Shown here one piece after another: positions 1 through 64,000 of a stretch of 64,000 bases of DNA. The notes beneath the pieces were generated by a model. The model did not search any database, was not told the origin of the DNA, and worked only from the letters and a program-made list of their open reading frames with translations. How positions within the stretch are numbered: position 1 is the stretch's first letter; each line of letters starts with the position of its first letter. The position numbers and the translations under genes were made by a program. The stretch covers positions 496,001 through 560,000 of the forward strand of contig NZ_JAIGNU010000002.1 of the NCBI RefSeq assembly GCF_019711655.1, in the 5' to 3' direction. Origin of the DNA: Qipengyuania mesophila (GTDB lineage Bacteria > Pseudomonadota > Alphaproteobacteria > Sphingomonadales > Sphingomonadaceae).

Positions 1-113
1 CAGTCCTTGGATTGAGCAAGCATTGCAATCGCCAGTTCGCTGCCGCTTAGCCCGACGGCCTCGACGGTCGAGATTGCTCTGGAATCGATGGAATTGTGGG
101 ACATCGCGGTCAT
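1..113 (-). CDS. Possible 5' end of an unrecognised gene leaving the left edge
   Basis: A minus-strand reading frame starts with ATG at 113 and stays open to the edge (37 codons), beginning MTAMSHNSIDSRAIS and continuing with VEAVGLSGSELAIAML. An in-frame ATG at codon 4 is an alternative start. An AGG lies about 10 bases upstream, a weak ribosome binding site. I do not recognise the family, and an open frame this short can arise by chance, so this may not be a gene. It would be divergent from the response regulator to its right and belongs to the same AT-richer segment. Confidence 0.25.
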   Translation of the reverse strand, partial: MTAMSHNSIDSRAISTVEAVGLSGSELAIAMLAQSKD

Positions 114-474
114 AAGTTGGTACCTGGAATTTGGCGAGCTCGTAAAAGCCGTCAGTGCTCCCGCTTCTGTAAGGTGGAAATAACTTAGTGGTGTGAACGC
201 GGCGCGACGAGATTCTACGCAGTTTGCCGAGGTTGCGATGATGCAATTGGCCATGTCTTTTGGGAATGTGAGAGGTGTCTTACTCGCCTGGTGAGTGGGC
301 TTCGATCCCATGCATCGATTGAACCAAACCCTTGGCCGAGAGGCGGCTTGAGTGTGTCTCTGCAGCAGAGGCCAGGATCAGGCATGCATTTCAGAATTTT
401 AGAAATGCAGGAAAAGGATATGGAAATAAGATGTGCGCCAAGATAACCTTTCCTACAGGGCGATCAAAGAAGGT
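114..474. other. Non-coding stretch left of the response regulator
   Basis: I see no convincing gene, RNA or repeat here. Short frames on both strands lack a good ribosome binding site. The base composition is clearly less GC-rich than the rest of the window beyond about 2.34 kb. Any promoter for the response regulator should lie in the right half, but no clean -35/-10 pair stands out. Confidence 0.4.
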
Positions 475-1116
475 ATGATGGCAAAGCCTGGTTCAAGCAC
501 TGAAGCGCGAAAATCGATCTACTTGATCGACGACGATCCGATGTTTCGAAGGTGGCTTCATGGTGAGCTCACCGATTTCGAATTGACTGTCTGGCCTTTT
601 GGCTCTGCGGCTGACTTCCTCGAATACGCTCCCACTGCGGCTCCAGCACCGATTATTATCGATCTTCGCATGCCCGAAATGGATGGGCTGCAGCTTCTCC
701 AAGAGCTCCGTAAACGAGGAATCGGCTGGCCGGTTCTCATATCGACCGCGCATGCCGATATCCGAGCTGCGGTTTCAGCTATGCAATTGGGGGCTGTCGA
801 TTTTCTCGAAAAGCCCTTTGCGATTAAAGCCCTGCTGGATCTCGTCGAAGTGGCGTTCGATTCCATGGGCGATCAAACCTCGGCGTTAGAGAAAGAACTA
901 ATCGCCTTTAGAAACCTGTCTCGCCTCACCAATCGCGAGCGAGAAGTTGCCATCCACCTCAGCCATGGCCTTTCGAACAAGGAGGTGGCGCGCCAATTCG
1001 AGATCAGCCCGAGAACTGTGGAGGCTCACAGAAGTTCGATATTTTCCAAACTTGAAATCAAGAGCATAGCAGAGCTCGTACGAATGCTTTTTGCGGCAAA
1101 TGTAGTGAAACCCTAG
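475..1116 (+). CDS. FixJ-family response regulator (REC + LuxR-type HTH)
   Basis: A two-domain transcription regulator. Residues about 14-130 form a receiver: acidic pocket LIDDDP near residue 19, phosphoacceptor in IIIDLRMPEMDG (D63 from this start), and the conserved lysine in FLEKPF. Residues about 150-205 are a GerE/LuxR-type HTH (LTNREREVAIHLSHGLSNKE). REC plus GerE is the FixJ/TodT/StyR layout, normally phosphorylated by a PAS-containing histidine kinase. Two adjacent ATGs (475, 478) follow an AAGAAGG stretch; a GTG at 433 in the same frame would add 14 residues with no better support. The partner kinase is plausibly the MASE1 gene just downstream, but that gene is truncated, so the regulator may be orphaned. 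Base composition is AT-richer than the core of the window. Target genes are unknown. Confidence 0.88.
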   Translation: MMAKPGSSTEARKSIYLIDDDPMFRRWLHGELTDFELTVWPFGSAADFLEYAPTAAPAPIIIDLRMPEMDGLQLLQELRKRGIGWPVLISTAHADIRAAVSAMQLGAVDFLEKPFAIKALLDLVEVAFDSMGDQTSALEKELIAFRNLSRLTNREREVAIHLSHGLSNKEVARQFEISPRTVEAHRSSIFSKLEIKSIAELVRMLFAANVVKP

Positions 1117-1307
1117 ATTATTTTGGCAAACCTCGAAGAAATATGGTGAGATCGGGTGGAAAGGTCGGGTTTGCGTGTCGCTAGAGATGTCAATTTCGAT
1201 TGCCACAGAATTTGCGCGAGGAGCTGGCTAGAGGAACGTTCTCGGTACCTGAGATCTCTATTTAGCCATAGGCATTCCGTAAATCTTTCTTCTAAGGCAG
1301 GCTGGGC

Positions 1308-2354
1308 ATGAGTTTTTTGCGTCGACGGGAGATCGCCTTCATTCTGGCAGTGACTGCCTTGTTCGGCGGCCTTGCCTATCTCGGTATCTCAGTCAGTCGC
1401 GAGAATGGGCGAGTGGCATTGCTGTGGATGCCCAACGCGATTGCCGCCGCCTGGCTGCTTCGCGCGCGGTGGGCTTCGAGCGGCCCCCTTATTGCTTCCT
1501 GTGCTCTGATGAATATCGCCGTGAACCGGTTTGTCGGAGATTCTTGGCTAATAGCGATTGGCCTCTCGGGCGCCAATGCCTTGGAAATTGCCTTAGTTGT
1601 CTGGATCATTCGAAAGCAAGTCCAGCGTCGTCTGGATATGAGCGAAATCTCCGATCAGGTTTGGCTTCTCGTGGCCTCGCTGATCGCATGTTTCGGGTCC
1701 GCAACTATGGCAAGTTTCGTTCTGGCAGGAGGTGAAGGGGCTTTTGCGATTAGAGATTGGACGAAATGGGCACTAGCGGATGGTCTTAGTCTTCTGGTGC
1801 TGCTTCCTGTTCTATTGGTCGGGGCCGATATTTGGGGGGCTCGAAAGAGTTTCACGCGGAAATTTGTGACGGAATGGCTTGTCATGATCGCGGTGGTAGC
1901 CACCGGCAGCACTATCGTCTTCGCGCAAAGCTCTTATCCGTTTCTCTTTCTCGTTACGTCACTGATCATATACGCGGCGTTCAGAACAGGCCTCGCAGGA
2001 ACAGCTGCAGCGCTCTTGATTGTTACGATAGTCGCGTCGATCGCTTCCGCCGCTGGAAGAGGCCCGATCTCGCTGGTTCGCGGTGGAATTGAGGCGCAGT
2101 TTTTTGCCTTTCAGGTATTCCTGGCCGCAAATCTGGTCATGGGCCTTCCGGTCGCTGCTATGCTGGCCGGAAGGGCGCGGGACAGGCTCGAGTTAAAGAA
2201 AAGCCGCGATGCCAGCCAGCATATCTTAGACAATATTCGCGACGTCATCTTCAGCACAGATAAAGGGGGGAGGTGGAGCTCGCTAAACCCAGCGTGGGAG
2301 ACGATCACTGGGTACTGCTCGGAGCAGAGCCTCGGGACCATAAGGACCGCCTGA
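1308..2354 (+). pseudogene. Truncated MASE1-PAS membrane sensor
   Basis: The 348-residue product has a MASE1 membrane sensor region: about eight hydrophobic helices over residues 8-290, with LLWMPNAIAAAWLL near the N-terminus as in other MASE1 proteins. It is followed by the first half of a PAS domain (residues about 302-345: ILDNIRDVIFSTDKGGRW, LNPAWETITGY). The PAS fold breaks off after EQSLGT and a stop follows within a few codons. The rest of PAS and any HisKA/HATPase or GGDEF output domain are missing, and no frame downstream continues them. The intact parent was probably a histidine kinase paired with the FixJ-type regulator upstream; this is inferred from gene order. The stop codon lies in the loop of the hairpin that probably terminates the next gene, so the break coincides with a switch to GC-rich DNA. 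A sensor-only protein could still be made. Confidence 0.75.
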
Positions 2355-2366
2355 GCGGGCGGTCCT
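2343..2366 (-). terminator. Hairpin terminator of the small hydrophobic protein gene
   Basis: Perfect 9-bp arms AGGACCGCC and GGCGGTCCT flank a 6-base loop. Read on the minus strand it follows the stop codon of the small gene to the right by about 25 bases and is followed by TTAT, a weak U-tract. It also holds the stop codon of the truncated MASE1 gene on the plus strand. Confidence 0.5.
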
Positions 2367-2391
2367 CCATGGCATTCTCAACGACACGAAG

Positions 2392-2664
2392 TCAGGCGGC
2401 TTTTGCGGTGGTCTTGCTCCGAGCCGCGGGCGCCTTGGTGGGCTTGGGAGAGCCTGCCCCGGCCTGTTCTTCTGCACTCTTTTTGTCGAGCACCTTCTTG
2501 GCAACATATCCGCCCACGCCGAGCGCAACCATGGCGGGAAGGCTGATCCGACGCAGGACGGTGGTTGCCACGACGCCCAGCGCCGCGCCGCTCGCTCCAC
2601 CGATGGCGTTGGTCTCCTTGGCGAGCCTGTCGCCGACGAAAGCTCCGATAATCTTGCCGATCAT
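2392..2664 (-). CDS. Small glycine-rich hydrophobic protein of unknown function
   Basis: A 90-residue protein. Residues 1-60 are rich in Gly, Ala and Val with repeated small-residue spacing (GKIIGAFVG, GGASGAALGVVATT, ALGVGGYVAKK), which suggests one or two membrane-associated helices. The last 30 residues are a Lys/Ala/Pro tail (SKTTAKAA at the end). The start is well supported by AAAGGAGA about 10 bases upstream. It is a separate transcription unit from the TetR gene behind it on the same strand (54-base gap). I do not recognise a characterised family. Real coding is supported by the ribosome binding site, composition and a terminator-like hairpin after the stop. Confidence 0.7.
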   Translation of the reverse strand: MIGKIIGAFVGDRLAKETNAIGGASGAALGVVATTVLRRISLPAMVALGVGGYVAKKVLDKKSAEEQAGAGSPKPTKAPAARSKTTAKAA

Positions 2665-2718
2665 GTGATCATTCTCCTTTGCGAAACCAACGGCTTCGCC
2701 GCCGCGCGGTTCCGTCGG

Positions 2719-3339
2719 TCAGGAATGCCCCGAGCCGACCCCGCGCGCGAGGAGATCGTTGGCGCGGCGGGCAATGACGTCGAACGGGGGATCGCCTTCG
2801 CGCGCCCAGATGACATAGCGCAGACCGAGAAAGACGTTCATCCCCATGACCGCCCACGCCTCGACCGAGCCGAGGCCCTGCGCCAATTCGCCCGCCTCCC
2901 CTCCGGCCTGGAGACGCTCCTCTATTCGCGATCCGATCGTCTCGTAATGCTCGCGGTAGCTTTCGGGATCGACGAATTCGGCCTCGTCGATAATGCGGTA
3001 GATTTCCTTGTGCTCGGCAGCGAAGGCGAGGAAGGCGCGCAGGGCGACGCGTTCGATCTCGAGCGCCCCCATCGCGGGATCGAGCGCCTCGCGCGCGGCC
3101 TGCGCCACGCCCGTACTCATGTCCGAGACCAGCGCCCGGAAGATCGCGTCCTTGCTGTCGAAATAGGTGTAGAAGGTACCCAGCGCCACGCCTGCGCGGC
3201 GGGTAATGCCGCTGATCGAGGCATCATGGAAGCCGTGGTCGGCGAACTCGCGCGTGGCGGCATCGAGGAGCTTGCGCAGCGTCTTGCGCCCGCGGTCGGT
3301 CCGCGGCTCCTTCCCCGTCATGGCCACATCGCTGGTCAT
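2719..3339 (-). CDS. TetR/AcrR-family transcriptional regulator
   Basis: A 206-residue TetR-type regulator. Residues about 17-63 form the DNA-binding HTH (LLDAATREFADHGFHDASIS then GVALGTFYTYFDSKDAIF), with the TFYTYFDSK signature of the recognition helix and helix 4. The remaining all-helical part is the ligand-binding and dimerisation domain, with no hint of the ligand. It is divergent from the large TonB-dependent receptor, with 129 bases between the start codons containing a 20-bp imperfect dyad. The simplest reading is that it represses itself and the receptor. An extension of the receptor frame through this gene on the other strand is a shadow. Confidence 0.9.
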   Translation of the reverse strand: MTSDVAMTGKEPRTDRGRKTLRKLLDAATREFADHGFHDASISGITRRAGVALGTFYTYFDSKDAIFRALVSDMSTGVAQAAREALDPAMGALEIERVALRAFLAFAAEHKEIYRIIDEAEFVDPESYREHYETIGSRIEERLQAGGEAGELAQGLGSVEAWAVMGMNVFLGLRYVIWAREGDPPFDVIARRANDLLARGVGSGHS

Positions 3340-3400
3340 CGCGGAACACCCCCTCCAATGGGCCTACGCTATCTGCCCCCATGGCATCAATCAACATCTA

Positions 3401-3420
3401 ACTTGAAAGGTGGTTCACGT
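3401..3420. promoter_or_regulatory. Candidate TetR operator
   Basis: ACTTGAA-AGGTGG-TTCACGT is a dyad with 6 of 7 positions symmetric, in the middle of the divergent tetR/receptor region. The embedded TTGAAA could serve as a -35 for the receptor; a clear -10 is not visible. Operator function is inferred from position and symmetry only. Confidence 0.35.
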
Positions 3421-3468
3421 TTCAGTATTGAACTCCCCATAAGAATGTTCGGGAGGGAAAAACTGATC

Positions 3469-5784
3469 ATGCGTTCCACCAATTTCCTCGCCGCGAGCCT
3501 GCTCGCCGGCGTCGCTTTCGCCGCCCTGTCCGCAGCCCCCGCCTCGGCCCAGGAGGTCGGTGACACCGCGCCCGCGCCGCTGGTCGAGGAAGGCAACACC
3601 ATCGTCGTCACCGCGCGTCGCCGCGAGGAGCGCATCCAGGACGTGCCCCTCGCGATCACCGCCCTTTCGGGCGAGGAATTGACCAAGGGCGGGACGCTCG
3701 AGATCACCGAGATCGCGCAGGAAGTCCCGAATCTCACCCTCGAGGTCAGCCGCGGCACCAATACGACGCTCACCGCCTTCATTCGCGGCGTCGGCCAGCA
3801 GGACCCGGTCGCCGGTTTCGAGGCGGGCGTCGGCCTCTATGTCGACGACATCTACCTCAACCGTCCGCAGGGCGCGGTGCTCGACGTCTATGATGTCGAG
3901 CGGGTCGAGGTGCTGCGCGGACCGCAGGGTACGCTCTACGGCCGCAACACGATCGGCGGCGCGATCAAATACGTCACCGCGCGCCTGCCGGACGACACCG
4001 AGGTCAAGGTGCGTGGGACCTATGGCTCCTACAACCAGGCCGACCTGATCCTCACGGCCTCGACACCGCTCAGTGATGGCCTGAAGGTCGGGGTGAGCGG
4101 CGCGCGTCTTTCGCGCGGCGGCTTCGGCGACAACCTCACCCAGCCCGGGGTCGAGAACTACAACAAGGACGTCTGGGCGGCGCGCGGCACCATAGAGTTC
4201 GACAACGGCCCGCTCTTCATCCGCCTGTCGGGCGACTACGTGAAGGACAATTCGGACCCGCGCCAGGGGCATCGGCTGCTCACCGGTCGCTTCTCGGGGG
4301 CACCGGTCCTCGACAACGTCTACGACACGCGCGCGGGCCTCGACGTGGTCGAGCAGGAGGTCGAAGCCTATGGCGGCGGCCTGACCGTGGCCTATGAAGT
4401 CAGCGACACGGTGACGCTCAAGTCGATTACCGGTTTCCGCAAGGATAGGTCGACCACGCCGATCGACTTCGACAGCCTTCCCGCCGCCGACCTTGACGTC
4501 CCCGCCATCTACCGGAACAAGCAGTTCAGCGAGGAACTGCAGCTGCTCTACGAGGGCGACCGCCTGTCGGGCGTGCTCGGCGCATACTACCTCGACGCCA
4601 ACGCCTTTACCGCCTTCGACGTCGCGCTGTTCACCACCGGCGCACTGATCGGTCTGCCCGGCCTCAATGCGCAGACGCTGGGCGATGTCGATACCGAGAC
4701 CTATTCGATCTTCGGCGATTTCACCTACGACATCACCGATCAGATCAGCCTGTCGCTCGGCGGTCGCTACACCTGGGACAAGCGGGACAGCCGCATCCTG
4801 CGCACGACCTTCATCGGCGGGTTCTCGGACCTCTTCCCGCCGTCGACCGCGACCGCCATCGCCGTGACCAGCGACTTCACCGGCAGCGCGACTTTCAAGG
4901 AATTCACCCCGCGCGCTTCGCTTGCGTTCAAGCCAAACGACAACCACACGCTCTATTTCACCTATTCGAAGGGCTTCAAGGGCGGTGGCTTCGACCCGCG
5001 TGGCCAGTCGACCGCGGCACCTGATCTCGATGGCGACGGCGACATCGACTACGCCGATCAGTACGCCTTCCTCAGCTTCGCGCCCGAAAAGGTCGACAGC
5101 TATGAAATCGGCTGGAAGGCCTCGCTGCTCGACGACCGCCTGTTCATCAGCCTCGCCGCCTTCAAGGGCGATTACACCGACGTCCAGATTCCCGGCTCCG
5201 TCGGCTTCGATACCGACGGCGACGGCACCAACGACAGCTTCATCGGCATCACCTCGAATGCGGGCGACGCCGATGTGAACGGGTTCGAATTCGAAGGCCG
5301 CGCCATCGTCGGCAAGGATTTCGCCGGACCGGGCAGCCGCCTGACCTTCAACTGGGCGCTGGGCATCCTCGACGCGAAGTACAACACCTTCATCGACGCC
5401 TTCGGCAACGATGTCGCCGACCAGCGCGTGTTCCAGAACACGCCCGACATCACCGCCAATGCCGGCTTCGACCTCGGACTGCCGGTAGGCAACGGCATCG
5501 TGGATTTCCTCGGCTCGGTCTCGCTGCGCTCGGACTCGAGCCAGTTCGAACTGCCCGGGCCGCTCGATCAGGACGGCTTCGCCCTTGTCGATGCCAGCAT
5601 CGTCTATACCGACGACAGCGATCGCTGGTCGATCGGCCTTCACGGCAAGAACCTGTTCGACAAGCGCTACATCGTCGCCGGCTACGACTTCGTCACCGGC
5701 ACCGTGCTCGGCCTCGAAGGGAATTTGACCGGCTTCTACGGCGACCCGCGCCGGGTCTTCGTGACCGGCCAGTTCAAGTTCTGA
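3469..5784 (+). CDS. TonB-dependent outer-membrane receptor
   Basis: A 771-residue outer-membrane active transporter. Residues 1-27 are a signal peptide ending ASAQE. The plug domain follows (TIVVTARRREERIQDVP, then the VERVEVLRGPQGTLYGRNTI signature), then a 22-strand barrel ending QFKF with the terminal Phe used for BAM insertion. The opening IVVTARRRxExxQDVP is typical of the large sphingomonad/Caulobacter family of receptors for iron complexes, vitamins, oligosaccharides or plant compounds; the substrate cannot be read. Two Asp-rich segments, DLDGDGDIDYADQ and DTDGDGTNDS, sit in what should be extracellular loops and resemble calcium-binding loops. ATG 3469 is chosen because the signal peptide begins there; GGGAGG lies 12 bases upstream, and ATG 3445 is a less likely alternative. 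A strong terminator follows. Divergent TetR suggests regulation. Confidence 0.93.
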   Translation: MRSTNFLAASLLAGVAFAALSAAPASAQEVGDTAPAPLVEEGNTIVVTARRREERIQDVPLAITALSGEELTKGGTLEITEIAQEVPNLTLEVSRGTNTTLTAFIRGVGQQDPVAGFEAGVGLYVDDIYLNRPQGAVLDVYDVERVEVLRGPQGTLYGRNTIGGAIKYVTARLPDDTEVKVRGTYGSYNQADLILTASTPLSDGLKVGVSGARLSRGGFGDNLTQPGVENYNKDVWAARGTIEFDNGPLFIRLSGDYVKDNSDPRQGHRLLTGRFSGAPVLDNVYDTRAGLDVVEQEVEAYGGGLTVAYEVSDTVTLKSITGFRKDRSTTPIDFDSLPAADLDVPAIYRNKQFSEELQLLYEGDRLSGVLGAYYLDANAFTAFDVALFTTGALIGLPGLNAQTLGDVDTETYSIFGDFTYDITDQISLSLGGRYTWDKRDSRILRTTFIGGFSDLFPPSTATAIAVTSDFTGSATFKEFTPRASLAFKPNDNHTLYFTYSKGFKGGGFDPRGQSTAAPDLDGDGDIDYADQYAFLSFAPEKVDSYEIGWKASLLDDRLFISLAAFKGDYTDVQIPGSVGFDTDGDGTNDSFIGITSNAGDADVNGFEFEGRAIVGKDFAGPGSRLTFNWALGILDAKYNTFIDAFGNDVADQRVFQNTPDITANAGFDLGLPVGNGIVDFLGSVSLRSDSSQFELPGPLDQDGFALVDASIVYTDDSDRWSIGLHGKNLFDKRYIVAGYDFVTGTVLGLEGNLTGFYGDPRRVFVTGQFKF

Positions 5785-5807
5785 TCCGGCACTCTCTCGA
5801 CTTCAGG

Positions 5808-5833
5808 GGGCGGGGCTTTGCTCCGCCCTTTTT
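5808..5833 (+). terminator. Rho-independent terminator of the TonB receptor gene
   Basis: Arms GGGCGGGGC and GCTCCGCCC with a TTT loop form a 9-bp stem containing one G-U pair, followed directly by TTTTT. It lies 24 bases past the receptor stop and touches the end of the convergent sulfotransferase gene. Confidence 0.85.
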
Positions 5834-7138
5834 CTATCCGGCCACCCGCCTCAGGCGCGCCGGCTGGGCCGCGTTCTCCACCGGTATGCCGTAGGTCTCG
5901 GCATAGTTGGCGAAGCGCTCGTCGACCTCGCCTTCCGCCAGGCCGAATTCTTCGAGGCTGTAGCGATGCGGCCGTCGCTTGAGCCGCGCCGAGCGGTCGA
6001 GATAGGCCTGCATCCCGCCAATCGCCGGTTCGATGTCGAAGCCGAGGAAGCGGTAGACGCGCTCCATCGTGGCGCGCCAATCGTTCTCCATATCGTCGTA
6101 CTGGACGTCGATCATGCGCTCGCGCGGGATGCTGTCGCGCGCGGCACGCATCCGCTCGATCATCATCGCCGTCTTGCCGAGCCACTCGCGCCCGGTCTCT
6201 ACCGGATCGTTCTGGTCCGAATAGATGATCGTCTGGTTCCAGGCGAGCGAGGCGGCACTGCCGACGACCCTCTTGGGATCGCGATGGGTGAAGATCAGCC
6301 GCGCATCGGGGAAGACTTCGAGCAATGCGGGCAGGTCGAGCATGTGCTGCGGCGTTTTGAGTATCCATGGACGGAGCGAGCTTTCCTGCTGCGACCAGCC
6401 GATCAGCCGCAGAAGGTCGGCCATATGGCGATAGGCGGGCACGGCGGACTCACCGGCACACCATTTCGAGTAACCCGGCACATGCCACTGCGCTTCCCAT
6501 TTCATCCCGTACATCGAAGCGGCGATGAGCCCCAGCTCCTCCTCCGGCTCGAAGGGCCCGGTGGGGTGGATCGACAGCGTGCGCGGATTGGCGAGCCGTG
6601 CGACCTTGAGGATGCGGCTGGCGAGCTTCAGGCGGAAGTCCTCCTCCTCGCCGTCCATCACGGCTTCGTACCCGGGACGCGGTACGGGGCTGATGGTCTC
6701 GAAGCTGCGGAGATGGGCGAAGCGCCGGTCGCTGGCAAGCAGGCGATGAAGCCGGGTCGTTCCCGAGCGCATGGGGCCTACAATGACTACCGGGTTCTTC
6801 AGCGGACGCGCGAGTATCTCGGGGTGCCGCTTGAACCACATCTGGGTGTAGAGCCGGTCGCGCAGCACGTGATGAAACATCTTCATGGCGGAGAAATCGC
6901 CGGCCGTATTGAGGCGCGCCTCGCGCTTCACGCTGTCGAGCAGCACTTCGAAGGGGCGTTCGAACCAGCGGTCGCCGAAATCGTCGAGCCCGGTTGCCCG
7001 CGCTGCCTCTTCGAGCAGGTAGTCCTTTTCCAACCTGACGGGATCAACCCAGCCCAGCTTGCGCCCCGCCCTGATGGCGCCTTCGGCGATATCGATGAAG
7101 CGCGTACGGCGCGGCGGCTGGATCGGTCGTTCGGTCAA
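5834..7138 (-). CDS. Sulfotransferase-family protein
   Basis: About 434 residues. It carries the PAPS-dependent sulfotransferase signatures: the 5'-phosphosulfate loop VVIVGPMRSGTTRLHRLLAS around residue 120, and the 3'-phosphate-binding segment IFTHRDPKRVVGSAAS in the second half. The fold transfers sulfate from PAPS to a hydroxyl or amino acceptor; the acceptor is unknown. Several long-chain members exist in sphingomonads and mycobacteria without known substrates. The start is uncertain: the frame is open past the serS start on the other strand, but TTG 7138 has GAAGG 8 bases upstream and leaves a clean divergent gap of 129 bases, so I prefer it. TTG 7153 has no ribosome binding site. The gene converges on the TonB receptor. 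No PAPS-synthesis genes are nearby. Confidence 0.82.
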   Translation of the reverse strand: MTERPIQPPRRTRFIDIAEGAIRAGRKLGWVDPVRLEKDYLLEEAARATGLDDFGDRWFERPFEVLLDSVKREARLNTAGDFSAMKMFHHVLRDRLYTQMWFKRHPEILARPLKNPVVIVGPMRSGTTRLHRLLASDRRFAHLRSFETISPVPRPGYEAVMDGEEEDFRLKLASRILKVARLANPRTLSIHPTGPFEPEEELGLIAASMYGMKWEAQWHVPGYSKWCAGESAVPAYRHMADLLRLIGWSQQESSLRPWILKTPQHMLDLPALLEVFPDARLIFTHRDPKRVVGSAASLAWNQTIIYSDQNDPVETGREWLGKTAMMIERMRAARDSIPRERMIDVQYDDMENDWRATMERVYRFLGFDIEPAIGGMQAYLDRSARLKRRPHRYSLEEFGLAEGEVDERFANYAETYGIPVENAAQPARLRRVAG

Positions 7139-7267
7139 GCGGTCTGCCTTCAAGCTTTTGGATTGGCCCAAGAACGGGTGGCGGCGAGAGTGGTGCCCGA
7201 GAAAGCGCAACCGGGTGGCGGCGAAGTGACTGGCCAAGCCGAACCCGAGAAGGCATAGGCGCGGACC

Positions 7268-8548
7268 ATGCACGATATCGCCTTCATCCGCGCCAATCCG
7301 CAAGCCTTCGATGCCGCTCTCGCCCGCCGCGGCGCCAAGCCGGTGGCCGATACGATCGTCGCGCTCGACGCCAAGAAGCGTGAGGCGACGACCAGGGTCC
7401 AGCAGGCGCAGAGCCGCCGCAACGACGCCTCTAAGGCGATCGGACAGGCCATGGGCCAGGGCGACAAGGAGAAGGCCGAGGCGCTCAAGGCCGAGGTCGC
7501 CGAGATCAAGGCCGGCATGCCCGAATGGGAAGCGGCCGCCGCCGAAGCGGGCGCCGAGCTCGACGACATGCTAGCCCGCCTGCCCAACCTCCCCGCCGAG
7601 GATGTGCCTGAGGGCGCGGACGAGAACGACAATGTCGAAATCCACCAATGGGGCGACCGGCGCGAGTTCGATTTCGAGCCGAAGGAGCACGCCGACCTCG
7701 GCCCCGCGCTGGGCATGGATTTCGAGACCGGCGCGAAGCTCTCGGGCGCGCGCTTCACCTTCCTGCGCGGCGATATCGCCCGCCTCCACCGCGCGCTCGC
7801 CCAGTTCATGCTGGACAAACAGACGCGCGAGAATGGCTACACCGAGTGCAACCCGCCAGTCCTGGTAGGCGACGATGCCATGTATGGCACCGACAAGCTG
7901 CCCAAGTTCGCTGAAGACAGCTTTCGCACGACCGACGATCGCTGGCTTGTTCCGACATCAGAAGTTCCGCTGACCTACTCGGTTGCCGGTGAAATCCTCC
8001 CCGACCTTGTAGAGCCGATCCGCATGACCGCGCATACGCTGTGCTTCCGCTCCGAAGCTGGCTCTGCCGGACGCGATACGCGCGGCTTCATCCGCCAGCA
8101 CCAGTTCGAGAAGGTCGAACTGGTGAGCATCTGCCGTCCCGAAGACAGCGAGGCCGAACACGAGCGCATGACGAAATGCGCCGAGGGTATCCTCGAGGCG
8201 CTGAACCTGCCCTATCGCCGCATGCTGCTGTGCACCGGCGACATGGGCTTCGGCGCGCGCAAAACCTACGACCTCGAAGTCTGGCTGCCCGGCCAGGGCG
8301 CCTGGCGCGAGATCTCGTCGTGCTCGAACACGGGCGATTTCCAGGCCCGCCGGATGAATGCGCGCTACCGTCCCGAGGGGGAGAAGAAGACCGTCTTCGT
8401 CCACACGCTCAACGGCTCGGGCCTCGCGGTCGGGCGCACGCTGGTGGCGGTGATGGAAAACTACCAGCAGGCCGATGGCAGCGTTACCGTTCCCGAGGCG
8501 CTTGCTCCCTATATGGGCGGTATTGCCAAGCTGGAGCCCCTGTCCTGA
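7268..8548 (+). CDS. serS: Seryl-tRNA synthetase
   Basis: Class II aminoacyl-tRNA synthetase charging tRNA-Ser (and tRNA-Sec where present), 426 residues, normal length. The N-terminal 110 residues are the long antiparallel coiled-coil arm that contacts the tRNA variable loop. The catalytic core shows the TSEVPLT segment, motif 2 ([20 protein letters not shown]) and motif 3 ([19 protein letters not shown]). It starts [13 protein letters not shown], as in most bacterial SerS, which fixes the start. It is the first gene of a tightly packed run with surE, its stop overlapping the surE start (TGATG), so translation is probably coupled. Confidence 0.97.
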
Positions 8549-9309
8549 TGCGTATCCTCCTGACCAATGACGACGGCATCCGCGCTCCGGGTCTCGAGGT
8601 TCTCGAAGGCATCGCACGCCAGTTCAGCGACGACATCTGGATCTGCGCCCCCGACGAGGAACAGTCGGGCATGGGGCACGCGCTCACGCTCACCCGCCCC
8701 GTCCGCCTGCGCAAACACGACGAGCGGCGTTTCTCGGTCACCGGCACGCCCACCGATGCCGTGACCATGGGTATGCGCAAGGTGCTCGGCGGCCTGCCCG
8801 ACGTGATCCTCTCGGGCGTCAATCGCGGGGCGAATCTGGCCGACGACATCACCTATTCGGGAACGGTCTCGGCGGCTATCGAAGGCGCGCTGGCCGGGGT
8901 TCGCTCGATCGCACTGAGCCAGGTCTATGCGAAGGAAGGAATGGGCGAGGACGTTCCCTTTGGTGCCGCGATCGAATGGGGCGCGAAAGTGCTCGCCCCG
9001 CTGCTCGACACACCGCTGCCCAAGCGCACGCTGGTCAATGTCAACTTCCCGCCGCTTCCCGCTGGCGAGGTCAAGGGCATTCGCGCGGTGCGGCAAGGCT
9101 TTCACGACTACTCGCGCGGCACGGTGGTCGAGGGGCGCGACCCGCGCGGCTTCAAATACTACTGGTTTGGGCTCGAAGCGATCGAGCACACACTCGACCA
9201 CGGCACCGATCTCGAGGCGATCGACGAGGGCTATATCTCGGTGACCCCGCTCCAGCTCGACCTGACTCACCACGCCTCGCTGGGCGCATTGGCGGAGCGC
9301 TTCGCCTAG
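8548..9309 (+). CDS. surE: 5'/3'-nucleotidase SurE
   Basis: A 253-residue metal-dependent phosphatase acting on nucleoside 5'- and 3'-monophosphates. The N-terminus [16 protein letters not shown] holds the conserved NDDG metal ligands. Further conserved pieces are PDEEQSGMGHALTL, FSVTGTPTDAV and LSGVNRGANLADDITYSGTV. The ATG overlaps the serS stop by one base and the stop overlaps the GTG of the next gene, so serS-surE-channel form one transcript. In many alphaproteobacteria surE is followed by pcm; here pcm is absent and a potassium channel takes its place. Confidence 0.96.
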   Translation: MRILLTNDDGIRAPGLEVLEGIARQFSDDIWICAPDEEQSGMGHALTLTRPVRLRKHDERRFSVTGTPTDAVTMGMRKVLGGLPDVILSGVNRGANLADDITYSGTVSAAIEGALAGVRSIALSQVYAKEGMGEDVPFGAAIEWGAKVLAPLLDTPLPKRTLVNVNFPPLPAGEVKGIRAVRQGFHDYSRGTVVEGRDPRGFKYYWFGLEAIEHTLDHGTDLEAIDEGYISVTPLQLDLTHHASLGALAERFA

Positions 9310-10400
9310 TGGCCGACGCGCGCACCAAGCAGCTGCGGATGAGCAAGGGCATAAAGCCCCTGCGCCGCGCGGTGCGCTTGCCCGTCTGGGGCGATCTCGG
9401 CATTCGCCTCGGCCTCGCGCTGCTGCTGATCTTCACCGTGGTCATGATCCACTGGTGGGACCGCGAGGGTTTGGTCGACAACCTCGACGGCGAAGTGAGC
9501 TTCCTCGACGTCGTCTATTTCACAATGATCTCGATCACCACCACCGGCTTCGGCGACATCGCCCCGATCTCCGATCGCGCGCGACTGGTCGAGGCGGTAA
9601 TCGTGACGCCGGTCCGTTTCGCTGTGCTCTTCATCTTCGTCGGCACGGCCTATAACTTCCTCATCAAACGCACATGGGAGCAGTGGCGCATGGCCCGTAT
9701 CCAGGAACAATTGTGCGACCATATCGTGGTTCTGGGCTTCGGCATCTCGGGCTCCGAGGCGGTCGCCGAACTGATCGAACGCGGCACCGAACCGAGCCGG
9801 ATCGTCGTGATCGACCCGAGCGAGGACCGGCTGAGCGAGGCCGAGGCGCTCGGCTGCAACGTCATGGCGGGCGACGCGACGCGCGATGAAACGCTCAAGG
9901 CCGTGCGGATCGCCGAGGCCTCCAACGTCCTCATCTCGGCCGGTCGCGACGACACGACCATCCTCATCACCCTGACCGCGCGCGCGCTGGCCCCCGAGGT
10001 ACCGATCAGCGTCGTCGTGCGCGCCGACGACAACGAGTCGCTCGCGCGGCAGGCCGGCGCCAGCAATGTCATCAATCCGGTGCGGTTCACCGGACTGCTC
10101 CTCGCGGGCAGCGCCAAGGGCGAGCATATCGCCGAATATCTCGCCGACCTCGCCAGCATTTCCGGTCGCGTCCAGCTGATCGAGCGACCGGTAACCGCCG
10201 AGGAGTGCGGCAAGACGCTTGCCGGACTGCAATCGGGCGGTCGCGGCCTCAGGGTCTACCGCGGGGGCAAGGCACTCGGCTTCTGGGAGCCTGAGTGCCA
10301 GACGCTGCAGCCCGGCGACGTGGTGGTCGAAATCGTACCCACAGCCAATGGTGAAACGCAGGGCGATGGTCACGATCGCGACGATCGCGAGCGGAGCTGA
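9309..10400 (+). CDS. Two-TM potassium channel with RCK/TrkA-N domain
   Basis: About 363 residues. TM1 spans residues 30-50, followed by the pore loop with selectivity filter TTTGFGD (residues 77-83), and TM2 about 93-118. The cytoplasmic part begins DHIVVLGFGISGSEAVAELI, a Rossmann RCK/TrkA-N domain with a GxGxxG-type nucleotide loop, followed by a TrkA-C-like end (LQPGDVVVEIV). This is the MthK/Kch-type layout: a K+-selective channel gated by a ligand at the RCK ring. GTG 9309 overlaps the surE stop (TAGTG); ATG 9339 is an alternative without a better ribosome binding site. The filter has TGFGD rather than the commoner TVGYGD, a variant also seen in other bacterial channels. Its link to the upstream genes is probably only shared transcription. 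Confidence 0.88.
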   Translation: MADARTKQLRMSKGIKPLRRAVRLPVWGDLGIRLGLALLLIFTVVMIHWWDREGLVDNLDGEVSFLDVVYFTMISITTTGFGDIAPISDRARLVEAVIVTPVRFAVLFIFVGTAYNFLIKRTWEQWRMARIQEQLCDHIVVLGFGISGSEAVAELIERGTEPSRIVVIDPSEDRLSEAEALGCNVMAGDATRDETLKAVRIAEASNVLISAGRDDTTILITLTARALAPEVPISVVVRADDNESLARQAGASNVINPVRFTGLLLAGSAKGEHIAEYLADLASISGRVQLIERPVTAEECGKTLAGLQSGGRGLRVYRGGKALGFWEPECQTLQPGDVVVEIVPTANGETQGDGHDRDDRERS

Positions 10401-10403
10401 TCG

Positions 10404-10802
10404 CTAGCGGAAGAACAGGAAGACGCCGCCCATGGCCGCCATGCCGACAATCAAGTGGCCGGCATCGATCAGGAAATGCGTCAATGTCTTGCGTAGGTAG
10501 AGGTAGTTGATCCCGACCGCCGGGGCCATGATCGTCGCGCCGAAGCCGACGGCCATCATCATGACCGCGCGGTCGCTGGCGCCGCTGCGCGCGATCGCAT
10601 GCCAAAGGGTCAGCGCGATCACCAGTTCGGCAAGATAGGTCAGGCCGAAGATCAGCGGCATATTGGTACCCTGGAGCTGATCGTCGCTCATCCCTGTGGC
10701 CTTCTGCCAGGCCTTCCCGAACAGCACGCCGTACCAGATTGCTCCGACGAGGAAGAAGGCCAGCGCGCCCAGCAGGACCGCCCAGAGGTTGATTTCACCC
10801 AT
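10404..10802 (-). CDS. DUF1761 membrane protein
   Basis: A 132-residue integral membrane protein of the DUF1761 family, beginning [20 protein letters not shown] and containing [14 protein letters not shown], the typical first-helix signature. Four hydrophobic helices are visible (about residues 5-25, 50-70, 78-98, 110-130). Function is unknown. GGGGGAG about 6 bases upstream of the ATG supports this start; the open frame continues further upstream but overlaps rimO. It is convergent with the channel gene (3-base gap) and divergent from rimO. Confidence 0.8.
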
Positions 10803-10878
10803 ATCCGCTCCCCCGGGAACCCTCGACGAGCAGGACGCTAGCGTAAAACCACGTTCGGGTGTAGGGGCGCGCGCAATC

Positions 10879-12252
10879 ATGAGCACTATCACGACCCCGA
10901 TCCCCGACCAGAAGAAGGTCGGCATGGTTTCCCTCGGCTGTCCCAAGGCACTGGTCGACAGCGAGCGCATCCTCACGCGCCTGCGCGCCGACGGCTATGC
11001 CATGAGCCCCGACTACGCCGGTGCCGACGTGGTGCTGGTCAACACCTGTGGCTTTCTCGATTCCGCCAAGGAGGAGAGTCTGCAGGCGATCGGCGAGGCG
11101 ATTGCAGAGAACGGCCGCGTGATCGTAACCGGTTGCATGGGCGAAGAGGCCGACGCCATTCGAGCCGCACATCCGAGCGTGCTCGCGGTGACCGGGGCGC
11201 ATCAGTACGAGGCGGTCGTCGAGGCGGTTCACGAACATGCCCCGCCGAGCCAGGGGCCCTTCATCGACCTGATCCCGCAGCCCGACGTCAAGCTTACGCC
11301 GCGCCACTACAGCTATCTGAAGATCTCGGAGGGGTGCAATCACTCCTGCGCCTTCTGCATCATCCCCGACCTGCGCGGGAAGCTCGCCAGCCGGCGCATC
11401 GATGCGGTGTTGCGCGAGGCGGAAAAGCTGGTTGCGGCGGGCACGAAGGAATTGCTCGTCATCAGCCAGGACACCAGCGCCTATGGCGTCGACACGCGGC
11501 ACGAGAGTCGCAGCTGGAAGGGCCGTGACGTACGTGCGCACATGACCGATCTCGCGCGCGAGCTGGGCCAGCTCGACATCGGCGGCGGCGTGCCGCCCTG
11601 GGTGCGGCTGCACTACGTCTATCCCTATCCGCATGTCGACGCGGTGATTCCGCTGATGGCTGACGGCCTGCTGACCCCCTATCTCGACATTCCCTTCCAG
11701 CACGCTAGCCCCAAGGTCCTGCGTGCCATGAAGCGTCCGGCGAACGAGGCCAAAGTGCTCGAGCGGCTGAAAGGCTGGCGCGCTATCTGCCCCGAGATCG
11801 CGATCCGGTCGAGTTTCGTGGTCGGCTTTCCCGGCGAGACCGAAGAGGATTTCCGTTATCTGCTCGACTGGCTCGAAGAGGCCCAACTCGACCGCGTCGG
11901 TGCCTTCCGCTTCGAACCCGTCGAAGGTGCGCAAGCGAATGCCCTGCCCGATCCCGTGCCCGAAGAGATCAAGGAAGAGCGCTATACCCGGATCATGGAA
12001 GTGACCGAGCGGATCAGCGCCGCCAAACTCGCGGCCAAAGTGGGGCGGACGATCCCGGTGATCATCGACGAAGTCGGCGAGCCGGACGAGGACGGCGACA
12101 TCGGCGCAACCGGGCGCAGCCAGGCCGACGCCCCGGAGATCGACGGCGCAGTTTACCTCCGCAACGTCCCTAAGGAGCTGGCCTCCGGCGATATCGTAAC
12201 TGTCTCAATTGAGGACAGCGACGCGCATGACCTGTTCGGAGTGGTAGCCTGA
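10879..12252 (+). CDS. rimO: Ribosomal protein S12 methylthiotransferase RimO
   Basis: A 457-residue radical SAM enzyme that puts a methylthio group on the conserved Asp of ribosomal protein S12. Domains in order: UPF0004 (residues about 15-110, starting [15 protein letters not shown], whose Cys residues hold the second 4Fe-4S cluster, with NTCGF and VTGCMG); radical SAM core with C153-x3-C157-x2-C160 (CNHSCAFC); and a C-terminal TRAM domain (from about 385). [12 protein letters not shown] distinguishes RimO from the tRNA enzyme MiaB. Divergent from the DUF1761 gene. About 240 non-coding bases follow it. Confidence 0.96.
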
Positions 12253-12492
12253 TACACCTTCGCCGGTAGTCAACCATATGGGCAAACCGCGACCTTGGTA
12301 CCCTATGCTGTTCTTCTAAAATAAGAAAATTGCGGCACCGAGCGATCCGTAGGGCCCGTGGCGCGATTTTTCTTCACGCCGAATCCTAAAGCGGAATTTA
12401 CCTTCGCAAACCGCAGCCTCGTTGGCTTACGAGGTGTCCTCGCCGCTCACATCAAAACTTTCTTAAACTTAAGACCCGCATAAGGGCGCCCG

Positions 12493-14859
12493 ATGGGTGA
12501 CCAACGCATCTCGAAACTGGCCGAGCCGATCCTCGGCCGTTACCGTTCGCTGCTTGGCGGACGGCTGTTCGAGCGCATGCGCAATGTCCTGTGGGCGGGG
12601 CTGATATCGCTTGCGCTTTACGGGATTTGGTTCCTCCAACCGGCTGATCAAATGTTCTGGCTGATCCAGTCGCGGATTGCCGAGCGAAGCCCCTCGGGTG
12701 ATATCGTTTTCATCGGGTCGGATGAAGTGCTGAACGATCCGCGCTCGCCGCAAAGGCGCTACGAACTGGCCGAGGCCCTCGACGAACTCGACCGCAAGGG
12801 CGTGGGCAAGGTCTATCTGGATATGACCTTCGCCGAATCCGACGATCCCGAGGCGGATAAACGGCTCGCGCGTGCAATCGCGGACCTCGGACCACGGATC
12901 ACGCTTATCGATCGGAAGGTCTACGGGGCGACTGTGGATGGGGCTATACGAGCCACTTCGCCCGCGATCGCAGGCGCTGCACGGCGAGTCGTCTCTGACC
13001 AAACCGATCGCGACTTTACCGGCCTGGCGTGGGAACTCCACTACAGCTACGTTGTAGATGGCAAGCCAATACCTTCCGCGGCATCTTCAATGGCGGGAGT
13101 CGGTGGTAACTCAGACGCAGTTTTTTCCGTCGATTATGGCATTCCACCTTCACGTATTCCCGCGCTTCCCATAGCGGCATTGTCCGACAAAGCTGCCTTC
13201 GCGCCGACCGATCGCGTCGAGGTCACAGGGAAGACTGTGGTGATCGGTCACAGTGGACAAGTCTCGGGAAATCAACAGATAATACCAGGGCTGGCAAACG
13301 CACCTGCAAGCTTCGTAGATATTTATGGCGCAGAGACATTGAAGTCCGGCCATACAAGAACTCTCAGCGGCCTACCCATCGTATTAATATTTTCCACCCT
13401 TTTGATGGCCGCATCATTTCTAAGCAAAACACGAAAACGTCGCTGGTTATCTTATACTTGCATCACTGCATTTGCGCCGGCCCTCCTGGTCGCGGCGGCT
13501 CAGATCGGCCTGCGCGTAGAACTTTCCTATGGCGCCGCTGTCCTGATCATTTACGCTATCTTCCGCTCGCGAGTGCGCTGGAAACGGCGTCTCGAAATGG
13601 TCAATCTGGAAACTGGGCTCCCAAAGATACGAGCCTTGGAAGCGCGTCTCGTCCGCGATTCGATCGCCAGCGGCCACATAGTCATTGCCAAGATCCAGAA
13701 TTACGAGCGGGTCCTGAAGACGCTCCGGTCGGAGGACAAGGGCAGCTATGTCCTCAAACTCGTCGATCGGCTGCGCGCCGCCGATCCCAACTTGGCCGTC
13801 TACAACGAAGGTCATCATCTCGGTTGGCACGTAGCAACCGAAGAGACTGAAGCAGTCGTCGAACATCTCGAAGGCCTGCGCGCGATCTTTGCGGCTCCCG
13901 TCCAGGTGGGCGGATTTTCGGTCGACGTTGGCATCACCTTCGGCATTGCTTCGATCGATGGCGATCCTCCCGCTCGCATGGCGGCCGCCATTGCCGCTGC
14001 CGAGGATACGTCCGAAGCAGTCAATCCGATCGCCATCGCCGAGACCGGATCGCAGACAGATCTCTTGTGGGACATCTCGCTCCGTGCGCGCATCGACGAG
14101 GCAATGGAAGCAGGCGAGATATATTGCGTCTACCAGCCCAAGATCGATCTCGGCACGGACTCGATCGTGGGAGTGGAGGCCCTGGCGCGCTGGCACGACC
14201 CGGCACGCGGTTTCATATCGCCCATGCACTTCATTCAGCAGTGCGAGAAAGCCGGGCGGATGGAACACCTGACCCGCTACGTCCTCCAAAGCGCCTGCTC
14301 CGCCGGGCAGCTGCTGCATTTCCGCGGCCACACGATTTCGATGTCGGTCAATATCTCCGCAACCTTGCTCGGCGACATGCGCATCGTCGGGCTGGTGCGC
14401 AACGTCCTTCAGGCAACGCGGTTCGCCCCGCAATCGCTGACACTCGAGATAACCGAGACCGCGCGAATCTCGGACCATAGCGTGGCGGCAAGCATCCTAG
14501 AGGAACTGAAGGCAATCGGCGTCCGGATCTCGATGGACGATTTCGGCATCGGCGCGGCCAGTTTCGAAGCATTCTACGAACTGCCATTCGACGAGATCAA
14601 GATCGACCGGCTGTTCGTCTCGAATATCGGCAAGGATCCCAAGGCCTTGGCGATCGTCTCCAGCATTGCCGCGATGGGTCGTGATGCGCGAATCACCGTC
14701 GTGGCAGAGGGTCTGGAGAACCCGCAGGACATACCCCTCCTCGAGAATGCAGGCTGCCAGCAGGTCCAGGGCTTCGCCTTTTCGCGTCCGCTACCCCTAT
14801 CCAATCTCCTTGAATATCAGAATCTTAGCATAGAGAGGCCGGCTGCAAACATGGTTTAG
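12493..14859 (+). CDS. CHASE2 sensor with degenerate GGDEF and EAL phosphodiesterase domain
   Basis: A 788-residue membrane c-di-GMP protein. A TM helix at about 30-50 is followed by a periplasmic CHASE2 domain (to about 300; VFIGSDEVLNDPRSPQRRYE, TVVIGHSG) and three TM helices at about 305-390. Next is a GGDEF-like domain without a catalytic signature (EGHHL where GGDEF is expected), so it should not make c-di-GMP. The EAL domain keeps the catalytic residues: VGVEALARW (near residue 560), NISATLL, EITETA, MDDFGIGAAS, IKIDRLF, VVAEGLE and QVQGFAFSRPL, so c-di-GMP hydrolysis is likely. The segment from roughly 12.9 to 13.5 kb is noticeably AT-richer than either end. The 240 bases upstream hold a 6-bp hairpin (12417-12434) and AT-rich runs but no gene. 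The CHASE2 signal is unknown. Confidence 0.88.
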   Translation: MGDQRISKLAEPILGRYRSLLGGRLFERMRNVLWAGLISLALYGIWFLQPADQMFWLIQSRIAERSPSGDIVFIGSDEVLNDPRSPQRRYELAEALDELDRKGVGKVYLDMTFAESDDPEADKRLARAIADLGPRITLIDRKVYGATVDGAIRATSPAIAGAARRVVSDQTDRDFTGLAWELHYSYVVDGKPIPSAASSMAGVGGNSDAVFSVDYGIPPSRIPALPIAALSDKAAFAPTDRVEVTGKTVVIGHSGQVSGNQQIIPGLANAPASFVDIYGAETLKSGHTRTLSGLPIVLIFSTLLMAASFLSKTRKRRWLSYTCITAFAPALLVAAAQIGLRVELSYGAAVLIIYAIFRSRVRWKRRLEMVNLETGLPKIRALEARLVRDSIASGHIVIAKIQNYERVLKTLRSEDKGSYVLKLVDRLRAADPNLAVYNEGHHLGWHVATEETEAVVEHLEGLRAIFAAPVQVGGFSVDVGITFGIASIDGDPPARMAAAIAAAEDTSEAVNPIAIAETGSQTDLLWDISLRARIDEAMEAGEIYCVYQPKIDLGTDSIVGVEALARWHDPARGFISPMHFIQQCEKAGRMEHLTRYVLQSACSAGQLLHFRGHTISMSVNISATLLGDMRIVGLVRNVLQATRFAPQSLTLEITETARISDHSVAASILEELKAIGVRISMDDFGIGAASFEAFYELPFDEIKIDRLFVSNIGKDPKALAIVSSIAAMGRDARITVVAEGLENPQDIPLLENAGCQQVQGFAFSRPLPLSNLLEYQNLSIERPAANMV

Positions 14860-14918
14860 GCTTTACAAACAGACATGGTTAATGACATATAACTCTTGAG
14901 CAATCAGGAGGTACGACC

Positions 14919-14954
14919 ATGTGGGATTTCTGGGGTTGGCTTTTCGGCAAGTAA
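14919..14954 (+). CDS. 11-residue tryptophan-rich micro-ORF
   Basis: The frame encodes MWDFWGWLFGK and then TAA. A full AGGAGG consensus (14906-14911) sits 7 bases before the ATG, one of the strongest ribosome binding sites in the window. A perfect 10-bp hairpin terminator begins 25 bases after the stop, so a short transcript carrying only this frame is conceivable. Three Trp and two Phe in 11 residues make it strongly amphipathic or membrane-seeking, or a codon-counting leader. TATAAC at 14889-14894 could be a -10, but the nearest -35-like TTTACA is about 20 bases away. No tryptophan gene follows; the next gene is zwf, beyond the terminator. No function is assigned. Chance occurrence is possible, but the combination of strong ribosome binding site, coding frame and terminator argues against it. 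Confidence 0.5.
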   Translation: MWDFWGWLFGK

Positions 14955-14978
14955 GCCCAAGCCATCATATTCATTTCG

Positions 14979-15002
14979 AAAGGGCCCCTGACGGGGCCCT
15001 TT
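14979..15002 (+). terminator. Perfect hairpin terminator after the micro-ORF
   Basis: AAAGGGCCCC-TGAC-GGGGCCCTTT: a 10-bp perfect stem with a 4-base loop, the 3' arm ending in TTT followed by CTCGTTTC. It ends transcription from the EAL gene and/or the micro-ORF, or acts as an attenuator ahead of zwf. Being palindromic with an A-run on the left arm, it could work in both directions. Confidence 0.75.
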
Positions 15003-15225
15003 CTCGTTTCTGGCCCCGAATGACGAAGCCAGAGTCGGCGCGTCGATGGGCATGCCCTCGAGAACGACCCAGCCTCACCAACAATTGCTCTACTGTCGCG
15101 TAGCAGCAGTCCGACATTCCGATCTTTCCGCGCGGGCGAGAGTAGCAAAGCACAAGAATAGGAATGCAGTCGGCTGGCGCGCGCCTGCCTGCGCTGTTAT
15201 CCGCCTCTTCCGAGAGGAGAAACCG

Positions 15226-15249
15226 ATGATCGTCCGGCCCGCTGCATGA
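15226..15249 (+). promoter_or_regulatory. 7-codon leader frame overlapping the zwf start
   Basis: The only strong ribosome binding site before zwf, GAGAGGAGA (15212-15220), is placed for an ATG at 15226, not for zwf. That frame encodes MIVRPAA and stops at a TGA overlapping the zwf ATG (ATGA). This is a layout for re-initiation or translational coupling. The zwf ATG itself is 26 bases from the site, too far for direct use. The remaining sequence from 15003 to 15225 shows no gene and no promoter I can defend. Confidence 0.4.
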
Positions 15250-16688
15250 ACGCACCCGCAGATCGCCTGCTCTTGTTCGGCGCGACGGGCGATCTTGCCC
15301 AGCGCATGCTCCTGCCTTCGCTTTGCGCGCTCGACGCCGATGGGCTGCTGGAACCGGAACTGAAGATCGTCGGCACGGCGCGTTCGGAAATGTCGACCCA
15401 CGACTATCGCGATTTCGCCCGCGAAGCGCTGGAGAAATACCTGCCCGACCATCGCCGCGGAGGTGTGGCGGAATTCCTCAACCGGCTGAGCTATATCCCG
15501 GTCGATGCGACGACGCTGGAGGGCTATGACCAACTGGCAAGGGAAGTCGGTGTCTACGAGAAGGGTCTGGCGATTTTCCTGTCGACCGCGCCGAGCCTGT
15601 TCGAACCGACCATCGACGGACTCGTCCACGCCGGATTGACGCAGGGCAATGTCCGCATCGGCCTCGAAAAGCCGCTCGGCACAGACCTCGCCTCGAGCAA
15701 GGAGATCAACGACGCGGTGGCCAAGGCGTTCTCCGAAGACCGCATCTTCCGCATCGATCACTATCTCGGCAAGGAAACCGTCCAGAACCTGCTGGCGCTG
15801 CGCTTTGCCAACCTGCTGTTCGAGCCGGTGTGGAATTCGACCTATATCGATCATGTCCAGATCACCGTGGCAGAGACGGTCGGGCTGGAGTCACGCGTCG
15901 CCTATTACGACGACAGCGGGGCGCTGCGCGACATGGTCCAGAACCACATGCTCCAGCTGCTCGCACTGGTGGCGATGGAGCCCCCGACCAGCTTCGATTC
16001 GACCGCGGTTCGCGATGAAAAGGTGAAAGTGCTCCGCGCCCTCCGCCCTATCGCCAAGGACGAGACCGTGACCGGCCAGTACCGCGCCGGCGTGGTCAAT
16101 GGCGAAGCCGTGCCCGGCTACGACGAGGAACTCGGCAAGGACAGCGACACCGAGACTTTCGTTGCCCTTAAGGCGCATGTCGACAACTGGCGCTGGAAGG
16201 GCGTGCCGTTCTATCTGCGCACCGGCAAGAGGCTGCCCGAGCGCGTGACCGAAATCGTCGTCCAGTTTCGTTGCATCCCGCATTCGATCTTCGAGGGGCG
16301 TGGAGCGAGCACCCAGCCCAATCGCCTCGTCATCGGCATTCAGCCCGAAGAGAACGTCCAGCTGTCGATGATGGCCAAGGTTCCCGGGCTCGACCGCGAG
16401 GGCATCCGCCTGCGGCAGGTGCCGCTCGACATTGCCATGCCCGACGCCTTTTCGGGCGCGGTCCGCCGCATCGCCTATGAACGGCTGCTGCTCGACCTGA
16501 TCGAGGGCGACCAGACGCTCTTCGTTCGCCGCGACGAGGTCGAAGCGCAGTGGGAGTGGATCGACGCCATACGCGCGCTGTGGGAGAGCGAGGACATCAA
16601 GCCCAAGACTTATGGCGCGGGCAGTTGGGGCCCGAGTGCGGCCATCGCGCTGGCCGAACGCGACGGGGTGAGCTGGCATGACGAATAA
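15246..16688 (+). CDS. zwf: Glucose-6-phosphate 1-dehydrogenase
   Basis: A 480-residue enzyme oxidising glucose-6-phosphate to 6-phosphogluconolactone with NAD(P)+. The N-terminal Rossmann part shows LLLFGATGDLAQRMLLPSL, the dinucleotide-binding loop GATGDLA. The active-site segment FRIDHYLGKETVQNLLALRF contains the conserved RIDHYLGK substrate-binding and catalytic motif. The C-terminal half has the usual beta-sheet domain with YLRTGKRLPER. First gene of the Entner-Doudoroff operon; its end overlaps edd by 11 bases. No 6-phosphogluconolactonase gene (pgl) lies between zwf and edd, so the lactone must be opened spontaneously or by an enzyme encoded elsewhere. The start lies on a short coupling frame (see the leader feature). 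Confidence 0.97.
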   Translation: MNAPADRLLLFGATGDLAQRMLLPSLCALDADGLLEPELKIVGTARSEMSTHDYRDFAREALEKYLPDHRRGGVAEFLNRLSYIPVDATTLEGYDQLAREVGVYEKGLAIFLSTAPSLFEPTIDGLVHAGLTQGNVRIGLEKPLGTDLASSKEINDAVAKAFSEDRIFRIDHYLGKETVQNLLALRFANLLFEPVWNSTYIDHVQITVAETVGLESRVAYYDDSGALRDMVQNHMLQLLALVAMEPPTSFDSTAVRDEKVKVLRALRPIAKDETVTGQYRAGVVNGEAVPGYDEELGKDSDTETFVALKAHVDNWRWKGVPFYLRTGKRLPERVTEIVVQFRCIPHSIFEGRGASTQPNRLVIGIQPEENVQLSMMAKVPGLDREGIRLRQVPLDIAMPDAFSGAVRRIAYERLLLDLIEGDQTLFVRRDEVEAQWEWIDAIRALWESEDIKPKTYGAGSWGPSAAIALAERDGVSWHDE

Positions 16689-18495
16689 ACCGCTCAACGA
16701 TACGATCCATCGCGTTACCGAGCGGGTGATCGCCAATTCGCGCGACAGCCGGGCCGCCTATCTCGAGCTGATGGAGCGCGAGGGCGATCGGCAGGTCAAT
16801 CGCGGATCTCTTTCGTGCTCGAACCTCGCCCACGCCTTTGCCGGCGCGGAGGAGGACCAGGCCGCAATTATGGCGGCCAGGGGCCCGAATCTGGGCGTAG
16901 TGACGGCCTATAACGACATGCTCTCGGCCCATCAGCCCTACTACCGCTATCCCGAGCGGATGAAGATCTGGGCGCGCGAGGTCGGCGCCACCGTCCAGGT
17001 CGCCGGCGGTACACCGGCCATGTGCGACGGCGTGACCCAAGGCGAGGCGGGCATGGAGCTGTCGCTCTTCAGTCGAGACACCATAGCGCTTTCGACCACG
17101 ATTGCGCTGAGCCACGCCATGTACGACGGTGTGGCGCTGCTCGGCATTTGCGACAAGATCGTGCCCGGCCTGCTGATGGGCGCGCTGCGCTTCGGCCATT
17201 TGCCCGCGATCTTCGTGCCCTCCGGCCCGATGGGTACCGGCATCTCCAACAAGGAAAAACAGCGCGTCCGCCAACTCTATGCCGAAGGCAAGGCGAGCCG
17301 CGAGGAATTGCTCACCAGCGAAATGGGCAGCTACCACTCGCCGGGCACCTGCACCTTCTACGGCACCGCCAATTCCAACCAGATGATGATGGAGATGATG
17401 GGCCTCCACGTGCCGGGTGCAGCCTTCGTCCCGCCAGGTGCGAAGCTGCGACAGGAACTGAGCCGTGCCGCAACCCACCGGCTCGCCGCCATCGGCAAGA
17501 GGGGCGAGGATTTCCGCCCGCTCTCCCGCGTGGTCGACGAAAAAGCGATCATCAATGCGGCCATAGGCCTTCTCGCCACCGGCGGATCGACCAACCACGC
17601 AATCCACATTCCCGCCATGGCGCGCGCCGCCGGTATCCGGTTCGACTGGACCGACTTGGCCGAACTCTCCTCGGCTGTGCCGCTGGTTGCACGGGTCTAT
17701 CCCAACGGCTCGGGCGACGTGAACCATTTCCACGAGGCCGGCGGCATGGGCTACGTCATAGGGACATTGCTCGACGAAGGCCTAGCCCACGCCGACATCA
17801 CGACCGTTTGGGATGGCGGCTTCGAATCCTATTCGCGCGAACCCGGTATGGACGGCGACGCGCTGACCTGGCGCGATCCGGGACCTTCGGGCGACACCGA
17901 AATGCTGCGCCCTGCCTCGGGGCCCTTCCAGAGCGATGGCGGGATGCGACTGGTCCAGGGCAATCTCGGGCGTGCCTGTTTCAAGTCCTCCGCCGTCGAG
18001 CGCGAGCGGTGGACGGTCGAAGCCCCGTGCCGAATCTTCGAGGACCAGCCTTCGGTCAACGAAGCGTTCCGCAAGGGCGAACTCGACAAGGACGTCGTCG
18101 TGGTCGTCCGCTTTCAGGGACCACGCGCCAACGGCATGCCCGAACTCCACAAGCTTACACCCGCGCTCGGCGTGCTGCAGGATCGCGGCTACAAGGTGGC
18201 GCTTGTCACCGACGGGCGCATGTCGGGCGCATCGGGCAAGGTCCCCGCCGCAATTCACTGCACGCCGGAGGCACTCGGTGGCGGCCCTCTGGCGAAGCTG
18301 CACGATGGCGACATCGTGCGCGTTTGCGCGGCTACGGGCGAGCTTTCGACCCCGTCCGATCTCGACAGCCGCGAGCAGTCGCCGGCTCCCGATCCCGAGA
18401 TCGGCATGGGCCGCGAACTCTTCGCCATGTTCCGGGCCGGCGCGGACGGCGCCGAGCAGGGTGCATCGCCCATGCTCGCCATGGCGGGGCTGTGA
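16678..18495 (+). CDS. edd: 6-phosphogluconate dehydratase
   Basis: A 605-residue member of the IlvD/Edd family that dehydrates 6-phosphogluconate to 2-keto-3-deoxy-6-phosphogluconate using a 4Fe-4S cluster. Conserved pieces: [20 protein letters not shown] and [19 protein letters not shown] with cluster cysteines, the [13 protein letters not shown] segment, [19 protein letters not shown], and [20 protein letters not shown] near the C-terminus. Full length for Edd; the N-terminal [21 protein letters not shown] is typical of Edd rather than IlvD. Translationally linked to zwf (11-base overlap) and followed by glk after 2 bases. Confidence 0.97.
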
Positions 18496-18497
18496 CC

Positions 18498-19469
18498 ATG
18501 GAACTCGTCAGCGTCGATATCGGCGGCACGCACGCCCGCTTCGCGATCGCCACGGTGGCCGATGACGGCTCGATCACCCTCGGGGAGCCGGAGACGCTCC
18601 ACACCGAAGACCACGCCAGCTTCCAGACCGCGTGGGAGGATTTCCGCGAGCGGATGGGCGGCACCCTGCCCCCGCGCGTGGCGATGGCCATCGCCGGGCC
18701 CGTGGGCGGCGAGGTGATCCGCTTCACCAACAACCCGTGGATCATCCGCCCCGCACTCGTCCGCGAAAAGCTCGGCGTCGAAGACTATTGTATCGTCAAC
18801 GATTTCGAGGCGGTCGCGCATGCGGTGGCGCGCGTCGGCGACGATCAGTTCATCCACTTGACCGGCCCCGACAAGCCGCTCGCCCCGACAGGGCGCCTCA
18901 GCGTTCTCGGCCCAGGGACCGGGCTGGGTGTTGCCCATCTCTACCGCGAGCCCGATGGAACCTACCGCGTCTCGGCAACCGAGGGCGGCCATATCGACTT
19001 CGCGCCTCTCGACCAGATCGACGACGCGATCCTCGCCCGGTTGCGCAAGCGGCATACTCGCGTCTCGGTCGAACGCGTCGTGGCCGGTCCGGCCATTTCC
19101 GACATCTACCAGACACTCGCCGCGATGGAGGGCAAGCCGGTCGCCGAGGAAGACGACATAGCGATCTGGAAACGGGGCCAGGACGGCAGCGACAGCCTAG
19201 CCGCAGCGGCCGTCGACCGGTTCTGCCTGTCGCTGGGCAGCGTCGCTGGCGATATCGCACTCGCTCAGGGCGGCTTCGGCGGCGTCGTCATCGCAGGAGG
19301 GCTCGGCTATCGCATCCGCGACACGCTGGTGAAGTCTGGCTTTGCCGAGCGGTTCAAGGCCAAGGGTCGCTTCCAGGAGCTGATGGCGTCGATCCCGGTC
19401 AAGCTCATCACCCATCCGCAGCCGGGCCTGTTCGGAGCCGCTGCAGCATTTGTCAGGGAACACGCATGA
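18498..19469 (+). CDS. glk: Glucokinase
   Basis: A 323-residue ATP-dependent glucokinase of the bacterial Glk family (not ROK). It begins [20 protein letters not shown], the phosphate-binding loop, with [20 protein letters not shown] and [12 protein letters not shown] supplying glucose-binding Asn and the catalytic Asp. [16 protein letters not shown] and the [10 protein letters not shown] segment follow. It provides glucose-6-phosphate for zwf from free glucose, as expected in organisms that take up sugar through TonB receptors and permeases instead of a sugar PTS. Third gene of the Entner-Doudoroff operon; its TGA overlaps the eda ATG (ATGA). Confidence 0.96.
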
Positions 19470-20077
19470 CCATCGCCGACATCATGCAGACCGCACCGGT
19501 CATTCCGGTGATCGTGGTTGACGAGCTGGAGCATGCCGTGCCGCTGGCGCGCGCGCTGGTCGCGGGCGGACTTCCCGTACTCGAAGTCACGCTGCGTACC
19601 CCCGTCGCGCTCGATGCGATCCGTGCGATGAGCACGGTCGAGGGCGCGATCGTCGGAGCCGGCACGGTAACCAACGGCCAGGAGCTTTCCGAAGCGATCG
19701 ATGCGGGAAGCCGGTTCATCGTTTCGCCGGGCCTCACCGAACCGCTCGGCAAGGCCGCGAACGCTGCCGGAGTTCCTTTCCTCCCCGGGATTGCCAATGC
19801 CGGCGACATCATGCGCGGGCTCGATCTCGGCCTGACGCATTTCAAGTTCTTCCCGGCCATGGCGGCAGGCGGGCTGCCCGCGCTCAAGGCGCTCGCGGCG
19901 CCGTTCGGGCAGTGCCGCTTTTGCCCCACCGGCGGGATATCGCTGACCAATGCCGCCGAATGGCTCGCCTTCGATCCCGTGCTGTGCGTGGGCGGCAGTT
20001 GGGTCGCACCGCGCGGCCCCGTCGACGAGCGCCAGGTGGAACGCCTCGCACGCGAAGCCGCGACACTGGCGGATTAA
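19466..20077 (+). CDS. eda: KDPG aldolase
   Basis: A 203-residue class I aldolase that splits 2-keto-3-deoxy-6-phosphogluconate into pyruvate and glyceraldehyde-3-phosphate. The TIM barrel shows the catalytic Glu in [38 protein letters not shown], and the Schiff-base Lys in [14 protein letters not shown] (near residue 128). [15 protein letters not shown] is the phosphate-binding end. Last gene of the operon, overlapping glk by four bases. Confidence 0.97.
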
Positions 20078-20161
20078 CCAGTTCGCGGGTCGTTTGTGCC
20101 CGCGCGGGACGCCAACCGCGCGTTGCTGGAAAATTCATCCCTTCGTGGGCATAGTCCCGCA

Positions 20162-20818
20162 ATGGATGTGATTCTGAAGTGGATCGGTGGGGGAACCGTG
20201 GCAGTTGGCCTGGTGCTCGCTGGCGTCGCTCTGGGCGGCCGCGCAACTGCCGATGACGAGCAGGTCCAAGCGCCTGTGGCTTCGACGCAAGCGGCTTCCA
20301 AGCCCGTCTTCGCGCATGGCGCGATTGCCGCAAAGGCCGCCGCCGATGCGGAGCGGCTTTACACCGTCCGCCGGATCCTGCCGATCGATGGCCCGATCAA
20401 ATATGGCGAATGGCACTGGGACGACGAAGGTGTGCCCGACGGTCCGCTGCTCGTGACGGTCGATCTCGATGCACGCGTCATTTCGATCTTCCGGGGCGGC
20501 TTCGAGATCGGCGCGGCGGCGGTGATGCTCGGTACAGACGAGCACCCGACTCCACTCGGCGTCTTCCCGATCCTGTGGAAGGACCGGCACAATGTTTCGG
20601 AGAAATACGGCGATGCGCCGATGCCTTGGAGCCTGTTTCTAACCAACGACGGGGTGGCTATCCATGGCGGGCATTTGGTCGAGAACGGCTATGCCAGCCA
20701 CGGCTGTATCGGCGTGCCCGACGAGATCGCCAGCCGCCTCTTCGCCATCGCCAAGAAGGGCGACAAGGTGGTGATCACCGACGGTCAGCGGATCGGCCTA
20801 GGCGACAGCATCATCTGA
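20162..20818 (+). CDS. L,D-transpeptidase (YkuD-domain) protein
   Basis: About 218 residues. An N-terminal hydrophobic segment (residues 8-27) is a signal or anchor sequence, so the protein acts in the periplasm. The YkuD domain (about 93-212) has the catalytic set H168 (AIHGGH) and SHGC with Cys182, the nucleophile of L,D-transpeptidases that form or modify 3-3 crosslinks in peptidoglycan. The usual Arg after SHGC-[IV] is replaced by Gly (SHGCIGVP), which makes the exact activity uncertain. ATG 20162 is chosen because the signal segment starts there; the frame is open 22 codons further upstream. Located 84 bases after eda, probably separate from that operon, and convergent with tilS. Confidence 0.85.
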   Translation: MDVILKWIGGGTVAVGLVLAGVALGGRATADDEQVQAPVASTQAASKPVFAHGAIAAKAAADAERLYTVRRILPIDGPIKYGEWHWDDEGVPDGPLLVTVDLDARVISIFRGGFEIGAAAVMLGTDEHPTPLGVFPILWKDRHNVSEKYGDAPMPWSLFLTNDGVAIHGGHLVENGYASHGCIGVPDEIASRLFAIAKKGDKVVITDGQRIGLGDSII

Positions 20819-20826
20819 CATCACCC

Positions 20827-21696
20827 TCAGCCGCTGCGGCGCGGCGGTTCGGGCGTGCAGACGTAGACATCCTCCATCTGCTCGATCAGCACGCCGGCGA
20901 TATTTCCGCGTTTGCTGAACGTCTTGAGAAAACCGATGATATCGCCGTGCGTAACGCTGCTACCCAGCGCTTCGATCGCGCGCGTCAGAAGCCTGGCCGA
21001 GGTATCTTGCCAGTTCGTCACCGGCACCGTGATGCGCCCGTCGCCGAGCGAGGCCTTCGAATCCCACAATTGATCTGCGATCGACTGTAAGGTGTTGTCC
21101 GCTTCCTCGAGATGCGCGGCCGATTGCGCCAGCGCGAGCGGGTCGATCCAGTCGGCCCGTTCGAGCTCACGGCGGATCCGGACCCGGTCGAAACTCGCAT
21201 CGCGATTGCTCGGATCCTCGACGAAAGGTAGGTCGAGGTTCGCTACGATTTGCCGCAGCTCAGCCTTTCTAAAACCGAGCAGTGGCCGGATGATCGGTAC
21301 CGGACACCCTTCCATGATCGTGTAGGAGCGAATTCCGGCGAGGCCTGCTAGGCCGCTTCCGCGGTTCAGGCGCATGAGCAGCGTCTCGGCCTGATCGTCG
21401 GCGTGGTGTGCGGTGGCGATCGCCGCCAGCTTCCTCTCCGCTGCCCACTCGCCAAGCGCGGCATAGCGGGCGGCACGAGCACGATCCTGCACATTGCCCT
21501 CCGCGACATGCACTGTGAGAATGCTGCACGTGATGCCGCGCGCCCGGCACACGCGCTCGACCAGCGCGCATTCCTCTGCCGCTTCGGGCCGCAGGCCATG
21601 ATCGACCGTTGCCACCTCGATCATGTCGTCCATCAGATCGTGCGCCAGAGCCAGCAGCGCCATGCTGTCCGCGCCCCCCGAGACGGCGAGACCCAA
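20827..21696 (-). CDS. tilS: tRNA(Ile)-lysidine synthase
   Basis: An N-type ATP pyrophosphatase that puts lysine on C34 of tRNA-Ile(CAU) so it reads AUA; essential in bacteria. It shows the PP-loop SGGADSM, HHADDQAETLLMRLNRGSG and RPLLGFRKAEL, all family signatures. The first standard start codon is TTG 21696, which would leave only five residues before the PP-loop and cut the first beta strand. The frame stays open upstream to a stop at 21778-21780, encoding FVDEAILARFEAGF and RAQRPIGKLGLAVSGG, as expected for a TilS N-terminus. No ATG, GTG or TTG occurs there. An ATT at 21771 overlaps the stop of the upstream gene (ATTGA), giving 314 residues. The true start is therefore probably ATT 21771. 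Co-transcribed with the CpoB-like gene. Confidence 0.92.
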   Translation of the reverse strand: MGLAVSGGADSMALLALAHDLMDDMIEVATVDHGLRPEAAEECALVERVCRARGITCSILTVHVAEGNVQDRARAARYAALGEWAAERKLAAIATAHHADDQAETLLMRLNRGSGLAGLAGIRSYTIMEGCPVPIIRPLLGFRKAELRQIVANLDLPFVEDPSNRDASFDRVRIRRELERADWIDPLALAQSAAHLEEADNTLQSIADQLWDSKASLGDGRITVPVTNWQDTSARLLTRAIEALGSSVTHGDIIGFLKTFSKRGNIAGVLIEQMEDVYVCTPEPPRRSG

Positions 21697-21766
21697 TTTG
21701 CCGATGGGTCTTTGCGCGCGGAAACCGGCTTCGAACCGCGCGAGGATCGCTTCGTCTACGAAAGCG

Positions 21767-22675
21767 TCAATCGCACTTCACCTTGCCACGCACGGCATCG
21801 TACTCGCTCTGCAGCCGCCCGGTAGCCAGCGCGGGATAGGTTTCGGAAAATTCGGCCAGCGCGATGCAGGCGCGGCGCGTGTCGTTCATCGCGATCATCG
21901 CCTGAGCGAGGTAGAACAGGCTGTCGCCTGCGCGCGCACCGGTCTTGTCTTCCTGATAATTCTTCAGGAACCACGGCGCGGCTTCCTTGGCCTTGCCATC
22001 GTCGAGATAGGCGCGTCCCAGCAGGTTGCGCCCATAGGTCGTGCGCCAGTGCTTCGGGTTCTTCTCGACGAACAGCGTGAGCTGCTGCTGCGCTTCGGGA
22101 TAGAAGCCCGCATCCCACAGACGGAAACCGTAGGAATATTCGTCATCGGCCGGATCGTCGGTTTGCGGTTTGGCGATCGCCTGCACTGCGGCGAGCCGTT
22201 CGGCAGTCGGGCCGGCAGGCTTGGTCGTCGATACCGAGCGCGAAGCGCCGGCATTCGTCCCCGATGCAGGCTTAGGCGCGGCTTCGACTATCGCGCTGGC
22301 ACTCTTCGCTCCTTCGAGCGCCTCGATCCGCTGGGTCAGCAGGCGGATGGTGTTGCCGTTCTCTTCGTTGAGCGCGGTCTGGCGCTGCAACTGCGCTTCG
22401 AGCGCGTCGAGCCGCGCGAGAATATCGGTCACCGCGCTCGTCGAGGGGTTCGCCACGGTCGAACGCACCGTGGGCTGGGCGCTGATCTCGGGTTCGAAGA
22501 AACGCCCGTCACCGCCCGGAAACACCTTGCGCTGCAGGGCGTGGACCTCGGCTTCGAGGCGGCGCAGGCGCGCTTCGTCATTGCCGTCCTGCGGCAAGGC
22601 CGGCGTTGCGCCGGCCAGGAGAGCGACGCCGGCTCCCATCAGGGACAGGTTGCGGGCGAACGATCCGAACATCAT
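21767..22675 (-). CDS. CpoB/YbgF-like periplasmic TPR protein
   Basis: A 302-residue secreted protein. The signal peptide covers about residues 1-28 (LLAGATPALPQ). Residues 32-125 are coiled-coil prone (ARLRRLEAEVHALQRK; ILARLDALEAQLQRQ). Residues 185-300 hold TPR repeats in the YbgF style (EYSYGFRLWDAGFYPEAQQQ, RAYLDDGKAKEAAPWFL, YLAQAMIAMNDTRRACIALA). CpoB coordinates Tol-Pal and peptidoglycan synthesis during division, but tol-pal genes are not in the window, so the assignment is by architecture. GAGGAG 7 bases upstream of ATG 22675 supports the start. Its stop lies at the presumed tilS start, indicating coupling. Confidence 0.82.
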   Translation of the reverse strand: MMFGSFARNLSLMGAGVALLAGATPALPQDGNDEARLRRLEAEVHALQRKVFPGGDGRFFEPEISAQPTVRSTVANPSTSAVTDILARLDALEAQLQRQTALNEENGNTIRLLTQRIEALEGAKSASAIVEAAPKPASGTNAGASRSVSTTKPAGPTAERLAAVQAIAKPQTDDPADDEYSYGFRLWDAGFYPEAQQQLTLFVEKNPKHWRTTYGRNLLGRAYLDDGKAKEAAPWFLKNYQEDKTGARAGDSLFYLAQAMIAMNDTRRACIALAEFSETYPALATGRLQSEYDAVRGKVKCD

Positions 22676-22780
22676 CGGTAGGCTCCTCGTGGGATATCCG
22701 TAGGTTGCGAAAGTGCCCTAGCCCCGCGAATCTGTCGAGGTCATGAAGCGGGCTTATCCCCTTTCGGGAGGGAGGAGGGT

Positions 22781-23611
22781 TCAGCCCCCGCTGGCAGGCG
22801 GCTCGTCGGCAGCGGCGGACCTTGGGGCTCGCGCGAGCAAGGCGGCGGCGGTGACCGGCACGTCCTTGATCACCTCGTCGTCTTCCGAGAGCTTGGGCAC
22901 CGGACGGCCCCCGACGGTTATCGCCAGAGCATAGGGCCGGCCCGTCCAGACCTGGGGTCCGTCGGCGTCGGCAGGAATTGTATAGCTGTCGCCCTTGTTC
23001 ATTTGCGCTTCGTAGAGCCGCTCACCCGCGGCATCGTAGAACTTGACCCAGGTGCCGTCCATTTCGCTGGTGAAGACCACCGGACCTGAGGCGGCCGGTG
23101 TCGCGGCCTCGCTTGCCGGCGCGCTCGGCTGCTGCGGTCGCGATGCGACCTGCGTAGCGGGATCCTGCAGCGGCGCTGGCCCGAGGCCCGGCGCGAAATA
23201 GCTGCGGTAGAAGGCGTAGATCCCGCCAACGAGCAGGACGGCCGCGAACAGCGCGAACCAGGCCAGACCGCGACCCGGGACACGCGCCGGGTCACCGGGT
23301 TCGAACCGGGTCGGAGCAGCGCCGCGATCCTCGCCTTCGGCCAGTTCGATGCGAACCTGATCGACGATCTCCCGCTCGTCGAGCCCGACCAAGCGGGCAT
23401 AGGTGCGCGAAAAGCCCACAGCATAGGTTCGTGCCGGAAGATCGGCGAGTGCGCCGTTTTCGATCGTCAGGAGATGTCGCTGCGGAATCCGGGTTTCGGC
23501 GGCAACCTGCGCCAGCTCCAGTCCTGCTGCTTCGCGCGCACGCTTCAGCCGCGCGCCGACACCGCCGGCTTCGACCGCCGGTTCTTGTTCAATGGATTCG
23601 TCGTCGCTCAT
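22781..23611 (-). CDS. RodZ-like HTH membrane protein
   Basis: A 276-residue protein with an N-terminal Xre/HTH_25 domain (about 15-90: GARLKRAREAAGLELAQVAA, PARTYAVGFSRTYARLVGLD). A single TM helix lies at about 112-133 (LAWFALFAAVLLVGGIYAF), followed by a Pro/Ala linker and a C-terminal DUF4115 domain (about 175-265: WVKFYDAAGERLYEAQMNKG). This is the RodZ order: a cytoplasmic HTH that contacts MreB and a periplasmic beta domain, used in rod-shape maintenance. MreB is not in the window. The ATG at 23611 starts MSDDESIEQEP; the frame is open 29 codons further upstream without support. Confidence 0.85.
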   Translation of the reverse strand: MSDDESIEQEPAVEAGGVGARLKRAREAAGLELAQVAAETRIPQRHLLTIENGALADLPARTYAVGFSRTYARLVGLDEREIVDQVRIELAEGEDRGAAPTRFEPGDPARVPGRGLAWFALFAAVLLVGGIYAFYRSYFAPGLGPAPLQDPATQVASRPQQPSAPASEAATPAASGPVVFTSEMDGTWVKFYDAAGERLYEAQMNKGDSYTIPADADGPQVWTGRPYALAITVGGRPVPKLSEDDEVIKDVPVTAAALLARAPRSAAADEPPASGG

Positions 23612-23752
23612 GCGGTCCCCGAATAATGCGATCCCGCGGTTTTCCCGCCTTTGGTCTTGACGCAGGAAAAGCGAACCCGCGGCACGCCTGTCAAGCATCC
23701 ATCATAGCACAGCTGCCGACTACCGACGAGAAGAGGCGGTTTCGCGACGAAA

Positions 23753-26023
23753 TCAGTCAAGGTCGATGTCGTGCTCGCTCGCCCAATTCTGCAGGGCACT
23801 GCGCATGTCGGGTGGCGGCGCAGCCAGCCAGCGCGACATCTGCTCGGTCAGTTCGACGAGATCGACCTTGCGGACCAGCTCCTTGATCGGACCGACTGCC
23901 GCAGGCGTGATCGAGAGCCGGCGATAGCCGATACCGAGCAGCGCCAGCGCCTCGAGCCGCCGCCCGCCCATCTCGCCGCATACGCCGAGCCTGACATTGT
24001 GGCCGACCAGCGTTTGCGACACCCGCGCCAGAAAGCGCAGGATCGCCGGGCTCAGCCAGTCATAGCGCGCGGCCAGCTTGGGGTTGGCGCGGTCGGCGGC
24101 GAAGAGGAATTGCGTCAGATCGTTCGTGCCGACCGAGATGAAGGAGAGCTTCGGGGCCAGCACGTCGAGCACCTCGGCGAGTGCGGGCACCTCGAGCATG
24201 CAGCCGTATTCGATCGTTTCGGGGAGCAGCTTGCGCCGTTCACGCAGGAAGGCGAGCTGGTCCTCGAACACCCGCCTGCCCGCATCGAATTCCCACGGCT
24301 CGCTGACCATCGGGAACATGACCGACAGAGCGCGCCCCGCCGCCGCTTCGAGCAGCGCCCGCGCCTGCGCCTTGAGCAAGCCCTCGCGTTCGAGCGAGAG
24401 CCGAAGGGCGCGCCAGCCCATTGCCGGATTCTCGTCGCGTTCGGCCACGGCATTATCGAGATAGGGCACCGCCTTGTCGCCGCCGATATCAACGGTGCGG
24501 AACACCACCGGCTTGTCGCCCGCGGCATCGAGCACATCGCGATAGAGGCGCATCTGCCGGTCGCGCTGTGGCAGGGTCGACGAGACGAGGAACTGGAATT
24601 CGGTACGGAACAGTCCGACCCCGTCGGCGCCGCTCATTGCCAGCGCGCTGATGTCGTCGCGCAGGCCGGCATTCATCATCACGGTGATGCGCGTACCGTC
24701 GCGGGTGAAAGGCTCGACGTCGCGCAATTCGGCATAGGCCGCCTGCTTCTCGCGCGTGCGGGCGAAGCGCGTCTCGAAGGCGTCGAGCACCTGCTGGTTG
24801 GGGCGCAGGGTAACGGTGCCCTTGTCGGCATCGAGGATGACTTCGTCGCCTTCGGCCACGCGCGTACGGATCCCGGTGACGCGGCCGAGCACGGGCACAC
24901 CCATGGCGCGCGCGACGATCACCACATGCGCGGTCAGCGAGCCTTCCTCGAGCACGACACCTTTCAGGCGGCGGCGATCGTATTCGAGCAGTTCTGCCGG
25001 TCCGAGATTGCGCGCGAAGAGGATCGTGTCGCGCCTGAGGCCCTGTGTCGCGGCGGTCCCGAGCTGGCCCGAGACGATCCGCAAGAGGCGGTTGGACAGG
25101 TCCTCGAGATCGTGCATCCGGTCGGCCAGCAGCGGATCGTCAATCTCGCGCATGCGCATGCGCGTGCGCTGCTGAACCCGCTCGATCGCAGCCTCGGCGG
25201 TCAGCCCGCTGTCGATCGCCTCGTTGATCCGGCGGCTCCAACCTTCGTCATAGGCGAACATCTTGTAGGTCTCGAGGACCTCGACATGTTCGCCGCCCTT
25301 CCCGAATTCGGGTTCCTTGGCCATCGCATCGATCTGGTCGCGCATCTTGTCGAAGGCGCGATAGACCCGCTGGCGTTCGGCCTCGATATCCTCGGCCACG
25401 ACCTGGTCGATCTCGATCCGCGGCTGGTGGAACACCGCCTGCCCGGCCGCGAGGCCTTTTACCAGGGTCAAACCTTCGAGCACGTCGTTCTCGATATGCG
25501 CGATATCGAGATCGATCGCCCCTTCGTCGTCGACCAGTTCCTTATGCGCGATCAGCTCGGACAGGACCATGGCGGTGGTCTGCAGCGCCTCGATCTCGAC
25601 ATCCTCATAGCGGCGCGGTTCAACGTGCTGGACGCACAGCACGCCCACCGCGCGCTCGCGATAGACGATCGGCACGCCGGCAAAGGAGTGGAACTTTTCC
25701 TCGCCCGTTTCCGGGCGATAGGCGAAGTCGGGATGCGCCTTGGCCTCGGCCAGGTTCAGCGTCTCGATGTTGTTGGCGATGGTTCCCGTGAGGCCCTCGC
25801 CGACGGCCAGCCGGGTGACGTGGACCGCTTCGGGATTGAGGCCGCGCGTCGCGTAGAGCTCGAGCGCGCCTTCGCGCAGCAGGTAGATCGAGCAGACTTC
25901 GCTCGTCAGGCTTTCGGCTATGATCTCGACCACGCGGTCGAGCTTGTGCTGGGCATGGGTGCGCCCAGCCATGACCTCGTGCAGGCGGGTGAGGATCTGG
26001 CGGGCGGAGGCTGCGGCTGACAT
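23753..26023 (-). CDS. ptsP: PEP-protein phosphotransferase PtsP (EI-Ntr)
   Basis: A 756-residue first enzyme of the nitrogen-type PTS, which phosphorylates NPr (PtsO) from PEP and signals nitrogen and potassium status. Domains in order: GAF (about 10-165; IYLLREGALELYATRGLNPE), EI N-terminal domain (about 185-310), the phosphohistidine swivel domain with the active His in EEGSLTAHVVIVARAMGVPV (near residue 366), and the C-terminal PEP-binding barrel with GADGVGLFRTEFQFL, GCMLEVPAL, SVGTNDLTQFLFA and the catalytic Cys in GVCGEMGG (near 682). The GAF domain and length separate it from sugar-PTS enzyme I. No ptsO or ptsN gene is nearby. Confidence 0.95.
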   Translation of the reverse strand: MSAAASARQILTRLHEVMAGRTHAQHKLDRVVEIIAESLTSEVCSIYLLREGALELYATRGLNPEAVHVTRLAVGEGLTGTIANNIETLNLAEAKAHPDFAYRPETGEEKFHSFAGVPIVYRERAVGVLCVQHVEPRRYEDVEIEALQTTAMVLSELIAHKELVDDEGAIDLDIAHIENDVLEGLTLVKGLAAGQAVFHQPRIEIDQVVAEDIEAERQRVYRAFDKMRDQIDAMAKEPEFGKGGEHVEVLETYKMFAYDEGWSRRINEAIDSGLTAEAAIERVQQRTRMRMREIDDPLLADRMHDLEDLSNRLLRIVSGQLGTAATQGLRRDTILFARNLGPAELLEYDRRRLKGVVLEEGSLTAHVVIVARAMGVPVLGRVTGIRTRVAEGDEVILDADKGTVTLRPNQQVLDAFETRFARTREKQAAYAELRDVEPFTRDGTRITVMMNAGLRDDISALAMSGADGVGLFRTEFQFLVSSTLPQRDRQMRLYRDVLDAAGDKPVVFRTVDIGGDKAVPYLDNAVAERDENPAMGWRALRLSLEREGLLKAQARALLEAAAGRALSVMFPMVSEPWEFDAGRRVFEDQLAFLRERRKLLPETIEYGCMLEVPALAEVLDVLAPKLSFISVGTNDLTQFLFAADRANPKLAARYDWLSPAILRFLARVSQTLVGHNVRLGVCGEMGGRRLEALALLGIGYRRLSITPAAVGPIKELVRKVDLVELTEQMSRWLAAPPPDMRSALQNWASEHDIDLD

Positions 26024-26047
26024 GGCCGAAGCCTATAGCAAATAAGT

Positions 26048-26084
26048 CGAAATGCGGAAGCGGGACACGGGGCCCCGCTCCGCA
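26048..26084 (-). terminator. Hairpin terminator of the minus-strand DUF465 gene
   Basis: Read on the minus strand, TGCGGAGCGGG and CCCGCTTCCGCA pair over 11 bp with one bulged base, closing a 9-base loop, and the stem is followed by TTTCG. It lies 10 bases past the small gene's stop and just upstream of ptsP, separating the two transcription units. Confidence 0.65.
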
Positions 26085-26094
26085 GTTTCCGCAA

Positions 26095-26250
26095 TCAGCA
26101 GGAAGCGAGCTCTTCCTTGATCCGGAGCTTCTGCTTTTTGATCTGCTGGATCATCGCGATGTCGGGCGCCGGCCTCGTCTGTTCCTGGTGCAGGCGGGCT
26201 TCGAGACCGGCATGCTTGGCTTTGAGCGCATCGACATGGGATGATTGCAT
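26095..26250 (-). CDS. DUF465 (YdcH-family) small protein A
   Basis: A 51-residue helical protein. It reads MQSSHVDALKAKHAGLEARL, then PAPDIAMIQQIKKQKLRIKE, ending LASC. Two charged amphipathic helices joined by a Pro-containing turn, with an IxxIKKQKLxIKEEL end, are the DUF465/YdcH signature. Members are common in alphaproteobacteria and have no established function. AAAGGAGA about 8 bases before the ATG gives a strong start. A terminator follows the stop, so this is a monocistronic gene. It is divergent from a second DUF465 gene. Confidence 0.85.
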   Translation of the reverse strand: MQSSHVDALKAKHAGLEARLHQEQTRPAPDIAMIQQIKKQKLRIKEELASC

Positions 26251-26416
26251 CGGAGTAGTCTCCTTTACGGTTGTACGACCTCAGGAGCGACTCGTGCACA
26301 AGCGCGGAACGAGCCGCAGACCAAGTATCAAACCACAGGATTGATAATTTACAAAGCGCCGAGTTGGGGGCATGCGGCAGGTCGGTCGCGACGGGCGACA
26401 ATCGGGAATTGGCGGC

Positions 26417-26626
26417 GTGAACGAACAGGAATTGCGCAAGAGACTGGCACTGCTGCGCAGCGAACACCGCGATCTCGACGTGGCGATCGCGGCGCTGGGA
26501 GATGCCGGCGCGGAGCGCGGCTTCGTCGACCAGTTGCAGATGGCCCGACTGAAGAAGCGCAAGCTGGCGCTGAAGGATCGCATCGCCGCGATCGAGGACC
26601 TGCTGCTGCCCGACATTATCGCCTGA
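26417..26626 (+). CDS. DUF465 (YdcH-family) small protein B
   Basis: About 69 residues: NEQELRKRLALLRSEHRDLD, then GFVDQLQMARLKKRKLALKD, ending LLPDIIA. The EHRDLD and LQMARLKKRKLALKD segments are the DUF465 signature in its longer form. GTG 26417 places the N-terminus where family members normally begin; ATG 26372 in the same frame would add 15 basic residues and lacks clear support. It is divergent from protein A, with 166 bases between the starts that show no other gene. The next plus-strand gene is rcdA, 91 bases on. Confidence 0.8.
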   Translation: MNEQELRKRLALLRSEHRDLDVAIAALGDAGAERGFVDQLQMARLKKRKLALKDRIAAIEDLLLPDIIA

Positions 26627-26717
26627 ATCCCTATTGTCTCGCTGCCTGGCGTTTCACTGCGGGACGGGCGTGGTAAATCTGCTGGCCGCCCGTCGCGACG
26701 ATGCGTACGGCATTCCC

Positions 26718-27173
26718 ATGCCTGCTCGCGATCTCAACGAAGAAGTCATCGAGGACCTCTACACCGAAGCGCTCGTCCTCGCCGACGACGCGCGCGCTGC
26801 CTTCGACCTGCGGTTCACCGAGCGGAGCGCAAATCCGGACGATATGACGCGCGTGGCCCTCTCCATCGAAGGCCTGCGCACGACGACGCGGCTGATGCAT
26901 GTTCTGGCCTGGCTGCTCAACCAGCGCGCTTATCTCGCCGGCGAACTGACCGAACAGCAGATCGCGCGGTGCGGCGCGCTGCCCGAGGAACGGGCGAGCG
27001 ACGCTGACAATCTCGCGCGGCTCGAGCCGGCGACCTGCGCCCTGATCGAGGAAAGCGAGCGACTGCATGCACGCGTTGCCCGGCTCGATCGCGACTGGCG
27101 GATCGATCGGATCGCGGCTCCGCCCGTGGCCGCGCTGCACGGGCGCCTCGCCGAGGCCTTTGCCGTCGGCTGA
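26718..27173 (+). CDS. rcdA: RcdA-like protein (DUF1465)
   Basis: A 151-residue helical protein of the DUF1465 family, which contains Caulobacter RcdA, the adaptor that brings CtrA and other proteins to ClpXP during the cell cycle. Family features are the N-terminal EEVIEDLYTEALVLADDARA, DDMTRVALSIEGLRTTTRLM, MHVLAWLLNQRAYLAGELTE and LARLEPATCALIEESERLHA. ATG 26718 starts MPARDLNEEV; the frame is open 28 codons further upstream but that part is low-complexity and lacks a family match. Partners such as CtrA, CpdR and PopA are not in the window, so the role is inferred from the family. Convergent with glpK, whose stop directly abuts this gene. Confidence 0.8.
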   Translation: MPARDLNEEVIEDLYTEALVLADDARAAFDLRFTERSANPDDMTRVALSIEGLRTTTRLMHVLAWLLNQRAYLAGELTEQQIARCGALPEERASDADNLARLEPATCALIEESERLHARVARLDRDWRIDRIAAPPVAALHGRLAEAFAVG

Positions 27174-28637
27174 TCAGGCGGCAGCAAGCGCCTTCGCGTA
27201 ACGCGAAAGTCGAGCGCTCCGAACCGCATCCGCCATCTGCGGAGCAAAGCACCGTGTCCCGCCGCGCATTGCCTGAGCGGCGACCTCGAGGCTTGCGTGC
27301 ATGCCGCAGCCCACGGCCGCAAGCATGGCCGCCCCGAGCGCAGTGGTCTCGACGAAATCGGGTCGTTCGACTTCGAGATCGAGGATATCCGCGAGGTCCT
27401 GCGCCATCCAGTCGTTGGCACTCATGCCGCCGTCGATCCGCAGCCGCGACCATGGGGCGCCATCGGCGGCGAAGGCGCTCGCAAGATCGTGCGTCTGGTG
27501 CGCCATCGCCTCGAGCGCGGCGCGCGCGATCTGCGCCCGGCCGCTGGCGAAACTGAGGCCCGAAATGACCCCGCGCGCTTCGGGTGCCCAATGCGGTGCT
27601 CCTAGACCCGCGAGCGCCGGAACGATCACGACCTCGCCGCTATCCTCGATCGAACGCGCCAGCGCCTCGGTCTCCGACGCGCTGCCGATCAGGCCGAGCT
27701 GGTCGCGCAGATACTGGACCAGGCTGCCGGCAACGAAACAGGCCCCCTCGATCGCATAGGTCCTCTGCCCCGCCTGCTGATAGAGCACGGTGCCGAGCAG
27801 GCGATTGTCCGATCGCGGAATCTCCTGCCCCTTGTTCGTCAGCACGAAGGCGCCGGTACCATAGGTCGCCTTGGTCTCGCCGAAAGTCAGGCAGCCCTGC
27901 CCAATCGTGGCCGATTGCTGGTCGCCCGCAAGGCCGCAAATCGGGATGGCCGCGCCGAGACAATCTGTTTGACATTCGGCCAGCCGGCCATGCGTGTCGA
28001 CCACTTCGGGCAAAGCGGCGCGCGGCACGCCGAAGAGTTCGCACAGCTCCTCGTCGAACTGCGCCCCGTCGAGCGCCAGCAAGAGCGTGCGGCTGGCATT
28101 GCTCGCATCGGTGAGATGCGCCCCGATCGAGAGCTTGTAGACCAGCCAGCTTTCGACCGTCCCGAAGGCCAGCGTGCCCTTCCCGGCCGCGCGGCGCACC
28201 ACTTCGTCATGGTCGAGCATCCAGCGCATCTTGGTGCCCGAGAAATAGGGATCGAGCAGCAGGCCGGTGCGCCGCTGGACTTCCGCTTCGTGACCATAAT
28301 CCTTCATGCCAGCGCAGAATTCGGCCGTGCGGCGGTCCTGCCAGACGATCGCGCGCGCCAGCGGTTCGCCAGTCTCGCGGTCCCATGCGACCACCGTCTC
28401 GCGCTGGTTGGTGATGCCGATCGCGGCAATCCGCTCGGGTGCCTCGCCCACGACTTCGCGAGCGCAGGACAGCGTCTTCTCCCAGATTTCGCCCGCATCG
28501 TGCTCGACCCAGCCGGGCTTGGGATAATGCTGCGTCAGTTCGGCCTGCGCGACACCCTCCAGCGTCCCATCGGGCGCGAAGATCATCGCCCGGGTCGACG
28601 TGGTTCCGGCATCGAGGACGAGGATACGGTCGGCCAT
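27174..28637 (-). CDS. glpK: Glycerol kinase
   Basis: A 487-residue FGGY-family kinase making sn-glycerol-3-phosphate from glycerol and ATP. It begins ILVLDAGTTSTRAMIF (phosphate loop). GITNQRETVVAWDRETGEPL, IVWQDRRTAEFC and GTVESWLVYKL are family marks, and LAGDQQSATIGQGCL and GAPHWAPEARGVISGLSF follow. GGMSANDWMAQDLADILD closes the ATP site. AGGGAGAG upstream of ATG 28637 sets the start. No glpF or glpD is adjacent. Divergent from the metallo-beta-lactamase-fold gene with 62 bases between. Confidence 0.95.
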   Translation of the reverse strand: MADRILVLDAGTTSTRAMIFAPDGTLEGVAQAELTQHYPKPGWVEHDAGEIWEKTLSCAREVVGEAPERIAAIGITNQRETVVAWDRETGEPLARAIVWQDRRTAEFCAGMKDYGHEAEVQRRTGLLLDPYFSGTKMRWMLDHDEVVRRAAGKGTLAFGTVESWLVYKLSIGAHLTDASNASRTLLLALDGAQFDEELCELFGVPRAALPEVVDTHGRLAECQTDCLGAAIPICGLAGDQQSATIGQGCLTFGETKATYGTGAFVLTNKGQEIPRSDNRLLGTVLYQQAGQRTYAIEGACFVAGSLVQYLRDQLGLIGSASETEALARSIEDSGEVVIVPALAGLGAPHWAPEARGVISGLSFASGRAQIARAALEAMAHQTHDLASAFAADGAPWSRLRIDGGMSANDWMAQDLADILDLEVERPDFVETTALGAAMLAAVGCGMHASLEVAAQAMRGGTRCFAPQMADAVRSARLSRYAKALAAA

Positions 28638-28699
28638 GCTCTCTCCCTTGCAGATGGCGGGACGTGACATGGCGCAGCCTTGTCCCCATATGCAAGAGC

Positions 28700-29572
28700 A
28701 TGGCAGGACCTCCTCCCAAACCTTGGCCCACCGGGCAGGCGATGCAGCTCGAGCCGCTGGTGCGGCGCGTGCTCGCTCCCAACCCCTCGCCCTACACCTA
28801 TACCGGTACGCAGAGCTACATCGTCGGTTTGGGCGATGGCTGCGCGGTGATCGATCCCGGACCGGACGATCCGGTGCACCTGTTGGCGCTGGATGCGGCA
28901 ATCGGCGAGGAGCATGTCTGCGCGATCATGTGCACGCATACCCACCGCGACCATTCCCCCGCAGCGAAGACGCTCGCCGCACGCACCGGCGCGCCAATCG
29001 TCGGCTGCGCCCCGCTGGTGCTCGACGACAGCGGCCCACGCGCCGATGCGGCCTTCGACCGGACATACGAACCCGACCGCGTCATGGAAAACGGCGAGGC
29101 GATGACCGGCCCGGGCTGGACGCTCACCGCCGTTGCCACTCCGGGACACGTATCCAATCATTTGTGCTTCGCGCTGGAAGAAAGCGGTGCATTGTTCACC
29201 GGCGATCACATCATGGGCTGGTCCACCAGCGTCGTTATCCCACCCGATGGCGACATGGGCGATTACATGCAGAGCCTCGAGAAGCTCTATGCGCGCGAGG
29301 ACCGGGTCTATTATCCCGCTCATGGCGAAGCGGTGGACAAGCCGCGCCAGCTGGTGCGCGGGATGATCGGACACCGCCGCCAGCGCGAGAGCCAGATCGT
29401 TCGCCACCTCGGCGAGGGCCCGCACACATCGGCAGATTTTGTGCCGAAGATGTACAAGGGGCTCGATCCCAAGCTCCACAAGGCGGCGGAGATGTCGGTC
29501 ACCGCGCATCTCATCGATCTGGAACGCCGTGGGCTCGTCGCCCGTTCGGGCGATATATGGCAGACGATCTGA
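28700..29572 (+). CDS. Metallo-beta-lactamase-fold hydrolase (LACTB2-like)
   Basis: A 290-residue protein with the HxHxDH metal motif in CTHTHRDHSPAAKTLA (near residue 78), GHVSNHLCF with a further metal His, and ALFTGDHIMGW with the bridging Asp. A C-terminal winged-helix-like tail (PKMYKGLDPKLHKAAEMSVT, AHLIDLERRGLVARSG) matches the LACTB2 branch, some of whose members are nucleases and others thioesterases. Substrate unknown. The gene overlaps the DUF4230 gene by 16 bases, so the two are translated together. ATG 28700 begins AGPPPKPWP; a second in-frame ATG lies 14 codons later. Confidence 0.87.
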   Translation: MAGPPPKPWPTGQAMQLEPLVRRVLAPNPSPYTYTGTQSYIVGLGDGCAVIDPGPDDPVHLLALDAAIGEEHVCAIMCTHTHRDHSPAAKTLAARTGAPIVGCAPLVLDDSGPRADAAFDRTYEPDRVMENGEAMTGPGWTLTAVATPGHVSNHLCFALEESGALFTGDHIMGWSTSVVIPPDGDMGDYMQSLEKLYAREDRVYYPAHGEAVDKPRQLVRGMIGHRRQRESQIVRHLGEGPHTSADFVPKMYKGLDPKLHKAAEMSVTAHLIDLERRGLVARSGDIWQTI

Positions 29573-30246
29573 AAACCCGCGAACCCACTGTCCAGCCCGA
29601 GCTGCAACGCGACCAGCCGCTCGCCCGCGTCCAGGCACTCCCGTGGTTGATCGTCATCGTCCTCCTCGCCGCAGTCGCATGGCTGGGATGGCGGGCTTTC
29701 TTCTACGAGGAAGAAGGCGATCCGGTGGGCAGCGCCATGCTCGCCTTCGAGAAGCAGAATTCGCTGACAGTCTTCTCGTCGCGCTTCGAGGTGGTCGCCG
29801 AGAGCGTCGACCGGCGCGGCGTGCTCAATCTCGACCTGCTCGAAAGCCGCCAGGCCGCGATCATCCCGGCCACCGTCGAATACCGGCTCGATCTGTCGAG
29901 CATGGATCGCGACCGGTTCGAGTGGAATCCCGAAACCGAAACGCTCTCGGTCGAACTCCCGACGTTGCGCATCTCGCGCCCGAATCTCGACGAAGCGGCG
30001 CAGAAGACCTTCACCGAAGGGACCTATGTCAGCCGCGATGCCAGTGCCGACCTGGCCCGCAACAATTCGCAGCAGGCAGAGCGCAAGGCGGCCGAATTCG
30101 CCAAGAACCCCGAAGTGCTGGCGCTCGCCCGCCAAGCCGCGAAGGAGGCCGTGCGGCAGAATCTTGCGATCCCGATGCAGGTTGCAGGCTATGGCGATGT
30201 CAGGGTAGAGGTGCGTTTCGACGGAGAGCAGATTCCAGACCGCTAA
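29557..30246 (+). CDS. DUF4230 membrane-anchored protein
   Basis: A 229-residue protein with one N-terminal TM helix (about 29-48, PWLIVIVLLAAVAWLGWRAF) and a periplasmic DUF4230 domain (about 60-228). The domain has the typical start FEKQNSLTVFSSRFEVVAES and repeated beta-rich segments (EYRLDLSSMDRDRFEWN, LSVELPTLRISRP), followed by a helical end (LALARQAAKEAVRQNLAIPM). Function is unknown. Its 16-base overlap with the upstream hydrolase gene implies coupled expression. Confidence 0.8.
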   Translation: MADDLKTREPTVQPELQRDQPLARVQALPWLIVIVLLAAVAWLGWRAFFYEEEGDPVGSAMLAFEKQNSLTVFSSRFEVVAESVDRRGVLNLDLLESRQAAIIPATVEYRLDLSSMDRDRFEWNPETETLSVELPTLRISRPNLDEAAQKTFTEGTYVSRDASADLARNNSQQAERKAAEFAKNPEVLALARQAAKEAVRQNLAIPMQVAGYGDVRVEVRFDGEQIPDR

Positions 30247-30330
30247 ACGGTACTTTCCTCCGCCTTTGGATCGCAGTATTAGACATGCAATACACCGGAC
30301 AATGCGGGTCGCGCATTGTGGAGGGAACTC

Positions 30331-31113
30331 ATGGCTACGATTGCTGGGGGCGGTCCGCGCCCCGTTACGGATGTTGCGGAGCGCCGCTTTTTCCTGATCA
30401 TGGCGCTGACCATGGCGGCGACGATCGTCGCAGGCTTTTCACTGAACCTGGCGATGGGCCGGTCGAGCTTCGCCGTACCCCTTCCCTACCACGTCCACGC
30501 CGTGATCTTCATGTCGTGGATCGGCCTCTACCTTGCCCAGCACGTGACCGCGGCGAAGGGCAACTGGGGCTTGCACCGGCAAGTCGGTCGGCTCGCTTAT
30601 CTGTGGGTCCCACTGATGGTCCTCGCGGGCTGCATGATCATGATCACCGTCGCCCGGCGCACCGGCGGTCCGTTCTTCTTCGACGTGAACGAATTCCTCG
30701 TCAGCAACCTCGCGCTGCTGCTGTGTTTCGGCGGGCTCGCCTGGTGGGCCCTCAGGCGGCAGCGCCATACCGGCTGGCATCGCCGGCTGATGCTGTGCGC
30801 AATGGCGATCCTTACCGGCCCCGGGCTGGGGCGCCTGCTCCCGCTGCCGCTGATGATCCCCAATTCGTGGACGATCACCGTGGCCGCGACGATGATCTTC
30901 CCGGTCATAGGCATGGTGGCCGACAAGCGCAGCCGGGGGCGCGTGCATCCAGCCTACTGGTGGGGTCTCGGCATCTATGCCGCGGTGTTCGTCGCCTCCA
31001 TGGCGGTGGCTTATTCGCCGCTCGGCTATGCCTTCACCGATTGGGTCATCGCTGGGACGCCGGGTGCGGAACGCCCGATGCAGGCCTTCCTGCCGCCGGG
31101 CTTTTCCATGTGA
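30331..31113 (+). CDS. Seven-helix membrane protein of unknown function
   Basis: A 260-residue polytopic membrane protein with seven likely TM helices (first about 22-43, last about 215-235). His-containing helix ends (PLPYHVHAVIFMSWIGLYLA, QHVTAAKGNWGLHRQVGR, TGWHRRLMLC) resemble haem-free relatives of small cytochrome-like or DUF2306-type proteins; I do not assign a family. GGAGGG 6 bases before ATG 30331 decides the start. It begins 84 bases after the DUF4230 gene and may share its transcript. Confidence 0.65.
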   Translation: MATIAGGGPRPVTDVAERRFFLIMALTMAATIVAGFSLNLAMGRSSFAVPLPYHVHAVIFMSWIGLYLAQHVTAAKGNWGLHRQVGRLAYLWVPLMVLAGCMIMITVARRTGGPFFFDVNEFLVSNLALLLCFGGLAWWALRRQRHTGWHRRLMLCAMAILTGPGLGRLLPLPLMIPNSWTITVAATMIFPVIGMVADKRSRGRVHPAYWWGLGIYAAVFVASMAVAYSPLGYAFTDWVIAGTPGAERPMQAFLPPGFSM

Positions 31114-31202
31114 TCGCCGCACAACCGGACTTGTCCGGAACGCACTCGCCATCGGGCCCGTTCTGTCTATAAGCGCCCAAACGCCAGAGAACGGGATCAC
31201 CG

Positions 31203-32189
31203 ATGACTGCCGAAACCAAGCTGCCTGCCGGACAGGACTTGCTCTCCGAGATCGATCGCCTCCGCAAGGAGAAGAACGCGATCATCCTCGCGCATTACTA
31301 CCAGACCGCCGACATCCAGGACATTGCCGACTTCGTCGGCGACAGCCTCGAGCTCTCGCGCAAGGCGGCCGAAACCGATGCAGACGTCATCGTCTTCTGC
31401 GGGGTCAAGTTCATGGCCGATACCGCCAAGATCCTGTCCCCTGAGAAGATCGTCGTGCTGCCCGACATGGATGCCGGCTGCAGCCTCGAGGACAGCTGCC
31501 CGCCCGAAAAATTCAAGGCTTTTCGCGAAGCGCATCCCGACCATATCGCGCTGACCTACATCAACTGCTCGACCGAGGTGAAGGCGCTCAGCGATATCAT
31601 CGTGACGAGCTCGTCCGCCGAGACGATCATCAGCCAGATCCCCGAGGACCAGAAGATCATCTTCGGCCCTGACCGGCACCTTGGCGGCTACATGAGCCGC
31701 AAGTTCGGCCGCGAGATGCTGCTGTGGCCGGGCGTGTGCATCGTCCACGAGGCCTTCAGCGAGACCGAGCTGCTCAAGCTCAAGGCGCAGCACCCCGATG
31801 CGCCGATCGCCGCGCATCCGGAATGTCCGCCCACCATCGTCGACCATGCCGATTACGTCGGTTCGACCAGCGGCATCCTCCAGTTCGCGCAGACCTTCGA
31901 GGGCGACACGCTGATCGTGGCGACCGAGCCGCACATCATCCATCAGATGGAAAAGGCGCTGCCCGAGAAGACCTTCATCGGTGCCCCCGGCGCCGACGGC
32001 AACTGCAGCTGCAACATCTGCCCCTACATGGCGCTCAATACGATGGAGAAGATGTACGCCTGCCTGCGCGATCTCGAACCGCGCATCGAGATCGAGGAAG
32101 GGCTGCGGCTGAAGGCCAAGCAGAGCCTCGACCGCATGCTCGAGATGGCCAGCGGCACGATCGGCAAGGGCGATCTGGGCAAGGTTTGA
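31203..32189 (+). CDS. nadA: Quinolinate synthase A
   Basis: A 328-residue 4Fe-4S enzyme condensing iminoaspartate with dihydroxyacetone phosphate to quinolinate in NAD synthesis. Signatures: AIILAHYYQTADIQDIADFV, GDSLELSRKA, VIVFCGVKFMADTAKIL, LTYINCSTEVKALSDIIVTS with the first cluster Cys, WPGVCIVHEAFS with the second, and APGADGNCSCNICPYMALNT with the third. Length is normal. nadB and nadC are not adjacent. The 89 bases upstream contain TATAA-like sequence but no convincing -35. Confidence 0.96.
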   Translation: MTAETKLPAGQDLLSEIDRLRKEKNAIILAHYYQTADIQDIADFVGDSLELSRKAAETDADVIVFCGVKFMADTAKILSPEKIVVLPDMDAGCSLEDSCPPEKFKAFREAHPDHIALTYINCSTEVKALSDIIVTSSSAETIISQIPEDQKIIFGPDRHLGGYMSRKFGREMLLWPGVCIVHEAFSETELLKLKAQHPDAPIAAHPECPPTIVDHADYVGSTSGILQFAQTFEGDTLIVATEPHIIHQMEKALPEKTFIGAPGADGNCSCNICPYMALNTMEKMYACLRDLEPRIEIEEGLRLKAKQSLDRMLEMASGTIGKGDLGKV

Positions 32190-32212
32190 GAGAACAACAG
32201 GGAGAGAATACC

Positions 32213-34330
32213 ATGGTCGCACGTCTGGCGCTGGCCGCCGCGCTCGCACTCACCGCTGCCCCGCTCGCGGCGCAGGATACCGACGCGGACGATCCCTATA
32301 TCTGGCTCGAGGAAATCCAGGGCGAACGCGCGTTGGCCAAGGTGGACCAGTGGAATGCCGATACCGAGGCGGTGCTGACGGTCCAGCCCGAATATCCCGT
32401 GGCCCGGGCCTGGGCGAAGCAGATCCTCGACGACACGCGCCAGATTGCCATGCCCGATGCAATCATGGGCGACCAGGTTACAAACCTGTGGCGCGACGCG
32501 GATAATCCGCGCGGCCTTTGGCGCATCGCCAGCCTCGACAGTTACATGGCGGGCACGCCCGAGTGGCGCGTGTTGATCGATGTCGACCAGCTCGGCCGCG
32601 ACGAAGGCAAGAGCTGGGTGTGGCACGGCGCGAACTGCCTCGCGCCCGATTACACGCGCTGTCTCGTCTCGATCAGCGCCGGCGGCACCGATGCCGACGT
32701 GGTGCGCGAGTTCGATATCACTAGCGGCCAATTCGTCGAGGGCGGCTTCACCCTGCCCGAGGCCAAGTCGAACGTCGCCTGGTACGATCAGGACACGCTG
32801 TTCGTCGGCACCGACGAGGGCGAGGGATCGCTCACCGATTCCGGCTATCCGCGGCTCGTCAAGCTGTGGCAGCGCGGGACCGACTTCGCGAGCGCCCGTC
32901 AGGTCGCCGAGGGCGAACAGGCCGATATCAGCGTTTCGGGCTTCTCCGTGCTCGATGGCGACAAGCGCTGGCGCTTTATCAATCGCAGCCCGAGCTTCTG
33001 GACCAACGAATTCCAGCTGGTGAAGGACGACGGCACGACGGTTGCGCTGCCGCTGCCCGAAGATGCCGAATTCGAGGCCGTGCTCGACGGGCATGTCATT
33101 GCCAAGCTCAATTCGCCGCTCGCAGCGCGCAATCGAGAGGCGCAGCCGGGCATGCTGGTCGCGTGGCCGCTGGAGGATATTGCCGCGGGCGAAACGCCCA
33201 AGCCCCTGATCGTGTTCGAGCCCAGCGAGACCCAAGCCGTCGAAGAAGTCGCCGCATCTGAACACCGGCTGTGGGTCAAGGTGCTCGACGATGTCTCGGG
33301 CAAACTGATCGAGGTTTCGCCGGGCGAACCGGGCTGGTTCACGCGCGAAATGGACCTGCCCGACAACAGCACGATCCAGATTGCGGAAACCACCGGCAAG
33401 GGCGACACCGCCTTCATCACGGTGGAAAGCATGCTCACCCCGCCGACGCTCTACGCGGTGCCGAGCGAGGGCGCGCCGGTGGCCATCGCCAGCGAACCGG
33501 CGCAGTTCGATGCGTCGAGGTTCACCGTCGAGCAGAAATTCGCCACCTCGAAGGACGGTACCAAGGTCCCCTATTACCTCGTCCGTCCCAAGGGCGTCGA
33601 AGGTCCGCTCCCCACGCTGATCCACGCCTATGGCGGCTTCCGCGCGGCGCAGACGCCCAAGTATCTCACCGCCGAGCCTTATCGTAGCGGCCCGCTGGCC
33701 CTGTTCTGGGTCGAAAGCGGCAACGCCTATGTCCTCGCCAACATCCGCGGCGGGGGCGAGTACGGCCCGCGCTGGCACGAGGACGCGCTGCGCGAGAAGC
33801 GCCAGAACAGCTTCGACGATTTCCATGCCGTGGCCGACGATCTCGTCGCCAATCGCCTCACCAGGCCCGGCCGCATTGCCGCCTCGGGCCGCTCGAACGG
33901 CGGCGTGCTGGTCGGCGCGGTCGCCAACCAGCGCCCCGACCTCTACGGCGCGATCATATCGGGCAGCCCGCTGATCGACATGCGGCGCTACAACAAGCTG
34001 CTGGCCGGTGCCTCGTGGATGGCCGAATACGGCAATCCCGACGTACCCGAAGACTGGGCCTTCATGAAGGAATGGTCACCCTATCAGAACATGAGCGACG
34101 AGCCCGGCGTCCCCGCAGCCTTCTATTATCTCTCGACGCTCGACGATCGCGTGCATCCCGGCCATGCGCGCAAGGCCGCCGCCAAGCACGAGGCATACGG
34201 CCAGACCTTCTACTACCACGAATACCGCGAGGGCGGTCATTCGGTCGGCGCCGATCACGAGGAAGATGCCAAGCGGGCCGCGCTGCTGCTCGCCTATCTC
34301 AATCGCGAGATCGGCAGCGGGGCGGAGTAA
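32213..34330 (+). CDS. Prolyl oligopeptidase-family (S9) serine peptidase
   Basis: A 705-residue exported peptidase. Residues 1-20 are a signal peptide (LAAALALTAAPLAAQ). An N-terminal beta-propeller filter domain occupies about 50-400 and an alpha/beta hydrolase domain about 430-700. The catalytic triad is visible: Ser in AASGRSNGGVLVG (near 561), Asp in STLDDRVHPGHARK (near 643) and His in YREGGHSVGADH (near 675), with the family marker ANIRGGGEYGPRWH. It cleaves short peptides, often after proline; the natural substrate is not known. A GGGAGAG ribosome binding site precedes the ATG, 23 bases after nadA, so read-through from nadA is likely. Confidence 0.93.
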   Translation: MVARLALAAALALTAAPLAAQDTDADDPYIWLEEIQGERALAKVDQWNADTEAVLTVQPEYPVARAWAKQILDDTRQIAMPDAIMGDQVTNLWRDADNPRGLWRIASLDSYMAGTPEWRVLIDVDQLGRDEGKSWVWHGANCLAPDYTRCLVSISAGGTDADVVREFDITSGQFVEGGFTLPEAKSNVAWYDQDTLFVGTDEGEGSLTDSGYPRLVKLWQRGTDFASARQVAEGEQADISVSGFSVLDGDKRWRFINRSPSFWTNEFQLVKDDGTTVALPLPEDAEFEAVLDGHVIAKLNSPLAARNREAQPGMLVAWPLEDIAAGETPKPLIVFEPSETQAVEEVAASEHRLWVKVLDDVSGKLIEVSPGEPGWFTREMDLPDNSTIQIAETTGKGDTAFITVESMLTPPTLYAVPSEGAPVAIASEPAQFDASRFTVEQKFATSKDGTKVPYYLVRPKGVEGPLPTLIHAYGGFRAAQTPKYLTAEPYRSGPLALFWVESGNAYVLANIRGGGEYGPRWHEDALREKRQNSFDDFHAVADDLVANRLTRPGRIAASGRSNGGVLVGAVANQRPDLYGAIISGSPLIDMRRYNKLLAGASWMAEYGNPDVPEDWAFMKEWSPYQNMSDEPGVPAAFYYLSTLDDRVHPGHARKAAAKHEAYGQTFYYHEYREGGHSVGADHEEDAKRAALLLAYLNREIGSGAE

Positions 34331-34389
34331 GGCACGCAAATGCGGCTCACGCGTTCATCCCCTGACCGAAATTGGCAGGGGATGGGTGC

Positions 34390-35706
34390 TTGACCGCCGA
34401 CATACGCTTTTTCTGGGCGCGGCTTAACGCGAATTACTGGTTCTATCCGGCGCTGTTTTCGATCATCGGGGGCGTCCTGGCCTTCGTCATGGTCTGGATC
34501 GACCGTGCCGGATTTGCCGAGTTCCTCAACGAGGTCGACTGGATCGTCCCCGCCCGACCGCAGGGGGCCGCGAACATGCTCACCGTGATGGCGGGCAGCA
34601 TGATCGGGGTCGCCTCGACCGTGTTCTCGATCACCATCGCCGCCGTCGCCTACGCCAGCGGCAATTATGGCCCGCGCCTGTTGACCAATTTCATGGAGGA
34701 TCGCGGCAACCAGCTGAGCCTGGCGACCTTCATCGGCAGCTTCGTCTATGCGCTGATCGTTCTGCGCGCCGTCCGTGCCGAGGACGAGACGCCTGCGGCG
34801 GCAGCCGATGCGGCGGCCACGGCCTTGCCGGGCTTTACCCCGCAACTCTCGCTGCTCGTCGCCTATGCTCTGATGGGGCTGTGCGTGGCGGTGCTCGTCT
34901 TCTTCCTCAACCACATTCCCTCGAGCATCCGCATCAACAAGGTGCTCGAGGGAATCGGCGAACGCCTATTCGACGCGATCCGCGAGACCTATCCGGTCGA
35001 GGATCAATTCCGCGACGCGCTCCAGCCCAAGGGGGGCGAGGCGCTCACCGCATGGGATACGGGCTATGTGCAGCTGATCGATTTCGACGACCTCGCGCGG
35101 ATCGCACGCAAATGCGGCGGCACCTTCTCGCTCCGCGTGCGCACCGGGGACTTCGTCCATCGCGACATGCCCTTCATGGATGTCGAGGGGTGCAATCCCG
35201 AGGACATCGAGGGCCGCGTACGCGACTGTTTCACACTCGGCTCGACACGCACCCCCGAGCAGGATCCGCAGTTCCTGATCGACGAATTGGTGGAAATCGG
35301 CCTGCGCGCCCTGTCGCCCGGCATCAACGACCCATTCACCGCGATCAACGCGCTCCACTGGCTCGGCGCGGCGACGGCCGAGATCGGACGCCGCGATCTG
35401 CGCAAGGAGATTTGCGGGCAGGATGGGGAGGGTTGCCCGGTCATTCCCCTCCCCGACGATTTCGACCATTACGTCAGCCGGGGATTCGGCGCCATGCGCA
35501 GCGCGGTCGCCGCCTCGCCGATCGCGGCCGAAGTGATGCTCGATACGCTCGCCAATGCGGCGATGCCGATACGCGACGAGAAGCGACAGGCGCTGCTCAA
35601 GGAACAGGCCGAAAAGCTCGCCGAGCAAGCGCGCCTCACTCTGGTCGGTCCCGATTTAGAGCGCTTCGAGACCCACCTGACCGAATTCAACCGGACCTTC
35701 TGGTAG
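34390..35706 (+). CDS. DUF2254 membrane protein
   Basis: About 438 residues. Four TM helices lie in the N-terminal 175 residues (FYPALFSIIGGVLAFVMVWI, ANMLTVMAGSMIGVASTVFS, the segment with LATFIGSFVYALIVLRAV, and LSLLVAYALMGLCVAVLVFF). A long soluble C-terminal region follows, with GYVQLIDFDDLARIARKCGG and ALSPGINDPFTAINALHWLG, both hallmarks of DUF2254. Function is unestablished. TTG 34390 is preferred because AGGGGA lies 8 bases upstream; TTG 34372 would add six residues without a ribosome binding site. Confidence 0.82.
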   Translation: MTADIRFFWARLNANYWFYPALFSIIGGVLAFVMVWIDRAGFAEFLNEVDWIVPARPQGAANMLTVMAGSMIGVASTVFSITIAAVAYASGNYGPRLLTNFMEDRGNQLSLATFIGSFVYALIVLRAVRAEDETPAAAADAAATALPGFTPQLSLLVAYALMGLCVAVLVFFLNHIPSSIRINKVLEGIGERLFDAIRETYPVEDQFRDALQPKGGEALTAWDTGYVQLIDFDDLARIARKCGGTFSLRVRTGDFVHRDMPFMDVEGCNPEDIEGRVRDCFTLGSTRTPEQDPQFLIDELVEIGLRALSPGINDPFTAINALHWLGAATAEIGRRDLRKEICGQDGEGCPVIPLPDDFDHYVSRGFGAMRSAVAASPIAAEVMLDTLANAAMPIRDEKRQALLKEQAEKLAEQARLTLVGPDLERFETHLTEFNRTFW

Positions 35707-35710
35707 CGCG

Positions 35711-36619
35711 TCAGCGAACCCGGCCGACCTTGCCCGGTACCCGCGCGAGGACCAATGCCGCACCGACGAGCGCCATTCCGATTATATCGAGCGGCACGAG
35801 CAGTTCGCCGAAGACGAGCCAGCCCACCAGCGCCGCGATGGCAGGCTGGGTGAGCAGCGCCATGCCGATGATCAGCGGCGGGAAGTGCCGCAGCGAGTAG
35901 ACCAGCAGGCCCTGCCCGACGATCTGGCTGCTGAGCGCCAGGACGAGCACCGGCGTCCAGCCCGCGGCACCCGGCAACACCGGCTCGCCCACCGCGAGCG
36001 CCATGCCGAGCAGCAGCGGAGTGGCGGCGATGCTGACCAGGAGCAGCACCGCCCATGGCCCCAGCACCGCCCGCGCGCGCTGCGCCGGCAGCAGGTAGAA
36101 GGCATAGAATAATCCGGCCGCAAGGCAGAACAGGTCGCCGACAAAGCTCGTGCTCGAAATCTCCAGGCTGCGCCCGAGGAGGATGGCCGCGCCCGCTAGC
36201 GCAGCGGCCACGCCGGCCGCTTCGGTGCTCAGCGGAGCACGGCGCGCGGCGATCAGGCCCCAGACCATCAGGATCACGCTCCCCGCATTGCCGAACAGAG
36301 TCGCGTTGGCGAGACGGGTACGCTCGATTCCGATATGCCAGCTGGCGAGATCGAAGGCGAAAAATGCGCCGGCGAGCATGCACAGCAGCGCGAGCTTGCG
36401 ATTGAACGGCCCCGGCGATCGCCCCCGCCAGGCCAGCAGCGCGAGCAGCGGCAACGGCAGCAGCAGGCGCCAGAAGGCTGCCGAGACGGGGCCGGTATCG
36501 GCCAGGCGGACGAGCCATGGCCCCAGCGCCAGTGCGACATTGCCGGCGATGAGCGCGGCGAAGTGCCACGCTCCGGCCTGAAAGCCATTCTTGTCCGGCG
36601 GGGCGGTTGCGCGGTCCAT
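35711..36619 (-). CDS. EamA/DMT-family transporter
   Basis: A 302-residue protein with ten hydrophobic helices arranged as two EamA repeats: the first from about 17-150 (ALIAGNVALALGPWLVRLAD, SAAFWRLLLPLPLLALLAW), the second from about 160-295 (LFCLAAGLFYAFYLLPAQ; ALLTQPAIAALVGWLVFGEL). Drug/metabolite transporters of this type export amino acids or other small metabolites; the substrate cannot be predicted. Convergent with the DUF2254 gene (4-base gap) and divergent from the Old Yellow Enzyme gene. Confidence 0.88.
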   Translation of the reverse strand: MDRATAPPDKNGFQAGAWHFAALIAGNVALALGPWLVRLADTGPVSAAFWRLLLPLPLLALLAWRGRSPGPFNRKLALLCMLAGAFFAFDLASWHIGIERTRLANATLFGNAGSVILMVWGLIAARRAPLSTEAAGVAAALAGAAILLGRSLEISSTSFVGDLFCLAAGLFYAFYLLPAQRARAVLGPWAVLLLVSIAATPLLLGMALAVGEPVLPGAAGWTPVLVLALSSQIVGQGLLVYSLRHFPPLIIGMALLTQPAIAALVGWLVFGELLVPLDIIGMALVGAALVLARVPGKVGRVR

Positions 36620-36673
36620 GACCCGCCCCTAGCTCAATGACCAAGTCGCGCCAGCAAAAAGGATTTGTCCAGC

Positions 36674-37786
36674 ATGCACGATAGTCTGTTCCAGCCGCTG
36701 ACCATGGGTGCCCTCGAGGCGAAGAACCGCATCTTCATGGCTCCGCTCACGCGCGGTCGCTCGACCCAGCCCGGTTCGGTCCCCAACGAGATGATGGCAA
36801 CCTACTATCGCCAGCGTGCCAGTGCGGGCCTGATCATCTCGGAAGCAACCGGGATCAGTGTCGAAGGCCTTGGCTGGCCCGCCGCCCCCGGCATCTGGAG
36901 CGATGAACAGGTCGAAGGCTGGAAGCTGGTGACTGATGCGGTACACGAGGAAGGCGGCCTCATCGTCCTCCAGCTGTGGCACATGGGACGCCTGGTCCAC
37001 CCGCTGTTCCTCGGCGGCAATTCGCCTGTCTCGGCGAGTGCGACGACCGCCCCCGGGCATGCGCACACGTTCGAGGGTCGCAAGGACTACGAACAGGCGC
37101 GCGAGGCGACCACCGAGGATATCGAGCGCATCGTCGAGGATTACCGCCACGCCGCCGAAAACGCGAAGAAGGCCGGCTTCGACGGGGTCCAACTGCACGG
37201 CGCGAATGGCTATCTGGTCGACCAGTTCCTGCGCGACAGCACCAATCTGCGCAACGACGAATATGGCGGCAGCCCCGAAAATCGTACGCGTTTCCTGCGC
37301 GAAGTCCTGACCGCCCTGATCGACGTCTGGGGTGCGGATCGCGTCGGCGTGCGCCTCTCGCCCAATGGCGAGACGCAGGGCTGCGACGACAGCGACCCTG
37401 CCGCGACCTTCGGCGCCGCCACCCGCGTCGTCGAGGAACTCGGCCTTGCCTTCCTCGAGCTGCGCGAGCCGGGTCCCGAGGGCACTTTCGGCGCGACCGA
37501 GGTTCCCAAGCAGAGCCCGCTCATTCGCCAGCTCTATTCGGGCGCCCTGGTGCTCAACAGCGATTACACGCCCCAGGGTGCGGTGGCGGATATCGACGCC
37601 GGCCGGGCCGATGCGATCAGCTGGGGTCGCGACTTCATCTCCAACCCCGACCTGCCCGCGCGCTTCCGGCTGGGCTCCGCAATCGCCCCTAATGTCAATG
37701 TTCCGCATAGCTGGTATGGATCTGGGCCGGAGGGTTACGTCGATTACCCGATGCTAACCGAGCTGGAGCAAGCTGCCGCTGGGTGA
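36674..37786 (+). CDS. Old Yellow Enzyme-family NADH:flavin oxidoreductase
   Basis: A 370-residue FMN-dependent ene-reductase that reduces alpha/beta-unsaturated carbonyls, nitro compounds or nitrate esters. Signatures: LFQPLTMGALEAKNRIFMAP, QLWHMGRLVHPLFLGG, FDGVQLHGANGYLVDQFLRD with the paired His/Asn ligands, TNLRNDEYGGSPENRTRFL, and ADAISWGRDFISNPDLPARF. Length and motifs match the NemA/XenB branch. ATG 36674 has AAGGA 10 bases upstream; TTG 36665 is in frame but would overlap that site. Followed 31 bases later by a CitE-like gene. Confidence 0.93.
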   Translation: MHDSLFQPLTMGALEAKNRIFMAPLTRGRSTQPGSVPNEMMATYYRQRASAGLIISEATGISVEGLGWPAAPGIWSDEQVEGWKLVTDAVHEEGGLIVLQLWHMGRLVHPLFLGGNSPVSASATTAPGHAHTFEGRKDYEQAREATTEDIERIVEDYRHAAENAKKAGFDGVQLHGANGYLVDQFLRDSTNLRNDEYGGSPENRTRFLREVLTALIDVWGADRVGVRLSPNGETQGCDDSDPAATFGAATRVVEELGLAFLELREPGPEGTFGATEVPKQSPLIRQLYSGALVLNSDYTPQGAVADIDAGRADAISWGRDFISNPDLPARFRLGSAIAPNVNVPHSWYGSGPEGYVDYPMLTELEQAAAG

Positions 37787-37817
37787 TTCGCCGTGCGGCG
37801 AGAAACTGGAGGCAGGT

Positions 37818-38693
37818 TTGCGCTCGTGGATCCTGATCCCGGCGGATAGCGAAAAGGCGCTCGGTGCAGCGGCCGGGGCAGGTGCCGAGGCCGTAGTCAT
37901 CGACCTTGCCCGCCCCTTGCCGCCTGCCCAGCAGGCCGCCGCAAGGACCGATGCGGCTGATTGGTTGCGCGCGCATCGCGAACAGGTGCTCGCGCAACGC
38001 AGGTTCGAGCGCTGGGCGCGCATTCCCGGTCTCGATACGCCGCATTGGCGCGAAGACCTCGAAGCCGCAATGAACGGGTCACCGCATGGCATCGTGCTGT
38101 CGCACTGCCGCAGTCCGGAAGACATTCGCCAGCTCGCCTCGGTGCTTTACGAGATCGAAGACCAATTGGGGCTGGCCGCCAATGTCACGCGGATCGTGCC
38201 GCAGCTGGGTTCGACCCCGGCCTGCGCCCTCGCGCTGGGGCGCCTCGTCGACGAATTGCACCCCCGGGTCAGTGCGCTGACCTGGGATGCCGTCGCGCTG
38301 GCCCATGCCATCGGTTCGCGCCGGCTGCGCGGCCCCGGAGGGCGCTGGAGCGACCCGCTCGCGCAGGTGCGCGGACAGCTGCTGCTCATCGCGCATGCCC
38401 GCGGGCTCGGGGCGATCGAATATCCGTTTCGCGAGATCCGCGACGAGGATGCCGGACTGCGGATTGCCGAAGCGGCCAGGGCCGACGGCTTTACCGGCAT
38501 GTTCGCGATCCACCCTTCGCAGGTCGCGGGCATCAATGCCGCTTTCGCCCCGATCGAAAGCGAGACGAGCGAGGCGAGGAAGGTCGTCTCGGCATTCGCC
38601 ACCAATCCCGGCGCGAGCATGGTGACGGTGGGCGATCGCCGGGTCGGGCCGACCGAACTGCTGCGTGCCAAGCGCCTGCTCGGCGAGGATTAG
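37818..38693 (+). CDS. HpcH/HpaI aldolase / CitE-like lyase
   Basis: A 291-residue TIM-barrel enzyme of the citrate lyase beta-subunit type: RSWILIPADSEKALGAAAGA at the start, AEAVVIDLARPLPPAQQAAA, a metal-binding region with LTWDAVALAHAIG, and GFTGMFAIHPSQVAGINAAF near the end. Such enzymes act on acyl-CoA or 2-keto acid substrates (for example malyl-CoA or citramalyl-CoA). The catalytic acidic residue usually supplied by an EDxx motif is not obvious. No citD or citF is adjacent, so it is not part of a citrate lyase complex. TTG 37818 is supported by TGGAGG upstream. Its end overlaps the convergent lipoprotein gene by four bases. Confidence 0.82.
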   Translation: MRSWILIPADSEKALGAAAGAGAEAVVIDLARPLPPAQQAAARTDAADWLRAHREQVLAQRRFERWARIPGLDTPHWREDLEAAMNGSPHGIVLSHCRSPEDIRQLASVLYEIEDQLGLAANVTRIVPQLGSTPACALALGRLVDELHPRVSALTWDAVALAHAIGSRRLRGPGGRWSDPLAQVRGQLLLIAHARGLGAIEYPFREIRDEDAGLRIAEAARADGFTGMFAIHPSQVAGINAAFAPIESETSEARKVVSAFATNPGASMVTVGDRRVGPTELLRAKRLLGED

Positions 38694-39007
38694 TCCTCGG
38701 CAGGGGCCTCTGCGGCGGGCTCCGCCGTCTCCGCCGGTGCCGCCTCACCATCGCCTTCCGCGCCATCGGCCTCTCCCTCGCTCGCGGCAGGCGTGGCAGC
38801 CTGCGATGCGGGCTCTTCGCGGATGGAAGGCGCCTGCGAACGCAACCGGTCGAGCGGGAGCATGTCGTCGCTGATCGTGCCCCCCAGCACCTCGCCCTGG
38901 GCATTGCGCCCGGCCTCGGCCTCGGTCTCTTCGGCAGGTGTATCGTCGCCGCAGGCCGACAGGAGCACCGCGCCGGCGGTTAACAGGACAGCAGTTCGAA
39001 ACGTCAT
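38690..39007 (-). CDS. Small acidic lipoprotein
   Basis: A 105-residue lipoprotein. The signal peptide ends in a lipobox (LLSAC, Cys19 to be acylated). The mature part is very rich in Glu and Ala and probably disordered, ending in repeats such as [15 protein letters not shown]. One short hydrophobic segment ([17 protein letters not shown]) may be a contact site. Function unknown. The start overlaps the lipB stop (ATGA), so it is translated with lipB. Confidence 0.8.
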
Positions 39008-39675
39008 GGCAGCGCGCAGGCCCTCCCTTCGAGCGCTTCGAGGAAATCGCCGAAGCGCGCCCGCAATGCCTCATCGAAGGCGGCGGGCGCAAGGTCGATT
39101 CCGAGCCGCTGGAGGCTGGTGACGCCGAACTCCTCGATCCCGCAGGGAACGATGCCGGTGAAATGCGAGAGATCGGGGGCCAGATTGACCGAGAAGCCGT
39201 GCATCGTCACCCAGCGCCGCACGCGCACGCCGATCGCGCCGATCTTGGCCTCGCGGCCATCGATATCGCGCGTCCAGATGCCGATCCGCCCTTCGCTGCG
39301 CCAGCTTTCGACGCCGATCTCGGCCAGCGTCGCGATCACCCAGCCCTCGACCGAGTGGACGAAGCAGCGCACGTCACGGCCGCGTTGCTTGAGATCGAGC
39401 ATGACATAGCCGACGCGCTGGCCGGGACCGTGATAGGTATAGCGTCCACCGCGGCCCGCCTCGACCACCTCGAAGCGCGGGTCGAGCAATTCGGCCCCGT
39501 CGGCGCTGGTCCCCGCGGTATAGACCGGCGGGTGTTCGAGCAGCCAGATCATCTCCGACGCCTGCCCCTCGGCAATCGCACGGTTGCGCTCGGTCATGGC
39601 ATCCAGCGCGTCGCGATAGCCGACCTGCCCCGGCTCCGCGCGCCATTCGATGGTTTCGGGTGAAGGCGTGGACAT
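39004..39675 (-). CDS. lipB: Octanoyl-[ACP]-protein N-octanoyltransferase
   Basis: A 223-residue enzyme transferring octanoate from ACP to the lipoyl domains of 2-oxoacid dehydrogenases. Signatures: [20 protein letters not shown], the catalytic Lys in [20 protein letters not shown] and the catalytic Cys in [15 protein letters not shown]. The start at 39675 gives [10 protein letters not shown]; the frame is open further upstream across the divergent membrane-protein gene and is rejected. The downstream lipoprotein gene overlaps its stop. lipA is not in the window. Confidence 0.95.
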
Positions 39676-39733
39676 GCGCGATTGCGTGGCGACTGGCGAA
39701 GCGCTTATCAAGGGGCAAAGGAGAGAGGCCCGC

Positions 39734-40558
39734 ATGAAATTCGATCTCGACACTGCGTGGAAGGATGCCACCGGATTGCTGTCGCGCAATTTCGGGCTGC
39801 TGGCGGTGATCGCCGGCGTGTTCTTCTTCCTCCCCTATGCCGGGATCACCCTTGCCCTGCCCGAAGTGAGCCAGCTGCAGAATGCGCAGGCGACCGGCAA
39901 TCCCGAGGTCATGATGGCTGCGGTGACCGACCTCTACGTCGGATATTGGTGGGTCTTCCTGATCCTCGCCGTGGTCCAGGGCGCCGGACTTCTGGCGATG
40001 CTGGCGCTGGTCCGGCGGCGCGCCAACCCCACGGTGGGTGAGGCATTGACCACCGGGGCGCGATCGGTGCCCAGCTATATCGCTGCACAATTGATGCAAT
40101 CGGCGCTGATCGTGATCGTGGCGATGCTGCTGGTCGGGTTCGGCGCGGTCACCGGCCTGCAGATGCTCGCGGCGCTCGGCGGGGTGATCGCCTTCGTCGT
40201 CATCTGCTATCTCGTCACCAAGCTCTCGCTCGCCGCGCCGGTGATCGCGATCGAAGGGGAACTCAACCCGCTCCGGGCCCTGCAGCGCTCGTGGTCGCTC
40301 ACGCGCGGCAACAGCATGCGCCTGTTCGCCTTCTACCTGCTGTTGCTGATTGCCTTCATCGTCCTGTCGGCGGTTCTCTCGCTGGTCTTCGGCCTCGGCT
40401 TCGCGCTGTTCGGCGAACAGGCGGCGCTGCTCGGCGAAGCCGTCGTCTCGGGTTTCGTCAATGCGACGATGATCGTGATCATGGTCTGCGTGCTCGCGGC
40501 GGTGCACACGCAGCTCAACCGCCTGGCGAGCGAGCCGGACGGCGCGGTCGAAGCCTAG
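39734..40558 (+). CDS. Membrane protein resembling the glycerophosphodiesterase membrane domain family
   Basis: A 274-residue polytopic membrane protein with about six TM helices. It starts [19 protein letters not shown], with helices at [39 protein letters not shown], and [39 protein letters not shown] is the conserved amphipathic segment of the GPDPase_memb/YciC-like family, which has no enzymatic core of its own. AAGGAGAG upstream confirms ATG 39734. Divergent from lipB, convergent with the methyltransferase gene (4-base overlap). Confidence 0.72.
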
Positions 40559-41190
40559 TCGTCGCTTTCCTTCCAGCCCCAGAAGAGCTGGCAGGGAAGC
40601 ACGTTCCACAATTCGAAACCCCGGTCGATGCGGCGGAAGTGCTTGGCCATGAAGTCGCGCGCCTTGGCCGAGAACTGGTAGACGAGGAAAGCGCCACCGG
40701 GACGGATCACATCGTGGGTCGCCTTGGCGATCGCCGGACCGACCCCGTCGGGTAGCGTCGAGAAGGGCAGGCCCGAGAGGACGTAGTCCGCCCCGTCATG
40801 ACCATGGGCCTTGACGATTTCGACCACATCCGCCGCCGAACCATGCACCGCGTGGAAGCGGCTGTCGCGGTAGTGCTTGCGGAGATAGTCGATGTAGAGC
40901 GGATTGGTGTCGATCACGATCAGCGTGCCGTCGCGGCGCAACCGGTCGAGCACCGGCTGGCAGAAGGTGCCGACGCCCGGCCCGTATTCGACGAAGACCT
41001 CGCACCGCCCCCAGTCGACCGGCGCCAGCATCTTCTCGATGGTGAAGCGCGATGAGGGAATGATCGATCCGACCATGCGCGGATGCTCGAGGAAGCCGCG
41101 GAAAAACACGCCCCACTGACCGAAGAAACGCGCAGCCTTCTGGCGCATGCTGGGTCGTTCGATTACGCCAACGCTTTGATCCGAATTCAA
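40555..41190 (-). CDS. PmtA-like phospholipid N-methyltransferase
   Basis: About 211 residues, class I SAM-dependent methyltransferase. The SAM loop is EVFVEYGPGVGTFCQPVLDR, the acidic residue binding ribose is in TLIVIDTNPLYIDYL, and VLSGLPFSTLP is the post-II segment typical of the PmtA family that makes mono-, di- and trimethyl-phosphatidylethanolamine. The N-terminal FFRGFLEHPRMVGSIIPSS is also PmtA-like. An rRNA adenine dimethylase relationship is the other possibility. TTG 41190 is chosen because AAGGAAGT lies 6 bases upstream; ATG 41148 has no such site. Confidence 0.8.
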   Translation of the reverse strand: MNSDQSVGVIERPSMRQKAARFFGQWGVFFRGFLEHPRMVGSIIPSSRFTIEKMLAPVDWGRCEVFVEYGPGVGTFCQPVLDRLRRDGTLIVIDTNPLYIDYLRKHYRDSRFHAVHGSAADVVEIVKAHGHDGADYVLSGLPFSTLPDGVGPAIAKATHDVIRPGGAFLVYQFSAKARDFMAKHFRRIDRGFELWNVLPCQLFWGWKESDD

Positions 41191-41285
41191 GTGAGACTTC
41201 CTTGCGACCACAGGCAACAAGCCTGCGGTCTGGCAGCCTGTCTTCGCCATTGCAAGCCGCCCGACCTCGGCTTACCCGACGTGCT

Positions 41286-42653
41286 ATGGCCGAAACCGAT
41301 CCCGCCTCCACGCTCGCCCGGCCCGCGCCGGCGGCCTCCTCCGCCATTCCCCGCGGGCGCATGGCGTTGCTCTTCACGGTGATGCTGACCACGGCAGCGG
41401 GAAACACCGCCATGCAATCGGTGATGCCCTCGATCGGCACCGAACTGGGTGTGGCCGACGTGTGGATCAGCCTGGCCTACAGCTGGTCGGCGCTGCTGTG
41501 GGTGATCTGCGCGCCGCTGTGGGCCGACCGTTCCGACCGGCGCGGCCGCAAGGCGATGATGGCGCTGGGCCTGGTCGGCTTCATCGTCAGCTTCACGCTG
41601 TGCGGCGCGATGCTGTGGCTCGGCCTCAACGGCATTCTCGGGGCGACCGCGGCGCTGCTCGCCTTCGCCTCCGCGCGCAGCCTCTACGGCGGCTTCGGCA
41701 GCGCCGCCCCGCCGGCGGTGCAGGCCTATGTCGCCAGCCGCACGCCGCGGGCGCAGCGCACGCAGGCACTCTCGCTGATCGCCTCAAGCTTCGGTCTCGG
41801 CACGGTCATCGGGCCCGCGCTCGCCCCGCTGATGGTGCTCCCGGTGATCGGGCTGACCGGGCCCTTCCTGATCTTCTCGGCCATCGGCGTGATCGCGCTG
41901 GTCCTGTTGCGGCTGCGGCTGCCCGACGACGAACCGCAGTTCCCCGCTCGCGGAACCACCGCGGCCTATGCCGGCGGTGCCAATGCCACCAATGCGGATC
42001 CCGATCCCGACCGCGACGGAGAGGCGCAGGAAGTCGAGCCGCAGGCCTCCGCACGCAAGCTGCGCTGGTTCGAGCCGCGGCTGAGACCGTGGATCGTCTG
42101 CGGCCTGCTCGGCGGACACGCGCAGGCCATGGTGCTCGGCATAGCGGGCTTCCTCGTGCTCGACCGGCTCGGCCTGCGAGCGACCCCGGCAGAGGGCACC
42201 GGCCCGATCGGGCTAGTGCTGATGGCGGGCGCACTGGCCACCCTGCTCGCCCAATGGGGGATAATCCCGCGCTTCGATCTCGGCCCGCGCGCCGCCACGC
42301 TGCTCGGCATTGCCACCGCAGCGGCGGGCACGGTGCTGCTCGGCGTCGCGCAGGACCTGCACCTCATCGCCCTGTCCTTCGCGCTCGCCTCGCTCGGCTT
42401 CGGGCTGTTCCGCCCCGGCTCGACGGCGGGTACATCGCTTGCGGTCACGCGCGAGGAGCAAGGACAGGCGTCGGGCATCACCGCCTCGGTCGCAGGGGCA
42501 AGCTACATCTATGCCCCCGCGCTCGGCGTGTGGTCCTACAATCACTCGGAATGGGTCGGGTTCGGCCTGATCGTCGGCCTGTGCCTGACCGTCTTCGCCT
42601 ATGGCTGGGTCGCGCTGCAGCCCGATAGCGAACTCACGCGCGAACGGCGCTAG
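41286..42653 (+). CDS. MFS transporter
   Basis: A 455-residue major facilitator protein with twelve TM helices. The cytoplasmic loop after TM2 has the family motif (LWADRSDRRGRKAMMALGLV), and TM5 shows LGTVIGPALAPL, an antiporter-type motif C. A long acidic loop between TM6 and TM7 (residues about 218-255, DPDPDRDGEAQEVEPQASAR) is unusual in composition. Drug or metabolite export is likely, substrate unknown. Its stop codon lies in one arm of an inverted repeat shared with the convergent arsC-like gene. Confidence 0.9.
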   Translation: MAETDPASTLARPAPAASSAIPRGRMALLFTVMLTTAAGNTAMQSVMPSIGTELGVADVWISLAYSWSALLWVICAPLWADRSDRRGRKAMMALGLVGFIVSFTLCGAMLWLGLNGILGATAALLAFASARSLYGGFGSAAPPAVQAYVASRTPRAQRTQALSLIASSFGLGTVIGPALAPLMVLPVIGLTGPFLIFSAIGVIALVLLRLRLPDDEPQFPARGTTAAYAGGANATNADPDPDRDGEAQEVEPQASARKLRWFEPRLRPWIVCGLLGGHAQAMVLGIAGFLVLDRLGLRATPAEGTGPIGLVLMAGALATLLAQWGIIPRFDLGPRAATLLGIATAAAGTVLLGVAQDLHLIALSFALASLGFGLFRPGSTAGTSLAVTREEQGQASGITASVAGASYIYAPALGVWSYNHSEWVGFGLIVGLCLTVFAYGWVALQPDSELTRERR

Positions 42654-42702
42654 TTTGTTCGCCTGACGGCTCGGCCGTTCCGTCCCGCACGCAACAAACT
42701 AG
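42650..42702. terminator. Bidirectional terminator-like inverted repeat
   Basis: CTAGTTTGTT (42650-42659) and AACAAACTAG (42693-42702) are perfect 10-bp inverted arms around a 33-base loop containing a smaller ACGGC/GCCGT stem. Each arm contains the TAG stop codon of one of the two convergent genes. Position and symmetry suggest a two-way transcription terminator. Confidence 0.5.
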
Positions 42703-43043
42703 AGAATTTCGAGCACATTGTCCTGCGGGCGGCACAGGCGCACGCCCTTGTCGGTTTCCACCAGCGGACGCTCGATCAGGATCGGATCGGCCGCCATCGC
42801 CGCCAAGACGGTATCGGCCGGCGCGTCCGGCAGGCCGCGCTCTTCCGCATCCGTTCCGCGCAGACGCAGACCCTGGTTAGGCGTGATGCCCGCGTCGCGA
42901 TAGAGCTGCGCCAGCTTCTCTGCGCTCGGCGGGTCCTTGAGGTACTCGATCACCTCGACCTCGACCTTCGACAGGTTTTCGAGGATCGCGAGCGTCTTGC
43001 GCGACGTACCGCATTTCGGATTGTGCCAGATGGTCGCTTTCAT
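42699..43043 (-). CDS. arsC: ArsC/Spx-family arsenate reductase
   Basis: A 114-residue glutaredoxin-coupled arsenate reductase of the plasmid R773 type. IWHNPKCGTSRKTL carries the catalytic Cys11, and ILIERPLVETDKGVRLCRPQ carries the RPLV segment typical of ArsC. The proline-rich ITPNQGLRLRGTDAEERGLP lies in the middle. No arsR, arsB or acr3 gene is nearby, so a general thiol-reductase or YffB-like role is possible. Convergent with the MFS gene. Confidence 0.85.
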   Translation of the reverse strand: MKATIWHNPKCGTSRKTLAILENLSKVEVEVIEYLKDPPSAEKLAQLYRDAGITPNQGLRLRGTDAEERGLPDAPADTVLAAMAADPILIERPLVETDKGVRLCRPQDNVLEIL

Positions 43044-43161
43044 GGGTCGAATCTCCTGCTGTCCCGTGGCTGCCTAAGCGAGCTCCGCCAAGACCGGAAG
43101 CAAGGCCTGCGATTTTTTCACGCAAAACTTGCAAATGCGAATAGGTCTCAATAGCAGGCCA

Positions 43162-43180
43162 ATTATTGAGAATCACACGC
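43162..43180 (+). promoter_or_regulatory. Candidate Fur box upstream of the siderophore receptor
   Basis: ATTATTGAGAATCACACGC matches the 19-bp GATAATGAGAATCATTATC-type Fur consensus at 13 positions by my count. It ends 17 bases before the receptor start codon, and an extra ATGCGAAT half-site lies at 43135-43142. Iron-dependent repression of the receptor is the natural inference. Confidence 0.45.
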
Positions 43181-43197
43181 AAGACTGAAGGTACTCC

Positions 43198-45321
43198 ATG
43201 AGGGATCGTTTTTCGCGCGCCGCACTCCTCGCCGGCGCAGCATTCCTAGCTACGGCAACCGCGGCCCAGGCCGATGATATGGCCCAGCCCGAGCGCGACT
43301 ATCTGCCTAGCGACATCGTCGTGACCGGCACCTTCGAGGGCTATGATGTCACCGACGGTTCGACCGGGACCAAGACGCCGACCCCGTTGATCGACGTGCC
43401 ACAGGCGGCCACGATGATCACCGAAGACCAGCTCGAAGACCAGGCCATAACGCAGCTCAACGAAGCGCTTCGCTATGTCCCGGGCGTTTCGCTCGATACC
43501 GGCGAGGGCCATCGCGACCAGGTCTACATCCGTGGCCAGGCGAGCACCGCCGACTTCTATCTCGATGGCCTGCGCGACGACGCGCAGTATTATCGCTCGC
43601 TCTACAATGTCGCCCGAGTCGAAGTTCTCAAGGGATCGAATGCGCTGATCTTCGGCCGCGGCGGCGGCGGCGGAATCATCAACCGCGTCAGCAAGACGGC
43701 CAAGTTCACCGGTACCGAACTCGGCTTCGATGCTTCGGTCGACAGCTTCGGCGCATTCGCACTCAGCGCCGACGTCAATGAAACACTCTCGGACACGGTC
43801 GCGCTGCGCCTCAACACCACCTACGAGGAGTTCGCCAGCCACCGCGATTTCTACGACGGGCGTTTCATCGGCGTTTCGCCCACGGCAAGCTTCCGACTGG
43901 GTGAAACCACGACGCTGACCGCGCACTACACCTACGATGACGATTCGCGCGTGACCGACCGTGGCATTCCCTCGCTCGACGATGGCGATGCCAACACCGC
44001 CGACGGCCCGCTCCGGGGGTTTGACAAGACCTTTTTCGGCAACCGCGACTTCAACCGCGCCACCAACATCGCCCACATCGCGCGCTTGCGTCTCGATCAT
44101 GAGTTTTCCGACGAGTTGAGTGTCAATGTCAGCGGCCAGTTCGCCGACTACGACAAGTTCTACGCCAATGTCGTGCCGAGTGGCAGTGACGGCACGGTCG
44201 TGGATCTCGGCGGTTACACCAGCACGACCGACCGGCAGAACTGGATTGGCCAGGCGAACCTCGTCTGGGATACCGATTTCGGCGGCATCGGTAGTACCTT
44301 CCTCGCCGGCTTCGAAGTCGGCGACCAGTCGACCAATTCCCTGCGCACCGAAGTCGATTTCGGCGGCGGCGTCGAAGATATCACCCGCCCGCTCCAGCGT
44401 CTCATTCCCGTTCCGGCCGTGGGTATCGGGCGTACCACGAACTCCAGGGAAACCGATCTTGGCACTTTCTCGGCCTATGTGCAGGAACAGCTCGATTTCG
44501 GCATCGTCCAACTGGTCGGCGGCCTGCGCTTCGATCGCTTCGACCTCGAAGCGACCGATCTGATCGACCCCACGGCTCCGGTCACTACCGATCGCGTCGA
44601 CGAGAAGTGGAGCCCGCGCCTCGGCGTGATCGTCAAGCCGCAGGAAAGCCTCTCCCTCTACGCCAGCTATTCGACGAGTTTCCTGCCGCAGTCGGGCGAC
44701 CAGTTCAGCTCGCTGAGCAGCACCGATGCGCAGCTCGAACCGGAAAAGTTCGAGAACTACGAACTAGGGGCCAAGTGGGCGATCACGCCCAAGCTGTTCG
44801 CGACAGCGGCAATCTTCCGTCTCGACCGGTCGAACACCACGGCTGCCGACCCAGCCAATCCGGGCTTCGTCATCCTGACCGGATCGAGCCGCGTCGAGGG
44901 GTTCGAGGCCAGTCTCGCCGGTGAAATCCTGCCGAACTGGCAGGCAAGCCTAGGCTACACCTATCTCGACGGTGAGATCCGGACCGACACCGATCGGGCG
45001 GCTGCCGGCACCCCGCTCCAGCAGTTGCCCACCCACCAGATCGCGCTGTGGAACCGTGTCGACCTCACCGAGAACTTCGGCCTGGGCGCTGGCGTGGTCT
45101 ACCAGGACGAGCAGTTCGCAAGCATTAGCGGCGATGTCATTCTGCCCGATTACGTCCGGGTCGATGCCGCCGCCTATTACGCCGTCAGCGAGAGGGTGAG
45201 CATCCAGCTCAACATCGAGAACCTGTTCGATGTGAACTATTACCCAAGCGCCCACGGCGACAACAACATCCAGCCCGCCGAGCCCTTCAGCGCGCGGATC
45301 GGCGTTCGCCTGGCGCTCTAG
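43198..45321 (+). CDS. TonB-dependent siderophore receptor
   Basis: A 707-residue outer-membrane receptor of the TonB-siderophore subfamily (Fiu/FhuA/FcuA-like). The signal peptide covers about 1-26 (LATATAAQADD). The plug shows DIVVTGTFEGYDV, TPLIDVPQAATMITEDQLED, LRYVPGVSLDTGEGHRDQVY and ARVEVLKGSNALIFGRGGGG; the PQ..tvI and GRGGGGG..N segments separate this subfamily from the general one. The barrel ends ENLFDVNYYPSAHGDNNIQP and RIGVRLAL. Ferric catecholate or hydroxamate uptake is likely; the exact siderophore is unknown. A Fur-box-like site sits just upstream. No siderophore synthesis, PepSY or ferric reductase gene is adjacent. Its stop overlaps the convergent [2Fe-2S] gene. Confidence 0.93.
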   Translation: MRDRFSRAALLAGAAFLATATAAQADDMAQPERDYLPSDIVVTGTFEGYDVTDGSTGTKTPTPLIDVPQAATMITEDQLEDQAITQLNEALRYVPGVSLDTGEGHRDQVYIRGQASTADFYLDGLRDDAQYYRSLYNVARVEVLKGSNALIFGRGGGGGIINRVSKTAKFTGTELGFDASVDSFGAFALSADVNETLSDTVALRLNTTYEEFASHRDFYDGRFIGVSPTASFRLGETTTLTAHYTYDDDSRVTDRGIPSLDDGDANTADGPLRGFDKTFFGNRDFNRATNIAHIARLRLDHEFSDELSVNVSGQFADYDKFYANVVPSGSDGTVVDLGGYTSTTDRQNWIGQANLVWDTDFGGIGSTFLAGFEVGDQSTNSLRTEVDFGGGVEDITRPLQRLIPVPAVGIGRTTNSRETDLGTFSAYVQEQLDFGIVQLVGGLRFDRFDLEATDLIDPTAPVTTDRVDEKWSPRLGVIVKPQESLSLYASYSTSFLPQSGDQFSSLSSTDAQLEPEKFENYELGAKWAITPKLFATAAIFRLDRSNTTAADPANPGFVILTGSSRVEGFEASLAGEILPNWQASLGYTYLDGEIRTDTDRAAAGTPLQQLPTHQIALWNRVDLTENFGLGAGVVYQDEQFASISGDVILPDYVRVDAAAYYAVSERVSIQLNIENLFDVNYYPSAHGDNNIQPAEPFSARIGVRLAL

Positions 45322-45866
45322 TCGTTGCGTTCGGGGGCGCTGATTGCGGGGATCTCCCGCGCGGCGTCCCCGGCGCTCACGCCGGGGGCGGGAGCGGCGC
45401 TGATCGTTTCGGCCCGCCGCGCGACCCGCCCGGCGCGCTCGATCGCCCGGACCAGACGCGGATAGACGCCGCAGCGGCACAGATTGGGGATCGCCGCCTT
45501 GATCTCCGCCTCGCTCGGGGTCGCGGTCTTCGCCAGCAGCGCGCTCGCCGCCATCACGATGCCCGGCGTGCAATAACCGCACTGGATCGCCTGTTCGGCG
45601 ATCATCGCCTGTTGCACCGGGTGCGAACGGTCGCGGCTCAGACCCTCGATCGTGGTGATGAAGCGCCCCTCGGCTTCGGCAATGGTGATCAGGCAGCTGC
45701 GCAGCGCCTCGCCGTCGACATGGACCATGCAGGCGCCGCAATCGCCGATCCCGCAACCATATTTGGTCCCGGTGAGATTGGCAGCGTCGCGCAGTGCCCA
45801 CAACAACGGCGTGTCGGGGTCCATCAGGAAGCGCACCGGCTTCCCGTTGACGGTCATGCTGGTCAT
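45318..45866 (-). CDS. [2Fe-2S] subunit of a molybdenum hydroxylase (IorA/CoxS type), orphan
   Basis: A 182-residue protein with two 2Fe-2S domains: the plant-ferredoxin-like N-terminus (GTKYGCGIGDCGACMVHVDG, then RSCLITIAE) and the C-terminal four-helix domain (AIQCGYCTPGIVMAASALLA, PNLCRCGVYPRLVRAI). Such small subunits pass electrons from a molybdopterin subunit (isoquinoline 1-oxidoreductase, xanthine or aldehyde dehydrogenases). No large molybdopterin or FAD subunit lies in the neighbourhood, so it is orphan. A 30-residue Ala/Pro tail (SAAPAPGVSAGD) is extra to the family. An in-frame ATG at codon 4 is an equally good start. It lies downstream of a class II aldolase gene on the same strand (22-base gap). 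Confidence 0.87.
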   Translation of the reverse strand: MTSMTVNGKPVRFLMDPDTPLLWALRDAANLTGTKYGCGIGDCGACMVHVDGEALRSCLITIAEAEGRFITTIEGLSRDRSHPVQQAMIAEQAIQCGYCTPGIVMAASALLAKTATPSEAEIKAAIPNLCRCGVYPRLVRAIERAGRVARRAETISAAPAPGVSAGDAAREIPAISAPERND

Positions 45867-45888
45867 GGGGCGCTTCTAGCGCGGGCGG

Positions 45889-46656
45889 TCAGTATTTCCA
45901 GCTGTCGTCCAGCTTCGACACGCGGCGCTTCCACGCCTCGAAATCGAAGACGCCCGCCCCGCCCTGCGAAGCCATGACCGAAAGGTCGCGCTGGTGGACG
46001 TCGACGACGTCCTGCGAAATGATATTCGCCTCGCCCTGGCTGAGCGTCGCCACCTGGATCTCGCAGGCGCGCTGCAGCGCCCACATCTTCACGAACATGC
46101 CCGGAATGGTCTTGTCCATCACCACCGGGCCGTGGTTGCGCAGCATCAGGATCGAATGATCGCCGAGATTTTCGACCAGCCGCTCGCCCTCTTCCGGACG
46201 CACGGTGACCCCCTCGAAATCGTGATAGCCGATCTGGCCCTGGAAATTGCAGGCGTAGAAATTGGTCGGCAGCAGCCCGCCCTTGTGGCTGCACACTGCC
46301 ATGGTGGCGGTGGTGTGGACGTGGCAGATCGCATTGGCGCGATTGCCCAGCGTCTTGTGGAAATAGGCGTGCTGGGTGAAGCCTGCCTTGTTGACCATGT
46401 ATTGCGAGGGGCCGACATTGTTGCCCTCGACGTCGATCTTGACGAGGTTCGACGCGGTCACCTCGTCATAGAGCAGGCCGAAGGGATTGATGAGGAACAC
46501 GTCCTCTTCGCCCGGCACCGCGACCGAGATGTGGTTGTAGATGCTCTCGCCCCAACCCAGGTGGTCGAAGATGCGATAGCATGCGGCGAGGTCCTGCCGC
46601 GCCTGCCATTCGGCATCGCTGCATTCGAAATCGCGGGTCTTCATCTGCGTGGCCAT
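45889..46656 (-). CDS. Class II aldolase/adducin-domain protein
   Basis: A 255-residue zinc-dependent aldolase-fold protein. The metal-binding His pair is in NAICHVHTTATMAVCSH, a further His in MLRNHGPVVMDKTIPGMF, and substrate loops are in WGESIYNHISVAVPG and VFLINPFGLLYDEVTASNLV. Relatives include L-fuculose phosphate aldolase and the longer, mostly uncharacterised adducin-like oxidative proteins; the N-terminal CSDAEWQARQDLAACYRIFD is that of the latter. Substrate unknown. Probably co-transcribed with the [2Fe-2S] gene downstream, and divergent from the MATE gene. Confidence 0.88.
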   Translation of the reverse strand: MATQMKTRDFECSDAEWQARQDLAACYRIFDHLGWGESIYNHISVAVPGEEDVFLINPFGLLYDEVTASNLVKIDVEGNNVGPSQYMVNKAGFTQHAYFHKTLGNRANAICHVHTTATMAVCSHKGGLLPTNFYACNFQGQIGYHDFEGVTVRPEEGERLVENLGDHSILMLRNHGPVVMDKTIPGMFVKMWALQRACEIQVATLSQGEANIISQDVVDVHQRDLSVMASQGGAGVFDFEAWKRRVSKLDDSWKY

Positions 46657-46778
46657 GGCGTGCTCTCTCCGTCAGCAGTCCTGTTTCGCAACCTGTATCG
46701 CATGGCGGGCCGCGAGTCCGCAAGCAAGGAGGAGTTGGCGCTAGGCAAGCCGCCCCTGCCCCGCTAACGCCCCGCTCG

Positions 46779-48128
46779 ATGAGCGAGACGGCCAAACTCA
46801 CCCGGGGGAGCATTCGCGGCCATCTCGTCGGGCAGACTTTGCCGATGATCTTCGGCGTCGCGGCGATCATGTCGGTGGGACTGATCGACGCCTATTTCAT
46901 CGGTCGGCTGGGCGCCCAGGAGCTCGCCGCAGTGAGCTTCATCTTCCCCATCACCATCGCGCTGTCGAGCCTCGGCGTCGGGGTCATGGTGGGGATCAAT
47001 TCGGTCATCTCCCGCGCGCTCGGCGAAGGCGACGTCGCGCGGGCCGAACGACGCGCCAATTTCGGCGCGATCTTCGCGCTGGCCACCGGCGTGATCCTGG
47101 GGCTGGCGCTCTACCTGCTGCTCGATCCGCTGTTCGGGCTGATGCAGGCCTCCGACGCGCTGCTCCCACTGATCCGCGAATACATGCGCCCCTATGCGCT
47201 GGGGCTGCCGGTGATGCTGCTGCAGATGGGGCTCAACGGGGTGCTCCGCGGACAGGGCGAGGCGCGCAAGACCAGCTACGTCTCGCTGACCTTCTCGATC
47301 GCCAACTGGATACTCGACCCGATCCTGATCACCGGCGCCTTCGGGATCGGCGGATTCGGCATCGCCGGCGCCGCCTATGCGACCATCGCGGGCTTCTTCC
47401 TCGCCATCCTCGTCGCGCTGTGGCTGATCCGGGGGGCGCAATTGCAGATCCACCCCGCGACCATCCGCGATTGCGACGTCGCCGCCTCGAGCAAGGCGAT
47501 CCTCTCGGTCGCCGGACCCGCCGCTTTCTCCAATGCGATCAATCCGATCGGCCTCTCGGTCCTCACCGCGCTGCTCGCCAGCCAGGGCGAGGCGGCGGTG
47601 GCCGGCTTCGGCGCGGCTGGACGGCTGCAGAGCTTCGCGGTCGTGCCGCTGCTCGCGCTCTCGGGCTCGATCGGCGCCATCGTCGGCCAGAACTGGGGCG
47701 CCCGCCGCGCCGACCGCGCGCGCCGGGCGATGTGGTGGTCGGCGCTGTTCTGCCTCGGATACGGGACGGCGATAGCGCTGGTGCTGTTCTTCACCGGCGA
47801 CTGGTTCGCCGACTTCTTCACCGACGATCCTGCGGTCATTGACGAATTCTCGCGCTACCTCGCGATCTCGGTCTGGGGCTATGCCGGTTTCGGCCTGCTG
47901 ATCGTCGCCAACGGCGCGCTCAATGCGGTGGACAGGGCCGGATTTGCCCTCACCCAGAGCGCAGTGCGCGTGTTTCTCGTGATGCTGCCCTTCGGCTGGC
48001 TGCTGCGCGCGAACTGGGGCTCGTCGGCGATCTATGCCGCCGAACTATGCGCCAATCTCGCGGGCGGCGCCCTGGCCGCCTATGTAGTCTGGCGAGTGCT
48101 GCGCTCGGGGCCCGAAAAGAGGCCCTGA
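46779..48128 (+). CDS. MATE-family efflux transporter
   Basis: A 449-residue protein with twelve TM helices in two similar halves. It starts TRGSIRGHLVGQTLPMIFGV, followed by AIMSVGLIDAYFIGRLGAQE, GVMVGINSVISRALGEGD and YALGLPVMLLQMGLNGVLRG, all typical of NorM/DinF-type multidrug and toxin extrusion proteins driven by H+ or Na+. The ATG has no strong ribosome binding site; in-frame alternatives further upstream overlap the divergent aldolase gene. 65 bases precede cheA, with a weak 6-bp hairpin between. Confidence 0.9.
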   Translation: MSETAKLTRGSIRGHLVGQTLPMIFGVAAIMSVGLIDAYFIGRLGAQELAAVSFIFPITIALSSLGVGVMVGINSVISRALGEGDVARAERRANFGAIFALATGVILGLALYLLLDPLFGLMQASDALLPLIREYMRPYALGLPVMLLQMGLNGVLRGQGEARKTSYVSLTFSIANWILDPILITGAFGIGGFGIAGAAYATIAGFFLAILVALWLIRGAQLQIHPATIRDCDVAASSKAILSVAGPAAFSNAINPIGLSVLTALLASQGEAAVAGFGAAGRLQSFAVVPLLALSGSIGAIVGQNWGARRADRARRAMWWSALFCLGYGTAIALVLFFTGDWFADFFTDDPAVIDEFSRYLAISVWGYAGFGLLIVANGALNAVDRAGFALTQSAVRVFLVMLPFGWLLRANWGSSAIYAAELCANLAGGALAAYVVWRVLRSGPEKRP

Positions 48129-48193
48129 ACCCACACCAAACGTTAACCATCCTCGTCCATAGCCGGTCTCATCGTACGAGGGGCTTTTTGATC

Positions 48194-50578
48194 ATGGACG
48201 ACCTGCTGGCGGATTTCGTCGCGGAAACCCGGGAAATGCTGGAGGCGAGCGGCGGCGAGATCGTCGCTTGGGAGGCCGACCCTGCCGACAAGGCGCGGCT
48301 CGATACGATTTTCCGTTTCGTCCACACGGTGAAGGGCAATTGCGGCTTCTTCGACTTCCCTCGGTTGGAAAAGCTGAGCCATGCCGCCGAAGACGCGCTG
48401 GCCGATTGCCGTTCGGGCCGCCGCGATCCCGATCGCGCGCTCGTTTCGGCGGTGCTGGCGATCATCGACCGCATCAGCGAGATGACCGATTCGATCGAGG
48501 CGGGCGAAGACTTTCCCGACGGCGGCGACGACGAGCTGATCGAAGCACTGCAACCGAGCGAGACGGTCGAGATCGTCGGCGAATCCAGGGAAGCCCCTTC
48601 CGCGCCGATGTCCGCCGACAGCGAAGAGACCGCCGCCCCCAAGGCGGCACGCAGCGCCGGCGTCCAGCGTTCGATCCGCCTGCCCACCGAATTGCTCGAC
48701 GAAGTGATGAAAGGCGTGTCGGACATGGTCCTGGCGCGCAACGACCTTGCCCGGCGGCTGCGCGACGCGGGCGAACAGCCCGAGATCGACGGCCCCTTCG
48801 ACCGGCTGAGCACCATCCTCGCCGACGTCCGCACCGCGATCACGCGCATGCGCATGCAGCGGCTCGAACATCTCTTCAGCTCGCTCCCGCGCCTCGTCCG
48901 CGACCTGTCGAACGAACTCGGCAAGCAGGTCATGGTCGATTTCGAGGGCGGCGAGGTCGAACTCGACCGCGAGATGGTCGAAATGGTCCGCGACCCGCTG
49001 ACCCACATCATCCGCAATGCGCTCGATCATGGTCTCGAAGGCCCCGGCGAGCGCATCAGGGCCGGCAAGCGCGAGCTCGGCCTGCTCAAGTTCGCCGCAC
49101 GCCAGTCGGGCAACCAGATCACCCTCGCGATCACCGATGACGGGCGCGGCATCGGCACCGACCGCCTCGCCGCAAAGGCGGTTGCCGCCGGCATCTACAG
49201 TCAGGCCGAAGTCGACGCGATGTCGGAACGGCGCAAGCAGCATCTCATCTTCGAACCCGGCCTCTCGACCGCCGACAAGGTCAGCGCGGTTTCGGGCCGC
49301 GGGGTCGGCATGGACGTCGTGCGCGCCAATCTCGAGCGCGTCGGCGGATCGATCGACGTCGTCAGCAAGCCCGGCGAAGGCACCAGCTTCTACCTCAAGC
49401 TGCCGCTGACGCTCAGCATCATCGCCGCGCTCACCGTGGGCAGCGGCAGCCAGCGCTACGCGGTCCCGCGCAGTTTCGTCGAGGAAATCGTGTTCGGCTC
49501 CAGCGAACATGTCGAATTCGCCGAGGCCGGCGAACGCCAGCTCGTCACCTTCCGCGGCAAGCGTGTGCCCTGCCTCTCGCTCGGCACCATCCTCGGCACC
49601 AAGGCGCTCGAGGACATCGAGTGGCGGAACAAGACGCTGGTGCTGATCCGCCTCGCCAGCGAGGAGGTGTTCGCGCTCGCCGTCGACCGCGTCTACGACC
49701 ACGAGGACGTGGTAGTGAAGCCGATCGCACCCGCGGTCATGGAAACCGGCCTCTATGCGGGCACGACGCTGCTCGACGACGGTCGCCCGATGATGCTGCT
49801 CGACCTGCCGAGCATCGCGCAGAAGTACCAGCTGGTGAACGAGATGCGCAGCGCGACCCGCGTGGTCGAGGAGGAGCAGGTCGAACAGCGCAAGAGCCAG
49901 CCGATCATGCTCTTCACCGGGCTCGACGGCCGCCGGCGTGCGGTCCGGCTCGAACTGGTGCGCCGGATCGATACCGTCGCCCGCGAAGCGATCGATATCG
50001 AAGGGGCCCGTGCCCAGGCGGTCATCGATGGCGCGATCTTCACGCTGGTAGGCCACGAATACGGTCCGCTGCCGGAAGAGAAATGTCGCCTGCTGCGCCT
50101 GTCGGACGGCGATTGCGAAGTCGCCTACGCGGTTCAGGAAGTGCTCGACGCGGCCGCCATGGACGGCGACATCATTCCTTCAGCGGCCGATCCCTCGATC
50201 GAGGGTGTGACGCTGATCGGCGACAAGCCCGTGCCGGTGATCGACGGCCACGCGCTCTTCGCCAGCCATCGCCGCCCCCAGGCCAGCGCCCAGCCGATGA
50301 CCTGCCGCCTGCCCGCGCGCAGCGACTGGGCGCGCACGATCCTCGAGCCGCTGGTCGAGGCGGCCGGCTACCGCATCGCCACCGACGCGCAGGAAGAAGC
50401 GGATGTCGCGATCGAGCTGGCCGAGGAGCAAGCGACGCCCCCGGGTCCCGCACGCCGCGTGATTCGCCTGCGGCCCGAACCCGAAGCACCCGACGGTGCG
50501 AACGACAGCATCTATCGCTACGACCGCGAGGCCCTGCTCGCCGCGCTCAAGCAAGCCCGATCGGGGAAGACCGCATGA
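48194..50578 (+). CDS. cheA: Chemotaxis histidine kinase CheA with second CheW-like and pseudo-receiver domains
   Basis: A 794-residue cytoplasmic kinase that phosphorylates CheY and CheB under receptor control. Domains in order: HPt P1 (about 1-105) with phosphohistidine His44 (FVHTVKGNCGFF); a very short P2-like linker; P3 dimerisation (about 158-220, SIRLPTELLDEVMKGVSDMV); HATPase (about 265-400) with HIIRNALDHGLE, DDGRGIG and GRGVGMDVV; a CheW-type P5 (about 400-545); a second CheW-like region (about 570-690, MLFTGLDGRRRAVRLELVRR); and a receiver-like end (about 695-790, SDWARTILEPLVEAAGYRIA then YRYDREALLAAL) that lacks the acidic pocket and phosphoacceptor Asp. The P4 and P1 active sites look intact. 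First gene of the chemotaxis operon; cheW overlaps its stop. Confidence 0.94.
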   Translation: MDDLLADFVAETREMLEASGGEIVAWEADPADKARLDTIFRFVHTVKGNCGFFDFPRLEKLSHAAEDALADCRSGRRDPDRALVSAVLAIIDRISEMTDSIEAGEDFPDGGDDELIEALQPSETVEIVGESREAPSAPMSADSEETAAPKAARSAGVQRSIRLPTELLDEVMKGVSDMVLARNDLARRLRDAGEQPEIDGPFDRLSTILADVRTAITRMRMQRLEHLFSSLPRLVRDLSNELGKQVMVDFEGGEVELDREMVEMVRDPLTHIIRNALDHGLEGPGERIRAGKRELGLLKFAARQSGNQITLAITDDGRGIGTDRLAAKAVAAGIYSQAEVDAMSERRKQHLIFEPGLSTADKVSAVSGRGVGMDVVRANLERVGGSIDVVSKPGEGTSFYLKLPLTLSIIAALTVGSGSQRYAVPRSFVEEIVFGSSEHVEFAEAGERQLVTFRGKRVPCLSLGTILGTKALEDIEWRNKTLVLIRLASEEVFALAVDRVYDHEDVVVKPIAPAVMETGLYAGTTLLDDGRPMMLLDLPSIAQKYQLVNEMRSATRVVEEEQVEQRKSQPIMLFTGLDGRRRAVRLELVRRIDTVAREAIDIEGARAQAVIDGAIFTLVGHEYGPLPEEKCRLLRLSDGDCEVAYAVQEVLDAAAMDGDIIPSAADPSIEGVTLIGDKPVPVIDGHALFASHRRPQASAQPMTCRLPARSDWARTILEPLVEAAGYRIATDAQEEADVAIELAEEQATPPGPARRVIRLRPEPEAPDGANDSIYRYDREALLAALKQARSGKTA

Positions 50579-51009
50579 ACGAACTCCTGCTCCTGTGCCG
50601 CATCGCCGGGCGCAACGCCGCAATCCCCGCAGTTCGCGTGCAATCGGTGATCGAAGTCGGCGACATCACTCCACTGCCCGGTGTGCCACGCTTCATTCGC
50701 GGGCTCACCGCGCTGCGCAGCCAGGCGCTGACGGTGATAGACTGCTCGGTCGCGCTCGGCTTCGAAAGCCAGCCCGAGAACCCCGAGCAGCGCGCGGCGG
50801 TGGTCGATGTCGATGGCCATCTCTACGCCCTGCTGGTCGAGGCCGCCTATGATGTCGGTGAAGCGCGTAGCGATGCCATCGAGGTACCCGGCGGCTTCGG
50901 CGCCGGCTGGCAAGCCGCCGCGCGCGGGCTGGTGGAAACCGATACCGGCCCGACGCTGCTGATCGATATCGAAACGCTCGTTTCGGGCCCCGTCGCCCAG
51001 GCGGCTTAA
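50575..51009 (+). CDS. cheW: Chemotaxis coupling protein CheW
   Basis: A 144-residue CheW-domain protein linking receptors to CheA: NELLLLCRIAGRNAAIPAVR, VIEVGDITPLPGVPRFIRGL and TALRSQALTVIDCSVALGFE are the two SH3-like halves. The ATG overlaps the cheA stop (ATGA). The protein is slightly shorter and more divergent than E. coli CheW, as is common in alphaproteobacterial second chemotaxis clusters. Confidence 0.93.
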   Translation: MNELLLLCRIAGRNAAIPAVRVQSVIEVGDITPLPGVPRFIRGLTALRSQALTVIDCSVALGFESQPENPEQRAAVVDVDGHLYALLVEAAYDVGEARSDAIEVPGGFGAGWQAAARGLVETDTGPTLLIDIETLVSGPVAQAA

Positions 51010-51065
51010 GCGAATAGTTACCCTCCGGCGATAGGAAACGCTGGAAAACACCAGAGGTCATTCAC

Positions 51066-51431
51066 ATGAAATCCTGCCTTATCGTCGACGATTCGCGTGT
51101 CATCCGGAAGGTTTCGAGACATATTCTCGAGACGCTGGGCTTCGCCGTCGAGGAAGCCGAAAACGGCCAGGAAGGCCTCGACAAATGCGCCGAGGCCATG
51201 CCCGACGTGGTCCTGCTCGACTGGAACATGCCGGTCATGACGGGCATCGAATTCATCACCCAGCTGCGTCAGCGGGACGGTGGCGACAAGCCCAAGGTGG
51301 TCTTCTGCACCACCGAGAACGACGTCGCGCACATCCGCGAAGCGATCAGCGCGGGCGCCGACGAATACGTCATGAAGCCGTTCGACCACGAAACTCTGCA
51401 GATCAAGCTCCAGCTTGTCGGCATGGCCTGA
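51066..51431 (+). CDS. cheY: Single-domain response regulator CheY
   Basis: A 121-residue receiver: acidic pair in CLIVDDSRVIRKV, phosphoacceptor Asp52 in VVLLDWNMPVMTG, conserved Thr in FCTTENDVAH and Lys in DEYVMKPFDHETL. Its place between cheW and cheB identifies it as the output regulator of this cluster. AGAGG precedes the ATG, 56 bases after cheW. It is not a CpdR homologue as judged by neighbours. Confidence 0.93.
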   Translation: MKSCLIVDDSRVIRKVSRHILETLGFAVEEAENGQEGLDKCAEAMPDVVLLDWNMPVMTGIEFITQLRQRDGGDKPKVVFCTTENDVAHIREAISAGADEYVMKPFDHETLQIKLQLVGMA

Positions 51432-51441
51432 GGAGGCTTCC

Positions 51442-52530
51442 ATGGGCGCTCCTCTGCGTTCCGAATTCCGGGGTACGGGTGCCACCAGCGGGACCTGCGC
51501 CGACCCGGTGCGGGTGATGATCGTCGATGATTCGCTGACCGTCCGCACCGTCTTCTCGCGCATGATCCAGCAGGAAGACGACATGCACATCGTCGCCACG
51601 GCGAACACGGCGGAGAGCGGGCTCGCCGAACTCGCCAAGGCCGGACCCGACGTGATGCTGCTCGACCTCGAAATGCCCGGCATGGGCGGCCTCGAGGCGC
51701 TCCCGAAGATCATGACTGCGGCGCCCGACACCAAGGTTCTGGTGATTTCTTCGCTGACGGCGGACGGTGCGGAGTCGACCGTCAAGGCGCTCTCGCTGGG
51801 CGCGGCGGATACCATGCTCAAGCCGCGGCCGGGCGGGTTCGACGACGAGTACCGCTCCACGCTTCTCGGCAAGATTCGCGCGCTGAAAGGCCGTGCGCCT
51901 GATGCGCCGGATGCTGCGCCCGCCGCGACCCGGCGGTCCGGCAAGGCGCCGCAGGTCGTCGCCATCGGTGCCTCCACCGGCGGCATCCACGCGCTCAACC
52001 TGTTCCTGGAAAAGGTACCGGCGAATTTCGACCTCCCGATCCTCGTTACCCAGCACCTGCCGGCGAGTTTCATTCCGGTATTCGCCCAGCAGGTGGAAGC
52101 CGCTGCGGGACGCCGTGCCGTGCTCGCCGACGAGGGCATTCCCGTCGAACGCGGCGTGATCTACATCGCCCCCGGCCACGGCCACATGGTGGTCCGCAAA
52201 TCGGGGGGCCGCCGCGTTCTCGGCCTCGCCTATCACCCGGTGAAGAGCGGCTGCATGCCCTCGGTCGATCCGATGTTCGAGACGCTGGCCGAAGCCTATG
52301 ACGGCCACGTCGCCGGCGTGCTGCTTTCGGGCATGGGCCGCGACGGTACCGAGGGTGCCCACTCGATCCTTTCCGCAGGGGGAACAATCTACGCCCAGAG
52401 CGCAGAAACATGCGCCGTCTGGGGGATGCCGCGCGCGATCGCCGAACAGGGTCTGGCAGCCGCCGTCCTTCCCCCCGCCGAACTTGCCGAAAAGCTCATC
52501 GCGAGCACAGGAGCCGACGCATGGCAGTAG
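51442..52530 (+). CDS. cheB: Protein-glutamate methylesterase CheB
   Basis: A 362-residue receptor methylesterase/deamidase. The N-terminal receiver (about 25-145) has VRVMIVDDSLTVRTVFSRMI and the phosphoacceptor in DVMLLDLEMPGMGGLEAL. The C-terminal esterase (about 175-360) has Ser in VAIGASTGGIHAL, His in VTQHLPASFIPVFAQQ and Asp in LLSGMGRDGTEGA. GAGGAGG 5 bases before ATG 51442 fixes the start, 10 bases after cheY. It overlaps cheR by 10 bases. Confidence 0.95.
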   Translation: MGAPLRSEFRGTGATSGTCADPVRVMIVDDSLTVRTVFSRMIQQEDDMHIVATANTAESGLAELAKAGPDVMLLDLEMPGMGGLEALPKIMTAAPDTKVLVISSLTADGAESTVKALSLGAADTMLKPRPGGFDDEYRSTLLGKIRALKGRAPDAPDAAPAATRRSGKAPQVVAIGASTGGIHALNLFLEKVPANFDLPILVTQHLPASFIPVFAQQVEAAAGRRAVLADEGIPVERGVIYIAPGHGHMVVRKSGGRRVLGLAYHPVKSGCMPSVDPMFETLAEAYDGHVAGVLLSGMGRDGTEGAHSILSAGGTIYAQSAETCAVWGMPRAIAEQGLAAAVLPPAELAEKLIASTGADAWQ

Positions 52531-53384
52531 ACGACGCTTCGCACCACATCATTGGGGAACTTCTTGCGCAGCGTACGGGACAGCAACTGACGGAAGGCCG
52601 TCGGTGGCGCGTCGCCAGCGCCCTGTCGGGCCTGTTTCGCGAATTCGGTATCGAGAATGTCGACCAGCTCGCCTGCATGCTCGAGCGCCCGGGCGAACAC
52701 CGCCTCGCGACCAGGGTGGTCGAGGCACTGCTCAACAACGAGACTTATTTCTTTCGCGACCACGCCTATTTTTCGGTGCTCGCCAACCAGGTGCTGCCCG
52801 ATCTCGCGCGCAAGCGCGAGAACAGGAAGCGTCTGTCGATCTGGTCGGCCGGCTGCTCGACCGGGCAGGAGGCGCTCAGCCTGGCGATGATCTTCGCCGA
52901 ACAGCCGGGTCGCTGGAGGGACTGGACGATCGAGATCCTCGGCACCGACGTGTCGGGCAAGGCGATCGAAACGGCCCGCAGCGGGCTCTACACCCAGTTC
53001 GAGATCCAGCGCGGGATCAGCGTCGCGCAAATGCTCAACTTCTTCGCCGAGAGCAACGGGCAGTGGCAGGCCGCGGACAAGATCCGCTCGATGATCCGCT
53101 TCCAGCAGCACAATATCCTCGACTATCCGCCCTCGCCGGGACGGTTCGACCTGGTGATGTGCCGCAACGTGCTGCTCTATTTCGACCCCGAGACGCGGGC
53201 CACGGCCTTCAGCCGACTCGCGAGCGGGATCGCTCCCGATGGATGGCTGATGCTCGGCGCGGGCGAAACCGTGGTCGGACAGACCGAGCGGTTCAAGCCG
53301 GCCCAATTCGGATCGTCGCTCTACAGCCCGGTTCTGGAGGAATATCCGAAGGCCGAACCCCGCCTGCGCGCGGCTTCTTTCTGA
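52521..53384 (+). CDS. cheR: Chemoreceptor methyltransferase CheR
   Basis: A 287-residue SAM-dependent glutamate methyltransferase. The CheR_N helical domain occupies about 10-70 (ALLNNETYFFRDHAYFSVLA), followed by the SAM site IWSAGCSTGQEALSLAMIF, ILGTDVSGKAIETARSGLY and LVMCRNVLLYFDPETRA, all family signatures. With CheB it sets receptor methylation. The gene closes the overlapping che series; 102 bases with a perfect palindrome separate it from the GGDEF/EAL gene. Confidence 0.95.
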   Translation: MAVDDASHHIIGELLAQRTGQQLTEGRRWRVASALSGLFREFGIENVDQLACMLERPGEHRLATRVVEALLNNETYFFRDHAYFSVLANQVLPDLARKRENRKRLSIWSAGCSTGQEALSLAMIFAEQPGRWRDWTIEILGTDVSGKAIETARSGLYTQFEIQRGISVAQMLNFFAESNGQWQAADKIRSMIRFQQHNILDYPPSPGRFDLVMCRNVLLYFDPETRATAFSRLASGIAPDGWLMLGAGETVVGQTERFKPAQFGSSLYSPVLEEYPKAEPRLRAASF

Positions 53385-53408
53385 CGCCTCGGCACGCGTA
53401 TAAGCAAG

Positions 53409-53425
53409 GTAAACCGGTGGTTTAC
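53409..53425. promoter_or_regulatory. 17-bp perfect palindrome before the GGDEF/EAL gene
   Basis: GTAAACC-GGT-GGTTTAC has 7-bp perfect arms and a 3-base centre. It lies 25 bases after cheR and 62 bases before the next start codon, where an operator would be expected. There is no U-tract, so it is not a simple terminator. The binding protein is unknown. Confidence 0.4.
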
Positions 53426-53486
53426 GCTTCCTTAGCGAATGCGCTCTAGGCGGTAATCTGACGACAAAGGGGGCGCGTGTCAGGGG

Positions 53487-55021
53487 ATGATTTCGAGTTC
53501 GCACGGGTTTCGCGAGAGCGATAGTACGCGGACCGTGATCTTCGCGCCGATGGCCGTTCTGGCCGTCATTTTCGTGCTGACCTGGGCGGCGGCGCTCGCC
53601 AATCGCTATTTCGAATTCGTTTCGCTCGCCACGCTCCTCGGCGTGGGCGCGCTCGCCTTCGGTATCGCGACGGTCGTTTGCGCCTTTGTCGGTCTGCGCC
53701 ACCTCAACCGGGTCGAACGGCTGGCGCGCACCGATAGCCTCACCTTGCTGCCCAATCGCCGTGCCCTGCACCTCGACATCCAGCATGAATACCGGCAGGG
53801 CCACGAGGTCGCACTGGCGATGATCGACCTCGACGGATTCAAGCTGATCAACGATCACTACGGCCATTTCGTCGGCGATGCCGCGATCCGCGAATGCGCC
53901 GATATCTTCAGGCAGATCAGCGATGGCGAGGCCGGCGTCTACCGCCTCGGCGGCGATGAATATGCCATGATGATCGGCGGACCGGTGGCGGGCACGCTGC
54001 TGGAAGGGCTCTGCCGGCGAATCATCGAACGACTCGCCAAGCCGATCCATGTGGAGGACCGCCGATTGACGCTGGGGGCCAGCATCGGCCTCGCGCGCCG
54101 GACCGTGCAGGACGATGTTCCCTCGTCGGAACTGCTTCGGCGCGCGGACATCGCAATGTATGCCGCCAAGCGCGGCGGCAAGATGCGCTGCACCTGGTTC
54201 AGCCCCAGCTTCGACAAGAGCCGCGAACAGCTCAAGGAAATGGACGACGAATTGCGGCAGGCGCTCGCGCGGAACGAGTTCCGCCTGCACTTCCAGCCGC
54301 TGGTCGACAGCAACACGCGCGTGATCGTCGCGGTCGAATGCCTGCTTCGCTGGGAACGCCCCGACGGCAAATGTATCGGCCCCAACGTCTTCATCCCGGT
54401 GGCGGAAGAGAGCGGGCTGATCAATTCGATCGGCCTGTGGGTCCTGCGCGAAGCCTGCCGCAACGCGCTCGAGTGGAACGGGATCACGCTGTCGGTGAAC
54501 ATCTCCGCGGCGCAACTCCGCAATCCCGAATTCCCGATCCAGCTCGGCCACATCCTCGAGGAAACCGGCTTCGATCCGGAACGCCTCGAGCTCGAAATCA
54601 CCGAAACCTGCCTGGTGCTCGACCCGGTCGTCGCGGAGCGCAGCCTCGCGCTCATCCGCAGCTTCGGGGTCAAGATCTCGCTCGACGATTTCGGCACCGG
54701 CTATGCCTCGATCGGCTTCCTGCGCCAGTTCCGCTTCGAAAAGCTCAAGCTCGACCGCAGCCTCGTGGTCCAGGCGAGCGAGGACGACGGCAGCCGTGCG
54801 ATGATGCTTTCGAGCATCACCGTCGCGCGCGCCATGAAGATGGGCGTCACCGCAGAGGGCGTCGAAACCGAAGAACAGGCCGCCATGGTCCGCGCCGCCG
54901 GCTGCGACCAGATCCAGGGCTGGCTCTATTTCAAAGCGATGCCCGCTGAAGACATCGCCCAACACCTCGGCAAGCCCATCGGGCGGTCGCGGAAATCCCA
55001 AGACAAAGGAAGCAAGGTCGC

Positions 55022-55025
<4 letters not shown>
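53487..55025 (+). CDS. GGDEF/EAL c-di-GMP protein
   Basis: A 512-residue membrane protein. Two TM helices at about 18-70 have almost no periplasmic part. The GGDEF domain is at about 77-240 with [11 protein letters not shown] (GGDEY in place of GGDEF; the Phe-to-Tyr change need not abolish activity). The EAL domain is at about 250-505 with VECLLRW (the ExLxR frame kept although EAL reads ECL), [32 protein letters not shown] and AEGVETEEQ. Both activities are possible; phosphodiesterase activity is the better supported. Its stop overlaps the start of the first chemoreceptor gene (ATGA), tying c-di-GMP turnover to the chemotaxis operon. Confidence 0.92.
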
Positions 55026-58142
<3,117 letters not shown>

Positions 58143-58252
58143 AACTCGGCTACCGAGCTGGAAGGTCAGGCCGGGGCGCTCAAGAGCCGGGTGGACGGTT
58201 TCCTCGACCATATTCGCGACGCCTGACCGCGGCTGGACAGGCGCGCAGGAAT

Positions 58253-58287
58253 GGGCGGCCCGGACTTGCTCCGTGCCGCCCTTTTTT
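58253..58287 (+). terminator. Rho-independent terminator of the chemotaxis operon
   Basis: GGGCGGC and GCCGCCC arms with a 15-base loop, followed by TTTTTT. It sits 26 bases after the second receptor and just before the convergent amidohydrolase gene. Confidence 0.85.
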
Positions 58288-58291
58288 CATC

Positions 58292-61618
<3,327 letters not shown>

Positions 61619-61647
61619 TTTTCTCTCCTCACTGAATTTGGCTTGGG

Positions 61648-62676
61648 TCAGCGCACACTGGCGCGCTCGACCAGATGGACGGCGACGCGCCGCTCCGGAC
61701 GCTCGTCTTCGGATGCAAGGGCGGTCTCGACGAGCAGCTTGCCCGCCTGCGCGAAATCGGGCTCGACCGTGGTCAAAGGCGGCGCGCTGAATTCGCCCGA
61801 ACCGAGACCGTCGAAGCCGATCACCCCGACCGTTTCGGGCACCGCGATGTCGCGCGCGGCCAGTTCCTCCAGGGCTCCGAGAGCCATGGCATCGCAGGCG
61901 AAGAAGAGCCCGTCGAAACGTTCGCCCGATTGAACCAATTGTGCGATCGCATTGCGGCCCTGCGATACGCGATCCTCGCCCTCGCTCACCACCGGATCGC
62001 GCGGGATCAGCCCGGAATCGATCATCGCCGTGCGATAGCCTTCGAAGCGCTCGTGGAACTGGCGCTGCGAGGAACCGGTATCGCCGACGAAGACGATGTC
62101 CTGCGCGCCGCCCCGGACGAGCCGCTCGACCGCCAGGCGACCACCCTCGCGATTGTCCGAACGCACCCAGACGCTGTCATCGAAAGGAGACCCCCAGAAG
62201 GCCATGCCCCCCGCCCCTTCGGCGCAACTGCGGAAGTATTCCCAAGCGGGTTCGTTGGTCGCGGTGCCGAGGACGACGACGCCGTCGGCCTGCCGCCGCG
62301 CCACATAGTGGCCGAAGAACTCGTCGGGGCTGGCCTGGAACGAAACCAGTGCCTCGTACCCGCGCTCGGCCGCCGCCGCGCAGGTGCTGCCGAGCAGCGT
62401 GTAGTAGAAGGGGTTGACCGCGGTCGGGCCATGCCCCTGGCGCCCGATCACGACGATGGCGATGGTGCCCGTCTCGCCGCGGCGAAGGCCGGCCGCGCGG
62501 GCATTGACCTGGTATCCGAGCTGTTCCGCAGCCAGTTCCACGCGGCGGCGGGTCGCTTCGGTGATGGTCTCCGATCCGGAAAGGGCGCGACTGACGGTCG
62601 ACTGGCTCACACCCGCGAGCTCGGCCACATCGATCGAGGTGACGCGCCGCGGCCGGGACTTATCGCTGTTCGACAT
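61648..62676 (-). CDS. LacI-family transcriptional regulator
   Basis: A 342-residue LacI/GalR regulator. The N-terminal HTH and hinge (about 12-60) read VTSIDVAELAGVSQSTVSRA and SETITEATRRRVELAAEQLG, then YQVNARAAGLRRG. The rest is a periplasmic-binding-protein-like effector domain (about 68-340; ADGVVVLGTAT, VGVIGFDGLGSGEFSAPPLT). The effector is likely a sugar or related compound but cannot be read. It is upstream of the amidohydrolase on the same strand and divergent from the monooxygenase; an interrupted palindrome lies in between. Confidence 0.92.
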   Translation of the reverse strand: MSNSDKSRPRRVTSIDVAELAGVSQSTVSRALSGSETITEATRRRVELAAEQLGYQVNARAAGLRRGETGTIAIVVIGRQGHGPTAVNPFYYTLLGSTCAAAAERGYEALVSFQASPDEFFGHYVARRQADGVVVLGTATNEPAWEYFRSCAEGAGGMAFWGSPFDDSVWVRSDNREGGRLAVERLVRGGAQDIVFVGDTGSSQRQFHERFEGYRTAMIDSGLIPRDPVVSEGEDRVSQGRNAIAQLVQSGERFDGLFFACDAMALGALEELAARDIAVPETVGVIGFDGLGSGEFSAPPLTTVEPDFAQAGKLLVETALASEDERPERRVAVHLVERASVR

Positions 62677-62780
62677 ATGCTGAAGGTACTCCCCGTCGCA
62701 GCCGCCCTAACCCACGCAATCGTCGAAAGCGAGAGCGAAGCCCCGGTAACGCGGACGGACCGATCAGAATCGAGCGAAAA

Positions 62781-62816
62781 CGCCAGTTAGGTTGCGCCCT
62801 GCAACTGAGGCTGGCG
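62781..62816. promoter_or_regulatory. Interrupted palindrome between lacI-type and monooxygenase genes
   Basis: CGCCAG-TTAG-GTTGC-GCCCT-GCAAC-TGAGG-CTGGCG: outer 6-bp and inner 5-bp perfect arms share a centre, with 4 and 5 unpaired bases between them. It lies 105 bases from the regulator start and 46 from the monooxygenase start. A LacI-type operator or an RNA hairpin are both possible. Confidence 0.4.
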
Positions 62817-62861
62817 CTGCGCTGCACTCTGGGTTACGTTCGCCCGACTTGGGAGAGTGAA

Positions 62862-64000
62862 ATGACGAATACGGCGACCGATTTCGACGTGATGATCGTA
62901 GGTGCGGGGATTTCCGGCATCGGCATGGCGGCGCATATGAAGGAGAAGGCGCCGAACCACGGTTTCGTCATCGTCGAGAGGCGCGACAACCTCGGCGGGA
63001 CCTGGGACCTGTTCCGCTATCCCGGCATCCGGTCGGACAGCGACATGCACACGCTGGGTTTCGATTTCGAGCCCTGGAAGCACGAGAAATCGATCGCTGA
63101 CGGCCCCGCGATCCTCGAATACCTCGACCGGATCGTCGATGAGCGGGGCATCCGCGAGCACATCCGGTTCGGCCACAAGGTGCTCGCCGCCGACTGGCGC
63201 GAAAACGAGGCGCGCTGGCATGTGACGCTGGAGACCGCCGAGGGCGAGAAGAAGCACCTCACCGCCAACTGGCTCTATCTCGGCTCGGGCTATTACGACT
63301 ACGACGAGCCCTATGATCCCGGTTTCGATTTCGGCGAGTTCGAAGGCCAGGTTATCCATCCGCAGTTCTGGCCGAAAGACCTCGACTATGCCGGCAAGAA
63401 CGTGGTCGTCATCGGTTCGGGCGCGACGGCGGTGACCATCGTCCCCTCGATGGCCGACAAGGCTGCCAAGGTCACCATGCTCCAGCGCACGCCGACCTGG
63501 ATGTTCAGCCGCCCGGCGAAGGATGCGCTGGCCAATTTCCTGCGCAAGATCTTGCCCGAAAAGCTCGCCTACCGGATCACCCGGTGGAAGAACATCACGA
63601 TGCAGGACTTCAGCTTCAAGATGGCGCGCAACAAGCCGCAGAAGGTGAAGGACGGGCTGCACAAGCGCATCCGCAAATCGATGGGCAAGGACTACGATCT
63701 CGCCCCCTTCACCCCGCCCTACAACCCGTGGGAGCAGCGGCTATGCCTGGTGCCCGACGACGACCTGTTCCAGGCGCTGAAGAGCGGCAAGGCCGAGGTC
63801 GTGACCGGCCAGATCAAGGCCTTCGAGAAGGGTGGTGTTCGCCTGACAGACGACAGTTTCCTGCCGGCCGACATCGTGATCACCGCGACCGGCCTCAAGC
63901 TCGCCGTGGCAGGCAAGATCGCGCTGTCGAAGGGAGGCCAGCCGATCGATCTGGCGCGGCATTTCTACTACAAGGGCTGCATGTTCTCGAACGTGCCCAA
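62862..64000 (+). CDS. Flavin-dependent Baeyer-Villiger-type monooxygenase (3' end beyond window)
   Basis: The first 379 codons are visible; the gene runs off the right edge. MIVGAGISGIGMAAHMKEKA is the FAD-binding GxGxxG loop, and GGTWDLFRYPGIRSDSDMHT is the conserved post-FAD segment. FEGQVIHPQFWP fits the Baeyer-Villiger fingerprint FxGxxxHxxxWP, followed by the NADPH loop VVIGSGATAVTIVPSM and the ATG segment near residue 345 (VITATGLKL). Members oxidise ketones to esters or act on N/S atoms. The substrate is unknown. GGGAGAG 8 bases before the ATG supports the start. Divergent from the LacI gene. Confidence 0.92.
   Translation, partial: MTNTATDFDVMIVGAGISGIGMAAHMKEKAPNHGFVIVERRDNLGGTWDLFRYPGIRSDSDMHTLGFDFEPWKHEKSIADGPAILEYLDRIVDERGIREHIRFGHKVLAADWRENEARWHVTLETAEGEKKHLTANWLYLGSGYYDYDEPYDPGFDFGEFEGQVIHPQFWPKDLDYAGKNVVVIGSGATAVTIVPSMADKAAKVTMLQRTPTWMFSRPAKDALANFLRKILPEKLAYRITRWKNITMQDFSFKMARNKPQKVKDGLHKRIRKSMGKDYDLAPFTPPYNPWEQRLCLVPDDDLFQALKSGKAEVVTGQIKAFEKGGVRLTDDSFLPADIVITATGLKLAVAGKIALSKGGQPIDLARHFYYKGCMFSNVP

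Follow-up and report, generated by a model that had tools for sequence, protein, structure and literature searches.

The locus behind a CHASE2–EAL gene

The window (the whole 64,000-nucleotide stretch of Qipengyuania mesophila DNA that was analysed) contains an 11-residue micro-ORF directly 3' of a gene encoding a CHASE2–EAL protein and on the same strand (EAL stop at 14859, ATG at 14919). The locus comprises the following features:

12493..14859, + strand: gene for a CHASE2–degenerate GGDEF-like–EAL protein, the constant upstream partner, 788 aa
14849..14882, + strand: promoter-like block, conserved in aligned loci, single copy in the genome
14849-14858, + strand: first block repeat ACATGGTTTA, overlapping the EAL gene stop
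14862-14867, + strand: TTTACA, −35-like, within the promoter-like block
14873-14882, + strand: second block repeat ACATGGTTAA, containing ATGGTTAA
14893..14910, + strand: predicted 5' hairpin masking the Shine–Dalgarno (SD) sequence, CTCTTGA-GCAA-TCAGGAG, folding −8.9 kcal/mol
14906-14911, + strand: SD sequence AGGAGG, with a 7-base spacer to the ATG
14919..14954, + strand: micro-ORF MWDFWGWLFGK, 11 residues (ATG 14919, TAA 14952-14954), supported by comparison and a coding test
14978..15003, + strand: intrinsic terminator, 11 perfect pairs and a 4-base loop, 23 bases 3' of the micro-ORF stop
From 15246: zwf, downstream of the terminator

A preliminary description had presented the frame as an isolated micro-ORF with its own terminator. 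Its placement of AGGAGG 7 bases 5' of the ATG was correct, and the terminator is indeed present, although at 11 bp and 23 bases after the stop rather than the claimed 10 bp at 25. The frame is not isolated: it is locked to the CHASE2–EAL gene immediately upstream, and the promoter-like block and the SD-masking hairpin had been overlooked. Further downstream lies an ordinary Entner–Doudoroff cluster (15246-20077), with zwf, edd, a glucokinase-like and an eda-like gene in a row.

In the upstream protein, Pfam recognized CHASE2 (6e-9), an extracytoplasmic sensory domain, and EAL (2e-63), leaving the GGDEF-like middle unrecognized. The catalytic motifs EAL, SVNIS, LEITE, DDFG, KID and AEGLE are present and mostly retained in orthologues, and the protein is predicted to be a membrane-anchored c-di-GMP phosphodiesterase. 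The final codons and stop of its gene (..N-M-V-stop, 14849-14859) fall within the first block repeat, and the NMV ending was found again in many EAL orthologues, as though the DNA site had shaped the end of the protein.

Recurrence and coding signature in sphingomonads

Considered alone in the window, the peptide is no proof of a gene, and it is comparison that decides. A first pattern, combining SD, ATGTGG and TTYTGG, picked out relatives from three genera, and each of them had a W-rich micro-ORF that was preceded by the block seen in the window and followed, past its stop, by a hairpin. Two other searches were independent of the peptide. Using the CHASE2–GGDEF part of the upstream gene against 298 genomes of the window's family, we obtained matches in 80 genomes from 36 genera, and a micro-ORF of 10–41 aa was present in 70/70 examined EAL-anchored loci, 48–221 nt 3' of the EAL stop (for example, MSNRKIIQTVQAPRPTTTLEKRNVRGGIWDWVFGGYYR). 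An SD-like sequence was identified by script in 69 of these 70 units and a terminator-like hairpin after 68. The micro-ORF script favoured W-rich frames; two loci were inspected manually, of which one encodes the Trp-free product MIDLIAIALGSRRGS.

The other search, which is less biased, used the pattern of block, AGGAG and ATG against 84,980 species genomes and returned 57 matches, 56 of them sphingomonad (two labelled merely as Alphaproteobacteria MAGs). Every one of these 56 loci had a W-containing micro-ORF starting from the matched ATG (for example, MWSIWRWFFTG, MGRSIWDWLFGGRSG and MLINIWEYLFGGRK) and, likewise in 56/56, an EAL gene just upstream. The sole non-sphingomonad match, in an Anaerolineae MAG, encodes an unrelated frame and was dismissed as chance. 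The block itself is rare: allowing up to three mismatches, TTTACAAACNNNNNTGGTTAA has a single occurrence in the window (0.01 expected), and the slightly looser TTTACNAACNNNNNTGGTTAA, with up to two allowed, has a single one in the entire genome.

The coding test covered 103 distinct cores, drawn from 123 units with a recognizable core, in which [F/I] W D W L F G G predominates; W or Y occupies the first core W position, and W, Y, F or R the second, Trp being replaced mostly by Tyr, Phe or Arg. Of the single-base codon changes between near neighbours, 53% were synonymous, compared with 18% expected from random changes in the same codons, a large excess even though the pairs are not independent. 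At hydrophobic core sites, variation is concentrated in codon positions 1 and 3, with position 2 nearly constant, and the replacement of TGG by TAY or TTY requires at least two base changes yet retains an aromatic residue, which fits selection acting on the peptide. Judged by these codon changes, the core evolves as a protein. The residue between both core Trp ranges in charge from D/E to K/R across the family and gives no sign of one fixed interface.

A chance ORF is ruled out by the rarity of the block, the 56/56 block-anchored micro-ORFs and the protein-type codon changes. On this comparative evidence, the MWDFWGWLFGK frame is almost certainly a translated gene under selection, and the aligned peptides are a new, sphingomonad-specific family of microproteins of 10–41 aa with the core [F/I]W[D/E]W[L/I][F/L]G. 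Recurrence in both the EAL-anchored and the block-anchored loci upholds the earlier view of a micro-gene with its own terminator, and the family's size range agrees with the expectation that frames this short are typically left unannotated. A family-wide conserved gene that has its own promoter-like block, hairpin-masked SD and terminator, and a product down to 10–11 residues, is about as small as known genes get, and annotation pipelines usually omit such features; synteny combined with a promoter block can expose genes that are too short for protein search.

We also built a covariance model of the whole unit (nearly sequence-only), which scored the window locus at E 6e-26, with that locus itself included in the model, and which finds the unit within the window's family. 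Applied to 289 genomes sampled at class level and 80 at order level (some family genomes included), the model gave matches outside the family that covered mainly the terminator part or were too weak to count. Opening 20 weaker or additional family loci revealed 17 with EAL upstream and the micro-ORF behind, nearly all found via the RNA model, and 3 bare terminators. When 40 family genomes with no EAL match at 1e-30 were searched with a CHASE2 alignment, the micro-ORF was present at three loci and degenerate at a fourth. Five distant CHASE2–EAL homologues are without the micro-gene, which indicates that the enzyme can work without it and makes them useful natural controls. Overall, the micro-gene was seen only beside its EAL neighbour, which lies upstream in every convincing model match, whereas the first downstream gene belongs to at least eight unrelated groups on either strand; the absence of a tie to trp genes, suggested by the preliminary description, holds.

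Two loci, L237 and L238, carry remote CHASE2 genes. In L237, a CHASE2–histidine kinase–receiver gene (406-2610, −) is followed by a RiPP- or bacteriocin-like GG-leader peptide with the Trp-rich core ..EIEEIAGGGACPWWDIWCPLRRP.. (89-307, −); in L238, a CHASE2–histidine kinase gene (412-2670, −) is followed by MKSDIETLSLDEIETVAGGLWILCDEFWEPGPWTQFDPSSEN (149-277, −), which likewise combines a GG leader and a Trp-rich core.

Promoter-like block and RNA structure

The aligned block reads TTTACAAAC-N5-TGGTTAACG, with TTTAC and GGTTAA almost invariant across 35 aligned loci and TTTACA replaced by TTGACA in two genera. TTTACA can act as a putative −35 element, with a weak −10 candidate about 17 bases further, and from these positions we infer an RNA start near the 5' arm of the SD hairpin. 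In the window, the two block repeats lie 24 bases apart, and reading ATGGTTAA on the opposite strand gives TTAACCAT, known from Caulobacter as the CtrA half-site (PMC3692519). The CckA–ChpT–CtrA pathway is retained in Sphingomonadales (PMC2877005), and the half-site resemblance offers CtrA as a lead, a candidate regulator of the block; no full TTAA-N7-TTAA CtrA site was seen by eye within it. A CenR-type TGA-N8-TGA site was also considered and dropped, as CenKR has not been found in Sphingomonadales (PMC9275681).

In 102 of the 126 units, upstream bases pair with the SD core, and the pairs at positions after the SD are GC, AU, UA, CG or GU depending on the species. SD pairing stood at 0.73 compared with 0.57 in shuffled upstream sequence (p 1e-8, relatedness uncorrected). 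With the masking hairpin preserved by such varied pairs, translation of the micro-ORF is probably under control. The predicted RNA of ~115 nt contains two stable hairpins (folding z = −3.5); between genera, its untranslated sequence outside the block and SD is not conserved while the structure is kept, and the peptide is conserved.

A possible membrane-interface peptide and its alternatives

The best 9-mer of MWDFWGWLFGK has an interfacial free energy of −7.4 kcal/mol on the Wimley–White scale, lower than all 28,961 9-mers from the window's long frames, and the family mean for the best 9-mer is −5.3. Net charge is positive in 62% of family peptides, and for a relative of 41 aa AlphaFold2 predicted a helix across the core (pLDDT about 71–74). 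This extreme interfacial hydrophobicity makes the earlier idea of a membrane-active peptide plausible, and since a core of 8–9 residues is too short to span a membrane, the peptide is most naturally read as an amphipathic helix at the interface. The likeliest partner would be the CHASE2–EAL protein, because this membrane enzyme has conserved catalytic motifs and its gene is the micro-gene's constant neighbour.

Our best explanation is that a regulator, CtrA or another acting via the ATGGTTTA/ATGGTTAA repeats, would turn on an mRNA of ~110 nt, on which the SD hairpin would hold translation of the micro-ORF low until opened. The resulting peptide would form a short amphipathic helix lying in the interface of the cytoplasmic membrane, where it may bind and tune the neighbouring CHASE2–EAL phosphodiesterase and hence c-di-GMP. 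As a whole, we hold this mechanism tentatively, at somewhat below an even chance, with its membrane and partner steps drawn from composition and linkage. The tight linkage offers a direct, cheap test of microprotein control of a c-di-GMP enzyme, or of a role as CHASE2 ligand or partner.

The same strong interfacial hydrophobicity, together with the micro-gene's own promoter block, would also suit a membrane-bound microprotein with another target (envelope, division or respiration), with the EAL linkage reflecting shared regulation only. This seems rather unlikely, because the EAL gene stays upstream in all convincing model matches despite reshuffled downstream genes, suggesting a functional tie. 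If the RNA were instead the product, namely a small RNA derived from the 3'-UTR of the EAL mRNA in which the ORF is incidental or has a dual function, its two stable hairpins and its position in an mRNA 3' region behind its own promoter block would be accounted for. We consider this small-RNA idea, already raised in the preliminary description, weak and very unlikely, as conservation between genera extends to the peptide sequence but, in the untranslated parts, only to the structure, and no Rfam covariance model matched the window above its gathering score. A cis-acting leader or arrest peptide that controls the next gene by attenuation has a negligible chance of being correct: although the Trp codons, SD hairpin and terminator look like those of an attenuator, genera differ in the next gene, which often lies on the opposite strand, so there is no constant regulated gene beyond the terminator, and a leader, Trp or otherwise, was ruled out. 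The trp and tna leader peptides are likewise short Trp-rich ORFs ahead of a hairpin, from which the micro-gene differs in lacking a constant downstream gene.

Other small-peptide systems are comparable in part. MgrB, like the proposed product, is small and hydrophobic and acts on a membrane signalling protein (PhoQ), but at ~47 aa it forms a full transmembrane helix, for which the family's core is too short. The 7-codon microcin C7 gene mccA, which encodes an antibiotic precursor, is similarly among the shortest independently expressed peptide genes; unlike mccA, the micro-gene has no modification or export genes beside it.

A further alternative is that a Trp-rich signal peptide is secreted or released and sensed by the neighbour's CHASE2, which faces the extracytoplasmic side, giving a receptor–ligand pair comparable to ComR–ComS. 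The arrangement is suggestive, since a sensor gene is immediately followed by a tiny ORF that is Trp-rich and has a promoter block and terminator to itself, and the CHASE2 histidine kinase genes of L237 and L238 are also followed by Trp-rich peptides. In Streptococcus, comS is a tiny, usually unannotated double-Trp (WW motif) peptide gene with its own regulated promoter directly 3' of the receptor gene comR (PMC5131902). That system is Gram-positive, however, with an exported and matured ComS and a cytosolic RRNPP receptor, a type absent beside the micro-gene, whose neighbour is the transmembrane CHASE2–EAL protein and for which no export is known. The micro-ORF has no signal peptide or leader and no dedicated exporter adjoining it, MWDFWGWLFGK is very hydrophobic for a diffusible signal, and the micro-gene family, which need not be homologous to the L237 and L238 peptides, has no double-glycine leader (members of 10–16 aa have no room for one). 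We therefore judge such signalling unlikely. The broader proposition, that Trp-rich peptides of 10–41 residues are the cognate CHASE2 ligand encoded beside its receptor and set c-di-GMP in sphingomonads, is a long shot; if true, CHASE2 would gain a ligand, and a peptide signalling system would rest on one of the shortest conserved, independently expressed gene families.

Database searches gave no relatives of known type: Pfam had no match among 8 longer family members, NCBIfam gave these one irrelevant match (E 0.22), a PDB profile search returned nothing significant for the family, and we found nothing in the open-access literature on the motif string or on a sphingomonad W-rich small protein. 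Ahead of the same Trp core, five of the longer members begin with a common Arg-rich extension, MS(N/S/K)R(K/R)-x-(M/I/L)Q, after which AP comes next in most of them.
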